DNA of 64,000 nucleotides from Natronorubrum texcoconense (GTDB lineage: Archaea > Halobacteriota > Halobacteria > Halobacteriales > Natrialbaceae): the NCBI RefSeq assembly GCF_900100335.1, contig NZ_FNFE01000002.1, forward strand, positions 496,001 to 560,000, read 5' to 3'. The notes under the pieces were generated by a model. It searched no databases. It worked only from the letters and a program-made list of their open reading frames with translations, and was not told where the DNA came from. Each line of letters begins with the position of its first letter. Within the stretch, counting starts at the first letter, position 1. The position numbers and the translations under genes were made by a program. Shown here piece by piece: positions 1 to 64,000 of this stretch.

Positions 1-952
1 CACGGCGAACACGGTCGGCAAGATCGCCGGCGCGGTCGACGACACGCCCGTCACGACGTGTGCAACGACCGCACTCGGCGCCGGAACACCCGTCGTGATC
101 GCGCCCGCGATGCACGAACCGATGTACGACCACCCCGGCGTCCTCGAGGCCATCGACACCGTCGCCGACTGGGGCGTCGACTTCGTCGACCCGCGCATCG
201 AGGAGGGGAAGGCCAAGGTCGCCAGCGAGGCAGCTATGGTCACTGACGTCGCGCGCGCGACGGGCGAGGGCTCGCTCGAGGGCGAACACGTCGTCGTCAC
301 GAGCGGCGCCACGGGTGAGTCGATCGATCCCGTCCGCGTGCTCACGAACCGCTCGTCCGGAAAGATGGGACGAGCCGTCGCGAGAGCCTGTTACGCGCGC
401 GGCGCCGACGTCACCCTCATCCACGGCTTCGTCGGTCCGCAGCCGTTGACACAGGACGCGGATCTGCCAGAGACTGACGACGACGGTGACGTCCCCTACG
501 CCACCGTCGAGCACGTCGAAAGCGCGAGCGAGATGCTCGAGGCCACGCGAGCGGCCTGCGCGGACGCGGACACCCTCGTCTCGGCGGCCGCGATCGGCGA
601 CTACGCCACCGAGACGAGGGCCGAAAAGATTCGATCCGGCCAGGAGTTCTCGCTCTCGCTCGAGCCGACGCCGAAACTCATCGACGAGGTCCGCGACGAG
701 CGGCCGGAGCTGCCGATCGTCGGCTTCAAAACGGAGACGTCGGGCGACGAGACGGCGATGATCGAGCAGGCGCGAGGGACGCTCGAGCGCGCGGGGCTGG
801 CGTTCGTCGTCGCCAACGACGCGAGCGTGATGGGTGCGGACCGAACGAGAGCGCTCTTGGTCCACGACGCGGACGCCGCCCGCTACGAGGGGACGAAGGC
901 GGGGCTGGCCGCAGAGATCGCCGATTCGATCGCGGCGATAACCGGCCCGTAG
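1..952 (+). CDS. coaBC: CoaBC, phosphopantothenoylcysteine decarboxylase / phosphopantothenate-cysteine ligase (5' truncated by window)
   Basis: Coenzyme A biosynthesis: the enzyme joins cysteine to 4'-phosphopantothenate and then decarboxylates the product. The reading frame is open from the left edge (first full codon at base 2), so the start lies outside the window. The visible part begins in the CoaC flavoprotein domain (TANTVGKIA, then APAMHEPMY, the conserved stretches around the FMN and substrate site). It continues into the CoaB ligase domain (SGATGESIDPVRVLTNRSSGKMG, where family members have a T/S-G-G/A-T-x-E-x-ID-x-VR motif) and ends shortly after GFKTET and VANDAS. The stop is TAG at 950-952. 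Family assignment is firm; only the N-terminus is unseen. Confidence 0.93.
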   Translation, partial: TANTVGKIAGAVDDTPVTTCATTALGAGTPVVIAPAMHEPMYDHPGVLEAIDTVADWGVDFVDPRIEEGKAKVASEAAMVTDVARATGEGSLEGEHVVVTSGATGESIDPVRVLTNRSSGKMGRAVARACYARGADVTLIHGFVGPQPLTQDADLPETDDDGDVPYATVEHVESASEMLEATRAACADADTLVSAAAIGDYATETRAEKIRSGQEFSLSLEPTPKLIDEVRDERPELPIVGFKTETSGDETAMIEQARGTLERAGLAFVVANDASVMGADRTRALLVHDADAARYEGTKAGLAAEIADSIAAITGP

Positions 953-1011
953 ACGTACGGTATAGTAGACACGTTGAACGTTCTTTCCTTCGGTCGCCGT
1001 CCGTCAGGAGA

Positions 1012-1019
1012 GTTATATA
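1012..1019 (+). promoter_or_regulatory. TATA-like box before the leader ORF and the small membrane regulator
   Basis: GTTATATA lies about 30-37 bases upstream of the ATG at 1049. That is the spacing of a haloarchaeal core promoter giving a leaderless or nearly leaderless transcript starting in the 1040s. Confidence 0.55.
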
Positions 1020-1048
1020 GGTGGGGTTCCTGCCACGAATTAACAGGT

Positions 1049-1144
1049 ATGCGACCGGTTTCAACGGCGGACTCGGCTTCGGTATCGGGCTCTCTTCCCG
1101 GCCCCGATAGCTTCGATCCGATCCCAACTGGCGCAACGAGGTGA
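1049..1144 (+). CDS. possible 31-residue leader ORF
   Basis: An ATG sits a few bases after the transcription start predicted from the TATA box at 1012-1019, as in leaderless haloarchaeal mRNAs. It opens a 31-codon frame rich in Ser, Pro and Asp (begins MRPVSTADSASVSG, ends PTGATR). Its last codon and TGA stop lie inside GAGGTGATC (1138-1146), which matches the sequence expected to pair with the 3' end of archaeal 16S rRNA. The next gene starts at 1148 or 1151. The arrangement suggests translational coupling. No homology is recognised and the peptide may have no function of its own. Confidence 0.35.
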   Translation: MRPVSTADSASVSGSLPGPDSFDPIPTGATR

Positions 1145-1147
1145 TCC

Positions 1148-1738
1148 GTGGTGGCTCAACAACAACGAACTGACAATATCGACGACAGCGGTCCGCTATC
1201 GAAAGGCGAAATATTCGAAGTGTTACGCAACCAGCGACGGCGCTACGTGCTGCAGTATCTCAAACAGGATACCCGACCCGTCGAACTCGGCGACCTCGCC
1301 CAGCAGGTCGCCGCCTGGGAGTACGAGACGACCCTCGAGGAAGTCACCCCCGAACAGCGAAAGCGCGTCTACACGACGCTCCAGCAGACCCATCTCCCGA
1401 AGATGGATCAGTCGGGGATTCTCCTGTTCGACTCCGACGACGGCGTGATCGAGGTCACTGATCGAACGCGCGACATCAGTATCTACCTCGAGATCGTCCC
1501 CGGCCACGAGTTCGCGTGGCGCGAGCTCTACCTCTCGCTCGGGGCGATCAGCTCCGCGCTGGTCGCCGCGCTGTGGCTCGAGATCTACCCGCTGACGATG
1601 CTCTCGGATCTCACCTGGACCGGAATCGTCGCCGTGACGTTCACCCTGACCGCCGTGGTTCACATCTACTACGAGCGCAACATGCGCCTCGGTCACGGCG
1701 AACAACCGCCGGAACTCAGCTACGGGAGCGACGACTGA
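1148..1738 (+). CDS. DUF7344-like predicted membrane-anchored HTH regulator
   Basis: A 196-residue protein. The N-terminal half looks like the haloarchaeal winged-helix family with the motif [17 protein letters not shown] (about residues 22-38), followed by [14 protein letters not shown] and [22 protein letters not shown]. Residues about 128-175 hold two hydrophobic segments, so the DNA-binding domain is probably tethered to the membrane. Translation probably starts at GTG 1148 (or GTG 1151) behind a strong Shine-Dalgarno at 1138-1146 that overlaps the stop of the short upstream ORF. The regulator's targets cannot be read from the sequence. Confidence 0.75.
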
Positions 1739-1913
1739 CTGCCGCGTCGCGGACCGACGCGAAACGCACCGTCTAGTTTCGGCGGTCGATAGCTCTACCG
1801 ACCCTCGAGCGGTGCTCACGCCGAATTCGAGCGATGCGCCCGAACGTGACAGAGAGTCACCCACGCCTCGAGTGGATCGTCAACTTTTACTCCGAGACCA
1901 CCAGACCCACGAC

Positions 1914-2480
1914 ATGGATCAGTTGAAGCAGTCGCTTCTCGACGCGCCGATCATCGAGAAAAACGGCTACCACTACTTCGTCCACCCGATCAGTGACGGC
2001 GTTCCGAAGCTCGACCCGGGACTGCTCCGGGAGATCGTCATCCGCATTATTCGGAAAGCGAAACTCGAGGAGGTCGACCGAATCGTGACCCCGGCTGCGA
2101 TGGGTATCCACATCTCCACCGCCGTCTCGCTGATGACCGACATTCCGCTGACCGTCATCCGGAAGCGACAGTACGGTCTCGACGACGAGGTCGCCATCTC
2201 CCAGCAGACGGGCTACTCGGAGAACGAGATGTACATCAACGACGTTCGCGAGGGCGAGCGCGTGCTGGTGCTCGACGACGTCCTCTCGACGGGCGGGACC
2301 CTCGCTGCGGTGCTCGATGCCCTCAACGAGATCGGTGCGGAGGTCGTCGACACCGTCGCCGTCATCAAGAAAGTCGGTGGCGAGAACAAGGCCAGAGATG
2401 CCGGCTACGACATCAAGACGCTGATCAACGTCGACGTCGTCGACGGTGAGGTCGTCATCGTCGACGAAAGCGGCGATTGA
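1914..2480 (+). CDS. hpt: HGPRTase-like purine phosphoribosyltransferase
   Basis: Salvages a purine base by transfer to PRPP, forming a nucleoside monophosphate in the cytoplasm. The protein has 188 residues. The PRPP-binding loop [13 protein letters not shown] lies at residues 117-129, and the [15 protein letters not shown] stretch near residues 58-72 is typical of archaeal Hpt/Apt enzymes. The ATG at 1914 is preferred over in-frame upstream starts because the family begins MDQL, and an AT-rich TTTTAC box sits about 27 bases upstream, suggesting a leaderless message. The base preference (hypoxanthine/guanine versus adenine) is inferred from the family. Confidence 0.9.
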
Positions 2481-2915
2481 CGGCTCGAGTCGATGCTCAG
2501 TCGACGGGCCGGTACGTCGGTGTCGAACGGCAGTCGGAACAGTGGTGCCAACAGTGCCCGTTCGAATCCCACCTTCCGCGCCCGAGCAGCGATCCACCCT
2601 CAGTTCGCTCGAATCAGTGTCGTTCGCCGGTTTCGACACCCCGGACGAACGTATTTCACGAATAACATTAGCTGCCCGACAGTATATTACTTTATGACGA
2701 GATATTGTATTTAGGGACCGGATGTATTTGACTGTTACAATTCACAAATCTTTGTTTGTTTCTTCCACCAATAGTGCCCTATAGGCGACAAACGTGTCCA
2801 TGGATGAGTTCTTTTTGTACTATGGCTGTCTTAAACTGTACACCATTGCACACGGTATTACTTGCCTTAGAGTAAAACCATACATATTTATGTCTTCGAA
2901 CTACACCAAATATCC
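2481..2915. other. 435-base AT-rich intergenic region before the dpp operon
   Basis: The first 150 bases keep the local GC-rich composition. From about 2640 the sequence becomes markedly AT-rich (runs such as TATTACTTTATG and TTTGTTTGTTTC) and ends in the dppA promoter. No convincing gene, tRNA or insertion-sequence end was seen. The composition change marks either a large regulatory region or an old junction. Confidence 0.6.
2883..2890 (+). promoter_or_regulatory. TATA box of the dpp operon
   Basis: ACATATTT lies 26-33 bases before the ATG at 2916, the normal spacing for a leaderless haloarchaeal transcript. Confidence 0.6.
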
Positions 2916-4844
2916 ATGGTCAGGAATACCAAACAATCACGGTCAGAGATTAAGCGACGGCGAGTTCTCCAAGGGATTGGTGCAGCAGGTGCAATCAGTA
3001 TTGCTGGATGTCTCGGCGACAGCGACGGTGATGCGCCGTTCGACATTCAACTCGAGGTAAACTCCGACAACGACGACCGCGTGCAGATGGTCGAACTGAT
3101 CGCCTCGTCGCTCGAAGAATCCGGCTATTTCAATACCGAAATCGAGGATTACGAGTGGAACGACTACGTGGCTCGGGTCATGGATCCCGCGTACGCAGAG
3201 GACGGCTTCGTGCCGTGTATCGGTCTCTCCGGAACGTTCAACCCGGAGAGTTTCTGTCAGGCCCTCCATCACAGCGAGAACCACGGCCAGTGTTGTAACC
3301 TCAACGGGATCAACGACTCCGAACTCGACGACATGCTGGACGACGCCCGATACGGTGTCGACGTCGTCGAAGACCCCGACCTCCGCCGCGAACGGTACGA
3401 CGAGATCTGGGAGTACCTCGCCGAGGAGCGATACAGCTCCATCACGCACTTCGACCTCGACGCGGCCGTCATGAACACCGATGTTCACGGGTTCAGCATG
3501 TTCCCGTTCAGCGAGAGCATCTTCAGCTACGGGCTGTTCTCCCCACAGGACGAGCAGGTCATGTGGATGGACGAGGACGCCCACCCGGACGACACCGACC
3601 TGTCGGACCTTCAGGAAGGCGGCACGCTCCGCATCGGTGCCGCGGAGAATCCCGACTCGTTCGACCCGCCGTACAGCACGGACACTACCTCGACGATGGC
3701 GCAGGTCTTCGGCTTCGAGCAATTGCTCACGAGCGACCGTGACGGCAACCTCTACCCGTGGCTCGCCGAGAGCTACGAACTCGTCGAGACCCAGGATATC
3801 GACCGGCTCGCCTACGAGGATTACATGGATGAAGTCGATGTCGACGAGGACGGCCTGCCTGACACCGACGAGCAGATAATCATCCAACACCCCGAAGACG
3901 ATCCGGCGGACGGTTCAGTCCGCGTGCTGACACCCGCCGAGGCCGCAGACGCCGTCGACGACGGCGTTTTCGGCATGCAGTTCCGCTACGAAATCCGCGA
4001 GGGCGTCGAGTTCCACAACGGCGAGGAGCTGACGGCCGAACACGTCGTCGCGACCGTCGAGCGCTACGAGAACTCGGACCTCTCCGCACAGACGTTCGAC
4101 TCGCTGCTCCACGCACGGGAGGTCGACGAGTACACCGTCGACCTGTACGCACAGGTCCCCGACGCGGAGGCAGAACGCGAACTGCCGGGTCTGTACATCC
4201 ACTCGCTGGAACAGGCCGATCTCGAGGGTAACGACCTCGATCCACGCGAGGGCAACGATCCGATCGGTACCGGCCCGTACGTCTTCGAGGAGATATCCGA
4301 CGAGCAGTACGTCGAATACTCCCGCAACGAGAACTACTGGGTCACCGAGCTGGGCGTCGAGCAGATCGACTGGTTCGACGGACCGTCCGAGTTCCCGGAC
4401 GGCCCCGTGATCGACGAGATCGAAGTGGAGATCGTTCCGGACAACTCCACCCGGTCCGCCGCTCTCCAGAGCGACGAGATCGACATCACCTACGGGCTGA
4501 CGACCGACGACCTGGACGGCTACGACGAGTCGAACGACTACGTCGTCAGGTCCATCGAGGCGGGTGGCTACGAGTACATCCAGTACCCTGCGAACGTCGA
4601 ACCGTGGGACGACGACCGACTCCGACGCGCTGTCAACCTCCTCGTTCCGCGAGAATCGATCGTCGAGAACGTCCTCAACGGCTGGGCACGGCCAGCGTGG
4701 ACGGACATTCCCGAACTCGCCGAAGAGAACGGAACCGTAGACGCCGCCGCCCTCGAGGACAGAATTCGACCGTACAACGAGTACGACCCCGAACGCGCCG
4801 AAGAGCTGCTCGAGGAAGTTATCGAAGACCACGATCTCGACTAG
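2916..4844 (+). CDS. dppA: circularly permuted SBP_bac_5 (DppA/OppA-type) peptide-binding lipoprotein
   Basis: A 642-residue extracellular binding protein for the adjacent importer. Residues 1-32 form a Tat lipoprotein signal (KRRRVLQGIGAAG, then a lipobox ending in Cys32). Residues about 42-220 (FDIQLEVNSDNDDRVQMVEL to QVMWMDE) look like the C-terminal half of this family, the part that normally ends the protein. Residues about 232-642 then begin like a normal mature N-terminus (EGGTLRIGAAENPDSFDPPYS) and finish at NEYDPERAEELLEEV, a motif normally found just before the C-terminal half. The two halves are therefore in swapped order behind one signal peptide. No stop or frameshift interrupts the gene. 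Family assignment is firm; the permutation is read from motif order alone. Confidence 0.85.
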   Translation: MVRNTKQSRSEIKRRRVLQGIGAAGAISIAGCLGDSDGDAPFDIQLEVNSDNDDRVQMVELIASSLEESGYFNTEIEDYEWNDYVARVMDPAYAEDGFVPCIGLSGTFNPESFCQALHHSENHGQCCNLNGINDSELDDMLDDARYGVDVVEDPDLRRERYDEIWEYLAEERYSSITHFDLDAAVMNTDVHGFSMFPFSESIFSYGLFSPQDEQVMWMDEDAHPDDTDLSDLQEGGTLRIGAAENPDSFDPPYSTDTTSTMAQVFGFEQLLTSDRDGNLYPWLAESYELVETQDIDRLAYEDYMDEVDVDEDGLPDTDEQIIIQHPEDDPADGSVRVLTPAEAADAVDDGVFGMQFRYEIREGVEFHNGEELTAEHVVATVERYENSDLSAQTFDSLLHAREVDEYTVDLYAQVPDAEAERELPGLYIHSLEQADLEGNDLDPREGNDPIGTGPYVFEEISDEQYVEYSRNENYWVTELGVEQIDWFDGPSEFPDGPVIDEIEVEIVPDNSTRSAALQSDEIDITYGLTTDDLDGYDESNDYVVRSIEAGGYEYIQYPANVEPWDDDRLRRAVNLLVPRESIVENVLNGWARPAWTDIPELAEENGTVDAAALEDRIRPYNEYDPERAEELLEEVIEDHDLD

Positions 4845-4936
4845 GTCGAAAGCGATAGCTTTCTGACGTTTGCCTGTTCAAACCGATACACTGAGGAGTC
4901 GTCGATTACCATGATGCTATACAATCTGACATTCGC

Positions 4937-5893
4937 ATGAGCTTACGACGTTTCATACTGAAGCGGATACTATCGATCATCCCGATCCTGTTCGGTGTCT
5001 CGCTGATCACGTTTGCACTGGTTCATCTCACACCTGGTGATCCGATCGACCAGATGGTTGGGGTAAACCCGCACGTGACGGCGAGCGACGAGGCACAGCT
5101 CCGGGATCGCTACGGGCTGAACCGACCACTGTGGGAGCAGTACGGGGTCTGGATGGGCAACGTACTAACGGGGGATTTCGGTCAGGTTTACAGCAACGGC
5201 CGAGACGTCTCGGCCGTCATCATGATGCGCCTCCCCGAAACGATCGCACTCGGCATCTTCGGCTGGGTCTTCGGTCTCGCAATCGCGATTCCGACCGGGA
5301 TTTACGCAGCCGTCAAGAAGGGCCAGCTCGCCGACGACGCGAGTCGATTCATCGCCCTTTCGGGGATCTCGATCCCGAACTTCTGGCTCGGCCTGATGCT
5401 GATTCTGATCGGCGCGGTCACGCTCAGCCTCTGGCCCGTGCTTCCGCCCTCCCGACAGCCGCTGTATCACCCCTACATGTTGTGGTATCTGGTGTTACCA
5501 GGGATCACGATCGGGACGGCAGCGGCGGCCAGCATCATGCGCGTCATGCGCACCTCCATGGCCGAAGAACTGAACAAAGAGTACGTGACTGCCGCTCGAG
5601 CGAAGGGCCTTCCCGAGCAGACGGTGATCCTCAAGCACGTCCTTCGTAACTCCCTCATCTCGGTGGTGACGCTCGCGGCCACCCTGACCGCGAGTATCGT
5701 CGCCGGATCGGTCGTCGTCGAGGTCGTGTTCAACTGGCCGGGACTCGGGAGAGAGCTAATCAACGCGATCAACGGGAGAGAGATCAACCTCATCATGGCG
5801 ATCACGCTCTTTACGGGCGTCTTCATCATTATCGCCAACCTGATCGCCGACATCCTGTACGCGGTACTCGATCCGAGGATCAGATATGACTAA
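4937..5893 (+). CDS. dppB: peptide ABC transporter permease, DppB type
   Basis: One of two transmembrane subunits of the importer. The 318-residue protein begins with a typical DppB N-terminus (first helix ILSIIPILFGVSLITFALVHLTPGDP) and has about six membrane helices. The EAA loop that contacts the ATPase is visible as EYVTAARAKGLPEQTVILKH. It lies 92 bases after dppA and overlaps dppC by 8 bases, so the genes are co-transcribed and translationally coupled. Confidence 0.93.
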   Translation: MSLRRFILKRILSIIPILFGVSLITFALVHLTPGDPIDQMVGVNPHVTASDEAQLRDRYGLNRPLWEQYGVWMGNVLTGDFGQVYSNGRDVSAVIMMRLPETIALGIFGWVFGLAIAIPTGIYAAVKKGQLADDASRFIALSGISIPNFWLGLMLILIGAVTLSLWPVLPPSRQPLYHPYMLWYLVLPGITIGTAAAASIMRVMRTSMAEELNKEYVTAARAKGLPEQTVILKHVLRNSLISVVTLAATLTASIVAGSVVVEVVFNWPGLGRELINAINGREINLIMAITLFTGVFIIIANLIADILYAVLDPRIRYD

Positions 5894-6938
5894 CGAGAGA
5901 ACAACATCTACGGAACGTGGACGAATACGGATCTCCGGATTCGATCCCGAGCGCGTAACCGAACGAGAGCCGCTGTCGGGCTGGACCGAAGAGACCGGTG
6001 GCGAGACGCAGAGCCGATGGAAACGGGCGTTCACCCGATTCAAGCGGAACCGAACGGCACTGATCGGCCTCTCCGTCGTCGGCCTACTGACGCTGCTGAC
6101 AGTGTTCGCTCGTCCGATCGTGATCATGGGCGTCACGGTGCAGCCGTTCGGGCTCGCGCCGCACGATCCCGGAACGATCCTGTACATGCAGGATCCGTCG
6201 ATCAGTACCTGGGATGCGCCGTCGTGGGCCCATCCGATGGGTGTCGACGGCAACGGCCGTGATATGTTCTCCCGCGTGCTCTACGGCGGCCGATACAGCA
6301 TTTCGATCGGCTTCGTCGTGGTCGCACTAACCGCGAGCTTCGGACTCATCTACGGTGCCATCTCGGGCTACTACGGCGGCTGGACCGACGAGATCATGAT
6401 GCGGGTCGTCGACACGATCTACGCGTTCCCCGGCCTCATCCTCGCCCTGATCGTCATCGCGACGCTCGGCCGTGGATACTGGCAGCTCGTGCTCGCGTTC
6501 TCGCTGTTCGGCTGGGTTACCTACGGCCGTCTCATTCGCGGCGAGGTGCTGAAGATCAAAGAAAACGAGTACGTACTGGCGGCGAAAGCTCTCGGAGCGC
6601 GAGATCGTTCGATCATCTTCAGACACATCGCCCCGAACGCGATGCCGCCGCTGATCGTCCTCGCATCGCTCAACATCGGCACCGTCGTCATCGGTGTCGC
6701 CGCGCTCGGGTTCCTCGGACTCGGTATGCCGCCCGGCTCCGCCGAGTGGGGGACGATGCTCGATCAGACTCGCGACACACTCATCCAGCCCCCCGGCGGA
6801 TCGATCCCCTGGTGGGCTACGGTGTACCCCGGTGCAGCGATCTTCCTGTTCGTGATGGCCATGAACATGATCGGTGACGGGATCAACGACGCACTCGACG
6901 CACAGGAAACCGGAGTCGAACAGCAGGGAGGTGGATAA
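5886..6938 (+). CDS. dppC: peptide ABC transporter permease, DppC type
   Basis: Second membrane subunit, 350 residues. It has an N-terminal cytoplasmic segment with WKRAFTRFKRNRTALIGL (the OppC N-terminal signature), about six helices, and the EAA loop ENEYVLAAKALGARDRSIIFRH. The start overlaps dppB by 8 bases, and the TAA stop shares its final A with the dppD start (TAATG). GGAGGTGG at 6927-6934 is the ribosome binding site for dppD. Confidence 0.93.
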   Translation: MTNERTTSTERGRIRISGFDPERVTEREPLSGWTEETGGETQSRWKRAFTRFKRNRTALIGLSVVGLLTLLTVFARPIVIMGVTVQPFGLAPHDPGTILYMQDPSISTWDAPSWAHPMGVDGNGRDMFSRVLYGGRYSISIGFVVVALTASFGLIYGAISGYYGGWTDEIMMRVVDTIYAFPGLILALIVIATLGRGYWQLVLAFSLFGWVTYGRLIRGEVLKIKENEYVLAAKALGARDRSIIFRHIAPNAMPPLIVLASLNIGTVVIGVAALGFLGLGMPPGSAEWGTMLDQTRDTLIQPPGGSIPWWATVYPGAAIFLFVMAMNMIGDGINDALDAQETGVEQQGGG

Positions 6939-8014
6939 TGACGCTACTCGAAGTAAACGATCTCACGGTCAAGTTCTACACACAGGAGGGTGTCGTCACC
7001 GCGGTCGACGACCTCTCTTATAGCATCGAACGCGGCGAGAAGTTCGGCGTCGTCGGCGAGAGCGGGGCTGGAAAGAGCGTCACCGCACTCTCGCTGATGC
7101 GTCTGATCGATAGTCCTGGCCGGATCGAAAGCGGCGAGATCCTGTTCAAGGGCGAAAACCTCCTCGAGATGGACGAATCGGAGATGCAGCGCATCCGGGG
7201 TAACGAGGTCGCGATGGTCTTCCAGGACGCCCAGACCGCACTGAACCCGGTTTATCCCGTCGGCGAACAGATCGCCGAGGCGATCAGACACCACCTCGAC
7301 TACGACGATCAGGAGGCTCGCGAACGGACCATTCAACTGCTGGACAAAGTCGGGATCCCGGAGGCCGAAGCCCGGTACGACGACTATCCCCACGAGTTCT
7401 CCGGCGGCATGCAACAGCGCGCGATCATCGCGATGGCGCTGTCGTGCGATCCCGATCTGTTGCTCTGTGACGAGCCGACGACAGCACTCGACGTGACGAT
7501 CGAAGCCCAGATCCTGGACGAACTCAAGGCACTGGCCGACGACTTCGACACGGCGATCCAACTCATCACTCACGACCTCGGTGTCGTCGCTCAAGTCTGC
7601 GATCGCGTGATGGTCATGTACGCGGGAACGCCGGTCGAAAAAGCACCCGTCGAAGAACTCTACTACGACCCGAAACACCCCTACACCGTCGGACTGATGA
7701 GTTCGATTCCGCGGGTCGGCGACGATCGGGAGCGACTCCAGACGATTCCCGGAACGATGCCCGACCTCGTGGAGCTGCCACCCGGCTGTAGCTTCCACCC
7801 GCGCTGTCCGTACGCTGAAGAGTGTTGCGCCCGAAAGGAGCCGGCGTTACTCGATCCGGAGACCGGAGTCGCCGCGACCAGCGACACGGAACACGCGGCT
7901 GCGTGTCTCGAGTACACCGGCGATCTCACTGGCGGTCTCGACTACGAGGTCACGGTCGACGACGCCGCGACCGAAGACGAACCGCAGTACGCGGGGCGTG
8001 ATCACAATGTCTAG
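6938..8014 (+). CDS. dppD: peptide ABC transporter ATPase, DppD type
   Basis: First ATPase of the importer, 358 residues. Walker A is GESGAGKS, the Q-loop [10 protein letters not shown], the ABC signature EFSGGMQQR and Walker [13 protein letters not shown]. The C-terminal OppD/F extension keeps the uninterrupted cysteine pattern [15 protein letters not shown] with a later Cys (HAAACLEY), probably a metal-binding knuckle. It differs from the neighbouring DppF ATPases, where this extension is split. The gene overlaps dppF. Confidence 0.94.
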
Positions 8015-9674
8015 ACGAGACGAGCCGATTCTGCGAACGGAAGGGCTGACGAAGTACTACGACACGAGCAGCGGCTTCATCGACAGTCTGCTCGGTCACG
8101 GCCAGCAGGTGAAGGCGGTCGACGGTATCGACCTCGAACTGCGCGAGGGCGAGACCCTTGGCGTCGTCGGCGAGAGCGGCTGCGGGAAAACTACGCTCGG
8201 CCGAACCCTACTGCAACTGATCGAACCGACCGACGGATCGGTCTACTACCGAGGACGAGCCGACGCGGACGACGACGAAGTCGACCTGACCGAGTGTTCG
8301 AGTTCGGAACTTCGCGACCTTCGCACCGACCTCCAGTACATCTTCCAGGATCCGTTCTCGAGTCTCAACCCGCGACTAACCGTCGGTGACATCATCCGCG
8401 AACCCCTCGACATCCACAACTTACCACAATCGAACGACGATGTCGAAACGCAAGCGGACGTTCGAGCTGTCGACGTCCCGGCTGGTGACGTCTCGGTGAC
8501 GGTCGCAGACGATGTCGACACCGTCGTCGAGCCGACGAACGGCGTCGCAACCGTCACCGTCGAGGTTCGGCGAGGCGGGGATGCCTTCGAAGGGCCCGAA
8601 CCGGGAACCGACACTGCAGGGGACGTCGTCGTCGAAGTCATGGAGGAAGGGCTCGAGGTGTCGGCCGAGCAGACGGAGGAGGGCATCATAGCTGACGTTT
8701 CCGTCGGGCTGTCGACGAGCGAACTCCGTCAGGAGCGCATCTACGAACTCCTCGAAATCGTCGGCCTGAACCCGAGCCACACCCACCGATACCCACACGA
8801 GTTCTCCGGCGGCCAGCGCCAGCGAATCGGTATCGCACGTGCGCTCGCGGTCGATCCGGAAATCATCGTCTGCGACGAACCGGTCAGCGCACTCGACGTG
8901 TCGGTCCAGGCCCAGATTCTCAATCTGCTCGAGGACTTACAAGAGGAGTTCGGCCTGTCGTACATCTTCATCGCTCACGATTTGAGCGTCGTCGAACACA
9001 TCTCCGACCGAATCGCCGTCATGTATCTCGGCGAGTTCGCCGAGGTCGGCACCACCGAAGAGGTGTTCTCGCCGCCCCATCATCCGTACACGGAGGCGCT
9101 GCTCTCGGCGATTCCCGAACCGGATCCGCTCTGGGAGGGCGACCAGATCTTCCTCTCGGGGACGGTTCCCTCGCCGATCGATCCGCCGTCGGGCTGTCGA
9201 TTCCACACGCGGTGTCCCCGCGTCATCCAGCCGACGGAGTACAATCTCGAGCAGTCGGTCTGGCGATCGATCATGGATCTGAAACTGCGGGTCAGAGATG
9301 CCGAGTCGATCAACTCGATCGTCGTCCTCGAGAACGACGGCGGAACCGACGACGACGAACCGGTTGCGGTGACCGACGTGACTCGAGACGAGTTCGGGGC
9401 CCAGCTCAGAGCGGAGTTCGATCTGCCGCGGCCGATCGCGGATCCCGACGCCGAACAAACCATCTCGGCGGTAATCGACGAGCTCGTGGCCGAGAATCTT
9501 GAGGACGCCCGAGGGCGCCTCGAGGATGCGTTCACCTCACCCTGTGAGGTCCACGACCCAGAACAGGTCCCGACCGGGAAGACCCACCGAATCTCGTGTC
9601 TGCTCTACGACGAGCGATACGACAACGAACGGCCGAGATCCGGTGGCCCGAGCGATGCCGTCGCCGACGACTGA
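8007..9674 (+). CDS. dppF: peptide ABC transporter ATPase, DppF type, with two large insertions
   Basis: Second ATPase of the importer, 555 residues against roughly 320-350 for typical OppF. Walker A is GESGCGKTT, the signature EFSGGQRQR and Walker [12 protein letters not shown]. Between the Q-loop ([10 protein letters not shown]) and the signature there is an acidic, Val/Thr-rich insertion of about 95 residues (about 145-240) with alternating hydrophobic residues suggesting beta strands. A second insertion of about 110 residues splits the C-terminal cysteine motif, between GCRFHTRCP and SPCEVHDPE...ISC. The ATG at 8007 is chosen, overlapping dppD by 8 bases; an in-frame GTG at 7998 adds three residues. 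ATP-hydrolysis motifs are intact. Confidence 0.9.
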
Positions 9675-9735
9675 TCGGCTCGACGACCGGCCCGCGAACT
9701 GAACGTTTTAGTTCTCCCAACTCCATCACCAGCCA

Positions 9736-10284
9736 ATGCGCCGGATCTACGAGTCTGGAGCCATTCGCCGCGACGAAGGTCCCTTCAGTCCCTCCGAAAA
9801 AGACACCGAACGCCGTATCGAAGCGATGCGGTCGATAAATTCGACCAAACTGAGTCGACTCATCTTGCCGAACGGGCTGAGTCGTCGCGCGATCTCGATC
9901 GACGTCTCGACGCCTCGAGACGAGTATCCGCTCGACGCCGCGATCCCGTTTCGGGTGACGATGCGAAACTCGATGCCGTTTCCGATCACGATTCCGACGC
10001 GGTCGCCGCTGCTGTGGACGTGGGACGTCGACGGCGTGACGGATGCGTCACACGTCCCCCTCCACGATCCGCCGGACGAACCCGACTCGCTAGTGTTCGA
10101 TCGCGGCGAGCGAAAGCAGTTCACGAAACAGTGGCAGCAACTGTTTCGCGTCTCCGACAGCGAGTGGGAGCCCGCCGAACCCGGCGAGTACACGATCGGT
10201 GCCGAACTCAACGTCGAGAACGCAGTCGAGAAGGGGCTTCGCGGCGAGACGACGGTTCGTCTCGATCCGGACACGGAAGCGTAA
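9736..10284 (+). CDS. conserved haloarchaeal protein, BsuPI-like fold suspected
   Basis: A 182-residue protein of unknown function. The N-terminus (MRRIYESGAIRRD) and basic helix are followed by a beta-rich core: ISIDVSTPRDEYPLDAAIPFRVTMRNSMPFPITIPT, then TWDVDGV, LVFDRGERKQFTKQW and EPGEYTIGAELNV. That order resembles the BsuPI/Ig-like beta sandwich of intracellular proteinase inhibitors; this is a fold guess only. No signal peptide or membrane segment is visible. A TTTTAG box 24-30 bases before the ATG suggests a leaderless message. It sits between two peptide transporters but shows no link to them. Confidence 0.65.
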   Translation: MRRIYESGAIRRDEGPFSPSEKDTERRIEAMRSINSTKLSRLILPNGLSRRAISIDVSTPRDEYPLDAAIPFRVTMRNSMPFPITIPTRSPLLWTWDVDGVTDASHVPLHDPPDEPDSLVFDRGERKQFTKQWQQLFRVSDSEWEPAEPGEYTIGAELNVENAVEKGLRGETTVRLDPDTEA

Positions 10285-10316
10285 GAAGGCGAGGTGCAGA
10301 TCGGCCGTTCGCGACG

Positions 10317-11651
10317 CTATCGTTCCCAGGATCGAGGCTCGGCTTCGACCGTCGAATCGTACCGGTGACAGCACACCGAGTGGGCCGCTTCGTGTTCCGT
10401 AGCTGTCGGTACCCGTTGCTCACAGACGGTCGGAACCGTCTCGCTGAGACGATCGCGAGCGGTCTGCAGATCCCCCGCGATCACCGCCGAAATGGCTTGG
10501 TCGACGCCCGCATCGACGGCGTCGTCCTGCAGCGTCGCCGGGAGATCGAACCGGTCTCGAACCGTCGCGTCGTCGAGTTTGCCGTCGGCCGTTTCGACGG
10601 CGATCGACTCGGGCAGCTCGCCAGCCTGAAGGGTGAAGCGAAACGCGACGACCGCCCGCCACTGCTCCCAGGGGAGTTCCACGTCCTCCGGCGGAACGAT
10701 CTCCGAACAGCGCGTGTGAAACCGACAGCCCGACGGCGGGTCGGCGGGATCAGGAACGGTGTCGGTCAGCGGCCGTTCGAACTGCTGGTCCGTCGGGTCG
10801 AGACTCGGGACGGAACCGAGCAGGAGGCGCGTGTAGGGATGTGCGGGGAACTCGAGGACGTTCTCGATCGGTCCCAGTTCGACGACCTCGCCGAGATACA
10901 TCACGGCGACGCGGTCACAGAACCGGCGGACGACGTCGATATCGTGGCTGATGAACAGAATCGAGATGTTGAACTCCCGCCGGACATCGTCGAGCAGCGC
11001 GAGGACGTCAGACTGGACTCGGCCGTCGAGTGCGCTCGTCGGCTCGTCTGCGACGATCAGATCCGGGTTGAGGACGAGCGCCCGCGCGATCGAGAGCCGC
11101 TGTTTTTCGCCACCGGAGAACTCGTGGGGATAGCGATCCGCGTCCGCCGCCGACAGCCCGACCCGCTCGAGGAGATCCTCGACGATCGCTCGGCGACGGT
11201 CCGCATCCTCCATCCCGTGGAGTACGAGCGGCTCGGCGACCGCCTCGCCCATCGTCAGTCGCGGGTTGAACGCCTCGTTCGGGTCCTGGACGACGAGCTG
11301 GGCTCGACGGCGGAAAGCGCGGAGCGCCGCGCCCGAGAGCTCGTTTACTGACTGCCCGTCGAACCGGACTTCGCCACCGGTCGGCTCCTCGAGCCCGAGA
11401 ACGGAGTGGGCAGCCGTGGTCTTGCCGCTGCCCGATTCGCCGACGAGGCCGAACGTTTCACCTCGTTCGATATCGAAACTCACACCGTCGACCGCCCGGA
11501 CGCGACCGACCTCTCGTCTGAGCAGCCCCTTCGTGATCGGGTAGTGGACGTCGAGGTCTTCGACCTCGAGCAACGGCGAGGCGGCCGATTCCGGATCCGT
11601 TCCGCGCTCGCGGTTCGCTTCCTCGTCGGAGCCGGCCTCCGGTCCGATCAT
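10317..11651 (-). CDS. dppF: peptide ABC transporter ATPase, DppF type (second cassette)
   Basis: 444-residue ATPase of a second importer. Walker A is GESGSGKTT, the Q-loop VQDPNEAFNP, the signature EFSGGEKQR and Walker B LIVADEPTSALD. It has no insertion after the Q-loop, unlike the DppF at 8007-9674. It shares the insertion of about 100 residues between the two halves of the C-terminal cysteine motif ([10 protein letters not shown] ... VCEQRVP ... SVCCH). The ATG at 11651 overlaps the stop of dppD by 4 bases (ATGA), which settles the start over longer in-frame possibilities. Confidence 0.92.
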   Translation of the reverse strand: MIGPEAGSDEEANRERGTDPESAASPLLEVEDLDVHYPITKGLLRREVGRVRAVDGVSFDIERGETFGLVGESGSGKTTAAHSVLGLEEPTGGEVRFDGQSVNELSGAALRAFRRRAQLVVQDPNEAFNPRLTMGEAVAEPLVLHGMEDADRRRAIVEDLLERVGLSAADADRYPHEFSGGEKQRLSIARALVLNPDLIVADEPTSALDGRVQSDVLALLDDVRREFNISILFISHDIDVVRRFCDRVAVMYLGEVVELGPIENVLEFPAHPYTRLLLGSVPSLDPTDQQFERPLTDTVPDPADPPSGCRFHTRCSEIVPPEDVELPWEQWRAVVAFRFTLQAGELPESIAVETADGKLDDATVRDRFDLPATLQDDAVDAGVDQAISAVIAGDLQTARDRLSETVPTVCEQRVPTATEHEAAHSVCCHRYDSTVEAEPRSWER

Positions 11652-12715
11652 TGTTGTCCCCCCGATATCGGCCGCATCTCCCGCCAGTCGTCCAGAATCG
11701 GTTCCGGATCGCCCTCTGGCCCGAAGTGAACGCACGAGACGGCGTGGTGTTCTCGATCCGCGACGGCGGCGAACGTCGGCTGGTCGGGACCAGCACAGAC
11801 GTCGACGGCGTGTGGACACTCGGCTCTGAATCGGCAGCCGTCGGTCGGAATCTCCCCTCGAGCCGAGCGGTCCGCCCGTCGTGAGAGCCCGTCGTAGCTA
11901 TCGAGCAGCGCCTGCGTGTAGGGGTGAGACGGCTGAGTGAGGAGTTGTTCGGTCGTGGCACGTTCGACGATCGTGCCGCCGAACATCACCAGTACCCGAT
12001 CGGCGAGCGCGGCGACGACACGCAGGTCGTGCGTGATACAGAGGATCGACATGCCGCCGTCGGTCAGCCCCTGGAGCAGTTCGATCAACCGCGCCTGAAC
12101 GGTGACGTCGACGGCCGTCGTCGGTTCGTCGGCGATCAACAGGTCGGGGTCGGCCGCCAGTGCGATCGCGATCGCGATCCGCTGGCGCTGGCCGCCGGAG
12201 AACTCGTGGGGATAGTCGTCGATCCGTGCGGACGCTCGCGGGATGCCGACCGCACGGAACCGCTCGATCGCGCGCTCGCGGGCGGCCGCGGGAGAAATCT
12301 CTTCGTGGATCGTAATCGCTTCGACGAACTGGTCGCCGACCGTACAGACGGGATCAAGTGCGCTCTGTGGGTTCTGAAAGACGTGTGCGATGCGACTGCC
12401 GCGAATCGTACGGAGCTCCGACTCGGTCGCCTCGAGGAGCCGGCGACCGTCGAACTCGACCGTGCCGTCGACGATTTCGGCCGGCGGTTGCGGGACGATT
12501 CCGGTCAGCGATTCGCACGTGACGCTCTTTCCGCTGCCGGATTCACCGACGAGACACACCGTCTCGCCGCGGTCGACGGTAAAATTCACGCCGTCGACGG
12601 CGTAGATGGTCTCACGTTCGGTTCGAATACGCGTTCGGAGGTTCTCGACGGTCAAAAGCGGCGTCGCTTCGGACCGATCGTCTGCCGTCGTCGTGGAGTC
12701 GTGTTCTGTCGTCAT
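11648..12715 (-). CDS. dppD: peptide ABC transporter ATPase, DppD type (second cassette)
   Basis: 355-residue ATPase. Walker A is [11 protein letters not shown], the Q-loop [10 protein letters not shown], the signature EFSGGQRQR and Walker [13 protein letters not shown]. The C-terminal [15 protein letters not shown] and AVSCVHF carry the usual uninterrupted cysteine pattern. It starts 9 bases after dppC and overlaps dppF, so dppC-dppD-dppF form one operon. Confidence 0.93.
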
Positions 12716-12724
12716 CGATTGTGT

Positions 12725-13918
12725 TCAGTGGTTGCGGCGCGGGTCGAGCGCATCTCGGAGCCCGTCACCGACGAGTTTGAGCGAGACGAGCGTCAGCGTG
12801 AGTGCGATCGCGGGGAACGTCGAGACCCACCAGACTTCGTGGGGTTCCACCACGAGACCGACGCCGGTCATCGATGGGTCGAGACCTTCTTGAATCGTCG
12901 ACCCCCACGAGTAGAGCTCGAGGTGGTGAAAGCCGAGGAAGGCGACGCCGGCTTCGACGAGGACCAGCAGCGCGAGGAGGTGGAAGATCGCGGGGACGAG
13001 CGTATTCGTAATGTTCGGAACGATGTGGCGTTTCGCGACGTAAAACGGTGAGGCGCCGAGGCTTCGAGCGACGAGTACGTGCCCGTCTTCCCGTCGCTGG
13101 AGCGTCTCGCTTCTGACCAGGCGGGCGATACCACCCCAGCTGAGCAGCCCGAACATAACTAGCAACAACAGCAACGAGACGTTCCAGTACATGTAGCCGA
13201 TGAAAAAGACCACGATCGCGGGAATACAGAGCTGTACGTCGACGTAACTCATCAACAGATCGTCGATGCGCCCGCCTCGGAACCCGGCAACGATTCCGAC
13301 GGCTGCAGCGAGCGGGACGACGAACGCCGCGGTAAAGACGAGCACGTACAACGTCGTGCGTGCGCCTTCGACGACGAGGTGGCCCATCGGGTGCCCGCGA
13401 TGGTTCGTTCCGAGCGGGTACGTCATCGTTCCGTCACAGTAGCGAGTGATTCCCTCGCCGTCGGTCACCTCGCCGAGACACTCGGCGCTCCACGACGCCT
13501 CTCCGGTAAATCCGTACGGTGCGTGAAACCGGTGTTGAAACATGAGATCCGGAGACCCGAAGACGGCCGGCCCGACAACTGCGACGAGTGAGAGAACGCC
13601 GAGAAAGACGGCCCCAGCAGCGTGGATCGGTCGAGAGACGAGACGACCCAGCACACGTCGGGTCAGCTCACGCCGTCGGACGGCGGGAACGATCACACCC
13701 GAAGTCAGCACGACGGTGCCGAGCAAGATCACCCAGTCGATACGCTCGAAGTAGACGCCGAGCAAAACCGTATCGACCCGCTGGAGAACGTAGAGACCGA
13801 CGAGAAGCACTACTCCCGCGAAGAACACCGCTCTGGCCGGCGTGACGAACCGCCTCGAGTGACCGACTTCGTTCCAGTCGACCTGTTCGAAGCGGTGGGG
13901 ATCGGGAGATGTTCCCAT
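12725..13918 (-). CDS. dppC: peptide ABC transporter permease, DppC type (second cassette)
   Basis: 397-residue permease, longer than usual. Two extra hydrophobic segments precede the OppC core (FFAGVVLLVGLYVL and WVILLGTVVLTSGVIVPAV, about residues 30-80). The EAA loop is GHVLVARSLGASPFYVAKRH. An extracellular loop after the first core helix contains two Cys residues (SAECLGEV and TRYCDG), possibly a disulfide. The gene heads a minus-strand operon and faces away from dppB at 14201. Confidence 0.9.
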   Translation of the reverse strand: MGTSPDPHRFEQVDWNEVGHSRRFVTPARAVFFAGVVLLVGLYVLQRVDTVLLGVYFERIDWVILLGTVVLTSGVIVPAVRRRELTRRVLGRLVSRPIHAAGAVFLGVLSLVAVVGPAVFGSPDLMFQHRFHAPYGFTGEASWSAECLGEVTDGEGITRYCDGTMTYPLGTNHRGHPMGHLVVEGARTTLYVLVFTAAFVVPLAAAVGIVAGFRGGRIDDLLMSYVDVQLCIPAIVVFFIGYMYWNVSLLLLLVMFGLLSWGGIARLVRSETLQRREDGHVLVARSLGASPFYVAKRHIVPNITNTLVPAIFHLLALLVLVEAGVAFLGFHHLELYSWGSTIQEGLDPSMTGVGLVVEPHEVWWVSTFPAIALTLTLVSLKLVGDGLRDALDPRRNH

Positions 13919-14200
13919 AGGGGACGACCGAAATATAGACTATCGTGTAATAAATCTATCCATAGTGTGAACGACCGTCGCTCACTAAATCGAAGCGATA
14001 CGTTTTTTATCTGACCGTTGGTACCGGTTGGCAATGCCCGTTACCCCCCGTTGCGGTACAGTACGCACTCGAGGCCGGACAGGGGACTATCCTCGGTTGC
14101 GATCGCGTACGACGCGGAATCAGCGTACGCGTTCCCTCCCGACATCGACGCCGCAGGTGACCGATTCGAGCGGGGAAACTGCCGCAGTGTGGTGGTCGGC
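13919..14200. promoter_or_regulatory. divergent promoter region between dppCDF and dppB of the second cassette
   Basis: 282 bases. AT-rich elements are visible at the dppC side (TGTAATAAATC near 13950) and in the centre (CGTTTTTTATC near 14001-14011). These are candidate TATA boxes; which one serves which gene is not certain. Confidence 0.45.
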
Positions 14201-15184
14201 GTGAATTTCCTTCGAATCATCGCCAAACGACTCGTGATGGGGCTCGTCGCTGCGTGGGCGGTGTTGACCACGGTGTTCGTAGTGTTTACGACGAGTCGCG
14301 ACTGGGTCGAAGAGACGATCGAAGGGGCGATGCGATACAGCGGAGCCGACGAACGGGAGATCGAACGTTCGATCGACGAGTATCTGGCGACACACGGGTT
14401 CGATCGGCCGCTCTGGCAACAGTATCTCGACTGGATGGGGAACATGCTCACGCTCGAGTGGGGAGATTCGTTCTTCATCGCCGCGGGCGAAGGCACGGAA
14501 GCGTCGTTCTACACGACCGGCGAACCGGTCTTTCCGATGGTCATGGATTCCGTCGTTCGGACCGCGATGTACGTTCTCCCCGCGATCGTGATCGCGATCG
14601 TGCTCGGGATTTGCATCGGTCTCTACGCGGCCATGAATCCCGACAGTCGGCTCGCCGAGTCGGGACTGAACACGGCGTACCTCTGCTTTGCACTGCCGAA
14701 CTTCTGGATCGGCGGAATGTTGCTCTCGTTCGCCGCGGGCGGCGTGATCCCCGACTCGGCGTTGCTGTTCGATCACGTCCTCCCCATCATACTCACCGCA
14801 ACGACGCTGCTGGGCGGCTACGTGAGCTACTCGCGTGCACACTCGCTCGAGTACGCCTCTGCGGAGTTCGTGACGCTGGTCAAGGCGAAGGGGGCGAGCA
14901 GAGTGCGGATCGCGAGACACATCGTCCGGAACTCGGCGATCCCGCTGTTCTCGATGCTGTTTACCGAAGCGTTGGCGTTGCTCGTCCTCGCGGTGTTCGT
15001 GATCGAGTCGCTGTTTCGAATCGACGGCTTCGGCGCGCTCCTGTTCAGTGCAGTCCACATGCGTGACCTGCCCGTCGTCCTCGGCTGTACGCTCGTCATC
15101 ATCGCGGTCGGGATCGTCGGAAACATCGTTCAGGATCTGGCTTACAACAGTCTCGACCCCCGTGTCGATACTGGTCGCCGATAA
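14201..15184 (+). CDS. dppB: peptide ABC transporter permease, DppB type (second cassette, divergent)
   Basis: 327-residue permease with the normal DppB layout: first helix LVAAWAVLTTVFVVFTTSRDW, then HGFDRPLWQQYLDWMGNML and the EAA loop AEFVTLVKAKGASRVRIARH. The GTG at 14201 matches the usual DppB N-terminus (NFLRIIAKRL); the open frame extends upstream to 14018, but that part has no family similarity. It is transcribed away from its dppCDF partners across a 282-base spacer. No substrate-binding protein gene is near. Confidence 0.88.
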   Translation: MNFLRIIAKRLVMGLVAAWAVLTTVFVVFTTSRDWVEETIEGAMRYSGADEREIERSIDEYLATHGFDRPLWQQYLDWMGNMLTLEWGDSFFIAAGEGTEASFYTTGEPVFPMVMDSVVRTAMYVLPAIVIAIVLGICIGLYAAMNPDSRLAESGLNTAYLCFALPNFWIGGMLLSFAAGGVIPDSALLFDHVLPIILTATTLLGGYVSYSRAHSLEYASAEFVTLVKAKGASRVRIARHIVRNSAIPLFSMLFTEALALLVLAVFVIESLFRIDGFGALLFSAVHMRDLPVVLGCTLVIIAVGIVGNIVQDLAYNSLDPRVDTGRR

Positions 15185-15327
15185 ACGGTACCCACCGTTT
15201 CGCCGCCGGGGCTCGAGGCCGCCGTCCTCGCCGCCGATCTCTCGTGAATCTCACTCGAGCGCCTCACAGTCGGCGGCACCGCGTCGACGAGGGCGGTGCT
15301 CGCAAACGTACGCGAAATAAAAGTGTT

Positions 15328-15346
15328 GCGGGAGGTAGATTTGAAC
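15328..15346. repeat. 19-bp duplicate of the tRNA-iMet 3' end
   Basis: GCGGGAGGTAGATTTGAAC here is identical to 15462-15480 inside the tRNA gene, 134 bases away. A duplicated tRNA 3' end is the usual footprint of integrase-mediated insertion (att site), though no integrase gene is visible in the window. Confidence 0.75.
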
Positions 15347-15394
15347 CACGCCGTCACCCTCGCTACGCTCGGATGCCGTCTGGTTCAAATCTAC
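15335..15394. repeat. 14-bp perfect inverted repeat made from tRNA T-arm sequence
   Basis: GTAGATTTGAACCA (15335-15348) is the exact reverse complement of TGGTTCAAATCTAC (15381-15394). Inside it, on the minus strand, is a 5-bp stem closing the 11-base loop GAGCGTAGCGA (15360-15370). The left arm is part of the duplicated tRNA end. Confidence 0.8.
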
Positions 15395-15402
15395 TCAGCG
15401 TA

Positions 15403-15458
15403 TTTTCGACGCTCACGTCACTCATCACTCCGTTCTTCGTTATTGTTCGCGTCGAAAA
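15403..15458. repeat. 10-bp inverted repeat beside the tRNA gene
   Basis: TTTTCGACGC (15403-15412) pairs with GCGTCGAAAA (15449-15458), ending two bases from the tRNA 3' end. On the minus strand the arm gives a run of four T after a possible stem, so it could act in 3' processing or termination of the tRNA transcript. Confidence 0.6.
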
Positions 15459-15459
15459 G

Positions 15460-15534
15460 TAGCGGGAGGTAGATTTGAACTACCGGTCTGCGGGTTATGA
15501 GCCCGCCGGAATCTCCTGGCTATCCCATCCCGCT
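15460..15534 (-). tRNA. initiator tRNA-Met (anticodon CAU)
   Basis: Read on the minus strand, 75 bases fold as a cloverleaf. The acceptor AGCGGGA pairs with TCCCGCT, with discriminator A. The D-arm contains TAGCCAGGAGA. The anticodon stem is GCGGG/CCCGC around loop CTCATAA, and the T-arm contains GTTCAAATC. The A1-U72 pair and the three consecutive G-C pairs of the anticodon stem identify the archaeal initiator rather than the elongator. No intron is present and CCA is not encoded. Confidence 0.93.
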
Positions 15535-15600
15535 ATCACATCATAACCGAGTGCACTAGTTAAGGGTTGTGATTCGGGTGCCGTATGCGGGTTTCTACCG

Positions 15601-16047
15601 TCAGTCCCGATGGACCTTCCACGTGTAGAGGCTCTCACAAGTGTAGTTGACGAAGAACCCGATTCCGGTTCCGATCAAGTTCGCTACCAGATACCAGACG
15701 CCGAACCAGGTGGTCAGAACGGCGAGCACCGACAACGTCACCAGAAAGCCGGCGAACCGAACCGCGTTCGAGCGAGCGAACCGCTTGCCGAGCGCTCGAG
15801 GCGTCATCGCGCCGTACTCCGAGAAGGTCCACCGTTCGTTGACCGCGAAGATGACGACGATCGATAGCTCCCAAGAGAGTATCTTCGCGCCCACGGGGCC
15901 GAGGCTGGTCAGTTCAACGAGCAAGACGAGGACGAGGTTGTCGACGGCCGCGCCGACGAGCCCGACGCCGGCGAACTGGCTAAACCGTGCGGTCGAGCAG
16001 AGGGCACGAAAACGCGTTCGGACGGCCTCTGACAGCGATCCACTCAT
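15601..16047 (-). CDS. GtrA-like membrane protein
   Basis: A 148-residue four-helix membrane protein of the GtrA family, thought to help move polyprenyl-linked sugars in polysaccharide or glycolipid synthesis. Family features are FSQFAGVGLVGAAVDNLVLVLLVE at the start of the core, NERWTFSEYG between helices 2 and 3, and NYTCESLYTWKVHRD at the end. The ATG at 16047 (MSGSLSEAV) fits the family; an in-frame ATG at 16083 would add 12 residues. No sugar transferase lies beside it, so its partner is unknown. Confidence 0.82.
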   Translation of the reverse strand: MSGSLSEAVRTRFRALCSTARFSQFAGVGLVGAAVDNLVLVLLVELTSLGPVGAKILSWELSIVVIFAVNERWTFSEYGAMTPRALGKRFARSNAVRFAGFLVTLSVLAVLTTWFGVWYLVANLIGTGIGFFVNYTCESLYTWKVHRD

Positions 16048-16351
16048 CGTACGCACCGTCGGTCGATCGCTCGTCGTCTCCATCGAGCGTACATGCGAGC
16101 GTATGATCACGTGGCTCCGGCTTCGGTATCCATGTTGTGATTCAGCTGCAAAGGCACTGAAGTGGGATTGTACGATCCCGCGGGCACGCGCGAAGAAGAC
16201 TTGTCACAAGCAGTAGATTATCGAGTGAAACGCAGTGAGCGGATGCCGCAACGAACGAGGCAGCGAGTTTGGTCGGAGACCTCTCCCATCGGACTGGGAC
16301 TCGAGTCGATTCGAGTCGAAAACCAGCCCGTCGAACAGCTCGCTCCTCGAA

Positions 16352-16618
16352 TCAGATCGCGAGGTCGGCTTTCGGGCGAACGACGTCGACGTCCTCGGCG
16401 TCGACGCGGTCCACGTCGAGGAAGTGGGGCGTGTAGTTTCGTTTTTCGTAGTCCTCGTACTCGTCTTCGGCGCCGACCGTACACCACAGCTGGACCTGCT
16501 CCGGGCCGTGCCACTCGCCGTTCCGGTTGATCCCGAAACAGACCAGCTCCGTTCCGTCGTAGTCGATGATGGCCCCCTTCCGGATCCCCGGATCGCCGTG
16601 GATGATGACCTGCTTCAT
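16352..16618 (-). CDS. HAH_0734-type conserved haloarchaeal protein
   Basis: A small acidic protein of 88 residues beginning MKQVIIHGDPGIRKGAIIDYDG and containing NRNGEWHGPEQVQLWCTVG, a pattern I recognise from a haloarchaeal family of unknown function. The ATG at 16618 is preferred because sequence upstream of it in frame is Arg/Ala-rich and unlike the family. No membrane segment or catalytic motif is evident. It is divergent from the L44e operon. Confidence 0.72.
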   Translation of the reverse strand: MKQVIIHGDPGIRKGAIIDYDGTELVCFGINRNGEWHGPEQVQLWCTVGAEDEYEDYEKRNYTPHFLDVDRVDAEDVDVVRPKADLAI

Positions 16619-16774
16619 ACGCCAGCCTACTCGTGACGGCGGATTAAGCCCTTCGGAGTGTTCGTCGCCGTGACCGGCCGGCGCGTGATACGCGTGCGTA
16701 CACAGCGAGGCGTTCGTGAGTAACACGCCAGACGGAGCTCCGACTGCGACCGACCGACGACGACGAACCAAACG

Positions 16775-16783
16775 GGTTTTAAA
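16775..16783 (+). promoter_or_regulatory. TATA box of the L44e-S27e-aIF2alpha operon
   Basis: GTTTTAAAC lies 36-44 bases before the ATG of rpl44e, implying a short 5' leader that contains GTGA about 9 bases before the start. Confidence 0.55.
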
Positions 16784-16818
16784 CGGCGCTGTCTTAGCCC
16801 ACGCCAAGTGAGATAACC

Positions 16819-17100
16819 ATGCAGATGCCACGCCGATTCAATACGTACTGCCCGCACTGTAACGCACACCACGAACACGAAGTCGAGAAGGCACGTTCCG
16901 GTCGTTCCTCGGGTATGAAGTGGGACGCTCGCCGCACCCGGCGAAACTCCTCGTCGATCGGTAACTCCGGTCGCTTCTCGAAGGTGCCGGCCGGCGAAAA
17001 GCCAACCAAGAAGACCAACCTCAAGTACCGCTGCAGCGACTGCGGCAAGGCCCACCTCCGTCAGGGATGGCGCGCCGGCCGACTCGAGTTCCAGGAGTGA
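16819..17100 (+). CDS. rpl44e: 50S ribosomal protein L44e
   Basis: 93-residue zinc-binding large-subunit protein close to the E-site. Two Cys pairs are visible: CPHC near residue 11 and CSDC near residue 74, forming the L44e zinc finger. The basic core [12 protein letters not shown] and the ending [17 protein letters not shown] are family signatures. It is the first gene of a classic archaeal operon with rps27e 5 bases downstream. Confidence 0.97.
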
Positions 17101-17105
17101 TTACA

Positions 17106-17279
17106 ATGGCAGGAAATTTCTACAGCGTCCGATGCAGTGACTGCGAGAACGAACAGACCGTCTTCGGCAAAGCCTCGAGCGAGGTCGCCTGTGCCGTCTG
17201 TGGCACGACGCTCGCCCGACCGACGGGTGGCAAAGCCGAGATCGACCACGAGATCTTAGAAACAGTCGAGTCACGATGA
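17106..17279 (+). CDS. rps27e: 30S ribosomal protein S27e
   Basis: 57-residue zinc-ribbon protein of the small subunit: [17 protein letters not shown] carries the first Cys pair and [15 protein letters not shown] the second. The ATG at 17106 fits the usual protein length. It overlaps the aIF2alpha start by 4 bases (ATGA), so translation is coupled. Confidence 0.96.
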
Positions 17280-18076
17280 AGTACAGCGGCTGGCCCGATC
17301 CCGGCGAACTGGTCGTCGGCAAGATCGACGAGATCGAAGATTTCGGCGTCTTCGTCGATCTCGAGGAGTATCAGGACAAACGCGGCCTGATCCACATCTC
17401 GGAGGTCGCGAGCGGCTGGATCAAGAACGTCCGCGATCACGTCCGTGAAGGCCAGATCGTCGTCTGCAAGGTCCTCGAGATCGACGAGAGCTCCCAGCAG
17501 ATCGACCTCTCGCTGAAAGACGTCAACGACCACCAGCGCTCGGACAAGATCCAGGACTGGAAGAACGAGCAGAAGGCCGACAACTGGATGGGCATCGCCC
17601 TCGGCGAGGACGCCGACGACGAGAGCTACACCGCGGTCGCCAACGAACTGATCGGCATCCACGGCAGCCTCTACGACGGCTTCAAGCAGGCCGCGATCCA
17701 CGGCGAAGAGGCCCTCGAGGACACCGACCTCTCCGACGACGAGATCGACGCGCTCGTCGAAACGGCCCGCGAGAACGTCTCGGTGCCGTACGTCAACGTC
17801 ACCGGCTACGTCGACTTAGAGAACGCCTCCCCGAGCGGCGTCGACGGCATTCGTGAAGCCCTCGAAGCCGCAGAGGGCAACGGCGAAGTGCCCGACGAAG
17901 TCGACCTCGAGGTCAGCTACGTCGGCGCTCCGGAGTACCGCATCAAGGTGAAAGCGCCCAACTACAAGACCGCCGAGTCCCAGCTCGAGGAGAGCGCTCG
18001 ACGCGCGGTCGCCGCGATCGAATCCGAAGGCGGCGAGGGCGAGTACCACCGCGAGCGACGAACCGACGACGAGTAA
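17276..18076 (+). CDS. eif2a: translation initiation factor aIF2, alpha subunit
   Basis: 266-residue subunit of the factor that brings initiator tRNA-Met to the ribosome. The N-terminal S1 domain (residues about 9-82) has [23 protein letters not shown] and [10 protein letters not shown] helical domain and a C-terminal alpha/beta domain ([23 protein letters not shown]) follow. The genes around it are the standard archaeal neighbours. Confidence 0.96.
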
Positions 18077-18079
18077 CGT

Positions 18080-18259
18080 ATGAAGTCGGATATCCGGGTG
18101 TGTTCGGCGTGGCGCGGCGCGCACGACCGCCCGGTGTACACGCTTTCTGCGAGCTGTCCGGAGTGCGGTGCCGACGCCGAAAACAGCGCCCCTGCACCGT
18201 TCGATCCGAACGACCCACACGGCGAGTACCGACGGTCTCTTAAACGTCGCAATCGCTGA
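18080..18259 (+). CDS. nop10: H/ACA RNA-protein component Nop10
   Basis: 59-residue component of the archaeal H/ACA pseudouridylation complex that works with Cbf5. It begins MKSDIRVCSAWRGAHDRPVYTLSASCPECG and ends in the hallmark PAPFDPNDPHGEYRRSLKRRNR. The second Cys pair is intact. The first pair of the usual zinc knuckle is reduced to a single Cys8 within a longer loop, a form I associate with haloarchaea. It starts 3 bases after aIF2alpha and is followed by the PAC2 gene 6 bases later. Confidence 0.94.
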   Translation: MKSDIRVCSAWRGAHDRPVYTLSASCPECGADAENSAPAPFDPNDPHGEYRRSLKRRNR

Positions 18260-18265
18260 TAGGGT

Positions 18266-19033
18266 ATGGACGAACTCGAGATCGACGCAGTCGCCGAGGT
18301 CGAGCTGGACGACCCCGTCCTCGTCGAGGGGCTGCCGGGTGTCGGTCACGTCGGAAGTCTTGCCGTCGAGCACTTACTCGAGGAACTCGAGGGCGACAGT
18401 ACGCTCGTACGCCGGATCTACTCCCACGAGTTCCCGCCGCAGGTGAGCGTCGAGGACGGCGTCTCGGAGCTCACCTGTGCGAAACTGCACGCCGTCACCG
18501 TCCCCGACGGTCGTGATCTACTGCTGTTGTCCGGCGACCATCAGGCCCAGACCAACGAAGGCCACTACGTGCTGACCGACGCTTTCCTCGACGTCGCCGA
18601 GGAGTTCGGCGCGAGCGAAGTGTACGCCCTCGGCGGCGTGCCGACCGGCGAGCTCATCGACGAGTACGCCGTCGTCGGCGCCGTCAGCGACGAGTCGATG
18701 CTCGAGGCACTCGAGGACGTCGGCGTCGAGTTCCGCGAGGACGAACCCGCGGGCGGCATCGTCGGCGTCTCGGGACTCATGCTCGGACTGGGCGAGCGCC
18801 GCGGCTTCGAGGCCGCCTGTCTGATGGGCGAGACCAGCGGCTATCTGGTCGATCCCAAAAGCGCTCGAGCGGTCCTCGAAGTGTTAGCGGACCGACTCGA
18901 CTTCGACCTCGAGTACGAGTCGCTGGACGAGCGCGCCGACGAGATGGAGGACGTCATCGGCAAGATCCAAGAGATGGAGCAACAACAGCAGATGGACGTC
19001 CCGACGGACGACGATCTGCGCTACATCGGCTAA
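18266..19033 (+). CDS. PAC2-family proteasome assembly chaperone homologue
   Basis: 255-residue protein. The PAC2 domain starts with PVLVEGLPGVGHVGSLAVEHLLEEL and includes DLLLLSGDHQAQTNEGHY and YALGGVPTG. The C-terminus is a helical, Glu/Met/Gln-rich tail (EMEDVIGKIQEMEQQQQ) likely to be a coiled coil. Its position after nop10 is the standard archaeal arrangement. The role in proteasome assembly is inferred from eukaryotic relatives. Confidence 0.9.
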   Translation: MDELEIDAVAEVELDDPVLVEGLPGVGHVGSLAVEHLLEELEGDSTLVRRIYSHEFPPQVSVEDGVSELTCAKLHAVTVPDGRDLLLLSGDHQAQTNEGHYVLTDAFLDVAEEFGASEVYALGGVPTGELIDEYAVVGAVSDESMLEALEDVGVEFREDEPAGGIVGVSGLMLGLGERRGFEAACLMGETSGYLVDPKSARAVLEVLADRLDFDLEYESLDERADEMEDVIGKIQEMEQQQQMDVPTDDDLRYIG

Positions 19034-19067
19034 GTCGACGGGTTACGATTCCGACTCGTTTCGACGA

Positions 19068-19196
19068 TTACGATTCCGATCCTCGCGTCGTCTGTGGGCG
19101 AAACAGTGCGCAGTTCGGGCACCAGACGGTGCCGTCGGTTCGGGCGATCTTCTTTCCACTACAGTCGGAACAGCGCTCCGCCGAGTACTGAGTCAT
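19068..19196 (-). CDS. small two-CxxC zinc-finger protein
   Basis: A 42-residue protein, MTQYSAERCSDCSGKK then TVWCPNCALFRPQTTRGSES. Cys9-x2-Cys12 and Cys26-x2-Cys29 would form a single zinc site. It belongs to the class of very small CPxC-type zinc-finger proteins that are numerous in haloarchaea. The frame is closed by TAA, and codon use is GC-rich like its neighbours. It is convergent with the operon ending in the PAC2 gene. Function unknown. Confidence 0.7.
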   Translation of the reverse strand: MTQYSAERCSDCSGKKIARTDGTVWCPNCALFRPQTTRGSES

Positions 19197-19334
19197 ACGA
19201 TCTCGAGAATGAATTGCCCCGGGTGTTCATCTACCTTTCGGTGAAATTAACGTTCGATTCGGGTGACAGTCGTCGGCCGACGACGGTTCGTCGGTACTCC
19301 TGAACGTCGACCGTAACGGTCGGGCGACGGCAGA

Positions 19335-20162
19335 TCACGCGTTGCCGTCCGGTGCGAGTCCCTCGAACACGCGACAGGCGTTTTTCGAAAAGGCGCGCCA
19401 CAATTTATCTTCCGAGACGTCGAGCGTGAGGATCTCCATGACCGCGACGTCGGGATGGCAGGCCGGCGCGCCGCTGCCGAACAGCACCCGATCGGGATGT
19501 TCGAGCAGGGCCCGCTCGAGCAGGTCGCGATACCGGACGAAACTCGTCTCGAGGTAACAGTCGTCGTAGTCGTCGAGCAGATCTACCATCTCGTGCATGC
19601 GCGAGTGCTCGAGTGGGTGGCCACCGAAATGGGCGACGACGACGGGGAACGAGCGCTCGAGCAGCGTCGTCGCGAGCGTCTCGGGCGGGGCGTCGACTCC
19701 GCCGCGAACGATTACGGGGAGGCCGACGTCCTCGAGGGTGGCCAGGACGTCCTCGTCGGGGTAGCCGTCGACGGTGGCATCGATGACGAAGCCGTGAAAG
19801 CGATCGTCGTAGGCGTACTTCTCGACGTCTTCGGGGGTCGTGTGGAACTCCCGACGAGTACTGATCGCATTTCGGAATCGTCCCGTTACGGAGGTGTCCG
19901 TCCCCTCGGTCCCGTTTATTCGGGCGACGGCGACGAACGGCCGGTCGACGCTGCGGCGGGCGACACCGTTGTTCGGGGCGACGTAGCTCGTCTCCGCGCT
20001 GGCGGGCGGGAAGACGATCGATCTGGTGATGCCCGCCTGGTGCATCTCCCGCTCGAGTCGATCGGGCGTGATCGTCCGTCTCCCGAACTCCGCCGTCGAC
20101 CCGTCCGGCGCCAGTCGCGCGTAGACGTCGACGATACGAAATCCGTGCTCCAGTTCCAGCAT
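19335..20162 (-). CDS. amidohydrolase-2-like protein lacking canonical metal ligands
   Basis: 275-residue TIM-barrel-type protein. The general pattern is that of the amidohydrolase_2 family: an early beta strand, a mid-protein HGFVIDATVDGYPDEDVLATLEDVGLPVIVRGG, VVVAHFGGHPLEHSRM, and LFGSGAPACHPD near the end. The first strand, normally D-x-H-x-H, reads VDVYARL, and the terminal Asp of the usual GSDxP is replaced (GSGAP), so most metal ligands are missing and hydrolytic activity is doubtful. The start is ATG 20162 (MLELEHGF). The gene is divergent from the thermosome gene. A non-catalytic or regulatory role is inference only. Confidence 0.72.
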   Translation of the reverse strand: MLELEHGFRIVDVYARLAPDGSTAEFGRRTITPDRLEREMHQAGITRSIVFPPASAETSYVAPNNGVARRSVDRPFVAVARINGTEGTDTSVTGRFRNAISTRREFHTTPEDVEKYAYDDRFHGFVIDATVDGYPDEDVLATLEDVGLPVIVRGGVDAPPETLATTLLERSFPVVVAHFGGHPLEHSRMHEMVDLLDDYDDCYLETSFVRYRDLLERALLEHPDRVLFGSGAPACHPDVAVMEILTLDVSEDKLWRAFSKNACRVFEGLAPDGNA

Positions 20163-20284
20163 TCCGTACGCACTCTTTTCAGTCGAGACATATTTCCCTA
20201 CCGGCCCCGTGACTGTCACGAACGGAGCCGTTCGGGCAGCTGTCGGGCGTGCAATCGCCAGACGGAGCCGGGGCGGGAGCAAAA

Positions 20285-20296
20285 CACTTATATAGA
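20285..20296 (+). promoter_or_regulatory. TATA box of the thermosome gene
   Basis: CACTTATATAGA, about 34-45 bases before the ATG at 20330, predicts transcription starting near 20318. GTGAGG at 20315-20320 lies about 10 bases before the start and could serve as a ribosome binding site. Confidence 0.65.
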
Positions 20297-20329
20297 AGTG
20301 CTGACGACATAGTTAGTGAGGATTCAACT

Positions 20330-21907
20330 ATGGCACAACAGCGACGCATGGGCGGGCAGCCTATGTTCATTATGAGCGAGGATAGCCAGCGAACGCAGGG
20401 TCGCGACGCCCAGTCGTCGAACATTATGGCCGGCAAGGCGGTTGCCGAAGCCGTACGGACGACACTCGGACCCCGCGGTATGGACAAGATGCTCGTCGAC
20501 TCCGCCGGTGAGGTCGTCATCACCAACGACGGGGCGACGATTCTCAACGAGATGGACATCGAGCATCCCGCGGCCCAGATGATCGTCGAGGTCGCCGACT
20601 CCCAGGAAGAGGAAGTCGGTGACGGGACGACGACCGCGGCCGTGGTCGCTGGCAACCTGCTCGGCGAGGCCGAGGACCTCATCGAACAGGACGTCCACGC
20701 GACGACGATCGTCGAAGGCTATCACGAGGCCTCCGGCATCGCACTCGAGGCCATCGCCGAACAGATCAGCGAAGACGCCGTCGACGACGACGTGCTCAAG
20801 CAGGTCGGCGAGTCGAGCATGACCGGCAAAGGGACCGGCGGTCTCACCGCCGAGTCGCTGGCCGAGACGGTCGTCGAAGCCATCCGCCACGTCGAGACCG
20901 ACGACGGCGTCGCTCGCGACAACGTCACCGTCCACACGCAGGTCGGAGCCTCCTCGAACGCGACGGAGCTCGTTCCTGGCATCGTCATCGACGAGGAGCC
21001 CGCCCACGAGGGCATGCCCAGCGAGGTCGAGGACGCCTCGATCGCCGTCCTCGACGTCGAACTCGGCGTCCGCACGGGCGACATCGACGCCGAGTACGCC
21101 ATCGACTCGATCGATCAGCTCAACACGGCCATCGACGCCGAGGAGAGCGAAGTTCGCGGCTACGCCGAGACCGTCGCCGAGAGCGGGGCTGACGTCGTCT
21201 TCACGACCGACGACGTCGACGACCGCGTCAGCAACTACCTCGCCAACGAGGGCGTCCTCGTCTTCGAGAACATCGGTAACAGCGACGCTCGAGACATCGT
21301 CTCCGCGACGGGCGCTCGTCGCGTCGGCGCGCTCGACGATCTCGAGGAGTCCGACTTCGGCCACGCCGATCGCATCCGGAGCGAGAACTTCGGCGACGAC
21401 GACCTCGCGTTCATCGAGGGCGGCGCGGCGGCCGAGACCGTCACCGTCTTCGTCCGCGGCGGTACCGAACACGTCGTCGACGAACTCGAGCGCGCCATCG
21501 GCGACGCACTCGACGTCGTGGCAACGGCACTCGCCTCCGGCGAGGTCGTCCCCGGCGCCGGCGCGACCGAGATCGCCATCGCGGACAAGATCCGTCAGGA
21601 AGCCGCGGGTATCGAGGGCCGCAAACAGCTCGCAGTTACGGCCTTCGCCGACGCGCTCGACGTGATCCCGCGAACGCTCGCCGCCAACACCGGCCAGGAC
21701 CCCATCGACGCGCTCGTGGACCTTCGTGCCGCCCACGAATCCGAGGGCCGCGCCGGCCTGATCACCGACGGAGAAACCGTCACCATCGACGACCCCTTCG
21801 AGTACGGGGTCGTCGACCCCGCCGACGTCAAGCGTGAAGCCATCGAAAGCGCGACCGAGGCCGCGACGATGATCGTCCGCATCGACGACGTCATCGCCGC
21901 CGAATAA
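20330..21907 (+). CDS. ths: thermosome subunit (group II chaperonin)
   Basis: 525-residue ATP-dependent chaperonin subunit of the double-ring CCT-like folding machine. [26 protein letters not shown] and [18 protein letters not shown] carry the nucleotide-binding motifs; [20 protein letters not shown] and the late GEYGVVDP-like segment are family hallmarks. The C-terminus ends IDDVIAAE without a GGM tail. The start at 20330 gives the usual N-terminus with a short variable tail. A T-rich terminator follows. Confidence 0.96.
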
Positions 21908-21921
21908 CGCCGTCGCCCACC

Positions 21922-21933
21922 GTTTTTCGTTTT
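21922..21933 (+). terminator. T-rich terminator after the thermosome gene
   Basis: GTTTTTCGTTTT starts 15 bases after the TAA stop, in otherwise GC-rich sequence; archaeal termination uses such U-tracts. Confidence 0.6.
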
Positions 21934-21966
21934 ACATCGAGTTTAGTGACAGTCGTGCGGCCAGCA

Positions 21967-21975
21967 ATGTTATAT
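21967..21975 (+). promoter_or_regulatory. TATA box of the HalOD1 gene
   Basis: ATGTTATAT lies 29-37 bases before ATG 22004, which indicates a leaderless or nearly leaderless message. Confidence 0.6.
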
Positions 21976-22003
21976 GTTGACATGCCCAAGTGAGCACCGT
22001 ATC

Positions 22004-22372
22004 ATGTCAGGAACGACTCGAGATCGGCTAACGCCGGTTAGTAAGACGGTTGACCGTCCGCTCTACTACGACGAGGGCCGCGGAACGTATCACGCGTGGT
22101 GTGCCGATGCGGACTACGAGCCGGTGAGCACGGGACTCGTGATGGCCGTCTCGTCGATCCTCGAGGCCGATCCGGCCGATCTCGAGTCGCTCTCAGACTC
22201 CATCGATCCCGACGCGCTGAACGCGCTCGTCGGCCACTGGGGCGAACGCGAGTCACAGGGTGGGCGAAACTCGATCGCGTTTTCGTTCGCTGACTGCCTG
22301 ATCACGGTCTACGCCGACGGCGAGATCGTGATCGATCCCGACCGATCTCTCGACGGACCGATCGGTGTGTAA
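22004..22372 (+). CDS. HalOD1 (halobacterial output domain 1) protein
   Basis: 122-residue cytoplasmic protein consisting of a short N-terminal extension and one HalOD1 domain: VSTGLVMAVSSILEADPADLESLSDSIDPDALNAL followed by SIAFSFADCLITVYADGEIVI. HalOD1 is a haloarchaea-specific output domain, often attached to or encoded near signal-transduction proteins. Here it is free-standing, without a neighbouring sensor. The exact activity of the domain is not known. Confidence 0.83.
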   Translation: MSGTTRDRLTPVSKTVDRPLYYDEGRGTYHAWCADADYEPVSTGLVMAVSSILEADPADLESLSDSIDPDALNALVGHWGERESQGGRNSIAFSFADCLITVYADGEIVIDPDRSLDGPIGV

Positions 22373-22426
22373 TCAGTCGCACATCGACTGCGGCCGTCGT
22401 CGGTCGGCTCCGTTCGTGCCGTCCGT

Positions 22427-23305
22427 TCACTCGCCATCAGAGAGGTCGCTACCGCAGTCGGCGGGAGCCGTGGTCTCGAGAACCACCCGATCGCCGGCCG
22501 CGAGATCGAACGCCTCGTCGCCCCGTTCCTGATTCACGTCGAGTTCGACGTAGCCGTGGCTGCCGACCGTTGCCAGACGCTCACCGGTAGGAACGGCGGC
22601 GAATGTCTCGCCGACGGGAACCGACTCGCCGTTCGTGACGATCTGCTCTCGCCCGTCGAGAAATTCTCCCGGAACGTTCGTGACGACGTTCCCGAAGTCG
22701 TCGACGACCAGCACCTCGCCCGTCGCGCGCTCGCCGGTGAGGGACGCTCGCGGGAGAACGAGATCGATGGGCTCGTCCTCGAGCGGCGAGAGCCACTCCA
22801 GATCGCCGAGGGTCTCGAGTGCGGTGTCGTGAACCGCCGCCGCAGCGGGCGCGAAGACGTCCCGGCCGTGGAAGGTGTTGCTCGCGGGTCCCGCAGTCGC
22901 ATCCTCCGGATCGGTGGAATCCGCTGTCGCCGATCGCTGTGCGCCGGCGGGTTCGACGGGCTCGAGACGACGCTCGTCGATGACGTAGTACTCGAGGTCG
23001 GCGTCGCCCGCGAGTCGACGTGCGGCGGGGAGCAGGACGCCGTTGTCGGGACCGACGAGCGCGTGCTCGCCCGCGCGGACGACCAGTGCGTTACGGTCGG
23101 TTCCGACGCCGGGATCGACGACGACGAGGTGGGTCGCCGAGGGGAAGTAGGGGAGCGTTTCGCGAAGCCAGAACGCGGCCGCGCGAACGTCTTGCCGTGG
23201 GAAGTCGTGAGCGACGTCGACCAGCCTACAATCGGTTCGCTGGAGGATGACCCCCTTCATCGCCGCGGGATACGGCGAACCGAAGTCCGACGCGAGCGTG
23301 ATCAT
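22427..23305 (-). CDS. SAM hydroxide adenosyltransferase (DUF62 family)
   Basis: 292 residues. The family hydrolyses S-adenosylmethionine to adenosine and methionine. Features are the N-terminal ITLASDFGSPYPAAMKGVIL with the conserved DFG, VVVDPGVGTDRNALVVRAGEHALVGPDNGVLLPAA (PGVG and PDNG motifs), and the C-terminal beta-barrel domain with VLVVDDFGNVVTNVP. An acidic, Ala-rich insert (about residues 118-142) interrupts the middle. It lies 74 bases downstream of the NMN adenylyltransferase on the same strand, a pairing I recall from haloarchaea. Confidence 0.9.
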   Translation of the reverse strand: MITLASDFGSPYPAAMKGVILQRTDCRLVDVAHDFPRQDVRAAAFWLRETLPYFPSATHLVVVDPGVGTDRNALVVRAGEHALVGPDNGVLLPAARRLAGDADLEYYVIDERRLEPVEPAGAQRSATADSTDPEDATAGPASNTFHGRDVFAPAAAAVHDTALETLGDLEWLSPLEDEPIDLVLPRASLTGERATGEVLVVDDFGNVVTNVPGEFLDGREQIVTNGESVPVGETFAAVPTGERLATVGSHGYVELDVNQERGDEAFDLAAGDRVVLETTAPADCGSDLSDGE

Positions 23306-23379
23306 GCGCAGGAGTACGGTTCGACCGTTGAAATCCGGTACGACTCACGATCGGGGGTGCCGGGGAATCGACGGGCCGG

Positions 23380-23898
23380 TCAGTCGCCGTTCGAGTCGGA
23401 GCCGCTGATCATCTGGATGCGTTCGATGCCGCCGATCTCGCCGACGACGTCGACGACGGCTTCGGGAACCAGCGTCTCCCAGTCGCCGCCGTGGATCATC
23501 CGCTGGCGGACTTCGCTCCCCTCGAGGACCTCGCGGTTGAACATCGGCGACTGGCGGATCTCGATGTCGGCCTCGCGAAACAGCTGGATGACCAGCGGGT
23601 TGTTCGAGTAGGCGACGTCGAAGTCGGGACTCATACTCTGGACGTGACTCACCCAGACCGAGTTTCGCTCCAAGTCCTCGATCGGGACGGCGTAGGTGAC
23701 GAGATCGTGGTCGACGAGCGACTTCGTGATCATCATGATCCGTTCGCCGGCCGTGAACGGGTTTCGGATCGTGTGCGAGTCGTCGGCGCTCCCGATGCCG
23801 AGTACGAGTTCGTCGACGTCGTCGGCGATCTGCTCGACCATGCTGAGGTGGCCGTTGTGGAACGGCTGAAAGCGGCCGATGTAGAACCCCCGGGTCAT
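23380..23898 (-). CDS. nadM: nicotinamide-nucleotide adenylyltransferase (archaeal type)
   Basis: 172-residue enzyme joining NMN and ATP to NAD+. The nucleotidyltransferase signature GRFQPFHNGHLSMVEQI (with HxGH) is at the N-terminus. SADDSHTIRNPFTAGERIMM and the second motif around EVRQRM complete the archaeal NadM pattern. The ATG at 23898 (MTRGFYIG) is preferred; an ATG 9 bases upstream would add three residues. TTAAG about 29 bases upstream is a weak TATA candidate. Confidence 0.93.
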   Translation of the reverse strand: MTRGFYIGRFQPFHNGHLSMVEQIADDVDELVLGIGSADDSHTIRNPFTAGERIMMITKSLVDHDLVTYAVPIEDLERNSVWVSHVQSMSPDFDVAYSNNPLVIQLFREADIEIRQSPMFNREVLEGSEVRQRMIHGGDWETLVPEAVVDVVGEIGGIERIQMISGSDSNGD

Positions 23899-24078
23899 GC
23901 CGGACACTGTTCGGGCCGCGTGCTTAAGCGTGGCGAGTTTTCCGGCGGCTGAACGGCCGTCTTTGCCGGCGTCTCGAGCGACCGCGAGTCTGTGGATTGT
24001 TCACACACGTCTTGTGGGCTCGACACGACCGGATGAAAACGACGCGGGAAACACTGATCGCGGTTTTCGGCGCCTGAG

Positions 24079-24097
24079 AGTGCCATTTTCAGGCACT
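24079..24097. repeat. short inverted repeat upstream of the lonB promoter
   Basis: AGTGCC (24079-24084) and GGCACT (24092-24097) form a 6-bp stem with a 7-base loop. An alternative stem CCTGA (24073-24077) with TCAGG (24089-24093) overlaps it. It lies about 25 bases upstream of the TATA box, where a regulator could bind. Confidence 0.35.
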
Positions 24098-24120
24098 GTC
24101 ACCATACTCCGCATGGAGAA

Positions 24121-24128
24121 AGTATATC
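24121..24128 (+). promoter_or_regulatory. TATA box of the lonB operon
   Basis: AGTATATC lies 40-47 bases before the ATG at 24168, predicting a short 5' leader of about 15-20 bases. Confidence 0.55.
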
Positions 24129-24167
24129 AGTCCCAATCCCTTCGAATCAGGTACTGAACAGAGTTCT

Positions 24168-26393
24168 ATGAGTAACGATACGAACGTTGACGACCCTCCC
24201 GAAGACGCCACCTCCACTGAGCCTGACGAGGAGCAGGCACAGCCTCGGTCCCAGGACCAGGAGTCGGTGCGTCAGGGAGAACGGCCGCCGCCTGAGGAGG
24301 ACGGCGACCGGCGCGACGACGTCGACGACGGTGACCAACAGGAGGAGATCGACGACGGGGACGAGTTCGACGATCCGATCGACGAGTTCGATCGGGAGTC
24401 GACCGACGAGGACGACGACATCGAAACCGTCGAAGATCTCGGGAGTACGGTCGACGTCGATCCGGGCGTCGAGATCGACGAGGAGAACGCCGAGGACGAT
24501 CTTCTCGGCGGTCTCAAAGTCGACTCGACGGCAGATATCGAGGTTCCGGATCGGCTCGTCGACCAGGTCATCGGTCAGGACGAAGCACGGGATATCATCA
24601 TCAAAGCGGCCAAGCAGCGCCGCCACGTGATGATGATCGGCTCCCCGGGTACCGGGAAGTCGATGCTGGCGAAAGCGATGAGCCAGCTGCTCCCGAAGGA
24701 GGATCTCCAGGACGTCTTAGTCTACCACAACCCAGACGACGGCAACGAGCCGAAGGTCCGAACCGTCCCCGCCGGCAAAGGAGAACAGATCATCGACGCC
24801 CACAAGGAGGAGGCTCGCAAGCGCAACCAGATGCGCTCGATCCTGATGTGGGTCATCATCGCGATCATCATCGGCTACGCGATTCTCAGCCCCGCCAGCA
24901 TTCTGCTCGGCATTCTCGCGGCGGGTATCGTCTGGCTGATCTTCCGCTACACGTCCCGCGGCACGGACGCCATGGTGCCGAATATGATCGTCAACAACGG
25001 CGATCAGCGCACCGCGCCGTTCGAGGACGCGACCGGCGCCCACGCCGGCGCGCTGCTGGGCGACGTTCGCCACGACCCCTTCCAGTCCGGTGGGATGGAA
25101 ACCCCGAGCCACGACCGCGTCGAACCCGGCTCGATCCACCAGGCCAACAAGGGCGTACTGTTCGTCGACGAGATGAACACGCTCGACATCCGCACCCAAC
25201 AAAAGCTGATGACCGCGATTCAGGAGGGCGAGTTCGCCATCACGGGCCAGTCCGAGCGCTCCTCGGGTGCGATGGTCCAGACCGAACCCGTCCCCTGTGA
25301 CTTCATCATGATCGCGGCGGGGAACCTGGACGCGATGGAGAACATGCACCCCGCGCTCCGCTCGCGAATCAAGGGCTACGGCTACGAAGTCTACATGGAG
25401 GACACCATTGAGGACACCCCCGAGATGCGCCGGAAGTACGCCCGCTTCATCGCTCAAGAGGTCGAACGCGACGGCCGACTGCCCCACTTCACCCGCGAGG
25501 CCGTCGAGGAGCTCATCCTCGAGGCCAAACGCCGCGCCGGCCGGAAGGAACACCTCACGCTACACTTCCGGAACCTCGGTGGACTGGTCCGCGTCGCTGG
25601 CGACATCGCCCGCGCCGAGGATCGGGAACACACCACTCGAGAGGACGTCCTGCAGGCCAAGCGCCGCTCCCGGTCGATCGAGCAACAGCTCGCCGACGAC
25701 TACATCGAGCGCCGCAAGGACTACGAACTGCAGGTCACCGACGACGGCGTCGAGGGCCGCGTCAACGGACTCGCCGTCATGGGCGAGGATTCCGGGATCA
25801 TGCTCCCCGTCATGGCCGAAATCGCCCCCGCACAGGGTGGCGGACAGGTCATCGCGACGGGACAGTTGAAGGAGATGGCCGAGGAATCCGTCCAGAACGT
25901 CTCGGCGATTATCAAGAAGTTCTCCGACGTGGACCTCTCGGAGAAGGACATCCACATCCAGTTCGTCCAGGCCGGCGAAGGCGGCGTCGACGGCGACTCC
26001 GCCTCGATCACGGTGGCGACGGCCGTCATCAGCGCCCTGGAAGACATTCCGGTCGATCAGTCGATCGCGATGACCGGCTCACTGTCGGTTCGGGGCGACG
26101 TGCTCCCCGTCGGCGGCGTCACCCACAAGATCGAAGCCGCCGCGAAGGCCGGCTGTAGCAAGGTCATCATCCCCGCCGCGAACGAGCAGGACGTGATGAT
26201 CGAAGACGAGTACAAGGAGATGATCGAGATCATCCCGTGTTCGAACATCAGCGAAGTGTTAGACGTCGCGCTGATGGGCGAACCCAAGAAGGACTCGCTG
26301 GTCGACCGCCTCAAGTCGATCACTGGCTCCGCCTTCGACGGTAGTCAGAGCGGCGTCGGCTCCGCCAGCGGCTCGAACCCGAGTCCGCAATAG
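24168..26393 (+). CDS. lonB: membrane-anchored ATP-dependent protease LonB
   Basis: 741-residue AAA+ protease of the archaeal membrane Lon family, which degrades misfolded and regulatory proteins. An extremely acidic N-terminal tail (residues 1-115) precedes the AAA module: Walker A GSPGTGKS at 158-165, two membrane helices inserted at about 229-265, and the Walker B region LFVDEMNTLD. The C-terminal protease domain has Ser611 (DGDSAS) and Lys654 (THKIEAA), 43 residues apart as in the Lon Ser-Lys dyad. Its stop touches the start of the next gene, so it leads a three-gene operon. Confidence 0.96.
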   Translation: MSNDTNVDDPPEDATSTEPDEEQAQPRSQDQESVRQGERPPPEEDGDRRDDVDDGDQQEEIDDGDEFDDPIDEFDRESTDEDDDIETVEDLGSTVDVDPGVEIDEENAEDDLLGGLKVDSTADIEVPDRLVDQVIGQDEARDIIIKAAKQRRHVMMIGSPGTGKSMLAKAMSQLLPKEDLQDVLVYHNPDDGNEPKVRTVPAGKGEQIIDAHKEEARKRNQMRSILMWVIIAIIIGYAILSPASILLGILAAGIVWLIFRYTSRGTDAMVPNMIVNNGDQRTAPFEDATGAHAGALLGDVRHDPFQSGGMETPSHDRVEPGSIHQANKGVLFVDEMNTLDIRTQQKLMTAIQEGEFAITGQSERSSGAMVQTEPVPCDFIMIAAGNLDAMENMHPALRSRIKGYGYEVYMEDTIEDTPEMRRKYARFIAQEVERDGRLPHFTREAVEELILEAKRRAGRKEHLTLHFRNLGGLVRVAGDIARAEDREHTTREDVLQAKRRSRSIEQQLADDYIERRKDYELQVTDDGVEGRVNGLAVMGEDSGIMLPVMAEIAPAQGGGQVIATGQLKEMAEESVQNVSAIIKKFSDVDLSEKDIHIQFVQAGEGGVDGDSASITVATAVISALEDIPVDQSIAMTGSLSVRGDVLPVGGVTHKIEAAAKAGCSKVIIPAANEQDVMIEDEYKEMIEIIPCSNISEVLDVALMGEPKKDSLVDRLKSITGSAFDGSQSGVGSASGSNPSPQ

Positions 26394-27392
26394 ATGGCCG
26401 ACTGGGCGACGTTCGTCGGCATTACGGGCGTCGTCCTCGCGCTGTTGCTGGTTTTATCGCATCTAACCCAATCCGCGTTCGACGACGGCTCCGAACCGGA
26501 TCGTGCCCGTGACTCGAGCGAGGGGGCCGACCCGAGCGTCACCGCCGAGCCGAACGCCGAACTCGACTCGTCGACGCACACCGACCCAACAGACCCCCGT
26601 TCGAGCATCGGGATCGACGACTCGGTTGCGACCGGTCGTGACGGAACGCTCGAGCGCAATTCGAATCCGTCACTTGACCCTGAGACCGACGAGCGAGCCG
26701 ATACCGTCACGGCCGATTCAGAGCACCGTTCCCGTCCCGAGACCGAACGTCCCGCGGATCGATCGGACGAGATCGACCCGCGATCGCTGTCGACCGGGGA
26801 ACTCCTGGCGAACGTCGCCCTCTCGCAGGGGCTGTTCGCCCTCGTTCTGCTCGGAGCCGCGATCTACACGGGGATCCCGGCCGACGCGCTGGGGATCGAG
26901 TTCACGACCGGCTACCTCGAGCAGGGGCTGCTGCTGGGAACGGCGTTCGGCCTACTGCTGTACGTCGCAAACGAGATCGGTGCCGCGGCGGCGACGCGGT
27001 TCGGCTTCGACCACGACGAGGAGCTTCGGGAACTGCTCGCGCCGGATTCGGCGCGAGGCTGGTCCGCTCTCCTGCTGGTCGTGCTTCCCATCATCGCCGT
27101 CTTCGAGGAACTGCTCTTTCGCGCGGCGCTGATCGGCGTCGTCGCGGCCGGCTTCAGCATCTCGCCGTGGCTGCTCGCCGTCGTCTCCTCGATCGCGTTC
27201 GCCGTCGGCCACGGCATGCAGGGCTCGGTCGGCGTCGTCGTCACGGGCCTGCTCGGATTCGTCCTCGCGGCGATCTTCATCCTCACCGGCAGCTTCCTCG
27301 CGGTCGTCGTCGCGCACTACCTGGTCAACGCCCTCGAGTTCGTCGTCCACGAGGGGCTGGGCTTCGAGTGGGCCCGAACCCTCGAAAGCTAA
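26394..27392 (+). CDS. CPBP-family intramembrane metalloprotease
   Basis: 332 residues. After one N-terminal helix comes a long acidic, Ser/Thr-rich linker (about residues 28-130). The membrane domain carries the CAAX-protease/bacteriocin-processing motifs: EELLFR (EExxxR) and SSIAFAVGHG (FxxxH), with LVNALEFVVHE near the end. The start codon follows the lonB stop directly. Co-transcription with LonB suggests membrane protein quality control, which is inference. Confidence 0.87.
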   Translation: MADWATFVGITGVVLALLLVLSHLTQSAFDDGSEPDRARDSSEGADPSVTAEPNAELDSSTHTDPTDPRSSIGIDDSVATGRDGTLERNSNPSLDPETDERADTVTADSEHRSRPETERPADRSDEIDPRSLSTGELLANVALSQGLFALVLLGAAIYTGIPADALGIEFTTGYLEQGLLLGTAFGLLLYVANEIGAAAATRFGFDHDEELRELLAPDSARGWSALLLVVLPIIAVFEELLFRAALIGVVAAGFSISPWLLAVVSSIAFAVGHGMQGSVGVVVTGLLGFVLAAIFILTGSFLAVVVAHYLVNALEFVVHEGLGFEWARTLES

Positions 27393-27417
27393 GAGTCGTG
27401 ACCTGCTGGGTGTGGGT

Positions 27418-27771
27418 ATGAACGGGCTCGACGACGTTCCGGACACGGTCTATCGGGCGATCTTCTCCGGGATCGTCCTCTACTTCGCACTGCTGTTGTA
27501 CGCACAGGCGACGGGCGACTCCCTGGCGGCGTTCGCCTCGGAGTTCGTTTTCGGCGTGATCGCTATCGGCGTGGGGACGATTCTGTACCTGCAGGCCGAG
27601 ACGGGTCGCGGCTCGTGGGTGATCCCTGCCGCGGCCGTCTGTCTCGTCCTCGGCGGGATGTTTCAGTTCGCGTTCCTGTTTACCCGCATCCCGGTGCTCG
27701 ATCAGGTGTCGTCGATCGTCGTCTTCGTCGGGATCGGGCTCTACATCTACGCGGTCTGGTACACCGATTAA
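27418..27771 (+). CDS. four-helix membrane protein of unknown function
   Basis: 117 residues with four hydrophobic segments: AIFSGIVLYFALLLYAQA, ASEFVFGVIAIGVGTILYLQ, WVIPAAAVCLVLGGMFQFAFLF and IVVFVGIGLYIYAVWY. It has a short acidic N-terminus (MNGLDDVPD). It begins 25 bases after the CPBP protease gene, and no other promoter is obvious, so it is probably the last gene of the lonB operon. Confidence 0.7.
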   Translation: MNGLDDVPDTVYRAIFSGIVLYFALLLYAQATGDSLAAFASEFVFGVIAIGVGTILYLQAETGRGSWVIPAAAVCLVLGGMFQFAFLFTRIPVLDQVSSIVVFVGIGLYIYAVWYTD

Positions 27772-27900
27772 CGCGTGGCTACGAAGTGACGGTACATCGA
27801 CGTAGCCCCGGAGTAACACGCGTTCGCCTGTGTTCGGCGATGTAACACGATCGCTGCCGATTACTCGAATACTGTGTGTCCAACTGTCCTCGAATCGAGA

Positions 27901-28371
27901 CTACAGCCCCTCGAGCGACCGCAACTTCTGTTCGACGGCCGGCGGCGCTGCGCTCGGGCCGTCGCGCACGCGGTGGTCGGGAATCAACAGTGGTGTCGGG
28001 TTCTCGTCCAGCGCGGTCCGGACGAGGATGAGGTCGTCCTCGTCCTCCGGGTCGAGTTCGGGAGTCATCCGCGCGAGGGCGTCGACGCTGACCTGCTCGC
28101 CGTAGGGGATTCCGCGGACCTGCTCTAAGACGGCGCGCTGGTCTGTCGGCACGGTCAGTGCCACCTGGAGTTCGTCGAAGTGGACCTCCTCTAACCCGTC
28201 GAGGTACTCGAAGATTTGCTCGAGGATGGGGTGGTCGTCCTGGGCCTCCTCGTCCGGCAGGTCGGGAAACGAGACGCTCAGGACGCGGCCGCTCGCGGCC
28301 CCGAGCTGGACGTATCGATCGAGATACGACGATTCTCGCGCGTAGATTCCGGCGTCCGTGACGTCCTCCAT
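27901..28371 (-). CDS. MGMT/alkyltransferase-like protein without the acceptor cysteine
   Basis: 156-residue protein. The C-terminal region follows the O6-alkylguanine-DNA alkyltransferase DNA-binding domain: VRGIPYGEQVSVDALARM (usual IPxGxVxTYxxLA), then LDENPTPLLIPDHRVRDG where active enzymes have IPCHRV. The acceptor Cys is therefore Asp, so methyl transfer by the normal mechanism is excluded. Alkyltransferase-like proteins that only mark alkylated DNA for repair are the closest precedent; that role is inferred. The start ATG 28371 gives a complete N-terminal domain. Confidence 0.75.
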   Translation of the reverse strand: MEDVTDAGIYARESSYLDRYVQLGAASGRVLSVSFPDLPDEEAQDDHPILEQIFEYLDGLEEVHFDELQVALTVPTDQRAVLEQVRGIPYGEQVSVDALARMTPELDPEDEDDLILVRTALDENPTPLLIPDHRVRDGPSAAPPAVEQKLRSLEGL

Positions 28372-28752
28372 AATCCTGCGTAGGTGATAGGGCCTTGAAT
28401 AATCGCCGGTCGCCGTTTTCGAACGCGTCGGTCGGTCGCGGAAACGCCAAACGGTCGGCCGACCACCGAGTACCGTCGATTGCGATGGAACACGTGAGCC
28501 CTGTCGACGCTGGCACCGATGCAGGCCACATCCTCCCCAACCGCCTGCGGTCCTCGCTCCGTCCGTCGCTGCGGTCCTCGTCCCTCGCGCACCGTCGGCG
28601 ACGGACCCTCGCTCAGTTTTCGAGGTGCTCGCGCGGCTCGCACCTCGCAACGCTCGGCTCCGTCGACAGCGCACGCCACCGCACGTCGACGGTCAGCAGG
28701 GCGAAACCCGGTGGTTTCGGGTCCGCCTCCCAACCCGATGGCGCAAAGCTTT
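28372..28752. other. GC-rich intergenic region upstream of trpCBA
   Basis: About 380 bases with no convincing gene. It contains a direct repeat CTGCGGTCCTCG (28547-28558 and 28569-28580) and the hairpin at 28621-28647. Several frames are open but have no recognisable similarity and an Arg/Ser-rich composition typical of antisense frames in high-GC DNA. Confidence 0.55.
28621..28647 (-). repeat. 8-bp hairpin with 11-base loop (relative of the 36.2-36.5 kb array)
   Basis: CGAGGTGC (28621-28628) pairs perfectly with GCACCTCG (28640-28647). The loop on the minus strand is GAGCCGCGCGA, 11 bases, beginning GAGC and ending CGA like the loops of the large hairpin array. Confidence 0.6.
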
Positions 28753-28778
28753 TGTACATATGAGTACGTCGATGTACA
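28753..28778 (+). promoter_or_regulatory. three GTAC-centred boxes with 10-bp period at the trpCBA promoter
   Basis: TGTACA at 28753-28758 and again at 28773-28778, exactly 20 bases apart, with AGTACG at 28763-28768 midway. The last box ends 3 bases before the trpC ATG (28782), and the first covers the expected TATA position for a leaderless message. TGTACA is the TRP-box consensus described for the methanogen regulator TrpY, so this is a candidate tryptophan operator. Confidence 0.55.
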
Positions 28779-28781
28779 ACA

Positions 28782-29576
28782 ATGAACTCTCGAACAGAGC
28801 TCGCGCCCGCGGTGGCGTCAATCCTCGAGGCCGCCCGGGAGCGGCCGGGGGGCGACGGCGTCGTGGACGTCGACGCGCGGTCGTTGTCCGACGCGCTCGC
28901 GCGTGCGGAGGCCGACGGTCGCGTCCCGGTGATCGCGGAGGTAAAGCCCACGAGCCCGACCGCCGACGGGACGCGAGACGACGACCCCGTCGAACTTGCT
29001 GAAGCGATGGTCGAGGGCGGCGCGGCGGCGATCTCGGTGCTCACCGAGCCGAGTCACTTCGGCGGCTCCCCCGAGTCGCTGACTCGCATTCGCGAGGCCG
29101 TCGACGTTCCCGTCCTCCGGAAGGATTTCGTACTCGAGGAGGCACAGCTGGACGTCGTCGAAGCCGATCTGCTCCTGTTGATCGTCCGGTTCGTGGACGA
29201 TCTGGAGGGACTCGTCGCAGCCGCGCGCGAGCGCGGCTTCCAGCCGCTGGTCGAGGTCCACGACGAGGCAGAGCTCGAGACCGCCCTCGAGGCCGGTGCC
29301 GAAATCATCGGCGTGAACAACCGAGACCTGGCGCGACTCGAGGTGGACCTCGAAACCTTCGAGTCCGTCGCCCCCGACGCCCCAGAGGAGGTAACGCTGA
29401 TCGCCGAGAGCGGCGTGTCCACACCCGCCGACGTCCGGCGGATGCGGGAGGCGGGCGCCGACGCCCTCCTGATCGGCAGCGCGATCATGGACCACGGTTC
29501 GGGCGACAGCGACGTGACCGAGAACACCCGACGGTTGGTTCACGCGGAAAACGAGGCGGACGGAGCACACACATGA
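28782..29576 (+). CDS. trpC: indole-3-glycerol-phosphate synthase
   Basis: 264-residue TIM-barrel enzyme closing the indole ring in tryptophan biosynthesis. [16 protein letters not shown] has the catalytic Lys of the ExKxxSP motif. [34 protein letters not shown] and [16 protein letters not shown] complete the family pattern. The start lies directly behind the GTAC boxes. It overlaps trpB by 4 bases (ATGA). Confidence 0.95.
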
Positions 29577-30841
29577 GCACGAACGATCACGACGAACGCA
29601 CCCGAGAGCGCGACAGCCAGGCAACGTTCGGCGAGTACGGCGGCCAGTACGTCCCAGAGGCCCTGATGCCGGCGGTTCAGGAACTCGAGGACGCCTACGA
29701 ACGCTACGTCCTCGAAAACGAGGACGGCTTCATGGACGAGTTCCGCGACCGAATGCGGGATTTCGGGGGTCGACCGACGCCGTTGCAGCGCGCGGAACGC
29801 CTCAGCGAGCGCTACGACCGCGAAATCTACCTCAAACGCGAGGATCTGGTCCACGGCGGCGCGCACAAGCTGAACAACGCGCTCGGACAGGTCCTGCTGG
29901 CCAAGTACATGGGCAAAGAGCGGATCATCGCCGAGACCGGCGCCGGCCAACACGGCACGGCGACCGCGATGGCGGCGGCCCACCTCGATATGCCCTGTGA
30001 GATCTACATGGGTCGCACCGATATCAACCGCCAGCGACCGAACGTGTACCGGATGCGGATGAACGGCGCCGAGGTGAATCCGGTCACGGCCGGCAGCGGG
30101 ACCCTGAAAGAGGCGATCAACGAGACGATGCGCGACTGGGCGACGACCGTCGAGCGCACCCACTACGTCATCGGGAGCGTCGTCGGCCCGCACCCGTTCC
30201 CGAAACTCGTTCGGGACTTTCAGTCCGTCATCAGCCAGGAGGCCCGGAAACAGATTCAGGAGAAGGCGGGCCGACTCCCCGACAGCGTCGTCGCCTGCGC
30301 GGGCGGCGGCTCGAACACGATGGGGACGTTTCACGAGTTCGTACCGGATGAGGACGTCGACCTGTACGCCGTCGAGGCCGGCGGCTCGAGCCTCGAGATC
30401 GACGAGGAAAACGCGCTGGCGCCGAACTCGGCGACGCTCTCGACGGGCACCGACGGCGTGCTCCACGGCGCGATGACGAAACTCCTCCAGAGCGCAGACG
30501 GCCAGATCATGGAATCCCACAGCGTGAGCGCCGGGCTGGACTACGCCGGCGTCGGTCCCGAACTCTCGTATCTCGTCGACACCGGACGCGTCACCCCCGC
30601 GAGCGTCGACGACGAGGCCGCGCTCAACGGCTTTCATCGCCTGTCGCGACTCGAGGGGATCATCCCCGCGCTCGAGTCGAGTCACGCGCTGGGATACCTC
30701 GAAGAGAACTACGAGGATCTCGGAGAGGTCGTCGTCGTCAACGTCTCCGGACGCGGCGACAAGGATCTCGAGACGGTGCTCGAGGAGACCGAGAAGCGCG
30801 ATCTCGAGGCCGCCCCCGAGGTGGAGGTGTTCGATAGATGA
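29573..30841 (+). CDS. trpB: tryptophan synthase beta subunit
   Basis: 422-residue PLP enzyme joining indole and serine. [17 protein letters not shown] begins the conserved part, [19 protein letters not shown] carries the PLP-binding Lys (HKLN), [14 protein letters not shown] and [15 protein letters not shown] bind the phosphate, and the C-terminal [11 protein letters not shown] is typical of TrpB1. It is translationally coupled on both sides. Confidence 0.96.
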
Positions 30842-31767
30842 CGAGCGAGGATCGACGACCGGCGGGAGGAGAGCCTCGGGAAACGCGAACGGGGAGCGAC
30901 GGTGGAAAGCGACCCGTGAGCGCCGACTACGACAGTGACGTCGAGGCCGCCATCCGCAAGAATCATCCCGCACTCATCACCTATCTCGCCGTCGGTGACC
31001 CGTCCATCGAGGAGACGAAGGCGTACGTCGAAGCCCTCGACCGCGGCGGCTCGGACCTGATAGAGCTCGGCCTGCCGTTCTCGGAGCCGATCGCCGAGGG
31101 ACCGACGATTCAGGCGTCGATCAACCGGGCACTCGAGGCCGGGACCACCTCCGAAGCGTTCTTCGAGTTGGTCGAGGACCTCGAGACGGATGCGACGCTG
31201 CTGGTGATGACGTACTACAACAAGATCTTACAATACGGTGATGAACCCGATGTGGGGCCGTTCGTGAAACGCGCGGCCAAAGTCGGTCTGTCGGGGATTA
31301 TCGTCCCCGATCTCCCCGCCGAGGAGGCCGACCCGCTGCGCGAGGCCTGCGACGAACACGGTCTCGATCTGATCTTCATCATCGCGCCGACGACCGAGGG
31401 CGAGCGCCTCGAGACGATCATGTCGCAGGTCTCCGGCTTCGCCTACGTCCAGGCCCGACTCGGGACGACCGGCGCCCGCGGCGACGTCTCGTCGGCGACC
31501 CACGACAGCCTCGCGCGCCTGTCCGACTACGAGGTCCCCAAAGCGGTCGGGTTCGGCGTCAGCGAAGGCGACCACGCAGCCGAGATCGTCGAAGCCGGCG
31601 CCGACGGCGTCATCGTCGGCAGCGCGCTCGTCGACATCGTGGCGGAAAGCGACGATCCCGCGGCCGCCCTCGAGGCCAAAGCCGAGGAACTCAAACGCGG
31701 CGCCGTTCGCGGGTCGGAGACCGTCACGAACGATACGGAAGATGCACCGGAACCAGAACAGCCATAA
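30838..31767 (+). CDS. trpA: tryptophan synthase alpha subunit
   Basis: 309-residue TIM barrel releasing indole from indole-3-glycerol phosphate. [11 protein letters not shown] begins the core, and the catalytic Glu is in IELGLPF. The following motif, FSDPxADGP in most TrpA, reads FSEPIAEGP, so the second catalytic acid (Asp60 of the enteric enzyme) is Glu here. TrpA also has an N-terminal extension of about 37 residues and an acidic C-terminal tail. The ATG overlaps the trpB stop; an in-frame GTG at 30916 would remove most of the extension. Confidence 0.93.
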
Positions 31768-31791
31768 CTGCAAGCTTGCTACACTCCCGCA

Positions 31792-32589
31792 ATGACTACC
31801 ACTGGCATCGACGCACGACTCGACAGAATCGGTACAAACGACTCGTACGTGATCATTCCGATGGATCACGGCATCACGATGGGGGCCGTTCAAGGGCTGA
31901 AAGACATCGAATCGACGATCGACGGTGTCACCAGCGGCGGTGCGGACGCGGTCCTCACGCAGAAAGGAATCGCCCCTCGCGTCCACGAACACAAGAACGG
32001 GAAGGGGTACATCGTCCACCTCAACGGCTCGACGACCATCGGCCCCGACGAGAACGATAAGCGGATGACTGGCACGGTCGAAGAGGCCGTCCGCGTCGGC
32101 GCCGACGCCGTCTCCTTCCATATCAACGTCGGCTCGGATCACGAACCCGAGCAGCTCTCTCACCTCTCCGAGGTCACGGCGAACGCCGAGCGACTCGGCA
32201 TGCCGGTGCTCGCGATGGCCTACGCCCGCGGCCCGAGCGTCGACTCCGAGGATCCCGAAGCGCTCGGCCACGCCGTCCGTCTCGCGGAGGAGCTCGGCGC
32301 CGATATCGTCAAGACGGGCTACAGCGGCGACGCCGAGAGCTTTCAGCACGTCGTCGAATCGACGCGGCTGCCGGTCGTCATCGCCGGCGGCTCGAAAGGA
32401 ACCGACCGCGAGACCGTGGAGATGGTCCGCGGCGTGATGGACGCCGGTGGATCCGGCGTCTCGATGGGGCGATCGATCTTCCAGCACGAGAACCCGGAGG
32501 CTATCACGACGGCCGTCGCCGGCGTCGTCCACCACGACCTCTCGACCGACGACGCGCTCGCGAAGGCCGGACTCGCGCTCGAGGCCTGA
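31792..32589 (+). CDS. 2-amino-3,7-dideoxy-D-threo-hept-6-ulosonate (ADH) synthase
   Basis: 265-residue class I aldolase-type TIM barrel, first enzyme of the archaeal shikimate route that bypasses DAHP. IIPMDHGITMGAVQGLKD is the family N-terminus, followed by ADAVLTQKGIAPRVHEHKNG, LNGSTTIGPDENDKRMTGTVEEAV and IVKTGYSGDAESF with the Schiff-base Lys, then VIAGGSKG. It lies 24 bases after trpA on the same strand, placing the start of aromatic synthesis with the tryptophan genes. Its partner, DHQ synthase II, is at 41836-43038. Confidence 0.94.
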   Translation: MTTTGIDARLDRIGTNDSYVIIPMDHGITMGAVQGLKDIESTIDGVTSGGADAVLTQKGIAPRVHEHKNGKGYIVHLNGSTTIGPDENDKRMTGTVEEAVRVGADAVSFHINVGSDHEPEQLSHLSEVTANAERLGMPVLAMAYARGPSVDSEDPEALGHAVRLAEELGADIVKTGYSGDAESFQHVVESTRLPVVIAGGSKGTDRETVEMVRGVMDAGGSGVSMGRSIFQHENPEAITTAVAGVVHHDLSTDDALAKAGLALEA

Positions 32590-32679
32590 GCACCGCGGCT
32601 CTTACTCTCTGCGGCCAACCGCTACCGATGAAACGAGCCGCTCGGTAGCGGTTCGCAACCGGCCTGTGCGTGACCACCA

Positions 32680-32688
32680 ATTATTACG
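32680..32688 (+). promoter_or_regulatory. TATA box of the DUF867-like gene
   Basis: AATTATTAC lies 23-31 bases before the GTG at 32711; it supports that start and a leaderless message. Confidence 0.5.
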
Positions 32689-32710
32689 GCCACTCGCCTA
32701 TCCGACAGTC

Positions 32711-33304
32711 GTGACGCCAGCGTCGTTTCGGACCCACCGGCTCGAGGAAACCGACACCGGCCACTACACCGAACTGCTGTACGACGACGGTGATACCGAC
32801 GAGATACTCGTCTGTGCCGCCCACGGCGGACACGTCGAACCCGGCACCGCCGAACAGGCGCTCGACCTGGCGGCTCGACTCCCTCGAGCCAGCTGCTGGG
32901 CCTGTCTGGGCTACGACGAGCAGCGAAGCCCGTTCGAGCTGTGGCATCCGCCCTCGAGTGCGTTCTCGCCCGACGACTACCCCCTGCTTGGCGAAATCGC
33001 CGACCGAGGCTTCGAGACGGTCGTCAGTTTCCACGGGCTCGGCGACGACCGAGTGCTCGTCGGCGGCGGGATCGACACCGATACGAAACGATACGTCAGC
33101 GATCGACTCGCGGACGCGGTAACGCCGCCGGTCGAACCGGTCTCGACGGGACCGTACGCCGGCGTCAGCCCGGACAACTTCGTCAACTGGCTCGCTCGAG
33201 ACGGCGGCGGGCTCCAACTCGAGCAGAGCCGCACCGTCCGCATCGACGAGCGCGAGGCCGTCAATTCCGTGCTCGAGCGACTCCTCGCCGAGGACGTGCT
33301 CTGA
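32711..33304 (+). CDS. poly-gamma-glutamate hydrolase-like (DUF867) protein
   Basis: 197-residue protein. ILVCAAHGGHVEPGTAEQALDLA has the HGGxxExGT motif of the zinc-dependent poly-gamma-glutamate hydrolase/phage replication-associated family; the His and Glu are likely metal ligands. FHGLGDDRVLVGGGID is the second conserved block, and NFVNWLARDGGGLQLEQSRTVR resembles the family's late Gln/Glu motif. The GTG start at 32711 is chosen from the promoter spacing. The natural substrate in haloarchaea is unknown; some related species make poly-gamma-glutamate. Confidence 0.72.
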   Translation: MTPASFRTHRLEETDTGHYTELLYDDGDTDEILVCAAHGGHVEPGTAEQALDLAARLPRASCWACLGYDEQRSPFELWHPPSSAFSPDDYPLLGEIADRGFETVVSFHGLGDDRVLVGGGIDTDTKRYVSDRLADAVTPPVEPVSTGPYAGVSPDNFVNWLARDGGGLQLEQSRTVRIDEREAVNSVLERLLAEDVL

Positions 33305-33364
33305 GCGGACTGGACGACCGACCGGTCTAGCCGAGTTTGAATCCGCCAGATCCGAGCGGGCCGC

Positions 33365-34354
33365 TCAGTCGACGAACTCGTCGCTGGTCCCGATCTCGAG
33401 CGGGTCAGTTGCGACGAGTTCGTCGACCACCGCACCGCCGACGTGCGCGGCGTTCTCGATTCCCAGCGCGAGACTGGCGGGGTTGCCGTCGAAGCTCTCT
33501 GCCACCGACTGGCCGGGTGCCGCCCGATCGTAGTTCGAGACGGCGCGGACGCTCAGATACCGCTTGCGCAGTCCGAACCGTTCGAGGGCCGTTGCCGTCG
33601 CAGCGTCTTCCATCTGGGTCGTCACGTAGGGTGCGACGCCGTACTGCTCGCAGAGCCACTTTACCTCCCGCACGTAGCGAGGACCATGCCAGAACTCGTC
33701 GCCGCAGACGGTCGCCCCCCGTTCGATCGTCGGTCCCGAATCGGGGGCGTTCGGATACGATCGTTGGTAGTCCCGAGCGTCGGCGTCCTCGCGCAGGTCG
33801 ACGTCTCGAGCGGCCTCGAGCGCGCAGTCGACGACGACCTCCTCGAGCCGGTGGACGTAGTCCCGCGGTCGGTACGCGAAGAGATCGATGGGGCGCTCAT
33901 CGATGGGGTGCTCCTCGGTGGGCGCTTTCGACACGGAGTTCGTCCCAGCGGCGTCGGATCGGTGATCCCACCGGTGCTTTCGGTCCCAGTCGACGACGGC
34001 GTCCGCGATCGCGACCGAACCGAGCGCCGTCGTCTCCGGCGACGAGCCGGCGATACCGCAGGAGACGATGTACGTCGACTCGAGGTTCACACCCGGACTC
34101 GCCAGGATGGCGGTGACGGTCGTCGCCGCGTCGCTCTTGCCGATGCCGGTGGTCGTGACGGCGGTTCCGGCGTCGGTCACGTAGACCGGGGTCTCCGCAC
34201 CCGGTATCTCGAGGGCGTCGACGAGGTCGTCACGCTCGAGCCACGGTCGGCGTTCGTCGAGCGGGTCCTCGAACGCGGCGGTGAGGACCAGCGCATCGGG
34301 GCTAATCGGATCGTCCGGATCGGGAGCTCGAGGCTTGGGGAGCGAGCTGTCCAT
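33365..34354 (-). CDS. purine nucleoside permease/phosphorylase-like (NUP family) protein
   Basis: 329 residues. Family blocks are ALVLTAAFEDPLDERRPWLERDDL near the N-terminus, TTTGIGKSDAATTVTAIL, TYIVSCGIAGSSPETTALGSVAIADAVVDWD, and CGDEFWHG. The late QMEDAATATALERFG and SNYDRAAPGQSV resemble the substrate pocket of purine nucleoside phosphorylases (the QMED acid). There is no membrane segment, so despite the family name the protein is probably a soluble nucleoside-cleaving enzyme. It ends a minus-strand run with the HEPN/MNT pair upstream. Confidence 0.82.
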   Translation of the reverse strand: MDSSLPKPRAPDPDDPISPDALVLTAAFEDPLDERRPWLERDDLVDALEIPGAETPVYVTDAGTAVTTTGIGKSDAATTVTAILASPGVNLESTYIVSCGIAGSSPETTALGSVAIADAVVDWDRKHRWDHRSDAAGTNSVSKAPTEEHPIDERPIDLFAYRPRDYVHRLEEVVVDCALEAARDVDLREDADARDYQRSYPNAPDSGPTIERGATVCGDEFWHGPRYVREVKWLCEQYGVAPYVTTQMEDAATATALERFGLRKRYLSVRAVSNYDRAAPGQSVAESFDGNPASLALGIENAAHVGGAVVDELVATDPLEIGTSDEFVD

Positions 34355-34359
34355 CGGGA

Positions 34360-34851
34360 TCAGCTCTCACCCTCACAGAGGCAGTCCTGAGTTCGAGTCA
34401 GTTGAACGACTTCCGCGTGGAGCGTCTCCGCGAGCCGGTAGATCGTTTCAGCTCTGTACTCCCCGGCGATACCAGTTCGGTAATACGATTCGGATCGGTT
34501 CTCGAGCCAGAGTCGCTCGAGTCGATCGGCGATCTCGTCCGAAAAGAGTCCAGCCTGTACGCCTAACTCGTACACCTCCGTATGCCGTTGAGCGGCCACG
34601 TCGTACCCCTTTTGTTCGACGTAAAACTGGATCGAACGCTCGATAGCGACGAACGAACTCTCGATGATGACCGTGAAGTGACCGTTGCGTGCGAGCAAGA
34701 ACCCTGCTGCGTCGAGAAGGCGACACGCTTTCCGTAACTGGAGGACTGCTGGATCCGTAACGTACTCCAACCCGAACTCCGGATTCTCTGGCGTCCGTTG
34801 GAATGCGTCTTCCGCGTTTCCGAGTGCCGCCTCGAGGTCGTTCGACGTCAT
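34360..34851 (-). CDS. HEPN-like partner of an MNT-HEPN pair
   Basis: 163-residue helical protein. Its position, directly overlapping an MNT nucleotidyltransferase by 4 bases, and the segment FTVIIESSFVAIERSIQFYVEQKGYD match the HEPN fold. The late motif reads NRSESYYRTG where HEPN RNases have R-x4-6-H, so the catalytic His is replaced by Tyr. The protein may be a HEPN whose activity is lost or that depends on other residues. Toxin function is therefore uncertain. Confidence 0.7.
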   Translation of the reverse strand: MTSNDLEAALGNAEDAFQRTPENPEFGLEYVTDPAVLQLRKACRLLDAAGFLLARNGHFTVIIESSFVAIERSIQFYVEQKGYDVAAQRHTEVYELGVQAGLFSDEIADRLERLWLENRSESYYRTGIAGEYRAETIYRLAETLHAEVVQLTRTQDCLCEGES

Positions 34852-35507
34852 TCGGAATCGCCTCCGAACACGTCGCCTTTCACTTGTCTGAGTGTCTCCG
34901 TCTCGTAGAGAGTAATCCCTTCCTGGAAGATTAGCTGAAGGTCTCTTCCCCGTCTACGGCTGCTTTCATCCGACTCGACGAAGATTTCGAACTCGTAGCG
35001 TTGTCCGTCGAACGGCTCCGCCTCGAGATCGCGTTTGATATCCGACACGGTTCGTCGCATCTGTACTAATTCGTCGTCGGTGTCAACGAGAACGAACAGA
35101 TCGATGTCGCTTATCCGATCCGCCTCTCCACGTGCCACACTGCCAAAACAGACGATTCCAGCAAGTGTCGATAGTTCTGTTTCGACTCGTTCGACGAACG
35201 ACCGAAGCGGGGTCCGAAACTCGGCCTGTGGGATCGACAGAAACGGATCGTCCGTGCTGTACAGTCGCTGTTCGTTGATCCGGTAGAGGGTTCGTTTCCC
35301 AACATCCCGACGATCGATCAATTCCAACTGTCCGAGCAGCGTCAGCGCTTTCGAGACGCTCGGGCCGCCGAATTCAGTCAGTTCCTGCAGCTCCCGATTC
35401 GAAAACTCGGTAGACGGGTTCTGGGCCGTGATTTCGAGGATATCGTCCATCGCCTCGTACCGGAAGACCTGCTCTGCCGGAAGCGGTAATCGAATATCGA
35501 CGCGCAT
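34848..35507 (-). CDS. HTH-MNT nucleotidyltransferase (antitoxin-like)
   Basis: 219 residues. An N-terminal winged-helix domain (residues about 16-80: ELQELTEFGGPSVSKALTLLGQLELIDRRDVGKRTLYRIN) is fused to a minimal nucleotidyltransferase with CFGSVARGEADRISDIDLFVLVD (GSxxxGxxxxxSDxDL) and a later acidic strand (YEFEIFVES). In type VII toxin-antitoxin systems the MNT protein modifies and silences the HEPN partner. The fused HTH and the palindromes directly upstream suggest self-repression. Confidence 0.82.
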   Translation of the reverse strand: MRVDIRLPLPAEQVFRYEAMDDILEITAQNPSTEFSNRELQELTEFGGPSVSKALTLLGQLELIDRRDVGKRTLYRINEQRLYSTDDPFLSIPQAEFRTPLRSFVERVETELSTLAGIVCFGSVARGEADRISDIDLFVLVDTDDELVQMRRTVSDIKRDLEAEPFDGQRYEFEIFVESDESSRRRGRDLQLIFQEGITLYETETLRQVKGDVFGGDSE

Positions 35508-35509
35508 CG

Positions 35510-35540
35510 TTACATGTGATGTAATGTGTTACATGACACA
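35510..35540 (-). promoter_or_regulatory. operator-like palindromes before the HTH-MNT gene
   Basis: TTACATGTGATGTAA (35510-35524) is a perfect palindrome around a 3-base centre. TGTGTTACATGACACA (35525-35540) has 5-bp inverted arms. TTACATG occurs twice, 19 bases apart. The sites begin 3 bases upstream of the start codon and cover the likely transcription start. Confidence 0.65.
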
Positions 35541-35610
35541 TAACGGTTTCCCCGGGTTCCGTGCGCGGATCGACCGGAACACCTTCTAAATCCGCCTTCG
35601 TTCTCCGACT

Positions 35611-36180
35611 GTGACCGACGAGGACCTCACGATCGACGACGAGATCGTCGCTCGAGCCCGGATTCACGCCCGTGAGGTGCTTCGCGACCACGACCTCGAG
35701 ATCGACCGTTCGTCCCTCGAGTGGGAGGTCACCACGCGCGCCCGTCGCCGCGCGGGGGCCTGCCGGTGGAATGCGAGCCGCGAGGTCGCGACGATCGTCC
35801 TCACGCGTCAGGCGTACGAACGCTACGAGTGGGAGACGTTCGCGGGCGTCGTCAGACACGAACTCGTCCACGCCTGGGAGTTCCAGCGCTACGGCGAGTC
35901 GGGCCACGGCTCGCGGTTTCGCGAGCAGGCGGCGCGACTCGAGGCGCCCAGACACTGCGAGACGTTTTCGGACCCGCGGTACGTCCTCCGCTGTCTCTCG
36001 GACGACTGCGATTGGTCGGCGAGACGCCATCAGGCCTCGAAACCGGTGAAATCGCCCGACCAGTATCGCTGTGGGACCTGCGGCAGCGACATCGAGGTCG
36101 AACACGCCGACAGCGGACGAACGTGGACGTCCGCGAGCGGGTTCGGCGGGACGAAGGCGGCGCTCGGGGACGATTGGTGA
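35611..36180 (+). CDS. SprT-like zinc metalloprotease
   Basis: 189 residues. The SprT signature FAGVVRHELVHAWEFQRYGESGHGSRFREQAARL contains the zinc-binding HELVH and the third His. A C-terminal zinc ribbon follows (RCLSDDCDW ... RCGTCGSDIEV). SprT/Spartan-type proteins cut DNA-protein crosslinks in other organisms; that role here is inferred. It starts at GTG 35611 and is divergent from the HTH-MNT gene. The hairpin array begins 5 bases after its stop. Confidence 0.87.
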   Translation: MTDEDLTIDDEIVARARIHAREVLRDHDLEIDRSSLEWEVTTRARRRAGACRWNASREVATIVLTRQAYERYEWETFAGVVRHELVHAWEFQRYGESGHGSRFREQAARLEAPRHCETFSDPRYVLRCLSDDCDWSARRHQASKPVKSPDQYRCGTCGSDIEVEHADSGRTWTSASGFGGTKAALGDDW

Positions 36181-36184
36181 GCAA

Positions 36185-36462
36185 CGAGGTACGACCAGCG
36201 GGAGTACCTCGAAATGGCGAACGGTGAACGAAGTGAACCGTGAGCAACGAGGTTTGAGCGAAGCGAGAACCTCGAAAAGCGAGCGGGGAGCGGAACGAGG
36301 TCTGAGCGGAGTGAAGACCTCGATGCGAACGGAGAGCGAGAGCGATCCGTGAGCGAAGCGACCCGCGAGCAGCGAGATTCGAACGGAGGGAGAATCTCGA
36401 AATGGAGAACGGTGAACGAAGTGAACCGTGAGCAGCGAGATTCGAGCGAAGCGAAAATTTCG
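36185..36462 (+). repeat. array of hairpins with a near-constant 11-base loop and variable stems
   Basis: At least eight stem-loops: 36185-36211, 36221-36241, 36248-36274, 36296-36322, 36329-36350, 36373-36399, 36409-36429 and 36436-36462. Loops follow GARCGRAGYGA (GAACGAAGTGA twice, GAGCGAAGCGA twice, GAGCGGAGTGA, GAACGGAGGGA, and the divergent GACCAGCGGGA); one loop is 12 bases. Long stems start CGAG and end CTCG or TTCG, but their inner bases change in step on both sides (GGTAC/GTACC, GGTCT/AGACC, ATTC/GAAT). Short stems are 5 bp (ACGGT/ACCGT, ACGGA/TCCGT). The trio starting at 36185 recurs at 36373 with identical spacings (36 and 27 bases). Confidence 0.82.
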
Positions 36463-36483
36463 GAACGGCGAGTCGCCCGCGGA

Positions 36484-36491
36484 ACACTTAT
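36484..36491 (+). promoter_or_regulatory. TATA-like box before the gene at 36517
   Basis: ACACTTAT lies 26-33 bases before ATG 36517, and this supports that start and a leaderless message. Confidence 0.5.
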
Positions 36492-36516
36492 TCGAGTGCC
36501 CCTGTCTGTTTCAGCT

Positions 36517-37053
36517 ATGGGAATACTCGAGTTGATGCTGGGCCAGTCGGGACCCGGCGAACAGGGAGTCGAGGGACGGTCGTACAAACTGCCGAAAGAG
36601 ACCCACGACTTCGTCTACCCCGTCGCCGTGCGCCCGCGGGAACTCGAGGCCTTCGTCGAACTCCTCGAGACAGAGGGCGACGCGCCGTCGCTCGAGGACA
36701 ACACCGACGAACTGCAGGACGTCTTCGACGACGTGCTCGGCGACGTCGAGATCGACGCCTCGGAACTGGCAGAACGACAGCGCAAGCCGCGACTCGAGAC
36801 CGAAGCGATCGTCGACCACTGGCGCGGTCAGGTCACCGAGGATATCGGCGTCGTCTACGCCCGCCTGGACAGCTATCCGACGCTCCTGTCGTTCGTCAAG
36901 CGCTGCAAACAGCGCGACGAGCAAGCCGACGACCCGTTCGAACTCCCCGAGAGCTTCAGCGACGGAGCCGCGTTACTGGGGCGACTCGAGACCGCGACGA
37001 ACGATCAGTATCGTGCGGTCGTCCACACGGATCTGCTCCCGCCCGAGAAGTAA
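36517..37053 (+). CDS. conserved haloarchaeal protein of unknown function
   Basis: 178-residue acidic soluble protein beginning MGILELMLGQSGPGEQGVEG. No known domain is recognised. Predicted helices dominate (RPRELEAFVELLETEG, ELQDVFDDVLGDVEIDASELAERQRKP), with a small strand region around YKLPKETHDFVYPVAV. The upstream open frame through the hairpin array is rejected as coding because the array is palindromic. No membrane segment or metal-binding motif is visible. Confidence 0.65.
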   Translation: MGILELMLGQSGPGEQGVEGRSYKLPKETHDFVYPVAVRPRELEAFVELLETEGDAPSLEDNTDELQDVFDDVLGDVEIDASELAERQRKPRLETEAIVDHWRGQVTEDIGVVYARLDSYPTLLSFVKRCKQRDEQADDPFELPESFSDGAALLGRLETATNDQYRAVVHTDLLPPEK

Positions 37054-37096
37054 GGTGACGGTCGCGGACTCGTGGTGGATTTTCGACCGATACATC

Positions 37097-37579
37097 CTAC
37101 CGAGTGGCTATACTCCGGGTCGTCTGCCATCGGTACACGGCGTAACCCGTTGCTACCAGCAGCGTTCCGACGAATCCGAGGAGCCACGCGAGCGCACCGT
37201 AGCCGACGAAAACGTTCTCGTACGGTCCGAGAACGTCCTGTGGCGGTTCGATCGCCCACGGACCGAAGTGGACGACGGTGACGACGAGACAGAGCGTGCC
37301 CAGCAGGACGGCCCAGTACCCCGCCCCGACCCGCTCGGTGAGCGTCAGATAGAGCCCGACCGCGATGAGCGGGTAGACCGCGAGGGTGTAGGTGAACACG
37401 GTGACCTCGGGGATCAGCGGCCAGCCGACGTGATTTCCTCGAACGACGTGATCGACGTGGTGTCCGATTCCGAAGACTGTTGCGAGAGCGATCAGTGCGT
37501 AGAGCTGCGTATCGACGCTGGCCGGGCCTGACTGTTCGTTCTCGTAACGAGGGTGCGTGTTACTGGCGGTCTCGAACAT
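37097..37579 (-). CDS. four-helix membrane protein with HHxDH motif
   Basis: 160 residues with four or five hydrophobic segments. The first helix ends in VFGIGHHVDHVVRGNHVGWP, a His/Asp-rich motif at the membrane face that could bind metal. Other helices are FTYTLAVYPLIAVGLYL, YWAVLLGTLCLVVTVVHFGPW and YGALAWLLGFVGTLLVATGYAVY. The ATG at 37579 lies just after the start predicted from the TATA box at 37605-37611. A CAACATGTT site sits immediately upstream of that box, shared with the gene at 38458. Function unknown. Confidence 0.68.
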   Translation of the reverse strand: MFETASNTHPRYENEQSGPASVDTQLYALIALATVFGIGHHVDHVVRGNHVGWPLIPEVTVFTYTLAVYPLIAVGLYLTLTERVGAGYWAVLLGTLCLVVTVVHFGPWAIEPPQDVLGPYENVFVGYGALAWLLGFVGTLLVATGYAVYRWQTTRSIATR

Positions 37580-37604
37580 AGCGAAAATCACTCGATCGGG
37601 ATGT

Positions 37605-37628
37605 GAGTATATTGCCCCAACATGTTAG
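37605..37628 (-). promoter_or_regulatory. TATA box and adjacent CCCCAACATGTT site
   Basis: On the minus strand AATATAC (37605-37611) is the TATA box of the gene at 37579. Directly upstream is CCCCAACATGTTAG (37615-37628, plus strand), whose core CAACATGTT also occurs upstream of 38458 in the same orientation relative to its gene. Confidence 0.55.
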
Positions 37629-37677
37629 TCGCAACTGTGTCACCCCGAAACGGTCGACTCCGATCCGAGATCGGACG

Positions 37678-38328
37678 CTACCGACCACGTATCCCTTTCC
37701 GCTCCGGGCCGGTCAGAAACCACTTGATAAGCGCCGCTTCACCCCGTCGGAGCGTCGTGCTCGCCGTCGCCTTGTCGATCCCGAGCGTTTCGGCGAGTTC
37801 CGCGAGCGTACACTCCCGCGGGACTTCGAAGTAGCCTTCCCGAACTGCAGCCTCGAGGAGCTCTCGCTGGCGGTCGGTCAGTAACGTGCCCGAGTCAGTC
37901 GTGCTGACTACTGATTGCAGTTCGAACGCGACGGCCGATTCTTCGAGCGTCGTCCGCAACTGCTCGAGCTCCTCGCGCGTTCCGGTGAGGTCGAACTCGA
38001 ACCAGCCGTTCCGGGCGACGACCGGGAACTCGACGGGCAACGACGACAGCTCGACGAACTCGTAGAGATCCGTGTCGGTCGTCTCGTACTTGGTGAGGGC
38101 GCGTCCGTCGGCCGACTCTAACAGCTCGAACTGCGTGATCGCGGGGTGGGTGCGCAGCGCGTCGACGTGCGCATCCGGCTCGTCAGCGTGTATCTCCCCG
38201 AGTTCGATAGCGGTCTCGCCCGCGCTGTAGCCCGCGAGGAGTGAAAACGTCGCGTCGGGAAACGTCTGTGAGACGTCCGTCAGCCACAGGCCTTCGGGGA
38301 GACGGATCAGTAACTGCGCACGGATCAT
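37678..38328 (-). CDS. HTH_10 (bacterio-opsin activator-type) transcriptional regulator
   Basis: 216 residues. The N-terminal part is the sensor-like region seen in Bat-related proteins; the C-terminal HTH_10 domain reads LLTDRQRELLEAAVREGYFEVPRECTLAELAETLGIDKATASTTLRRGEAALIKWFL. The start is ATG 38328 (MIRAQLLIRL), matching the family. It is divergent from the DUF4188 gene, and matching CAACATGTT sites stand in the promoters of the genes on either side, so it is the obvious candidate regulator of both. The signal it senses is unknown. Confidence 0.85.
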   Translation of the reverse strand: MIRAQLLIRLPEGLWLTDVSQTFPDATFSLLAGYSAGETAIELGEIHADEPDAHVDALRTHPAITQFELLESADGRALTKYETTDTDLYEFVELSSLPVEFPVVARNGWFEFDLTGTREELEQLRTTLEESAVAFELQSVVSTTDSGTLLTDRQRELLEAAVREGYFEVPRECTLAELAETLGIDKATASTTLRRGEAALIKWFLTGPERKGIRGR

Positions 38329-38416
38329 GGCACGAAGGGAGCGACGTTCGAGCATCCGTCGGCAGCGAGTCTGTTGCGGTCGTCGCCGAACGAAGTTCGG
38401 CCGATCGAGTGTGGTA

Positions 38417-38428
38417 CCAACATGTTGG
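38417..38428 (+). promoter_or_regulatory. CCAACATGTTGG palindrome before the DUF4188 gene
   Basis: Perfect 12-bp palindrome, 29 bases upstream of ATG 38458 and followed by GG (38429-38430). Read on the minus strand it is CCCCAACATGTTGG, the same word as the site at 37615-37628. No good TATA box follows, as at activator-dependent promoters. Confidence 0.55.
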
Positions 38429-38457
38429 GGTCATCGACAAGCTCTCTCGCCACCACT

Positions 38458-39030
38458 ATGAGCGTAATGCAAGCGCAGGATCACAGCAGCGACGGGGTGA
38501 CCGAACGACGAGTGACCGCCGAACGGGAGGACGCGTTCGTCGTGTTCCACATCGGAATGCGGATCAACGCACTCTGGAAGATCCACCGCTGGCTCCCGAT
38601 GCTTCTCGTCGCGCCGCGGATGGTCCGCGAACTGGTCGCCGATCCGGGGTCGGGGCTGCTCGGCAGCCGAACGGTGATCGGACCCGGCATCCGCAATATC
38701 GGGTTCGTCCAGTACTGGGAGTCGTTCGGCGCGCTCGAAGCGTACGCCCGCGACGGCGACCGGTTACATCGCCCGGCGTGGCAGGCGTACTACGGGGATG
38801 GGACCGGAACGGACGCTTCGGTCGGCATCTGGCACGAAACCTATCTCGTCGATGCGGACGAATACGAAACCGTCTACAACCACATGCCGGCACACGGACT
38901 CGCGGCGTGTGACGGGACGGAGATCGTCTCTGCAACGGAGCGACGGACGACGGCTGCTGGCCGGTTGGGCCGGCCGGGCGAGACGGACACTCCTGCGGAC
39001 GCGAGCGAATCGTCCCGATCAGGCGATTAG
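38458..39030 (+). CDS. DUF4188 monooxygenase-like protein
   Basis: 190 residues. FVVFHIGMRINALWKIHRWLPMLLVAPRMVREL, GPGIRNIGFVQYWESFGALEAYARD and SVGIWHETYLVDADEYETVYNHMPAHGLA follow the DUF4188 pattern, a ferredoxin-like alpha/beta barrel related to small antibiotic-biosynthesis-type monooxygenases. The C-terminal tail is hydrophilic and Thr/Ala-rich. The ATG at 38458 is chosen because earlier in-frame starts overlap the palindrome and do not resemble the family. Its substrate is unknown. Confidence 0.75.
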   Translation: MSVMQAQDHSSDGVTERRVTAEREDAFVVFHIGMRINALWKIHRWLPMLLVAPRMVRELVADPGSGLLGSRTVIGPGIRNIGFVQYWESFGALEAYARDGDRLHRPAWQAYYGDGTGTDASVGIWHETYLVDADEYETVYNHMPAHGLAACDGTEIVSATERRTTAAGRLGRPGETDTPADASESSRSGD

Positions 39031-39713
39031 TAGAGAATCGTGTCGAAGGCCTCGAGCGACGACAGTTCGTACGTCGGTTCGTGCTCGACGCCGTCGCGGT
39101 CGTCGCGGCCGAGGTCGATCCAGGCCGAATCGATCCCCATCGCGTTCGCACCCGCGATGTCGGCGTGCAGGGAGTCACCGACGTGAATCGCGGCGTCGGG
39201 CGAGACCTCGAGTTCACCCAGCGCGTACTCGAAGGGGGCCGCGTTCGGTTTCGGGTGGATCCCCGCGCTCGGTTCGGTGAAGACGCGGACGTCGAAGGCG
39301 TCAGCGATGTCGAGCGCCTCGAGCTTCTGCGTCTGTGTCGGTCGACCACCGTTGGTGATCAGGCCGACGGGGCCACACTCGCGGGCCCGCTCGAGCGCCG
39401 TCTCCGCGCCGGGGCGAAATCGGACGGCGGTCGGATCCTGTAGCTCGAGATACTGCGCGGCGAGCGCGGGAGCAACCTCGGTATCGAGATCGGTTTCGGC
39501 GCGGTCGACGACCGCGCCGAACAGGTTCTCGTAGAACTCGCGATCCGTCTCGGCCGTCGGCAGCGACGGCACGGCCGCTCGCAGGTCCGCGGGCGTACAG
39601 AACGGCTCGCAGCCGACTCGGTCGAACGCGGATTCGAGCAGCGTCGCGGCGTCCTGCGTGGGTTCACAGAGCGTCTGATCGAGATCGAAACAGATCGCGT
39701 CGTACGCAGCCAT
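39027..39713 (-). CDS. HAD-superfamily hydrolase
   Basis: 228-residue phosphatase-type protein. Motif I is CFDLDQTLCEP (DxDxT), motif II GLITNGG, motif III KPNAAPFEYAL with the Lys, and motif IV HVGDSLHADIAGANAMGID (GDSxxxD). The cap-domain region lies between residues about 17 and 85. The substrate cannot be named. It overlaps the end of the DUF4188 gene by 4 bases in convergent orientation. Confidence 0.88.
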   Translation of the reverse strand: MAAYDAICFDLDQTLCEPTQDAATLLESAFDRVGCEPFCTPADLRAAVPSLPTAETDREFYENLFGAVVDRAETDLDTEVAPALAAQYLELQDPTAVRFRPGAETALERARECGPVGLITNGGRPTQTQKLEALDIADAFDVRVFTEPSAGIHPKPNAAPFEYALGELEVSPDAAIHVGDSLHADIAGANAMGIDSAWIDLGRDDRDGVEHEPTYELSSLEAFDTILY

Positions 39714-39890
39714 ATTCCACAGAGAGGACGGCGAGCGTTCTCAACGTTTCGGGGTGTGTGCGGTCGAGCCACAGCGTTGCCGCCGGGCTCACAAACGCAC
39801 CTTCGGTGACGCGTCTCGGAGCCGATCGCAGGAACGGCCGACCGCCGACCGATCCGCAGCCGTTATTTTCGCGGCGGTTCCTGTCAACGT

Positions 39891-40751
39891 ATGAACGTCG
39901 TCAAGCGTGTTCACATCGTGCCCCTCGGCTACGAGTACGACCGAATCGTCGAGCCGATCCGGGCGCAACGGGCCGACCTCGTCTACCTGCTCGCGGACGA
40001 CCGAACCGACGGTGACGGGGACTCCGCCGACAGCGACACGGTCGCCGACGGTGGTGACACTGCCGCAAACGGCACCGCAGTCACGGCCGACTACCACGAC
40101 GACCTCCGGACCGAACTCGAGTCGACCGTCCCCGAGGTCGAGACGCGACGCTGCGATCTGGGCGACGTCTACGCCGTTCTCGGCGAAGTGACGACGATCG
40201 CCGCGGAACACGCGGAGGACACCGTCTCGGTCAACGTCTCCGGCGCCGGGACGATCCCCGCGATCGGCGCGACTATGGCCTGCATGGACGTCTCGACGGA
40301 CGCACACGCCTACTACGTCCAGCCCTCGGACTACGCCCACGAGGGCGAACGCGAGCCGATCTCGACCGGCGTCGCGGAGACCGAACGCCTCCCGACGTAT
40401 CCGATCGACTCGCCGACGCCGGACCAGGTCGCGATTATGGGCTTTCTCGCCGATCCCGACGCGTGGGACGGGTACCACGAGGAACGGACCAGCCCGCCGA
40501 AGAAGAAAGACCTGATCGAGTACGCCCGAGATCGGAATCTCTCGTTCATGGCCGATCGTCGACCGCCGGCGGAACGCGGCGGCGAGGACAAGGGTGCCTT
40601 CCGCGTGCTCGATACGCACGTGCTGGACCCGCTCGAGGCCGACGGCTACGTGACGATCGAGTCCGTCGGTCGCCGCCGCGTGGTCGAACTCACCGAACAG
40701 GGAGCCAACGCCTACCGCGCGTTCAAGCACAAACTCGCCGACGCCGACTGA
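39891..40751 (+). CDS. HFX_2341/DUF6293-type regulator: CARF-like domain plus winged helix
   Basis: 286 residues. The N-terminal Rossmann-like domain (VKRVHIVPLGYEYDRIVEPIRAQRADLVYLLADD, then SVNVSGAGTIPAIGATMACMD) resembles CARF domains that bind cyclic oligonucleotides or other nucleotides. The C-terminal half is a winged helix (KKKDLIEYARDRNLSFM ... LDPLEADGYVTIESVGRRRVVELTEQG). An acidic, Asp/Ala-rich insert follows the first strand. The layout recalls the CRISPR regulator Csa3, but no CRISPR or cas gene is in the window. The ligand is unknown. Confidence 0.78.
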   Translation: MNVVKRVHIVPLGYEYDRIVEPIRAQRADLVYLLADDRTDGDGDSADSDTVADGGDTAANGTAVTADYHDDLRTELESTVPEVETRRCDLGDVYAVLGEVTTIAAEHAEDTVSVNVSGAGTIPAIGATMACMDVSTDAHAYYVQPSDYAHEGEREPISTGVAETERLPTYPIDSPTPDQVAIMGFLADPDAWDGYHEERTSPPKKKDLIEYARDRNLSFMADRRPPAERGGEDKGAFRVLDTHVLDPLEADGYVTIESVGRRRVVELTEQGANAYRAFKHKLADAD

Positions 40752-40826
40752 GTCGGGAATCGATCGGAACGGGAGAGTCACAGCCGAAGATGACGATGGG
40801 TGTGGATCGAACGGCAGTGCGGATTT

Positions 40827-40898
40827 GGAGGGCCGGATCGTCAGCGGGGGATGGAGACGAGTGGAGGACCGAACCGTCAGCGGGAGACGGAAACGAGT
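40827..40898. repeat. imperfect 36-bp tandem repeat, two units
   Basis: Unit 1 is 40827-40862 and unit 2 is 40863-40898; both start GGAGG and contain GTCAGCGGG and a final ACGAGT. A partial third copy (GGAGGGCCGCCGTCAGCGGG) begins near 40930. The 36-base period keeps frame, but no gene is recognised across it. Confidence 0.6.
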
Positions 40899-40969
40899 AG
40901 TCGACCGATGGCACCGGAACCGGCAGCGTGGAGGGCCGCCGTCAGCGGGGAATCAGTGCCTGGCAAGTC

Positions 40970-41545
40970 CTACTCGTCGCCCTCGACGCCCGCGTCGAGG
41001 AGCGTTCCCAGCCGGGCGAACTCGAGGTCGGCCTCGAGCCGCTCGGCGTGGGCCCGAAGCGCGGTTTCGTCGAGTCCTCCCGCGTCGTCGTCGCGACCGG
41101 AACCGGTCGCTCGAGCGAGCAGGAAGGGAGCCGCGTCGGCGAGCGACGAGCCGGGAAGCTCGGGGCCGACGACACTCCCGCGTTCGGCCGCGGCGAGGAG
41201 TTCGTGGACGACGATTAGTCGCCGTCGCAGCGATCGAATCTCCTCGGGAGCCGCCGGCGAACCCACCCGGTCCGCCAGCAACTCGTCGGCCGCGATCACG
41301 CAGTCCGGATCGACCTCGAACGCCGTCTCGAGACGCTCGCGATCGAGCGCTCGAGCGTCGGTCCGACGGCAGCCGAGTCGAACGGCACCCAGGACGGCTG
41401 CCGTTCGGCCGTACCGTCGCGACGCGAGGTCGCCCGCGTGGTCGAACGCCGCACGAGCGACGGGGGTAACCGCGTCGACCTCGAGTCGACGGGTCGCCTG
41501 GTCTACCGTCAGTCCGTCGCGTGCAGGGGAGTGTCGCTGACCCAT
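40970..41545 (-). CDS. conserved haloarchaeal protein, single cyclin-like repeat suspected
   Basis: 191-residue, mostly helical protein beginning MGQRHSPARDGLTVDQATRRLEVDAV. The segment ARAAFDHAGDLASRRYGRTAAVLGAVRLGCRRTDARALDRERLETAFEVDP has the spacing of a TFB cyclin repeat (helix, then AAAxxLACR, then a prediction like the DEIA helix). Only one such repeat is present and there is no zinc ribbon. The resemblance is weak and could be chance. The start at 41545 is chosen because upstream codons overlap the AT-rich promoter region. Confidence 0.55.
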   Translation of the reverse strand: MGQRHSPARDGLTVDQATRRLEVDAVTPVARAAFDHAGDLASRRYGRTAAVLGAVRLGCRRTDARALDRERLETAFEVDPDCVIAADELLADRVGSPAAPEEIRSLRRRLIVVHELLAAAERGSVVGPELPGSSLADAAPFLLARATGSGRDDDAGGLDETALRAHAERLEADLEFARLGTLLDAGVEGDE

Positions 41546-41835
41546 ATCTGAACAGTCACGCGAGAGTACATTATTCACTTCTAAGAGAGTGTTATAACAG
41601 TCAATACTACCACTACCTTCGTTACTAACAATACTATCTAACTATACGAGATTGGGCACAGACGAACACTCGCTGGCCCTCGAATCGCCCGCCACGGCTG
41701 ACGGCACTGGTTCGGGAGAACAGCGCTCGAGGCAAGTGATTTCGACTCGACCATCGCACCGGGGACCGACTGCGTGTGTCGATTCCGTCTGCGGCATTCG
41801 CCACGTTCAAGCCGGTGCCCTCCGACGGTCGATTT
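41546..41835. promoter_or_regulatory. AT-rich divergent promoter region
   Basis: 290 bases between the cyclin-like gene (-) and DHQ synthase II (+). The stretch 41565-41650 is markedly AT-rich (TACATTATTCAC, GTTATAACAG, AACTATACGAG) and holds several TATA candidates; I cannot assign them to individual genes. Confidence 0.4.
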
Positions 41836-43038
41836 ATGACGCGATCTGTCTGGGTAAAAGCCGACGACACGGTTGGCGACTGGGACGCCCGCCGTAGCCG
41901 GATCACTGCCGCACTCGAGTCGGGTGCGGACTGGGTACTGGTCGACGAGGACGACGTCGCTCGCGTGCGCGAACTCGGCGACATCAACGTCGCGGCGTTC
42001 CGAACCGACGGCGACGTGACGCTGGTCGACGACATCGACGACGCGGAAGCCGACAGCGAGGAGACCGAACCGACCGCAGAACCCGACGCCGTCGTCGTCG
42101 GGAAGGAAGGCGAAGGTGACGCGACGATCGACCTTCCCGAGGACTTCTCCGGCTCGGCGGACCTCTCGACGCTTCGCCGACGCGACGGCGATCTCGAGCG
42201 CGGCGCGTACGTCCGCATTCTGGGCCAGGAGTACGAACAGTTCGCCGAAGCCGCCGCCGACGAGGCCGACTACACCATCGTCGTCGGCGAGGACTGGACG
42301 ATCATCCCCCTCGAGAACTTGATCGCCCGCATCGGCGAGGAGACCGACCTCGTCGCGGGCGTCACCAGCGCCGAGGAGGCCAAGACGGCGTTCGAGACGC
42401 TCGAGATCGGCGCCGACTCGGTCCTGCTGGATTCGGACGATCCGGACCAGATCCGCGAGACCGTCGAGGTCCGCGACGAGGCCGAACGCGAGTCGCTCGA
42501 CCTTCAGTACGCCGACGTGCTCGACGTCGAACAGATCGGCAGCGCCGACCGGGTCTGCGTCGATACGGGCAGCCTGCTGGAACACGACGAGGGGATGCTC
42601 GTCGGCTCGATGGCCCGCGGGCTCGTCTTCGTCCACGCCGAGACCGCCGAATCACCCTACGTCGCCTCCCGACCGTTCCGGGTCAACGCGGGGGCCGTCC
42701 ACGCCTACGTGCGCACGCCCGACGGCGGCACGAAGTATCTCTCGGAGCTCCAGAGCGGCGACGAAGTGCAGATCGTCGACACCGCCGGCAACACCCGCGA
42801 GGCCATCGTTGGCCGCGTCAAAATCGAGAAGCGGCCGATGTTCCGCGTCGCCCTCGAGACCGAGGACGGCGACCACATCGAGACCCTCCTGCAGAACGCG
42901 GAGACGATCAAGGTCCCGACGCGCGACGGCCGGAAAGCCGTGACCGATCTCGAGAGCGGCGACGAACTGCTGCTCTACTACGAGGACACGGCGCGACACT
43001 TCGGCGAGGCCGTCGAAGAGAGCATCATCGAGAAATAA
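41836..43038 (+). CDS. 3-dehydroquinate synthase II
   Basis: 400-residue archaeal enzyme converting ADH to 3-dehydroquinate with NAD+. MTRSVWVKADDTVGDWDARRSRITAALESGADWVLV is the N-terminus, followed by VVVGKEGEGDATIDLPED, VVGEDWTIIPLENLIA, GSMARGLVFVHAETAESPYVASRPFRVNAGAVHAYV (strong signature) and KIEKRPMFRVALE. The ATG at 41836 is preferred over in-frame upstream starts by family N-terminus. It completes, with ADH synthase (31792) and AroD (43640), the first three shikimate steps in this window. Confidence 0.93.
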   Translation: MTRSVWVKADDTVGDWDARRSRITAALESGADWVLVDEDDVARVRELGDINVAAFRTDGDVTLVDDIDDAEADSEETEPTAEPDAVVVGKEGEGDATIDLPEDFSGSADLSTLRRRDGDLERGAYVRILGQEYEQFAEAAADEADYTIVVGEDWTIIPLENLIARIGEETDLVAGVTSAEEAKTAFETLEIGADSVLLDSDDPDQIRETVEVRDEAERESLDLQYADVLDVEQIGSADRVCVDTGSLLEHDEGMLVGSMARGLVFVHAETAESPYVASRPFRVNAGAVHAYVRTPDGGTKYLSELQSGDEVQIVDTAGNTREAIVGRVKIEKRPMFRVALETEDGDHIETLLQNAETIKVPTRDGRKAVTDLESGDELLLYYEDTARHFGEAVEESIIEK

Positions 43039-43115
43039 CGGTACTGGACGTTAGTAGCAGGGTCGATTACGCCAATCGACAGAGAACGCAATTCTGACGC
43101 GCGAAACGAGTTCGG

Positions 43116-43574
43116 TTACGGACGGGGCGACGTCTCCTGCTCGGAATCCTCGACGTCGGCAGGCAGTTCGCCGTCTTCCGGCTCGACCGGCTCGAGGCGG
43201 GTCGTACACCAGTGACAGAACGTGAGGTCCTGATCGAGTTCCTTCCCGCACTGCGGGCAGGAGGGGCCGTCGCTCGACTCGGAGCCGTTCGGCGGGAAGC
43301 CGACCGCTCTGAAGGTGGCGTCGATGGCCGCGAAGAGGGCGATAAACATGATGAAGAACTGCGCCATCGTATCGGTCTGTGTGTTTGCGATGTCCATTCC
43401 TTCCGAAAACGACGCAGCGTCGACCATCTGATCGATCGGGAAGAAAAACCAGATCGCCGAGAAGTAGAGCCCGGCGAACACCAGCGCACGGAGCCAGTCC
43501 CGAATCAAGGCGTGGCCTGCACCGGGGAGGAAGATCGAGAGGCCGCCGGCGAACAGCGCGCGAAGCCATGTCAT
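43116..43574 (-). CDS. membrane protein with C-terminal zinc ribbon
   Basis: 152 residues. An N-terminal amphipathic and membrane region includes ALFAGGLSIFLPGAGHALIRDWLRALVFAGLYFSAIWFF, with a second helix pair MAQFFIMFIALFAAIDATFRAVGF. The cytoplasmic C-terminal part carries CPQCGKELDQDLTFCHWC, a zinc ribbon of the type found at the end of many small haloarchaeal membrane proteins, and an acidic tail. Function unknown. Confidence 0.72.
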   Translation of the reverse strand: MTWLRALFAGGLSIFLPGAGHALIRDWLRALVFAGLYFSAIWFFFPIDQMVDAASFSEGMDIANTQTDTMAQFFIMFIALFAAIDATFRAVGFPPNGSESSDGPSCPQCGKELDQDLTFCHWCTTRLEPVEPEDGELPADVEDSEQETSPRP

Positions 43575-43639
43575 CGTACGTGGTGCTAGGGGACCCCGCC
43601 CCTTAACATTCCGATTTTCTCCGCGGTGTGACTGATCGG

Positions 43640-44323
43640 CTACGACGACAGTTCCGAAACGAGGATAGATAGCGTCTCGAGGTCGTACTGCCCCGGTGCA
43701 GTTGCCTCCGCCGGATCCACGGGCGCGTAGCCGATTTTCGAGCCGTACACAGGCGCGACCGCACGCGTATGGCTCCCCACGTCACCCATCGCCATCGTCG
43801 CCACGGTATCCCCGTGCGCCGTCACCTGTTCCGTCGCTGCGAGCAACGCGAGCGCGTCCTTTTTCGACTCCGCAGTGACGGCCATCTTCGCGACGTCGGC
43901 GTGTTTGGCAGCCTCCGTCAAGGTCGAGGCAATCTCGCCGCGCGAGGGCGTTCCCTCGAAGTCGTGGGCCGAGGCAACCACCGAGACGCCCCGATCACGC
44001 GCAGTCCCCAACACGCTCTCGGCATCGCCATCGAGGATCGCCTCGAGTTCCACGTCGATCGCTTTCACGGCGTCGAATTCGGTCGCCTCCGCTAACACCT
44101 CGAGTCGCTCCTCGTCGCTACCGTCCCATTCACCGCCCTCCCAAGCCGCACGATTCGTCGCGAGAATCGGCAACTCGCCTTCGTAACTCTCGAGTGCTGC
44201 CAAGGGCTCGTCGGTCAGATCCATCCGAAACTCGATCACGTCCGCGTGCTCGCGGGCGTCGGGTTCCTCGCTCAGGTCGGCGGTCGCCGCGGCCAGCACG
44301 AACTCGTCGAAGTCGAGACTCAT
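43640..44323 (-). CDS. aroD: 3-dehydroquinate dehydratase, type I
   Basis: 227-residue Schiff-base enzyme making 3-dehydroshikimate. VIEFRMDLTDEP carries the conserved E-x-R, SAHDFEGTPS has the catalytic His, DVAKMAVTAES the Schiff-base Lys, and the C-terminal YGSKIGYAPVDPAEATAPGQ is the substrate-closing loop of the family. Orientation is opposite to DHQ synthase II, with one small membrane-protein gene between. Confidence 0.94.
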   Translation of the reverse strand: MSLDFDEFVLAAATADLSEEPDAREHADVIEFRMDLTDEPLAALESYEGELPILATNRAAWEGGEWDGSDEERLEVLAEATEFDAVKAIDVELEAILDGDAESVLGTARDRGVSVVASAHDFEGTPSRGEIASTLTEAAKHADVAKMAVTAESKKDALALLAATEQVTAHGDTVATMAMGDVGSHTRAVAPVYGSKIGYAPVDPAEATAPGQYDLETLSILVSELSS

Positions 44324-44348
44324 GACCGAACGTAGCGGCGAGAGCGAG

Positions 44349-44353
44349 AAAAA
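44349..44353 (-). terminator. T-tract after the TFB gene
   Basis: On the minus strand CGTTTTTCTCG lies about 20 bases after the TFB stop; it is a simple U-tract terminator. Confidence 0.45.
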
Positions 44354-44371
44354 CGGTGTCGTTTCGGCGAG

Positions 44372-45352
44372 TTACGCCAGTCCCAGCGTCTCCTCGGCCT
44401 CGAGGAGTTCGTGGTACCGGTTCCGGATCGTCACTTCGGAGATGTCGGCGACGTCGCTGACGGCGGCCTGCGTGGTCTTCTCGTTGGTTAACAGTGCAGC
44501 GGCGTAGACCGCGGCGGCCGCGAGGCCGACCGGCGACTTGCCGCTGTGGACGCCCTTCTCCTTCGCGTTCTGGAGGAGGCCGCGAGCGCGGTGTTCGGCC
44601 TCGTCGGAGAGGTCGAGTCCCGAGGCGAAGCGGGGAACGTAGCTCTCTGGGTCGGCCGGCTGGACCTCGAGACCCAGTTCGCGGACGACGTAGCGGTAGG
44701 TCCGTGCGATCTCGTTTTTCTCGACGCGGGAGACGTCGGCGATCTCGTCGAGGCTCCGGGGGACGCCGGCCTGACGGGCGGCGGCGTAGACACAGGAGGT
44801 CGAGACGCCCTCGATGGAGCGGCCGGGGAGCAGATCCTCGTCGAGCGCGCGACGGTAGATGACGGACGCGGTCTCGCGGACGTTCGTCGGCAGTCCGAGC
44901 GCACTCGCCATTCGGTCGATCTCGCCTAGCGCCTGTTTCAGGTTGCGCTCCTTCGAGTCACGGGTGCGAAAGCGTTCGTTCCATTTCCGGAGACGCTGCA
45001 TCTTCTCGCGCTGGCGAGAGCCCAGTGAGTTGCCGTAGGCGTCCTTGTTCCGCCAGTCGATGTTCGTCGAGAGCCCCTTGTCGTGCATCGTGTTCGTCGT
45101 AGGCGCACCCACGCGGGACTTCTCGTTCTTCTCGGCGGCGTCGAACGCACGCCACTCGGGTCCGCGATCGACCGAGTCCTCCTCGACGACCAGCCCACAG
45201 TCCTCACAGACGGTTTCGCCGTGTTCGTCGTCGACGACCAACTGCCCCGTACATTCGGGGCAGGCGAGGTCGCTCTGTTCCGATTCGTTCGTCTCTTCGT
45301 TCGATTCTCGTTCGGTACGCCGTACTCTGGTGCTCGATGGTGTGTTAGTCAT
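44372..45352 (-). CDS. tfb: transcription initiation factor TFB
   Basis: 326-residue TFIIB homologue that recruits RNA polymerase to TBP-bound promoters. The N-terminal zinc ribbon is CPECTGQLVVDDEHGETVCEDCG; the B-finger region is GPEWRAFDAAEKNEKSRVGAPT. Two cyclin repeats follow (YAAARQAGVPRSLDEIADVSRVEKNEIARTYR and YAAALLTNEKTTQAAVSDVADISEVTIRNRY). The start ATG 45352 fits the family length. Haloarchaea have several TFBs; which promoters this one serves is not visible. Confidence 0.95.
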   Translation of the reverse strand: MTNTPSSTRVRRTERESNEETNESEQSDLACPECTGQLVVDDEHGETVCEDCGLVVEEDSVDRGPEWRAFDAAEKNEKSRVGAPTTNTMHDKGLSTNIDWRNKDAYGNSLGSRQREKMQRLRKWNERFRTRDSKERNLKQALGEIDRMASALGLPTNVRETASVIYRRALDEDLLPGRSIEGVSTSCVYAAARQAGVPRSLDEIADVSRVEKNEIARTYRYVVRELGLEVQPADPESYVPRFASGLDLSDEAEHRARGLLQNAKEKGVHSGKSPVGLAAAAVYAAALLTNEKTTQAAVSDVADISEVTIRNRYHELLEAEETLGLA

Positions 45353-45571
45353 ACGATGGCGAGTGCTGACCGGCCGAACTGACTGCAAAAGCCCGGACGG
45401 GTTCGTTACCTACCCCGTTCTGATACTCGAGGGTTAAGGGTTTCGGAATCGCGGGCCGACACCTCTCGAAAACGGATAATTCGGTCGAACTAGTATGATC
45501 GATCGGAACAGTTACGCCGAGAAGTGGGGCGGAACCGGCACTGCCAAATTCGAACCGTTCGAACGACGGAT

Positions 45572-46099
45572 ATGGACGTCGCAGTCGGGAGCACGAACCC
45601 GGTCAAGGTGGACGCGGTCGAACGGACGCTCGAGCGATATCAGCCGTCGGTGTCCGCAATAGCCGTCGACTCGGGCGTTCCCGAGCAGCCGTGGTCGGTC
45701 GAGGAAACCGTGACGGGTGCCGAAAACCGCGCTCGACGAGCGCTCGCGGCGACCGACGCCGACTACGGCGTCGGTCTCGAGGGCGGCGTCGCCCGAATCG
45801 AGGGCGTTCCCGGCCTCTCGTTGATCATGTGGGCCGCCGCGACCGACGGCGACCGACTGGAACGCGGCGGCGGTCCCACGTTTTCGCTCCCCGACGACGT
45901 CGCTCGTCGACTCGAGGACGGAGCCGAGCTGGGACCGGTGATGGACGACCGGCACGGAACCAACGGGATCGCCGAACGCGACGGTGCGGCCGGCATCCTG
46001 ACGGACGGGCTGACGAACCGCTCGCAAGCACTGAGTGAAGCGGTCGCGTGTGCCGTCGGTCCGTTCGTCACCGACGACTCGTTTACTAGCCAACTGTAA
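45572..46099 (+). CDS. DUF84-type inosine/xanthosine triphosphatase
   Basis: 175-residue house-cleaning NTPase that hydrolyses non-canonical purine nucleotides. MDVAVGSTNPVKVDAVERTL has the substrate-binding S-x-N-x-x-K motif; VDSGVPEQPWSVEETVTGAENRARRAL, YGVGLEGGVARIEG and HGTNGIAERDGAAGILTDGLTNR match the YjjX/DUF84 family. The ATG at 45572 gives the standard N-terminus. It is divergent from the TFB gene across about 220 bases. Confidence 0.88.
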   Translation: MDVAVGSTNPVKVDAVERTLERYQPSVSAIAVDSGVPEQPWSVEETVTGAENRARRALAATDADYGVGLEGGVARIEGVPGLSLIMWAAATDGDRLERGGGPTFSLPDDVARRLEDGAELGPVMDDRHGTNGIAERDGAAGILTDGLTNRSQALSEAVACAVGPFVTDDSFTSQL

Positions 46100-46203
46100 C
46101 GCGTCGACGGCGTTTTCAGTCGACGGGCTGTCAGTAGTCTCGGTGAGACCCGTTCGGCTGTCAGCACCGTCAAGAATTGGCGATAGTACGGAAAAGTTGA
46201 TGT

Positions 46204-46334
46204 TCTCTTACTATAGAGGCTCCCTATAAGAGATATATTAACCGAACGTACCAACGAAAGCTTTCTGCCCCGTTATGCATCCATTACTCACTAAGAAAAC
46301 CGCATGCAGGCGCGGGGTTAACCGCACGTACCAA
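46204..46334 (+). promoter_or_regulatory. upstream region with a 17-bp direct repeat 80 bases apart
   Basis: TTAACCGAACGTACCAA (46238-46254) recurs as TTAACCGCACGTACCAA (46318-46334), 16 of 17 identical, with starts exactly 80 bases apart. Just before the first copy is an imperfect palindrome (CTCTTACTATAG ... CTATAAGAG, 46205-46231). The gene at 46369 starts 35 bases after the second copy. Confidence 0.6.
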
Positions 46335-46368
46335 ACCCCCTAAGGGCATTCTCGGCTTTGAGTAGTGT

Positions 46369-46602
46369 ATGAGCACTGCACTAACCGCGGACCTCACGAG
46401 TAAACAGCGCCAGATCCTCCAGTATCTCCGCAATAACGCCGGAACGAAGACGTACTTTAAATCCCGTCTCATCGGCAAAGAGCTCGGCATGACGGCCAAG
46501 GAGGTCGGCTCGAATATCACCGCCCTGCAGGACGGCAACTACGACATCGAGATCGAGAAGTGGGGCTACTCCTCGAGCACGACGTGGAAAGTCAACGCGT
46601 AA
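46369..46602 (+). CDS. small winged-helix protein (DUF7123-like)
   Basis: 77 residues forming one winged helix: SKQRQILQYLRNNAGTKTYFKSRLIGKELGMTAKEVGSNITALQ followed by a wing (YDIEIEKWGYSSSTTWKV). It is a common small haloarchaeal protein, expected to bind DNA. The unusually structured upstream region suggests tight control. Targets unknown. Confidence 0.83.
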   Translation: MSTALTADLTSKQRQILQYLRNNAGTKTYFKSRLIGKELGMTAKEVGSNITALQDGNYDIEIEKWGYSSSTTWKVNA

Positions 46603-46722
46603 CGGATCACAGCCGGCCAGTCACGCACGCTGGCCTGCACACGACGGTTCTCCGCGTGTTACGTCGGACTCCTCGTTCGTCGACCGCTTTTTGGCGGCTC
46701 GCCGTGTACCCTCGAGCGACAG

Positions 46723-47382
46723 ATGTCGCCGCCGATACTGTTCGACATGGACGGAGTCATCCTCGAGGGTCCCGGCACCGATCCGCAGGTGTACGCCGAC
46801 GCGGCCGACAGGGCCCTCGACGAGCTCGGCGCCGAGCCGACGCCGGCTCAGCGAGACGATCTCAGACGCCACGACCTCGAGAACATCGCCGATCACTGCG
46901 CCGCGCTGGAAATCGACGCCGCGGCGTTCTGGAAGCTGAAAGACGAGTACGCGTCAGAGACGAGCCACGACCTGATTCGGTCGGGCGAACGCGGGCTGTA
47001 CGATGATATCGATGCGATCGCCGATCTAGCCGATCGGACCACGGTCGGGCTCGTCACGAACAACCGACACGCGACCGCCGAGTTCGTCGCCAGCTACGTC
47101 CCCATCGAGTTCGACGTCGTCCGCGGTCGTCGACCGACGTTCGAGGACTTTCGGAGAAAGAAGCCCGAACCCGACTTCATCGACGACGCGCTCTCGGAAC
47201 TCGATGCCGACAACGGGTTCTACGTCGGCGACTCGCACAAAGACGTCACGGCCGGGCGAGCGGCGGGTCTCGAGCCGATCTACCTCCGTCGAACACACAA
47301 CCGCGACGTCGACCGACCGGCCGACGCCGTTGCAGTCGTCGACTCGCTCGCGGCGCTCCCGTCGGTCGTCGGAACGATCTGA
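46723..47382 (+). CDS. HAD-superfamily hydrolase
   Basis: 219 residues. Motif I is LFDMDGVILEGPG (DxDGV), motif II LVTNNRH, motif III KKPEPDFIDDAL and motif IV YVGDSHKDVTAGRAAGLEPIYLRR (GDSxxD). It has a helical cap between residues 20 and 80, as in phosphoglycolate phosphatase-like enzymes. The specific phosphate ester cannot be deduced. Confidence 0.88.
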   Translation: MSPPILFDMDGVILEGPGTDPQVYADAADRALDELGAEPTPAQRDDLRRHDLENIADHCAALEIDAAAFWKLKDEYASETSHDLIRSGERGLYDDIDAIADLADRTTVGLVTNNRHATAEFVASYVPIEFDVVRGRRPTFEDFRRKKPEPDFIDDALSELDADNGFYVGDSHKDVTAGRAAGLEPIYLRRTHNRDVDRPADAVAVVDSLAALPSVVGTI

Positions 47383-47441
47383 ACGGCGTGAACGGCGTCG
47401 CGTTCGAACAGTAATACGCTCTTACCGGCGGTAGTAGCTCG

Positions 47442-48059
47442 TTACCCATCGTAGACGACGAACTGATCGGCGTTTCGCGCGAGCTCTCGCGCCGCCTCTC
47501 CGAAGGAGTCGGCGTGGCGGACGACCAGAATCAGGACCGTTTCGGGGCGTTCGACGGCGTAACCGTCCTCGCGCGAGAGCAAGCCGGCGTCCTCGAGTTC
47601 GCCGGCGTACTTGCTCACCGTCGGCGGCGAGACGTCGAGGGCCGTCGCGAGGTCGCCGGCCGTCGCGTCCGGCGTCGAGAGGAGTTCGATCAACATCCCG
47701 CGGGGCGTATCTCGGCGGAGATAGCCGAGCGTCTGCTTTTCGAACTCGTCGAACCGATCCGCGAGAACGAACCGCTTGTAATCGCCGTCGCGGAAGCGTT
47801 CGATCGCGTCGAGTTCCTCGAGCCGGCGCAGATGGTGTTGGGTCTCTCCCGTGCCCAGCTGGAGGTCGTCACGGATCTTCGAGAAGTGCGCACCGGGCGT
47901 GGTAGAGAGATAGCCGGCGATCGCGTCGCGGGCGTCGCTCTCGCCCGTATCGGCTGCTGCAGAATCGGAAAGGCCGGCCAGCGGTGCCGCAGCACCGAGC
48001 GCTGCGAACCGGCGCAGGGTCGCTCGTTTGTCGTCGTCGACCCCATCGGAACTCGTCAT
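47442..48059 (-). CDS. double winged-helix regulator with a Tat-like N-terminus
   Basis: 205 residues. Two winged-helix units are visible: residues about 42-100 (AIAGYLSTTPGAHFSKIRDDLQLGTGETQHHLRRLEELDAIERF) and about 118-165 (RGMLIELLSTPDATAGDLATALDVSPPTVSKYAGELEDAGLLSRE). The N-terminus reads TLRRFAALGAAAPLAGLSDSAAA, a twin-Arg followed by a moderately hydrophobic Ala-rich stretch, like a short Tat signal or decayed anchor, which is odd for a DNA-binding protein. Similar haloarchaeal regulators carry membrane helices in front of the HTH pair. Confidence 0.75.
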   Translation of the reverse strand: MTSSDGVDDDKRATLRRFAALGAAAPLAGLSDSAAADTGESDARDAIAGYLSTTPGAHFSKIRDDLQLGTGETQHHLRRLEELDAIERFRDGDYKRFVLADRFDEFEKQTLGYLRRDTPRGMLIELLSTPDATAGDLATALDVSPPTVSKYAGELEDAGLLSREDGYAVERPETVLILVVRHADSFGEAARELARNADQFVVYDG

Positions 48060-48141
48060 GTAATACCTACCGACCGAAACGTGGCGGGACGTAAAACAGG
48101 TTTCGCTCCGCTTTCTTCACCGAGAACGGAGTGTCTGGAAT

Positions 48142-49284
48142 CTATGAACTCTTGCCGGAGTCGGCGTCGCCGGCGAACTCCTGATCCATCTCCTCGATGA
48201 CGTCGTCGGGATCGGAGATCGTGCCGGCGTCTTTGCCCTCTTTGATCGCCTGGGCCTCCTGCTCCATCGCTTCGAGGTCCATCTCGGCTTCCTCGTCGAT
48301 CTCGCCGATGATCTCGGCGATATCGTCGAGGCCGATCAGTTCGCGGGTTTCCTCGTCGAACTCGAGGCTCTCGAGGGAATCTCCGTCCTCTTTGACGTCG
48401 CTGCCCGAGAGGTGTTTGCCGTAGCGGCCGACCATCGAGGTGAGCTCCTGTGGCATGACGAACGTCGTCGACTCGCTCTGACCGATCTCGGCGAGCGTCT
48501 CCATCCCCTGATCGATGATGGCGCGTTCGCCCATCGATTCGGCGGATTTCGCGCGCAGCACGGTCGAGATCGAGTCACCCTGTGCTTCGAGGATCTGACT
48601 CTGCTTTTCACCCTGTGCCCGGATGATCTCGCTCTGTTTGTCACCCTCCGCCTTCTCGACGGCACTGCGGCGTTCACCCTGTGCCTCGAGAATCATGGCG
48701 CGGCGTTTCCGCTCCGCGGAGGTCTGTTGCTCCATCGCGCGCTGGACGTCCTTCGAGGGGTTGACCTCGCGGACCTCCACCGACTCGACGCGAATACCCC
48801 ACTCGTCGGTGGGTTCGTCGAGCTCCTGACGGATGCGTGCGTTGATCTCCTGGCGTTTGTTGAGCGTGTCGTCCAGCTCCATGTCACCCAGCACGGCACG
48901 CAGGGTGGTCTGGGCGAGGTTCGACGTCGCTTTCTTGTAGTCGTCGACCTGCAGGAACGCCTTCTTGGCGTCCATGACCTTGATGTAAACGACGGCGTCG
49001 GCGGTCACGGGCGAGTTGTCACGCGTGATCGCTTCCTGTCGAGGGACGTCCAGCGTCTGCGTTCGCATGTCGAACCGATACGTGTTCGAGACGAACGGCG
49101 GGACGAAGTTGATACCGGGCTCGAGGAGTTTTCTGTACTCCCCGAAGACAGTGAGCGCACGCTTTTCGTACGCGTCGACGATCTCGATCGCACTGAGCAG
49201 TGCGGCGATAACGACGAGGAGGACGAGTGCACCGAGGAACAGCAGTGCACCGCCGGTCTGCAATGGGAGTAGTTCTACGACCAT
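48142..49284 (-). CDS. SPFH/Band 7 (stomatin-like) protein
   Basis: 380 residues. One N-terminal membrane helix (LLFLGALVLLVVIAALLSA) is followed by the SPFH domain (RALTVFGEYRKLLEPGINFVPPFVSNTYRFDMRTQTLDVPRQEAITRDN). A long Glu/Arg/Ala helix with repeated AQGE/AEGD units comes next (residues about 195-265), then a hydrophilic, acidic C-terminal tail. Stomatin-like proteins form ring or cage assemblies in membranes and are typically paired with NfeD proteins, as here with the gene at 49421-50044. Confidence 0.92.
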   Translation of the reverse strand: MVVELLPLQTGGALLFLGALVLLVVIAALLSAIEIVDAYEKRALTVFGEYRKLLEPGINFVPPFVSNTYRFDMRTQTLDVPRQEAITRDNSPVTADAVVYIKVMDAKKAFLQVDDYKKATSNLAQTTLRAVLGDMELDDTLNKRQEINARIRQELDEPTDEWGIRVESVEVREVNPSKDVQRAMEQQTSAERKRRAMILEAQGERRSAVEKAEGDKQSEIIRAQGEKQSQILEAQGDSISTVLRAKSAESMGERAIIDQGMETLAEIGQSESTTFVMPQELTSMVGRYGKHLSGSDVKEDGDSLESLEFDEETRELIGLDDIAEIIGEIDEEAEMDLEAMEQEAQAIKEGKDAGTISDPDDVIEEMDQEFAGDADSGKSS

Positions 49285-49420
49285 AGTTCCGTCTTACGGG
49301 GGGGACGGGAAAAACGTTCCCTTATTTCAGTAACATATCGGTCTCCGTGATCGACTCGAGCCGGGGTTCAAACGGAGTCGAACCGAGCCGCAATCGACTC
49401 GAGCCCGATCCGTCACTCTC

Positions 49421-50044
49421 TCAGTTCGACTTCTCCGTCTCGGTCTCCGGCTCTCCATCGGTCTCCGGCTCTCCATCGGCCTCCGACTGTGACTCCTCGG
49501 TAGAGCCGTCGGCGTCCGCCGTCGAATCCGAGGCGGCAGCACCCTCCGCGAGCGCCCGATCGATCTCGTCCTCGCCGATCGCGCCGAGCGCCTCGACCGT
49601 GAGCACGTTCCCGCCGCCGGGATCGAGGACGATCACTTCTTCGCCCTCCTCGATCGTTCCGCTCGTCGTCCGCGCGCTGTAGAAGGGCGCGAACCCGCCT
49701 TCGTCGAGTTTGACCTCGCCGTCGCGAGTCGTGACGGTTTCGGTGACGTAACCCGTCGTGCCAGCGAGCGAACTCGAGTCCGACGTCTGGGCGGTCCCCT
49801 TCCCGCCGTAGAAGTCGAACTCGTTGTAGACGTAGGCCGCGGCGAGGCCGATGGCGAGCGTCAATCCCGCCAGTATGAACGTGTTGGCGACGGGCGGAAA
49901 GATGAGTCCGATGAGCCCGGCACCGACCAGTGCGACGCCGATGACGATGAGGTGTGCACCCGGCGAGAGGGCCTCGAGCGCCATCAGGACGAGCCCCACC
50001 GAGAGGAGCGCGAGCGGCATGTTCGCGAAGAGGAGTTCGAGCAT
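49421..50044 (-). CDS. NfeD-like membrane protein
   Basis: 207 residues. Three or four hydrophobic helices (MPLALLSVGLVLMALEAL, HLIVIGVALVGAGLIGLIF, TFILAGLTLAIGLAAAYVY) precede an OB-fold domain (SLAGTTGYVTETVTTRDGEVKLDEGGFAPFYSARTTSGTIEEGEEVIVLDPGGGNVLTVEAL). It is the usual partner of stomatin-like proteins in regulating membrane protein turnover. The C-terminal tail GEPETDGEPETE comes from an 18-bp tandem repeat in the DNA (49442-49477). Confidence 0.87.
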   Translation of the reverse strand: MLELLFANMPLALLSVGLVLMALEALSPGAHLIVIGVALVGAGLIGLIFPPVANTFILAGLTLAIGLAAAYVYNEFDFYGGKGTAQTSDSSSLAGTTGYVTETVTTRDGEVKLDEGGFAPFYSARTTSGTIEEGEEVIVLDPGGGNVLTVEALGAIGEDEIDRALAEGAAASDSTADADGSTEESQSEADGEPETDGEPETETEKSN

Positions 50045-50150
50045 ACGTCGAGCTAAGTTCTCACCCAAATTAAAGGTTGCCGAGGCAATCCGCGAATCCG
50101 CTCGACCGGAAACGGACAGCGACGGGACTCTCGTCGATTCGCGGCCGCGC

Positions 50151-50582
50151 TCAGAGCATAATCGACGCGAGCTGGAACATCACGAGAACCATCGCGACCG
50201 CACCGAGAACCACGAAGAGAATGTTCTCGAGCGACGGATCGCCGGGTTCGATCGGCGTCGAACTGGGCTCCGGGGCGTACGGATCGTCTTCGTCGGCGTC
50301 CGAAGCCCCGTCTGCGTCCGCGTCGTCCTCGTCGGGTCCGCCGGAGAGGTCCAATGGAACCCGGTACTCCTCTTGCGTCCGATCACGCCGTTCGGCGCGG
50401 CCGTCGCCGTTCGCGAGACCGTCGTCCTCGAGTCGGTCGTCACCGCCCGTAGACGCGGTGATATCCTGGTCGGCCGTGGACCACGCCGATTCCGTCTCCC
50501 CGTCCGAGCGCTGGCCGTCCGGAGCTGCCGGTGGCTCACCTCGGTCGTTCTCACCGTCGCTTCCGGACGCGTCGTCTGCCAT
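50151..50582 (-). CDS. tail-anchored acidic protein (DUF7312-like)
   Basis: 143 residues: a disordered, very acidic N-terminal region (Asp/Glu/Gly/Ser-rich) followed by a C-terminal membrane helix PSLENILFVVLGAVAMVLVMFQLASIML. The start is ATG 50582 (MADDASG). It lies downstream of pyruvate kinase on the same strand, with an 80-base gap. No catalytic domain. Function unknown. Confidence 0.68.
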   Translation of the reverse strand: MADDASGSDGENDRGEPPAAPDGQRSDGETESAWSTADQDITASTGGDDRLEDDGLANGDGRAERRDRTQEEYRVPLDLSGGPDEDDADADGASDADEDDPYAPEPSSTPIEPGDPSLENILFVVLGAVAMVLVMFQLASIML

Positions 50583-50661
50583 GATCGGTCCTAACAGGTC
50601 CGTCGTCAAAAATCCGCGGTCCGCGGGCGGGCGAAGGGGCACCGCACTCTCGCCGACGGAT

Positions 50662-52461
50662 TTACGCCAGATCGACGCCGTCGTCTCGATCCGTTCGATC
50701 GCTGAGGTCGCCGCCGTAGATGACTCCGCGTTCGGCGTCGAGCGTTACGACGCTGCCCTCCTCGGCCGCCGAGAGGTCGGCTCCGCTGATCATCGGAATG
50801 TTCATTTCGCGCGCGACCAGCGCCGGGTAGCCGGTCAGTCCGCGCTGGGCGTCGACGATCCCGCCGATCGTCGTCAGATCGCCCTCGAACTCCTCGTCGA
50901 AGTCGGCCGCCAGCGAGAGGATCGCCCCCTCGGGGACGTCCGAGAGGTCGCCGTCCGTCATCCGCACGAGCGGGCCGGTTGTTCGCCCTTCGACGACGAC
51001 GCGACCGGTCGTCAGCGCCTCCGCGGCGACGTGGACTTTCAGCATGTTCGTGGTGTTCGCGCCCTCGAGTTCGGTCATCATGCCACAGAGGACGACGACG
51101 GTGTCGCCGCTGTCGGCGACCCCGGCATCGAGCGCGGCCTGAACCGCCTTCTCGACGACCGCGTCGGCGCCCTGATCCGACACGCGAGCGTACAGCGGCG
51201 TCACGCCCCACGAGAGGGCCAGTCGTCGCCGGACTTCGTGACTCGGCGTGGAGGCGACGACCGGAACGCCGGGTCGGTACTTCGCCGTTTTCAGCGCCGT
51301 GTAGCCGGATTCAGTCGCCGCGACGACCGCGTCCGCACCGATGTCGCGGGCGAGGAATCGCGCCGAGCGGGCCAGCGCGTCCGTCCGCGCCTCGCCTGCG
51401 GCGGGGACGCGTTGCTCGAGCATCTCGGCGTACTCCTCGGAGTTTTCGACCTGGCGGATGATGCTGCCCATCGCGTCGACGACCGCGACGGGGTGGTCGC
51501 CGATGGCGGTCTCGGCCGACAGCATCACGCCGTCAGTGCCGTCGAGAACGGCGTTCGCGACGTCCGAGGCCTCGGCCCGCGTGGGACGGCGAGCGTGGAC
51601 CATCGAGTCGAGCATCTCCGTCGCCGTGATCACCGGCGACCCCTCGTTGCGACACTTGCGGATGATCCGCTTTTGAATCATCGGGACGTCCTCCATCGGA
51701 CACTCGACGCCCAGATCGCCGCGGGCGACCATGATCCCGTAGGCTGCATCGATGATTTCGTCGAGGTTGTCGACCGCACCCGCGCGTTCGATCTTCGCGA
51801 TCAGGGGGATTTCGACGCCCAGCTCCTCGAGCACCTCGCTGACCGCGTAGATGTCCTCGGCGTCGCGGACGAAACTCGCCGCGACGAAGTCGACCCCCTT
51901 CTCGGCGGCCAGTTCGAGGTCCTTGCGGTCGGACTCGGTGACGATATCGAGATCCAGTTCGACGCCGGGAACGTTGACACCCTTTCGGCCGCCCAGTTCG
52001 CCGCCGGTGTCGACGCGGGCACGGACCGACTGGTCGTCGGCCGCTCGCGAATCCGTACCTTCGCGCTCGAGGACGGTCGTCTCGATCAGTCCGTCGTCGA
52101 GCAGAATTCGGTCGCCGGGCTCGACGGCCCCGATCGGCAGTGAGAGACCGACGGTATCGGAAGACGCCTCGTCGCCTTCGACGAACCGGATCTCCGAACC
52201 GGTCTCGAGCGTCACGGATTCCCCCTCCGGAAGCGGTGCGGTTCGGATCTCCGGACCCTGCATGTCGAGCATCACCGCGACGGGCGCCTCTCGTTCCTCG
52301 TCGACGGCCCGAACGCGGTCGATCAGTTCGGCACGATCCTCGCGGCTCCCGTGGCTCGCGTTTAGACGGGCGACCGACATCCCGGCGTCGGCGAGCTCCC
52401 GGATCGTGTTCCGGTCGCTCGAGGCCGGCCCCAGCGTACAGACGATTTTCGCGTTTCTCAT
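50662..52461 (-). CDS. pyk: pyruvate kinase with C-terminal PEP-utilizer domain
   Basis: 599 residues. Converts PEP and ADP to pyruvate and ATP. MRNAKIVCTLGPASSDRNTIRELADAGMSVARLNASHG is the N-terminal signature; VMLDMQGPEIRT, IPLIAKIERAGAVDNLDEII with the catalytic Lys, and VMVARGDLGVE follow. After the normal C-terminal domain an extra PEP-utilizer mobile-type domain (GRVVVEGRTTGPLVR ... GIVDAQRGLTGYPALVAREMNIPMI) is fused, but its TxxH phosphohistidine motif is not evident. The start at 52461 fits the family; sequence upstream is promoter. Confidence 0.95.
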   Translation of the reverse strand: MRNAKIVCTLGPASSDRNTIRELADAGMSVARLNASHGSREDRAELIDRVRAVDEEREAPVAVMLDMQGPEIRTAPLPEGESVTLETGSEIRFVEGDEASSDTVGLSLPIGAVEPGDRILLDDGLIETTVLEREGTDSRAADDQSVRARVDTGGELGGRKGVNVPGVELDLDIVTESDRKDLELAAEKGVDFVAASFVRDAEDIYAVSEVLEELGVEIPLIAKIERAGAVDNLDEIIDAAYGIMVARGDLGVECPMEDVPMIQKRIIRKCRNEGSPVITATEMLDSMVHARRPTRAEASDVANAVLDGTDGVMLSAETAIGDHPVAVVDAMGSIIRQVENSEEYAEMLEQRVPAAGEARTDALARSARFLARDIGADAVVAATESGYTALKTAKYRPGVPVVASTPSHEVRRRLALSWGVTPLYARVSDQGADAVVEKAVQAALDAGVADSGDTVVVLCGMMTELEGANTTNMLKVHVAAEALTTGRVVVEGRTTGPLVRMTDGDLSDVPEGAILSLAADFDEEFEGDLTTIGGIVDAQRGLTGYPALVAREMNIPMISGADLSAAEEGSVVTLDAERGVIYGGDLSDRTDRDDGVDLA

Positions 52462-52579
52462 AGCTCGACGTAGCGGGAGTACGGCCAAAAAGATAGGTGG
52501 TTTACTCGTCTTCGAGTTGTTTTTCGTCCCGTAATGTGCCACGCGAACGGTTTTCCCACGGACGACCCACCCATCGAAC

Positions 52580-52867
52580 ATGGCCACGTACGTATCACTC
52601 GTCGATATCGACGATCGGGGCGTACAGAACGTCCAGGAACTCTCGTCGATCTGGGGCGAGATCAGGACGGAGTTCGAAGAGCACGAAGCCGACGTGATCG
52701 ACTCCTACGCGATCCTCGGGGGACACGACTTCCTCGTCTTATTCGAGGCACCGGACCGGGAGTCGGCGTTCAAGTCCGCACTGACGCTGCGTCGTCACGG
52801 GCTGTCGGCGGAGACCATGGAGATCACCCACACCGACGATTTCGCGCATCTGGTCGACGAGGTGTGA
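52580..52867 (+). CDS. GYD-domain protein
   Basis: 95-residue protein of the GYD family: MATYVSLVDIDDRGVQNVQELSSIWGEI, with DSYAILGGHDFLVLFEAPDRESAFKSALTLRRHGLSAETM. The fold is a ferredoxin-like dimeric barrel; the biochemical role is unknown. It is divergent from pyruvate kinase, with a 118-base shared promoter region. Confidence 0.83.
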   Translation: MATYVSLVDIDDRGVQNVQELSSIWGEIRTEFEEHEADVIDSYAILGGHDFLVLFEAPDRESAFKSALTLRRHGLSAETMEITHTDDFAHLVDEV

Positions 52868-52930
52868 GCACTCGTCTCGAACCCGATACCCGAATCGGAT
52901 TTCGAACGTGACCGCGTCTCGATCCGAACG

Positions 52931-52935
52931 AAAAA
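52931..52935 (-). terminator. T-tract after metG
   Basis: Minus-strand GCGTTTTTCG, 16 bases after the metG stop. Confidence 0.4.
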
Positions 52936-52950
52936 CGCAGTCGCCGGGAG

Positions 52951-55062
52951 CTACTTGATCTTCTCGCCGATTTCGGCGTCGCCGTGAGTCGTCAGCAGGT
53001 CGGCCTCCTCGCCCGCGGCGAGGATCATCCCGTTGGACTCCACGCCGAACAGCTCCGCGGGCTCCATGTTCGCGAGGAGCACGCAGTTCGTCCCCGGCAA
53101 CTCGTCGAGATCGTGTAGCTGCTTGATCCCCGCGACGACCTGTCGCGTCTCGAAGCCGATATCGACCTCGAGTTTGGCGAGATCGTCCGCGCCCTCGATC
53201 CCCTCGGCCGATTCGATCCGGCCGACGCGGATGTCCAATTCCTGGAAGTCCTCGAATCCGATCCGGTCCTCGAGGAGCGGCTCGAGGTCGCCTGTGTCTG
53301 TCATATCACCGGATTCGTCTGCGTCGGTGTCGTCAGTTTCGGTTTCTCCCTCGTCGGACTCGTCCTCGTCGTCCGCGGCCGCTTCGACCCGCTCCTCGAG
53401 CTTTCGAGTGAGTTCCTCGACGCGCTCGTCCTCGATCTTCTCGAAGAGTTCGCCGGGTTCGTCGAAGGTTCGTGGTGGTGCCTCGAGGGCGTCCTCGAGG
53501 TGGGCGTCCGCGACCTCGCCGTCCTCGCCGATCTGCTCCCAGAGCAGCTGAGATTTATCCGGCGTGATCGGCTCGAGGAGGACGCCGACGGCCTTGGCGA
53601 GTTGGACGCAGTCGCGGATGACCTGCGCCGCCCGCTCCGGCTCCTCGTCCGTGAGTTTCCAGGGCTCGTTGCCCTGAATGTACTCGTTACCGAACTGGGC
53701 GAGTCGCGTCGCGGCGTGTCCGACCCCGCGGAGGTCGTAGTCGTTGACCGCCTCGCGGGTCTCGCCGATCGCGCCCTCGATACGCTCGTGGACTTCCTCG
53801 GAGACGTCCGCCTCTGGCGTCCCCTCGTAGTTCCGGTAGGCGAACAGGAGCGAGCGGTACCAGAAGTTGCCGACCGTTCCGACGAGTTCGCCGTTGACCT
53901 TCTCCTGGAACGCCTCCCAGGAGAAGTCGACGTCCTGCTGGAGGCCGCCCGTTGTCGTCAGGTAGTAGCGCAGGAGGTCGGGGTGGAAGCCCTCGTCTAG
54001 ATACTCTTTCGCCCAGATTGCCCGGTTTCGACTGGTCGAGAGCCCCTTGCCATTGATCGTGATAAACCCGGTCGCCGCGATTCCTCGCGGTGCGTTGTAA
54101 CCGGCACCCTCGAGCATCGCCGGCCAAAAGATGGCGTGGTGCTGGATGATGTCCCGGCCGATGACGTGGACGATATCGCCGTCGTCCTTCCAGACGCGCT
54201 CCCAATCGTACTCGTCGGTGCCGACGCGTTCGGAGTACTGTTTGGTCGAAGCGATGTACTCGATCGGGGCGTCGACCCAGACGTAGAGGACGAGGTCGTC
54301 GCCGTCACTGTCCGCTCCGTTGGGATAATCGATCCCCCAGTCCATATCCCGCGTAATACACCAGTCTTGCAGGCCGTCTTCGATCCACTGCCGGGGCTGG
54401 TTGCGCGCGTTCGAGGTTCCCTCGAGACCGTCGAGGAACTCGGTCAGATAGTCGGTGAACGCCGAGACCTCGAAGAATTTGTGCGCTCGCTGTCGGTACT
54501 CGGCCGGGTTGCCGGTGATCGTACTCTCCGGGTTCTCGACCTCGCCGGGCTCTAAGTGGCGCTGACAACCCTCGTCGCACTCGTCGCCGCGGGCCTTCTC
54601 GCCGCAGTAGGGACAGGTCCCGACGACGTAGCGGTCGGGGAGGTACTGGTCGGCGTCGGGATCGTAGGCGACCTGAATCTCCTTCTCGTAGATGTGGCCC
54701 GCCTCGTCCAGCGTTCGGACGATCTCCTGGGTCAGTTCCGTGTTCGTCTCGTCGTGGGTGTGCCCGTAGTTGTCGAAGTCGACGTTGAACTTCGGGAACG
54801 TCTCCTCGTACTGGCGGTGCCAGTCCAGCGCGAAATCCGCAGGGTCGACGCCCTCCTGTTCGGCGTTGACGGCCACCGGGGTGCCGTGCATGTCGGAGCC
54901 GCAGACGTAGGCCGTCTCCTGACCCAGCGTCTCGAGCGAGCGGTTGAACGCGTCGGCGCCGATGTACCCCCGCAGGTGGCCGATGTGCAGGTCGCCGTTG
55001 GCGTACGGCAACCCGCAGGTCACGACCGCGGGTCTGTCCGTCGGAAATTCGTCGGTGCTCAT
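52951..55062 (-). CDS. metG: methionyl-tRNA synthetase with C-terminal tRNA-binding domain
   Basis: 703 residues. Charges both initiator and elongator tRNA-Met. GLPYANGDLHIGHLRGYI has the HIGH motif; the zinc knuckle is CPYCGEKARGDECDEGC; the KMSKS equivalent reads NGKGLSTSRN, an altered form. A Glu/Asp-rich linker (about residues 555-600) leads to an EMAP/Trbp111-type domain (DIRVGRIESAEGIEGADDLAKLEVDIGFETRQVVAGI). The initiator tRNA is encoded at 15460-15534. Confidence 0.95.
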   Translation of the reverse strand: MSTDEFPTDRPAVVTCGLPYANGDLHIGHLRGYIGADAFNRSLETLGQETAYVCGSDMHGTPVAVNAEQEGVDPADFALDWHRQYEETFPKFNVDFDNYGHTHDETNTELTQEIVRTLDEAGHIYEKEIQVAYDPDADQYLPDRYVVGTCPYCGEKARGDECDEGCQRHLEPGEVENPESTITGNPAEYRQRAHKFFEVSAFTDYLTEFLDGLEGTSNARNQPRQWIEDGLQDWCITRDMDWGIDYPNGADSDGDDLVLYVWVDAPIEYIASTKQYSERVGTDEYDWERVWKDDGDIVHVIGRDIIQHHAIFWPAMLEGAGYNAPRGIAATGFITINGKGLSTSRNRAIWAKEYLDEGFHPDLLRYYLTTTGGLQQDVDFSWEAFQEKVNGELVGTVGNFWYRSLLFAYRNYEGTPEADVSEEVHERIEGAIGETREAVNDYDLRGVGHAATRLAQFGNEYIQGNEPWKLTDEEPERAAQVIRDCVQLAKAVGVLLEPITPDKSQLLWEQIGEDGEVADAHLEDALEAPPRTFDEPGELFEKIEDERVEELTRKLEERVEAAADDEDESDEGETETDDTDADESGDMTDTGDLEPLLEDRIGFEDFQELDIRVGRIESAEGIEGADDLAKLEVDIGFETRQVVAGIKQLHDLDELPGTNCVLLANMEPAELFGVESNGMILAAGEEADLLTTHGDAEIGEKIK

Positions 55063-55473
55063 ATCTGTGTGGTGTCGGTGGCGGGCGTAAAACCCGCCGG
55101 TTTTCGGTCGTCGGTCGATTCGCGAGCGATACCGGTCGCTTTCGGGCGAGCGGTCGAGACTGACTCGAGTTTCGGCGCCACGCGACCGTCGTATGACCGA
55201 CGTGTTCGCAGCGTTCCACTCGGTGCGGTACCGTCGCTACGGGCGCATCAGAAAAGCGTCGCGGACGGTACGCGTCCTCATTGGTTCGGTGTAGTCAGTA
55301 TAACCTCCTAAATGTTTGGCTCTGTGACTCGAGTGTCGTCTCTTCTTGCATTCCGATCGAGTGCTCGTCTGGTACGATTTGGAAATTTGTATTTCAACGT
55401 CGGTGAAATGGAAAGTATTGTTTATATACGGACCACAAGCCCGGATTTCCGGACTCGACGATCACGTACCGTT
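55063..55473. other. long intergenic region between metG and the SNF transporter
   Basis: About 410 bases. The metG-proximal part is GC-rich. From 55290 the sequence is AT-rich, with a TATA-like GTTTATATAC at 55419-55428 and a near-palindrome CCGGATTTCCGG at 55443-55454. No gene was recognised. Confidence 0.5.
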
Positions 55474-55481
55474 TTGACATA
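55474..55481 (+). promoter_or_regulatory. TATA box of the SNF transporter gene
   Basis: TGACATAT, about 21-28 bases before ATG 55502, supports a leaderless transcript; GTTTATATAC at 55419 could be a second promoter. Confidence 0.5.
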
Positions 55482-55501
55482 TACGGTAACACACCCCAGG
55501 T

Positions 55502-56869
55502 ATGAGCTCCGTCGATATCCCGCGCGAACAGTGGGCGACTCGAGTCGGTTTCATCTTCGCGGCCGTCGGCAGCGCCGTCGGCCTCGGGAACATCTGGCGG
55601 TTCCCGTTCCAGGTGGGACAGGAGGGGGGTGCCGGTTTCCTGCTGATGTACCTGCTGTTTATCGTCCTCATCGGCTTCCCGGCGATGCTCGTCGAGTTCG
55701 TCGTCGGTCGCCGCACCGAACGTAACCCCGTCGGCGCGCTCAAAGAGATCGGCTCCGGCGTCTGGCAGTACGTCGGTTGGATCTTCATCGCGACCGGCTT
55801 CGTCATCCTGTCGTACTACAGCGTCGTCGCCGGCTGGACGATCCGCTACACGATCCTTGGACTACAGGACGGCTACATCGCCGACGCCGCCGAGGCCGAG
55901 GGACAGTTCGTCACGCTCGCGAGCGGGCTCGACGCGATCCTCTTTCACGCACTCTTCATGGCCGCCGTGATCGCCATCGTCGCCGTCGGGATCGAACGCG
56001 GGATCGAACTCGCGGTGAAGGTGATGGTTCCCGCGATCATCGTCATCACCATCGGGCTGGCGATCTACGCCGCAACCCTGCCGGGCGCGGGCGAGGCCTA
56101 CAGCTACTACCTCTCTCCCGAGTGGGGCGTCATCGCCGACAACTGGCAGAGCATCGTCCCTGCCGCGGCCGGTCAGGCCTTCTTCACCCTCTCGCTCGGC
56201 ATGGGGGTGATGATCACGTACGCGTCCTATCTCGGCGAGGACCGTAACCTCGCGGAGGACGGCGCGATCATCATCGGCTTCGACACCTCGATCGCCTTTA
56301 TTACCGGCCTGATCGTCTTCCCGATCCTCTTCACCGCGGGCGTCGATCCGGCCGACCCCGGCGCGGGTGCGATCTTCGTCTCGCTGGCCGCCGCGTTCGG
56401 TGACCTCACGCTCGGCTGGCTGATCGGGGCCGTCTTCTTCGGCACCGTCGCCATCGCCGCGCTCTCGAGTGCGATCAGTCTCATGGAGGTCGTCGTCTCT
56501 TACATCATCGACGAGCGCGGTATCAGCCGACCCACGGCCGCGATCGGCATCGGCGGCGCGATGTTCCTGCTCGGCGTTCCGTCGGCCTACGATCTCGTCC
56601 TGCTCGATCTCTTCGACCTCTTCGCCGACCAGATCCTCCTGGTGCTCGGAGGCCTCCTGCTCATGATCCTCGTCGGCTGGTCCCTCCCCGACCTCGCGGT
56701 CGACGAACTACAGCGCGGGATCGGTGATCTCGGCTCGCTCGGCCCGGCCTGGATCTGGGCCGTCAGGATCCCCGTCATCCTCGTGTTGCTCGTCGCGCTC
56801 GTACTCGGGATTCTCGACTACTACGAGTTCCTCACCGGTCCCTTCGCCGAGTGGGTCGGCGACCAGTAG
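55502..56869 (+). CDS. SNF-family sodium-dependent transporter
   Basis: 455 residues with about 11-12 helices. The first helix FIFAAVGSAVGLGNIWRFPFQVGQEGGAGFLLMYL carries the Na+ and substrate-binding residues of the neurotransmitter:sodium symporter family. LSLGMGVMITYASYLGEDRNL (helix 6 region) and AIAALSSAISLMEVVVSYIIDE (helix 8 region) are also conserved. Such transporters usually import amino acids; the substrate is not determinable. The gene stands alone with its own promoter. Confidence 0.92.
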   Translation: MSSVDIPREQWATRVGFIFAAVGSAVGLGNIWRFPFQVGQEGGAGFLLMYLLFIVLIGFPAMLVEFVVGRRTERNPVGALKEIGSGVWQYVGWIFIATGFVILSYYSVVAGWTIRYTILGLQDGYIADAAEAEGQFVTLASGLDAILFHALFMAAVIAIVAVGIERGIELAVKVMVPAIIVITIGLAIYAATLPGAGEAYSYYLSPEWGVIADNWQSIVPAAAGQAFFTLSLGMGVMITYASYLGEDRNLAEDGAIIIGFDTSIAFITGLIVFPILFTAGVDPADPGAGAIFVSLAAAFGDLTLGWLIGAVFFGTVAIAALSSAISLMEVVVSYIIDERGISRPTAAIGIGGAMFLLGVPSAYDLVLLDLFDLFADQILLVLGGLLLMILVGWSLPDLAVDELQRGIGDLGSLGPAWIWAVRIPVILVLLVALVLGILDYYEFLTGPFAEWVGDQ

Positions 56870-56878
56870 TCGCCCGCG

Positions 56879-57229
56879 TTAGCCGTCCCTCTGCCCCTCC
56901 ACACCCTCGACGCCCGTCTCGTTCCAGATCGACGGGAGCAGGTCCAGTCGGTCCGCGAGCAACAGCCCGACGCCGAGAAGCAACGAGCCGAAGAACGCGA
57001 CGACGAACGCGCCACCGCCAGGGACGATCACGAGCACGACGGCGGCACCGACCCACGACAGCCAGGCCAGCGCCTCCCAGGGCCGACCGCCGTAGAGCCG
57101 CCAACTCGAGAGCGAGAGCGCGAAGCCGCCGAGCGCGGCCGCCACGACGATCCCCTCGAGAGCCGTCGACGCCGCGATGATCGCTGCGAAGCCGACGATC
57201 GCGACGCCGTCGATTCGATCCATTGCCAT
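56879..57229 (-). CDS. small membrane protein of unknown function
   Basis: 116 residues with four hydrophobic segments: VAIVGFAAIIAASTALEGIVVAAALGGFALSL, EALAWLSWVGAAVVLVIVP and GAFVVAFFGSLLLGVGLLLADRL, then a hydrophilic tail. The start is 57229 or 57223 (MDRIDG). It is convergent with the SNF transporter 10 bases away. No family is recognised beyond general haloarchaeal membrane proteins. Confidence 0.6.
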   Translation of the reverse strand: MAMDRIDGVAIVGFAAIIAASTALEGIVVAAALGGFALSLSSWRLYGGRPWEALAWLSWVGAAVVLVIVPGGGAFVVAFFGSLLLGVGLLLADRLDLLPSIWNETGVEGVEGQRDG

Positions 57230-57492
57230 ACTCGAGTCTTTCAGCGGCAGGGCAAACAGCTACCGATTGCTCGCGGTTCGACCACGTATCGATTTGTCGC
57301 TAGTGCTGGTCCCACGACTCACTAGCCAGCAGCTCTGTGGCGGTGGCGCGCGCTGTCGGTCGACGGAGCGAAAGCGACGGCGACCGGCGAAAACGTGCGA
57401 GTGAATCGGTTGGGGAGGATGTGGAGCCCCTAGTCGCCAGTATGTGCAGCGTGCTCACGTTCATTTCCGAAGCGACTGTACTCGAGACCGCC

Positions 57493-58578
57493 TCAATCGT
57501 CACTTACGACGGGCACGCTCGCGCGCACCTCGAGTCGATCCAGATCCCCGATAAACGACGCCAGCATCTCCCGCGTCACGTGGGGCATACAGACCACCCG
57601 CAACTCGCCCGTCCCCGTCCGGGAGATCCGCCATCCCTCGTCCCGCAGCGCGTCGAACGTCGACCGCGGCAGGTCGGCCGCGACCAGCGGCAGGGTCGGG
57701 TCGACGACGTCGTAGCCCCGTTTCTCGAGGGCGTCCGCGAGCCACTCGGCATTGTGCTGTGAGCGGACGTATTGCTGGCGGTAGCCGTCGGGCCACAGCT
57801 CGTCCATCGCCGCCACGGCGCTGGCGACCCCCGCCCCGGACCGCGTTCCCGTCAGCGTCGCCTGCGAGGTCGACTCGAGGTATGGCGTGTCGACCGCGAG
57901 CTCGTCGAGCAGGTGGTCCGAGCGAACCAACAGCCCGCCGGCGGGGACTGCGGCCTGGCCCATCTTGTGGGGATCGATCGCCATCGTGTCGACCGCGGCG
58001 TGGCCGAAGTGCCACTCGTGGTCGGTAAACGGCAGGACGAACCCGCCCCAAGCGGCGTCGACGTGCAACAGCGCCCCGACCGACCGAGCGATCTCGCCGA
58101 GTTCGGGGATCGGATCGACGCGGCCGTACTCGGTCGTCCCCGCGACGCCGACCACCATGGCCGTCTCCGCATCGACGCAGGAGCGGACGGCCTCGAGATC
58201 GGCCCGAAAGTCGTCGTCCGTCGGCACGATACGCAACTCCACGCCGAGGACGTCGGCGGCCTTCTGAAAACTGAAGTGGCCCGATTCGGGCATGACGACG
58301 TTCGGCGTCCGCGTCTCCGCGCGGTCGCGAGCGATCCGGATCGCCTGAATGTTCGCTTCCGTCCCCCCGCTGGCGACGTAGCCGGATGGGTCCTCGAGCC
58401 CGGCAATCTCCCCCAACGTGGCGATCGCATCCTTCTCGAGGGCCGCCACGTTCGGATACGTCCCCGGATCGCCGGGGTTCGTCGCGAGAAAGCGTTCGGC
58501 CGCCTCGCGTGCGACCGGGTGGGGCGCCGTACACATCGACGAGAGCACCCGATCGAACGACTGCGGCTCGATTTGCAT
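57493..58578 (-). CDS. mfnA: MfnA-type L-tyrosine/L-aspartate decarboxylase
   Basis: 361-residue PLP-dependent group II decarboxylase. [48 protein letters not shown] matches the archaeal MfnA N-terminus. [20 protein letters not shown] binds [16 protein letters not shown] has the conserved Asp, and [19 protein letters not shown] carries the PLP Lys. In organisms without methanofuran this enzyme more likely makes beta-alanine from aspartate for coenzyme A, which would link it to coaBC. The start at 58578 is chosen by family length; an ATG at 58641 is possible. Confidence 0.92.
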
Positions 58579-58718
58579 ATCACGCACAAGAACGTTCACC
58601 GGTTTCAACGTTGCGTTTAGCGCTGACACGTCCGTTTTCATACACTCGGAGAAACCGACTCGCGGTTGTCGTTGCGCTCGAGCGTCGCCGCGACTGTGTC
58701 GAGCAATCTGCAGGCACT

Positions 58719-58724
58719 AAAAAA
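58719..58724 (-). terminator. T6 tract after ppsA
   Basis: Six T on the minus strand (GGTTTTTTAG) begin 23 bases after the ppsA stop, in GC-rich surroundings. Confidence 0.5.
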
Positions 58725-58746
58725 CCGTTCGACGGCGACCGCGGCG

Positions 58747-61092
58747 TCAGCGAACCGAATCGAGCAACAGCTTCTGTTCGGTCCGCTTGACTTCGTGCTG
58801 GACGTCGCGAACGGCGTCGATGTTCGCCGAGATCGAACTCACGCCCTCGTCGACGAGGAACTGAACCATCTCCGGTTTGGAGCCGGCCTGGCCGCAGATG
58901 CTCGTCTCGACGTCGTGTTCGCGGCAGGTCTCGATGACGTTCCCGATCAGTCGCAGGATGGCCGGATGGAGTTCGTCGAAGCGGTCGGCGACGTGCTCGT
59001 TGTTCCGGTCGACCGCGAGCGTGTACTGGGTGAGATCGTTGGTGCCGAAAGAGGCGAAGTCGATCCCCGCCTCGGCCATCCCTTCGATCGACAGCGCGGA
59101 AGCCGGCGTCTCGATCATCGCACCCCACTTGCGCTTTGTGTGGTCGATGCCTGCCTTCTCCATCTGCCGCTTGGCCTGATAGATGTCTTCGGCGTCGTTG
59201 ACCAGCGGGAACATGATCTCGACGTTGTCGTAGCCCATCTCGTACAGTCGGCGGAACGCCTCGAGTTCGTGGGCGAAGACCTCGGGTCGGTCGAGCGAGC
59301 GTCGAATCCCGCGATAGCCGAGCATCGGGTTGTGCTCTTTCGGCTCGTTCTCGCCGCCCTCGAGCTGGCGGAACTCGTCGGTGGGCGCGTCGAGCGTGCG
59401 AACGCGGACGGGACGGGGATAGAACTCGTCGGCGACGCCACGGATACCCTCGACGAGCTCCGTAATGTAGGCGTCCTCGCCGTTTTCCTCGATGTACTTG
59501 GCGGGCGTCTGGTTCAGCGAGAGGATCATGTGCTCCGTGCGGAGCAGGCCGACGCCGTCGGCACCTGTCGCGGCCGCGCGTTCGGCGGCCTCGGGGATCG
59601 AGACGTTGACCTTCACCTCGGTTGCGGTCATCGGCTTGACCGGCGACTGCGGACGAACTTCTTCGACGGGTTCGGTCTCCTCGTCCGGTTCGACCTTCTG
59701 GCCCTCGAGCACCGCGCCCTTGTCGCCGTCGAGCGTGACGAGTTGGCCGTCCTCCAAGACGGTCGTGGCGTTCGTCGTGCCGACGATGGCCGGCACGCCC
59801 AGTTCGCGGGAGACGATGGCGGCGTGGCTGGTCATGCCGCCCTCGTCCGTGATGATCCCCGAGGCGCGTTTCATCGCGGGGACCATATCCGGCATCGTCA
59901 TCTCGGTGACGATGATGTCACCTTCCTTGACCTTGTCCAGATCGTCGAGTTTCAGGACGATCTGTGCGGCCCCGCTGACGGTGCCCGGACTCGAGCCGAG
60001 TCCGTCGACGATGACGTCCCCGGAACTGGCGCTCGAGCCGCCGTCACCGCCCGATTCGACCTGCATGCCGCCGCTGCCACTGCCGTCGGTGACACCCTTC
60101 GCGGCGTCGACGACACCGCTCGCGTCGGGCGCCTCGGCTCCGTTTCCGCTCTCGTCGATGGTGGTGATCGGTCTGGACTGCAGCATGTAGACGTCGCCGT
60201 CGACGATGGCCCACTCGACGTCCTGCGGGGTGTCGTAGTGGTTCTCGACGCGCTCACCGAGTTCGACGAGTGTGGCGATTTCGTCGTCGCTGAGCACGCG
60301 GGCGTTTCGTTTGTCCGCGGGCACCTCGCGCTCGACGGTTTCGCCCGTCTCCTCGTCCTTTTCGTGCATCACCTTCTTCTCGGCGACGGTGACATCGGTC
60401 TCGTCGTCGTTGCGCGGGACGACGTAGTTGTCGGGAGAGACAGCCCCCGAGACGACGGCTTCGCCCAGCCCCCACGCGGCCTCGATGATCATCGTCGGAT
60501 CGCCCGTCGAGGGGTGGCTCGTGAACATCACGCCCGACTTCTCGGCGTCGACCATCTGCTGGACGACGACCGCGATGTTGACCGCGGAGTGGTCGAAGCC
60601 CTGCTCCTGGCGGTAGTAGATCGCCCGCTGGGTGAACAGCGAGGCCCAACACTCCCGGACGCGGTCCAGAAGCGCCTCCTCGGTCACGTTCAGGAACGTC
60701 TCCTGTTGGCCCGCGAAGGAGGCGTCGGGCAGGTCCTCGGCCGTCGCCGAGGATCGAACCGCGACGAACGCCTCGCCGTCGCCGACCTCGCGATAGGATG
60801 CGAGGATCTCCTCGCGCAGGTCGTCGGGGAACGGCGTCTCGAGGATGAGTTCCTGTGCGCGGTCGGCCGCGGTCGCGAGCGCGCTCGAGTCGTCGACGTC
60901 GACCTCGACGGCCTCGAACAACTCCTCGTCGATTTCGGCGTCTTCGATAAACGATCGATAGGTTCCGGCGGTTACCACGAATCCCGGCGGCACGGGCAGC
61001 CCAGCACCCGTAAGCTCGCCTAAGGAGGCGCCTTTGCCGCCGACCTTCTCGAGGTCGCCGGCACTGATCTCGTCCAGCCAGAGTACAGCCAT
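58747..61092 (-). CDS. ppsA: phosphoenolpyruvate synthase
   Basis: 781 residues. Converts pyruvate, ATP and water to PEP, AMP and phosphate (gluconeogenic direction). MAVLWLDEISAGDLEKVGGKGASLGEL starts the ATP-grasp domain; GIITDEGGMTSHAAIVSRELGVPAIVG has the phosphohistidine; an acidic Gly/Ser linker around residues 330-365 is unusual in length. The C-terminal barrel has RPVRVRTLDAPTDEFR, MLGYRGIRRSL, FASFGTNDLTQYTLAVDRN and the active-site Cys in SICGQAGS. The start at 61092 fits the family. Confidence 0.95.
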   Translation of the reverse strand: MAVLWLDEISAGDLEKVGGKGASLGELTGAGLPVPPGFVVTAGTYRSFIEDAEIDEELFEAVEVDVDDSSALATAADRAQELILETPFPDDLREEILASYREVGDGEAFVAVRSSATAEDLPDASFAGQQETFLNVTEEALLDRVRECWASLFTQRAIYYRQEQGFDHSAVNIAVVVQQMVDAEKSGVMFTSHPSTGDPTMIIEAAWGLGEAVVSGAVSPDNYVVPRNDDETDVTVAEKKVMHEKDEETGETVEREVPADKRNARVLSDDEIATLVELGERVENHYDTPQDVEWAIVDGDVYMLQSRPITTIDESGNGAEAPDASGVVDAAKGVTDGSGSGGMQVESGGDGGSSASSGDVIVDGLGSSPGTVSGAAQIVLKLDDLDKVKEGDIIVTEMTMPDMVPAMKRASGIITDEGGMTSHAAIVSRELGVPAIVGTTNATTVLEDGQLVTLDGDKGAVLEGQKVEPDEETEPVEEVRPQSPVKPMTATEVKVNVSIPEAAERAAATGADGVGLLRTEHMILSLNQTPAKYIEENGEDAYITELVEGIRGVADEFYPRPVRVRTLDAPTDEFRQLEGGENEPKEHNPMLGYRGIRRSLDRPEVFAHELEAFRRLYEMGYDNVEIMFPLVNDAEDIYQAKRQMEKAGIDHTKRKWGAMIETPASALSIEGMAEAGIDFASFGTNDLTQYTLAVDRNNEHVADRFDELHPAILRLIGNVIETCREHDVETSICGQAGSKPEMVQFLVDEGVSSISANIDAVRDVQHEVKRTEQKLLLDSVR

Positions 61093-61249
61093 CTCTAGTG
61101 GCGTGGACACTCGAACGAATAAAAAGGGTTGCGAACAGTCGCGCCGATTCGCAACTCGGGACCGAATGAGTTTCGACGGTAGGCGCCGGTTTATCGCCGG
61201 TTCCGGCAATTCTTCCCGGCCGGCGTCGGTCGGCTCGTCGGTTGCGCTC

Positions 61250-62098
61250 CTACACGTTCCGGGCGATCGTCAGGTAGCCCGTGTGCCCGACCGGCGCGGT
61301 CGACGGTCGCGAGCCCCGGTCGTCGAACTGCATCTCCCGCTGGATGGTCTCGCGGGTCCGGACGTCCGACAGGCCGGCCTCGCGGGCCGTCTCGACGACC
61401 GCACGAGTCGACTCGATGAAGGGGCTGTAGACCGCGACGAACCCGCCCTCGACCAGTAGGTCGGGAGCGTGTTCGACCAGATCCGCGGCGTCGCCGGTGT
61501 CGAGCGTCATGACATCGAACGACGACTCCTCGAGGTCGTCGACTTCCGCGGTCAGGTCGCCCGTGCGGATGTCGACGGCCTCGGCGACTCCGCCCAACTT
61601 CATGTTCTCGCGCGCGACGTCGGCGAACTCCGGGTCGCGCTCGTAGGTCACGACCGACGCCCCGGCGCGGGCCATCGACGCCGAGAGCACGCCCGTTCCG
61701 GTGCCGGTGTCGAGCACCCGGTCTCCCTGTGCGATCCCCGTCTCGCCGATGATCAGGCCGATGTCGCGGGGAACCATCGGCGCACCCGTGCGCTCGAAGT
61801 GGTGAAAGAGGTCCGGGCCGCGCAGTCTGCGGACCCGAAACTCGTCGCCCAGATGGGTCTCGATCGTGTCGCCCGGCTGGACGTCTTCGGGCACCTCGAG
61901 GACGCCCAGATCGGTCCCCTGCTCCGCGCCGGGTTCGACGAGGTAGTTCCGGTCCTCGCGGACCAGCAAGACGGGAACGCGATCGCTCCCGACGTCGGGT
62001 TCGGCCTCGTCGCCGGCTCCGGCTTCCGCATCTGCTTCCGCTTCAGCGTCGCTCGTAGCGTCGTCGACGTCCGAATCGCGCTTGCTCACGCGCGTCAC
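61250..62098 (-). CDS. trmI: tRNA (adenine-57/58-N1)-methyltransferase TrmI
   Basis: 282 residues. An acidic N-terminal tail is followed by a beta-barrel N-domain ([15 protein letters not shown] ... [45 protein letters not shown]). The Rossmann SAM-binding core includes [39 protein letters not shown]. Archaeal TrmI methylates A57 and A58 in the T-loop of tRNA. The GTG start at 62098 overlaps the stop of the upstream NAC gene (GTGA), so the two are translationally coupled. Confidence 0.92.
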
Positions 62099-62478
62099 TC
62101 GAGGGATTCGACTGCTGCGGCGAGGTCGCCGTCGACGTCCTCGAGTGCTGCGCGGGCCTCGTCCTCGCTGACGCCGGTACGGGTCGCGACGAGCTCGACG
62201 TCGTCGTCAGGGATCGCGCTGCCGGCATCCGCGTCGCCACCGGCGTCGGCGCTCCCGCCTGCGGCACCGGACTCGACCTGTTCCGGCGAGCCGATGACCT
62301 GGTAGGTCTCCTGGCCGCGGGCGTCCATCTTCGTGACTTCGGCGTCGTTGAAGACGAGGTCGTACTCGTCCGTGCGGATAATAACCTCCTCGGCATCGAT
62401 ATCCTCGACGTCGATCCCCATCTGTTCCATCATCTGTTCCATCTTTCGCGGGTTCAGTCCGCCGCCTCCTCCGAACAT
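62095..62478 (-). CDS. nac: nascent polypeptide-associated complex protein (alpha-NAC homologue)
   Basis: 127 residues. [63 protein letters not shown] is the archaeal NAC domain, which binds nascent chains on the ribosome. The C-terminal UBA domain reads [37 protein letters not shown] Gly/Ala/Ser linker joins the two. It is the first gene of a nac-trmI operon. Confidence 0.95.
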
Positions 62479-62545
62479 ACCCGACACGTCGGCACCGGTG
62501 ACCTTTTACCCTGCGGTCTAGGGCGCCCAGCGGTGACCGATCCCC

Positions 62546-63064
62546 TCACGCGATCGCGGCGAGTCCGAGCAACGGGAGCGCGACGTAGACGGAGTGATAC
62601 AGGAGCGTCGACGCGCCGACGTGGAAGAGATATCGACGCCGCGGATACGAACTGACACCGGCGGGGATCGCGATCAATCCGCGACTCCACGGGATCACGT
62701 TCGTCCCGAAGACGGCGACGTCGCCGTAGCGGTCGAACCAGTCACCGACCCGGCGGAACCGGTCCGACGACGGATCGAAACTGAGGTAGGGGACTGCCGA
62801 GACGATCTCCTCGCCGTATCGTCTGCTTCCGGTGTAGACGGCGAACTGGCCGATCACGTGCGCGACCGTCACGAGGACGACGATCGTCGCGGCACCTACG
62901 TGGGTCGGGGTGGTGAGCACCACGTACCCCGAGAGGAACACGCTCGTCGGAAAGATCTTCCCGATAAGGGCGCCTTTCAAGACGAAGACGACGAACAGCG
63001 CCGGAAGACCGGCGACGCTGATCGCGGCGAGGGCGTACTCGAGCCAGAGCGTAGCGGACGACAT
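62546..63064 (-). CDS. DedA/SNARE-associated-like membrane protein
   Basis: 172 residues with four or five membrane segments. VLKGALIGKIFPTSVFLSGYVV and VTVAHVIGQFAVYTGSRRYGEEI are followed by DWFDRYGDVAVFGTNVIPWSRGLIAIPAGVSSYPRRRYLFHVGASTLLYHSV, which matches the DedA pattern (GR-x-IP-x-R...PAG). DedA-like proteins act in lipid flipping or membrane homeostasis. The start at 63064 is selected because the upstream frame is Arg/Pro-rich and unlike the family. Confidence 0.83.
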   Translation of the reverse strand: MSSATLWLEYALAAISVAGLPALFVVFVLKGALIGKIFPTSVFLSGYVVLTTPTHVGAATIVVLVTVAHVIGQFAVYTGSRRYGEEIVSAVPYLSFDPSSDRFRRVGDWFDRYGDVAVFGTNVIPWSRGLIAIPAGVSSYPRRRYLFHVGASTLLYHSVYVALPLLGLAAIA

Positions 63065-63204
63065 GGGTGGGGACGGTGTCGAGGGAACGGCGCGACACCG
63101 AACGTACGCGGTCAGTCGAACGGGACGAACATAAACAGTGGACCGTATTTTCCGATCCAGAAACACGTCGGATCGTCGGCTCCATCGAACCGTCTCGACC
63201 TCGT

Positions 63205-63699
63205 TCAGTCGGTCGCAGGCGCACCCTCGCGTACGGTGACGGCCATCCCGGTCTCGAAGTCCTCGATAGCCTCGGCGCCGAGTCGTGCCGTCCCGACCGC
63301 GATCACCTCGCCGCGCTCGTGGACGACCACCACCTCGTCGCCCGGCCGGATTTCCGGTCCGACCTCGAGGACGAACTTCGTGAAGACGTTCTTCTCGTCG
63401 CGGACGAACGGTTCGCTCTCGTCGTCGACGACGACGCGGTAGGCCGGGTGCTCGAGCGCCGCGTGGAGCCGACGACCACCCTCGAGTCCGAGTGTAAATC
63501 GGCCGTCGGTACCGAACGAAACGATGCGGCCGGCATCGGCGTGGACCTGCTGGGGACGACCCGAGGTCGTCCGCTTGACCGTCAGCGATTCCGCGGGCGG
63601 GAACAGCGCCTCGCCCGCGCCCGCACCGAACTGATAGTCCGCGATCGTGCGGAGGTTCGAAAGCCCCGCCAGCCCGTTTTCGTCGGCTGTATCACTCAT
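63205..63699 (-). CDS. PUA-domain protein
   Basis: 164 residues. The C-terminal half is a PUA RNA-binding domain: AGRIVSFGTDGRFTLGLEGG, then NVFTKFVLEVGPEIRPGDEVVVVHERGEVIAVGTARLGAEAIEDFETGMAVTVREG. The N-terminal ADYQFGAGAGEALFPPAESLTVKRTTSGRPQQV resembles the domain preceding PUA in archaeal tRNA-guanine transglycosylase/ArcS-type proteins. It probably acts in RNA modification; the exact role is unproven. Start ATG 63699 (MSDTADENGL). Confidence 0.82.
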   Translation of the reverse strand: MSDTADENGLAGLSNLRTIADYQFGAGAGEALFPPAESLTVKRTTSGRPQQVHADAGRIVSFGTDGRFTLGLEGGRRLHAALEHPAYRVVVDDESEPFVRDEKNVFTKFVLEVGPEIRPGDEVVVVHERGEVIAVGTARLGAEAIEDFETGMAVTVREGAPATD

Positions 63700-63830
63700 T
63701 GCGTGGCGTTTCGTGCGGGCGGTCGAAAGCCCTTCGACCTCGGGCGCCGCGTGGTCGACGTCCGAACCATGGACGCACATGTTTGATTGGCATACATATA
63801 AACGATGGATACAAAAACGAGATAGAGAAC

Positions 63831-63839
63831 GTTATAATA
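63831..63839 (+). promoter_or_regulatory. TATA box of the right-edge gene
   Basis: GTTATAATA lies 26-34 bases before ATG 63865; it implies a leaderless message. The preceding 100 bases are AT-rich. Confidence 0.6.
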
Positions 63840-63864
63840 CTCGATTCTGTAGTACCGCTATCCA

Positions 63865-64000
63865 ATGGACGTCACGCAAATCGGCCTCGGGGCGGCCCTC
63901 CTCGTCCTCGGCACCCTGACGCTGGCCGGCCCGGCCTCGCTCGTCTCGGGTCCGACGACCTATCTTCTGGCGGGTGTGACGCTGCTCGTTACCGGTTACG
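63865..64000 (+). CDS. membrane protein, N-terminal part only (truncated by window)
   Basis: 45 codons are visible: MDVTQIGLGAALLVLGTLTLAG, then a second hydrophobic stretch ending LLAGVTLLVTGY, so at least two membrane helices. The start follows its TATA box at leaderless spacing. The family cannot be named from this fragment. Confidence 0.6.
   Translation, partial: MDVTQIGLGAALLVLGTLTLAGPASLVSGPTTYLLAGVTLLVTGY

Follow-up and report, generated by a model that had tools for sequence, protein, structure and literature searches.

A natural circular permutation usually comes to light as a single ancient pair of distant families, which leaves no way to follow its origin and its effects. Permuted substrate-binding proteins (SBPs) of ABC importers have been described in other clusters than the one considered here. 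TpMglB-2 (Tp0684) of Treponema pallidum, classified as 'Type Ic/Cluster Bc' (PMC4990184), is a natural functional permutation, a lipid-anchored SBP with unpermuted relatives, and in these respects resembles the protein reported below; it differs by its sugar-binding cluster B fold and by its other break. Its permuted part aligns poorly with canonical proteins (13% over 100 residues; PMC4990184), which means that the description there includes no unpermuted orthologue of near identity from the same operon. The glycine-betaine-binding proteins OpuAC and ProX (PMC2395249) likewise illustrate a circular permutation between SBPs of ABC importers, but this one was found by structure, at less than 24% identity, in another SBP cluster and without any recurrent switch within an operon. 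As to SBP_bac_5 proteins, we found no report of a permuted member in the open-licence literature.

The protein studied here is encoded in the window, that is the whole stretch of 64,000 nucleotides of Natronorubrum texcoconense DNA that was analysed. It resembles the unpermuted proteins of DppA/OppA/AppA/NikA type (PF00496, cluster C) by homology over nearly its whole length and by its place at the head of a dppBCDF operon, and its Tat/lipobox anchoring is that of other haloarchaeal SBPs. It differs from them by its reversed blocks, by termini situated in a connection of the C-lobe, by an insertion of about 60 residues and by a CCN pair. It is not a Type Ic protein like TpMglB-2, as Pfam matches it with SBP_bac_5 (cluster C) and with no cluster B family.

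Block order in the window protein

The original prediction, made from the sequence alone, was that this protein has a Tat lipoprotein signal followed by the two halves of a peptide-binding protein in swapped order. Both claims held. The twin-arginine signal and the lipobox with Cys32 can be read directly (KRRRVLQGIGAAGAISIAGC), and the swap is supported by a profile constructed to reveal order, by phmmer and by syntenic unpermuted sisters, as described below. The first block, predicted at residues 42-220, does correspond to the C-terminal part of the family, with bounds corrected to about 39-222; the N block, predicted to start at about residue 232, starts exactly there, after a linker at 223-231; and the protein does stop, as claimed, at a point which is mid-protein in canonical SBP_bac_5 (...EELLEEVIEDHDLD). 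The features are collected in Table 1.

Table 1. Features of the permuted SBP gene and of its operon (window positions)
Feature	Position	Strand	Basis or remark
Permuted SBP_bac_5 lipoprotein gene, 642 aa, ATG start	2916..4844	+	intact ORF
Tat signal peptide, lipobox Cys32 and short acidic spacer, residues 1-38	2916..3029	+	read from sequence; profile match
C block, residues 39-222, C-terminal in canonical SBP_bac_5	3030..3581	+	homology
Vicinal cysteine pair GQCCN, residues 126-127	3291..3296	+	
Linker HPDDTDLSD, residues 223-231, from original C-terminus to original N-terminus	3582..3608	+	
N block, residues 232-642, N-terminal in canonical SBP_bac_5	3609..4841	+	
Insertion of about 60 residues within N block, residues 292-350	3789..3965	+	gap between profile matches
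DppB-type permease, BPD_transp_1	4937..5893	+	neighbour kept in permuted and unpermuted loci
DppC-type permease, OppC_N and BPD_transp_1	5886..6938	+	conserved neighbour
DppD-type ATPase	6938..8014	+	conserved neighbour
DppF-type ATPase, ABC_tran and oligo_HPY	7998..9674	+	Pfam, relatives compared
Conserved hypothetical protein, 182 aa, no Pfam match, last gene of conserved cluster	9736..10284	+	

The Pfam profile SBP_bac_5 (PF00496) matches the window protein with 198.7 bits for a cut-off of 32.4, and most of this score comes from residues 353-634, which correspond to profile positions 16-275. Scanned alone, the segment near residues 42-90 gives a weak match to positions 290-336 (15.7 bits, below the cut-off). 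The order-test HMM was constructed in the following way: 24 unpermuted SBPs, all from outside the family of the window protein so as to avoid circularity (paralogues from its own genome, other haloarchaeal and archaeal SBPs, and bacterial ones), yielded a profile of 500 positions. With this profile, residues 13-38 (the signal region) correspond to positions 2-27, residues 41-197 to positions 353-499 (32.7 bits), residues 232-291 to positions 28-87 and residues 351-634 to positions 87-345 (174.7 bits). The C block alone obtained 36.5 bits, against a maximum of 2.6 bits in 500 shuffles. A phmmer comparison with AppA of B. subtilis (1xoc) gives the same picture: query residues 232-600 fall on chain residues 18-312 and query residues 17-197 on 335-506. 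Both the N-terminal and the C-terminal parts of SBP_bac_5 are thus present (positions 28-345 and 353-499 of the order-test HMM) while their canonical order is absent by phmmer, by comparison with orthologues and by the order test. Hence, we have a permuted variant of the family and not a canonical member. The NCBIfam matches are only partial and all below their cut-offs, which means that no NCBIfam model describes the permuted form, and no solved structure in permuted order was seen among the sequence matches inspected for the window protein or for L154, another permuted SBP of the same genome. Homology to unpermuted orthologues from the same operon establishes that the window protein is a circular permutation of SBP_bac_5.

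The break falls in the loop between the helix ending in RAEELLEE and the next strand, PFDIQLEV. In AppA, the place of the new C-terminus and of the new mature N-terminus (DAPFDIQLEV) is the loop between AKQMLAEAGWKDTNGDGILDKDGK and KFSFTLKTNQG. The same break was found in 20 permuted orthologues inspected, from independent assemblies, and most of those inspected have a related xxTDLSD linker ('...TDLSDLQEGG'). In a weak AlphaFold2 model, residues 236-642 align to residues 1-345 of the 507 of DppA; as far as this model can be trusted, the new C-terminus is therefore in the middle of the DppA fold, at a place which we take to be within the C-lobe from the known lobe boundaries of this fold. The prediction that the termini lie near the lobe junction thus failed in part: the break is inside a loop of the C-lobe, and only the original termini, now joined, are in the N-lobe. 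The structure prediction which had been proposed as a check gave confidences (pLDDT) of only 38 (6 alignment rows) and 55 (11 rows), with shallow alignments and no confident fold, so that the docking of the C block on the N block is not shown. The N block of the better model compares with DppA, AppA and NikA at Z of about 17-18, but this comparison covers model residues 230-642 and excludes the C block. Viral contigs, scanned for a deeper alignment, gave only 6 unpermuted SBPs; these and misaligned C-block fragments were left out of the folding alignment. Among phages, only short matches to the N block were found.

All 43 members of the window SBP family examined, permuted and unpermuted, have the CCN pair, and none of the SBPs compared from outside this family has it; conceivably the pair touches the ligand or forms a vicinal disulfide. 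The insertion is extra with respect to other SBP_bac_5 proteins, and the corresponding segment is present in the unpermuted sister sequences inspected.

Orthologues, operon and selection

The search of haloarchaeal genomes proposed with the original prediction, extended over the family, the class and neighbouring families, gave full-length proteins with the same block order in 47 genomes, and unpermuted sisters as well. By a tally of listed matches, 24 of these genomes belong to the family of the window (f1), 21 to f4 and 2 to f3. Named records in permuted order come from Natronococcus amylolyticus, Natronorubrum halalkaliphilum, Natronolimnohabitans innermongolicus and a Natrialbaceae MAG. 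In an unpermuted sister (genome G100, L034/L071), query residues 225-642 (63%) run directly into residues 39-221 (67%), the two blocks abutting. More generally, unpermuted orthologues of other haloarchaea show 59-72% identity in the N block and 54-67% in the C block; Halocatena salina has one of these canonical orthologues (WP_247995043.1). Permuted and unpermuted loci have the same neighbours, dppB, dppC, dppD and dppF and then the 182-aa protein, and the same phosphoribosyltransferase gene often lies upstream of the SBP gene in both kinds of loci, in several families. The genes beside that of the permuted SBP thus supply a pair of permeases and a pair of ATPases of Dpp/Opp type, and the claim that the gene is intact and heads a complete importer operon held. 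The 'proper promoter' also claimed for it rests only on an AT-rich stretch noticed by eye upstream of the ATG (ATACATATTTATG).

The selection acting on the window gene is purifying. dN/dS is 0.13 against a relative 93% identical (0.10 in the C block, 0.125 in the N block) and 0.18 against a relative 81% identical, and the linker has no nonsynonymous change with respect to two relatives. One could object that the gene is an assembly chimera or a pseudogene. The first is ruled out by the same order in 47 genomes, found in the family of the window gene alone and in independent assemblies, the second by the open frame and by the dN/dS of 0.13-0.18; nothing was found in support of either, and we regard both as practically eliminated. 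The two outcomes which had been named beforehand as refuting the permutation, namely residues 42-220 failing to align with the C-terminal part of SBP_bac_5 or an assembly error at the junction, were both examined and neither was met. As to the claim that the protein is probably functional, the gene is intact, conserved and under purifying selection, while ligand binding and transport are inferred, without data.

Several side observations concern the operon. The window DppF has an in-frame insert of about 85 aa (window 8448-8706, residues about 151-236) between the Q-loop and the signature motif. It is missing from most relatives, even from a DppF 90% identical (L081), and something was seen at this site only in L089 and partly in L099/L100. 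Directly downstream, at 10317-15184, there is a second importer of Dpp/Opp type, with two ATPases and one permease on the minus strand and one permease on the plus strand, and without any SBP gene seen near it. Of 40 related loci, about 13 have a divergent cluster of this kind next to the SBP operon (for instance L072, L073, L088 and L090). This second importer might share the permuted SBP. In two other loci (L091 and L092, genomes G022 and G018), a set formed by a permuted SBP, dppB and dppC without dppD and dppF faces, at a distance of about 10 kb, a complete operon whose SBP is unpermuted and only distantly related; both importers could use the same ATPases, though this is only a conjecture.

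Changes of order within the family and across SBP_bac_5

In the trees of the N block, of the C block and of both together, permuted orthologues do not form one clade (p-AU 0.0009, 0.0003 and 0.0001, respectively). Much of this non-monophyly comes from a single gene, the unpermuted U_L069 of genome G182, which is the sister of the permuted P_L093 of G165 in the N, C and dppBCD trees. Between these two sisters the upstream and signal DNA is 76% identical, and the G182 gene has a shortened and altered junction from N block to C block (LEGDIDFPIEV) and a low-complexity linker running straight into its N block. We consider it likely that this gene is a reversion to the canonical order. If the G182 gene is grouped with the permuted ones, the rejection of a single clade is only marginal (p-AU 0.03, 0.018 and 0.068). 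The linker and junction of the unpermuted genes of f9 and f3 are still the ancestral ones, and these genes are not necessarily revertants. In genome G503, which has the same genus code as G387 and G502 with their permuted genes, the gene is unpermuted and lies on a deeper branch.

Alternatively, the permutation may have arisen more than once within this family, instead of once with a reversion in G182. In favour of this, the permuted genes are not one clade, and the result remains marginal even with G182 included (0.018-0.068). Against it, the break and the related xxTDLSD linker are common to most permuted orthologues, and the junction of the G182 gene and its 76% upstream and signal identity are what one expects from a revertant. 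Multiple origins within the family remain possible, and recombination and transfer among haloarchaea leave the history of order within it uncertain.

The phenomenon extends beyond this family. A scan of the same genome with PF00496 found profile positions 290-366 lying 5' of positions 2-286 in other genes too: 5 of its 11 SBP_bac_5 genes, whose ORFs were read and profiled, are permuted (the window gene, L154, L156, L157 and L158). Searches with L154 recovered the same order across haloarchaeal families and, as single collinear tblastn pieces, on plasmids of Alphaproteobacteria (the bacterial sampling was of plasmids only). Such genes were found in Nitratireductor (WP_113156578.1), Ketogulonicigenium (WP_273692309.1), Maritalea (WP_117397031.1) and Roseomonas (WP_207415789.1), and also in Microvirga and Neorhizobium; the profile order of these alphaproteobacterial proteins was checked.

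We placed the permuted proteins in wide SBP_bac_5 trees of 98 and 83 proteins. Lineage I (35 rows, support 100/98) unites haloarchaea and Alphaproteobacteria, lineage II consists of L188-L190, lineage III is the family of the window gene, and lineage IV is a single gene on a long branch (L187, G672:C2:102000-107500), from the same phylum but outside the haloarchaeal order. At least 6 changes of order are required on the wide tree, and well-supported branches force 5 of them. AU tests reject a single clade for I and III (lnL difference 384, p 7e-7), for I and II (121, p 2e-4) and for II and III (131). In lineages I, III and IV the break comes after the helix, the N block ending at positions 345-351 of the order-test HMM and the C block starting at 350-357; in lineage II it comes before the helix (330-332 and 340), about 15-20 residues earlier. 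As the lineages are separated by the AU tests while their breaks fall in one connection, circular permutation has recurred there: it arose, with little doubt, at least 3 independent times in the same helix-loop-strand connection of the C-lobe, and a fourth origin, which rests on L187 alone, is possible. The rearrangement described in one gene is thus extended to one which arose several times.

A single ancient permutation could be imagined as the source of all permuted SBP_bac_5 proteins, the unpermuted members nested among them being reversions. In its favour, the breaks of lineages I, III and IV almost coincide on the profile, and the G182 gene, sister of P_L093, resembles a real reversion. 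Against it stand the three AU rejections, the earlier break of lineage II and at least 5 successive unpermuted branches between lineages II and III. We consider a single origin ruled out by the tests and by the differing break, or at best highly improbable.

Two other observations belong here. L187 has a Sec-like signal for secretion and a PGF-CTERM-like anchor at its C-terminal end; its anchor is therefore also at the C-lobe loop, reached from the other end of the chain. SBPs of lineage I often adjoin genes for M28 peptidases, hydantoinase/oxoprolinase or creatininase (L228, L230, L238, L239), which hints at peptide or cyclic-amide substrates.

Origin, working and meaning of the permutation

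Although there are no ligand or transport data, the window protein is in all likelihood a working, naturally permuted cluster C lipoprotein of peptide/nickel type serving a DppBCDF importer. The original termini are joined by the short acidic linker, and new ones were opened in the C-lobe surface loop between the helix and the next strand. The chain is inferred, without a confident structure, to refold into the ordinary two-lobed flytrap, which would bind its ligand and deliver it to the adjacent DppBCDF as DppA does; this too is inferred, without biochemical data. The N-terminal lipid anchor would then be attached to a C-lobe loop instead of to the N-lobe.

The likely origin is a duplication, either in tandem or of the C block, with both ends trimmed afterwards. 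Duplication and trimming is a described route to circular permutation (PMC3320104), of which DNA methyltransferases and saposin/swaposin are cases. The methyltransferases differ from the window family in having documented intermediates: we found no C-N-C or N-C-N intermediates and no remnants beside the gene in 55 loci scanned. The tandem duplication and trimming already suggested by the original prediction is thus plausible but has not been caught midway. The competing route is fission and fusion, by which two different parental genes, or half-genes, would each have supplied one block and been fused with the order reversed. It is a recognised route (PMC3320104), and the absence of a tandem intermediate speaks for it. 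However, the trees of the N block and of the C block put the permuted genes among the same close relatives, and the 55 loci showed no free half-genes. We therefore hold fission and fusion to be unlikely and prefer duplication and trimming.

In the TpMglB-2 study, tethering was suggested as one reason why an SBP might be permuted (PMC4990184), and DppA touches DppB through both lobes (PMC12136057). The alphaproteobacterial members inspected have, by eye, ordinary Sec or Tat-like signals without an obvious lipobox, and hence count against tethering as a general explanation. Neutral drift through a permissive loop is a possible alternative. A bolder reading, which as a whole we put forward only tentatively, would be that the order of SBP_bac_5 is labile both ways, that the same C-lobe connection was opened at least three to four times (in archaea and in a lineage of archaea and bacteria) and closed at least once, and that the switch was selected for shifting the chain ends, together with the lipid or C-terminal anchor, from N-lobe to C-lobe, changing how the tethered protein reaches its permease.

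A large fraction of the SBPs of haloarchaeal peptide importers (5 of 11 in this genome), and some alphaproteobacterial ones, have an order which is missed by profile-based annotation and by sequential structure aligners; every annotated named example inspected carries only the label 'ABC transporter substrate-binding protein'. In the present case, orthologues of both orders with 60-70% identity occupy the same operon of related haloarchaea, with a candidate reversion between sister operons. Together with the independent repeats, this allows direct tests of the genetic route, of the tolerance of the site and of any benefit of the moved termini, and amounts to a good natural experiment on the rewiring of proteins while their function is kept.
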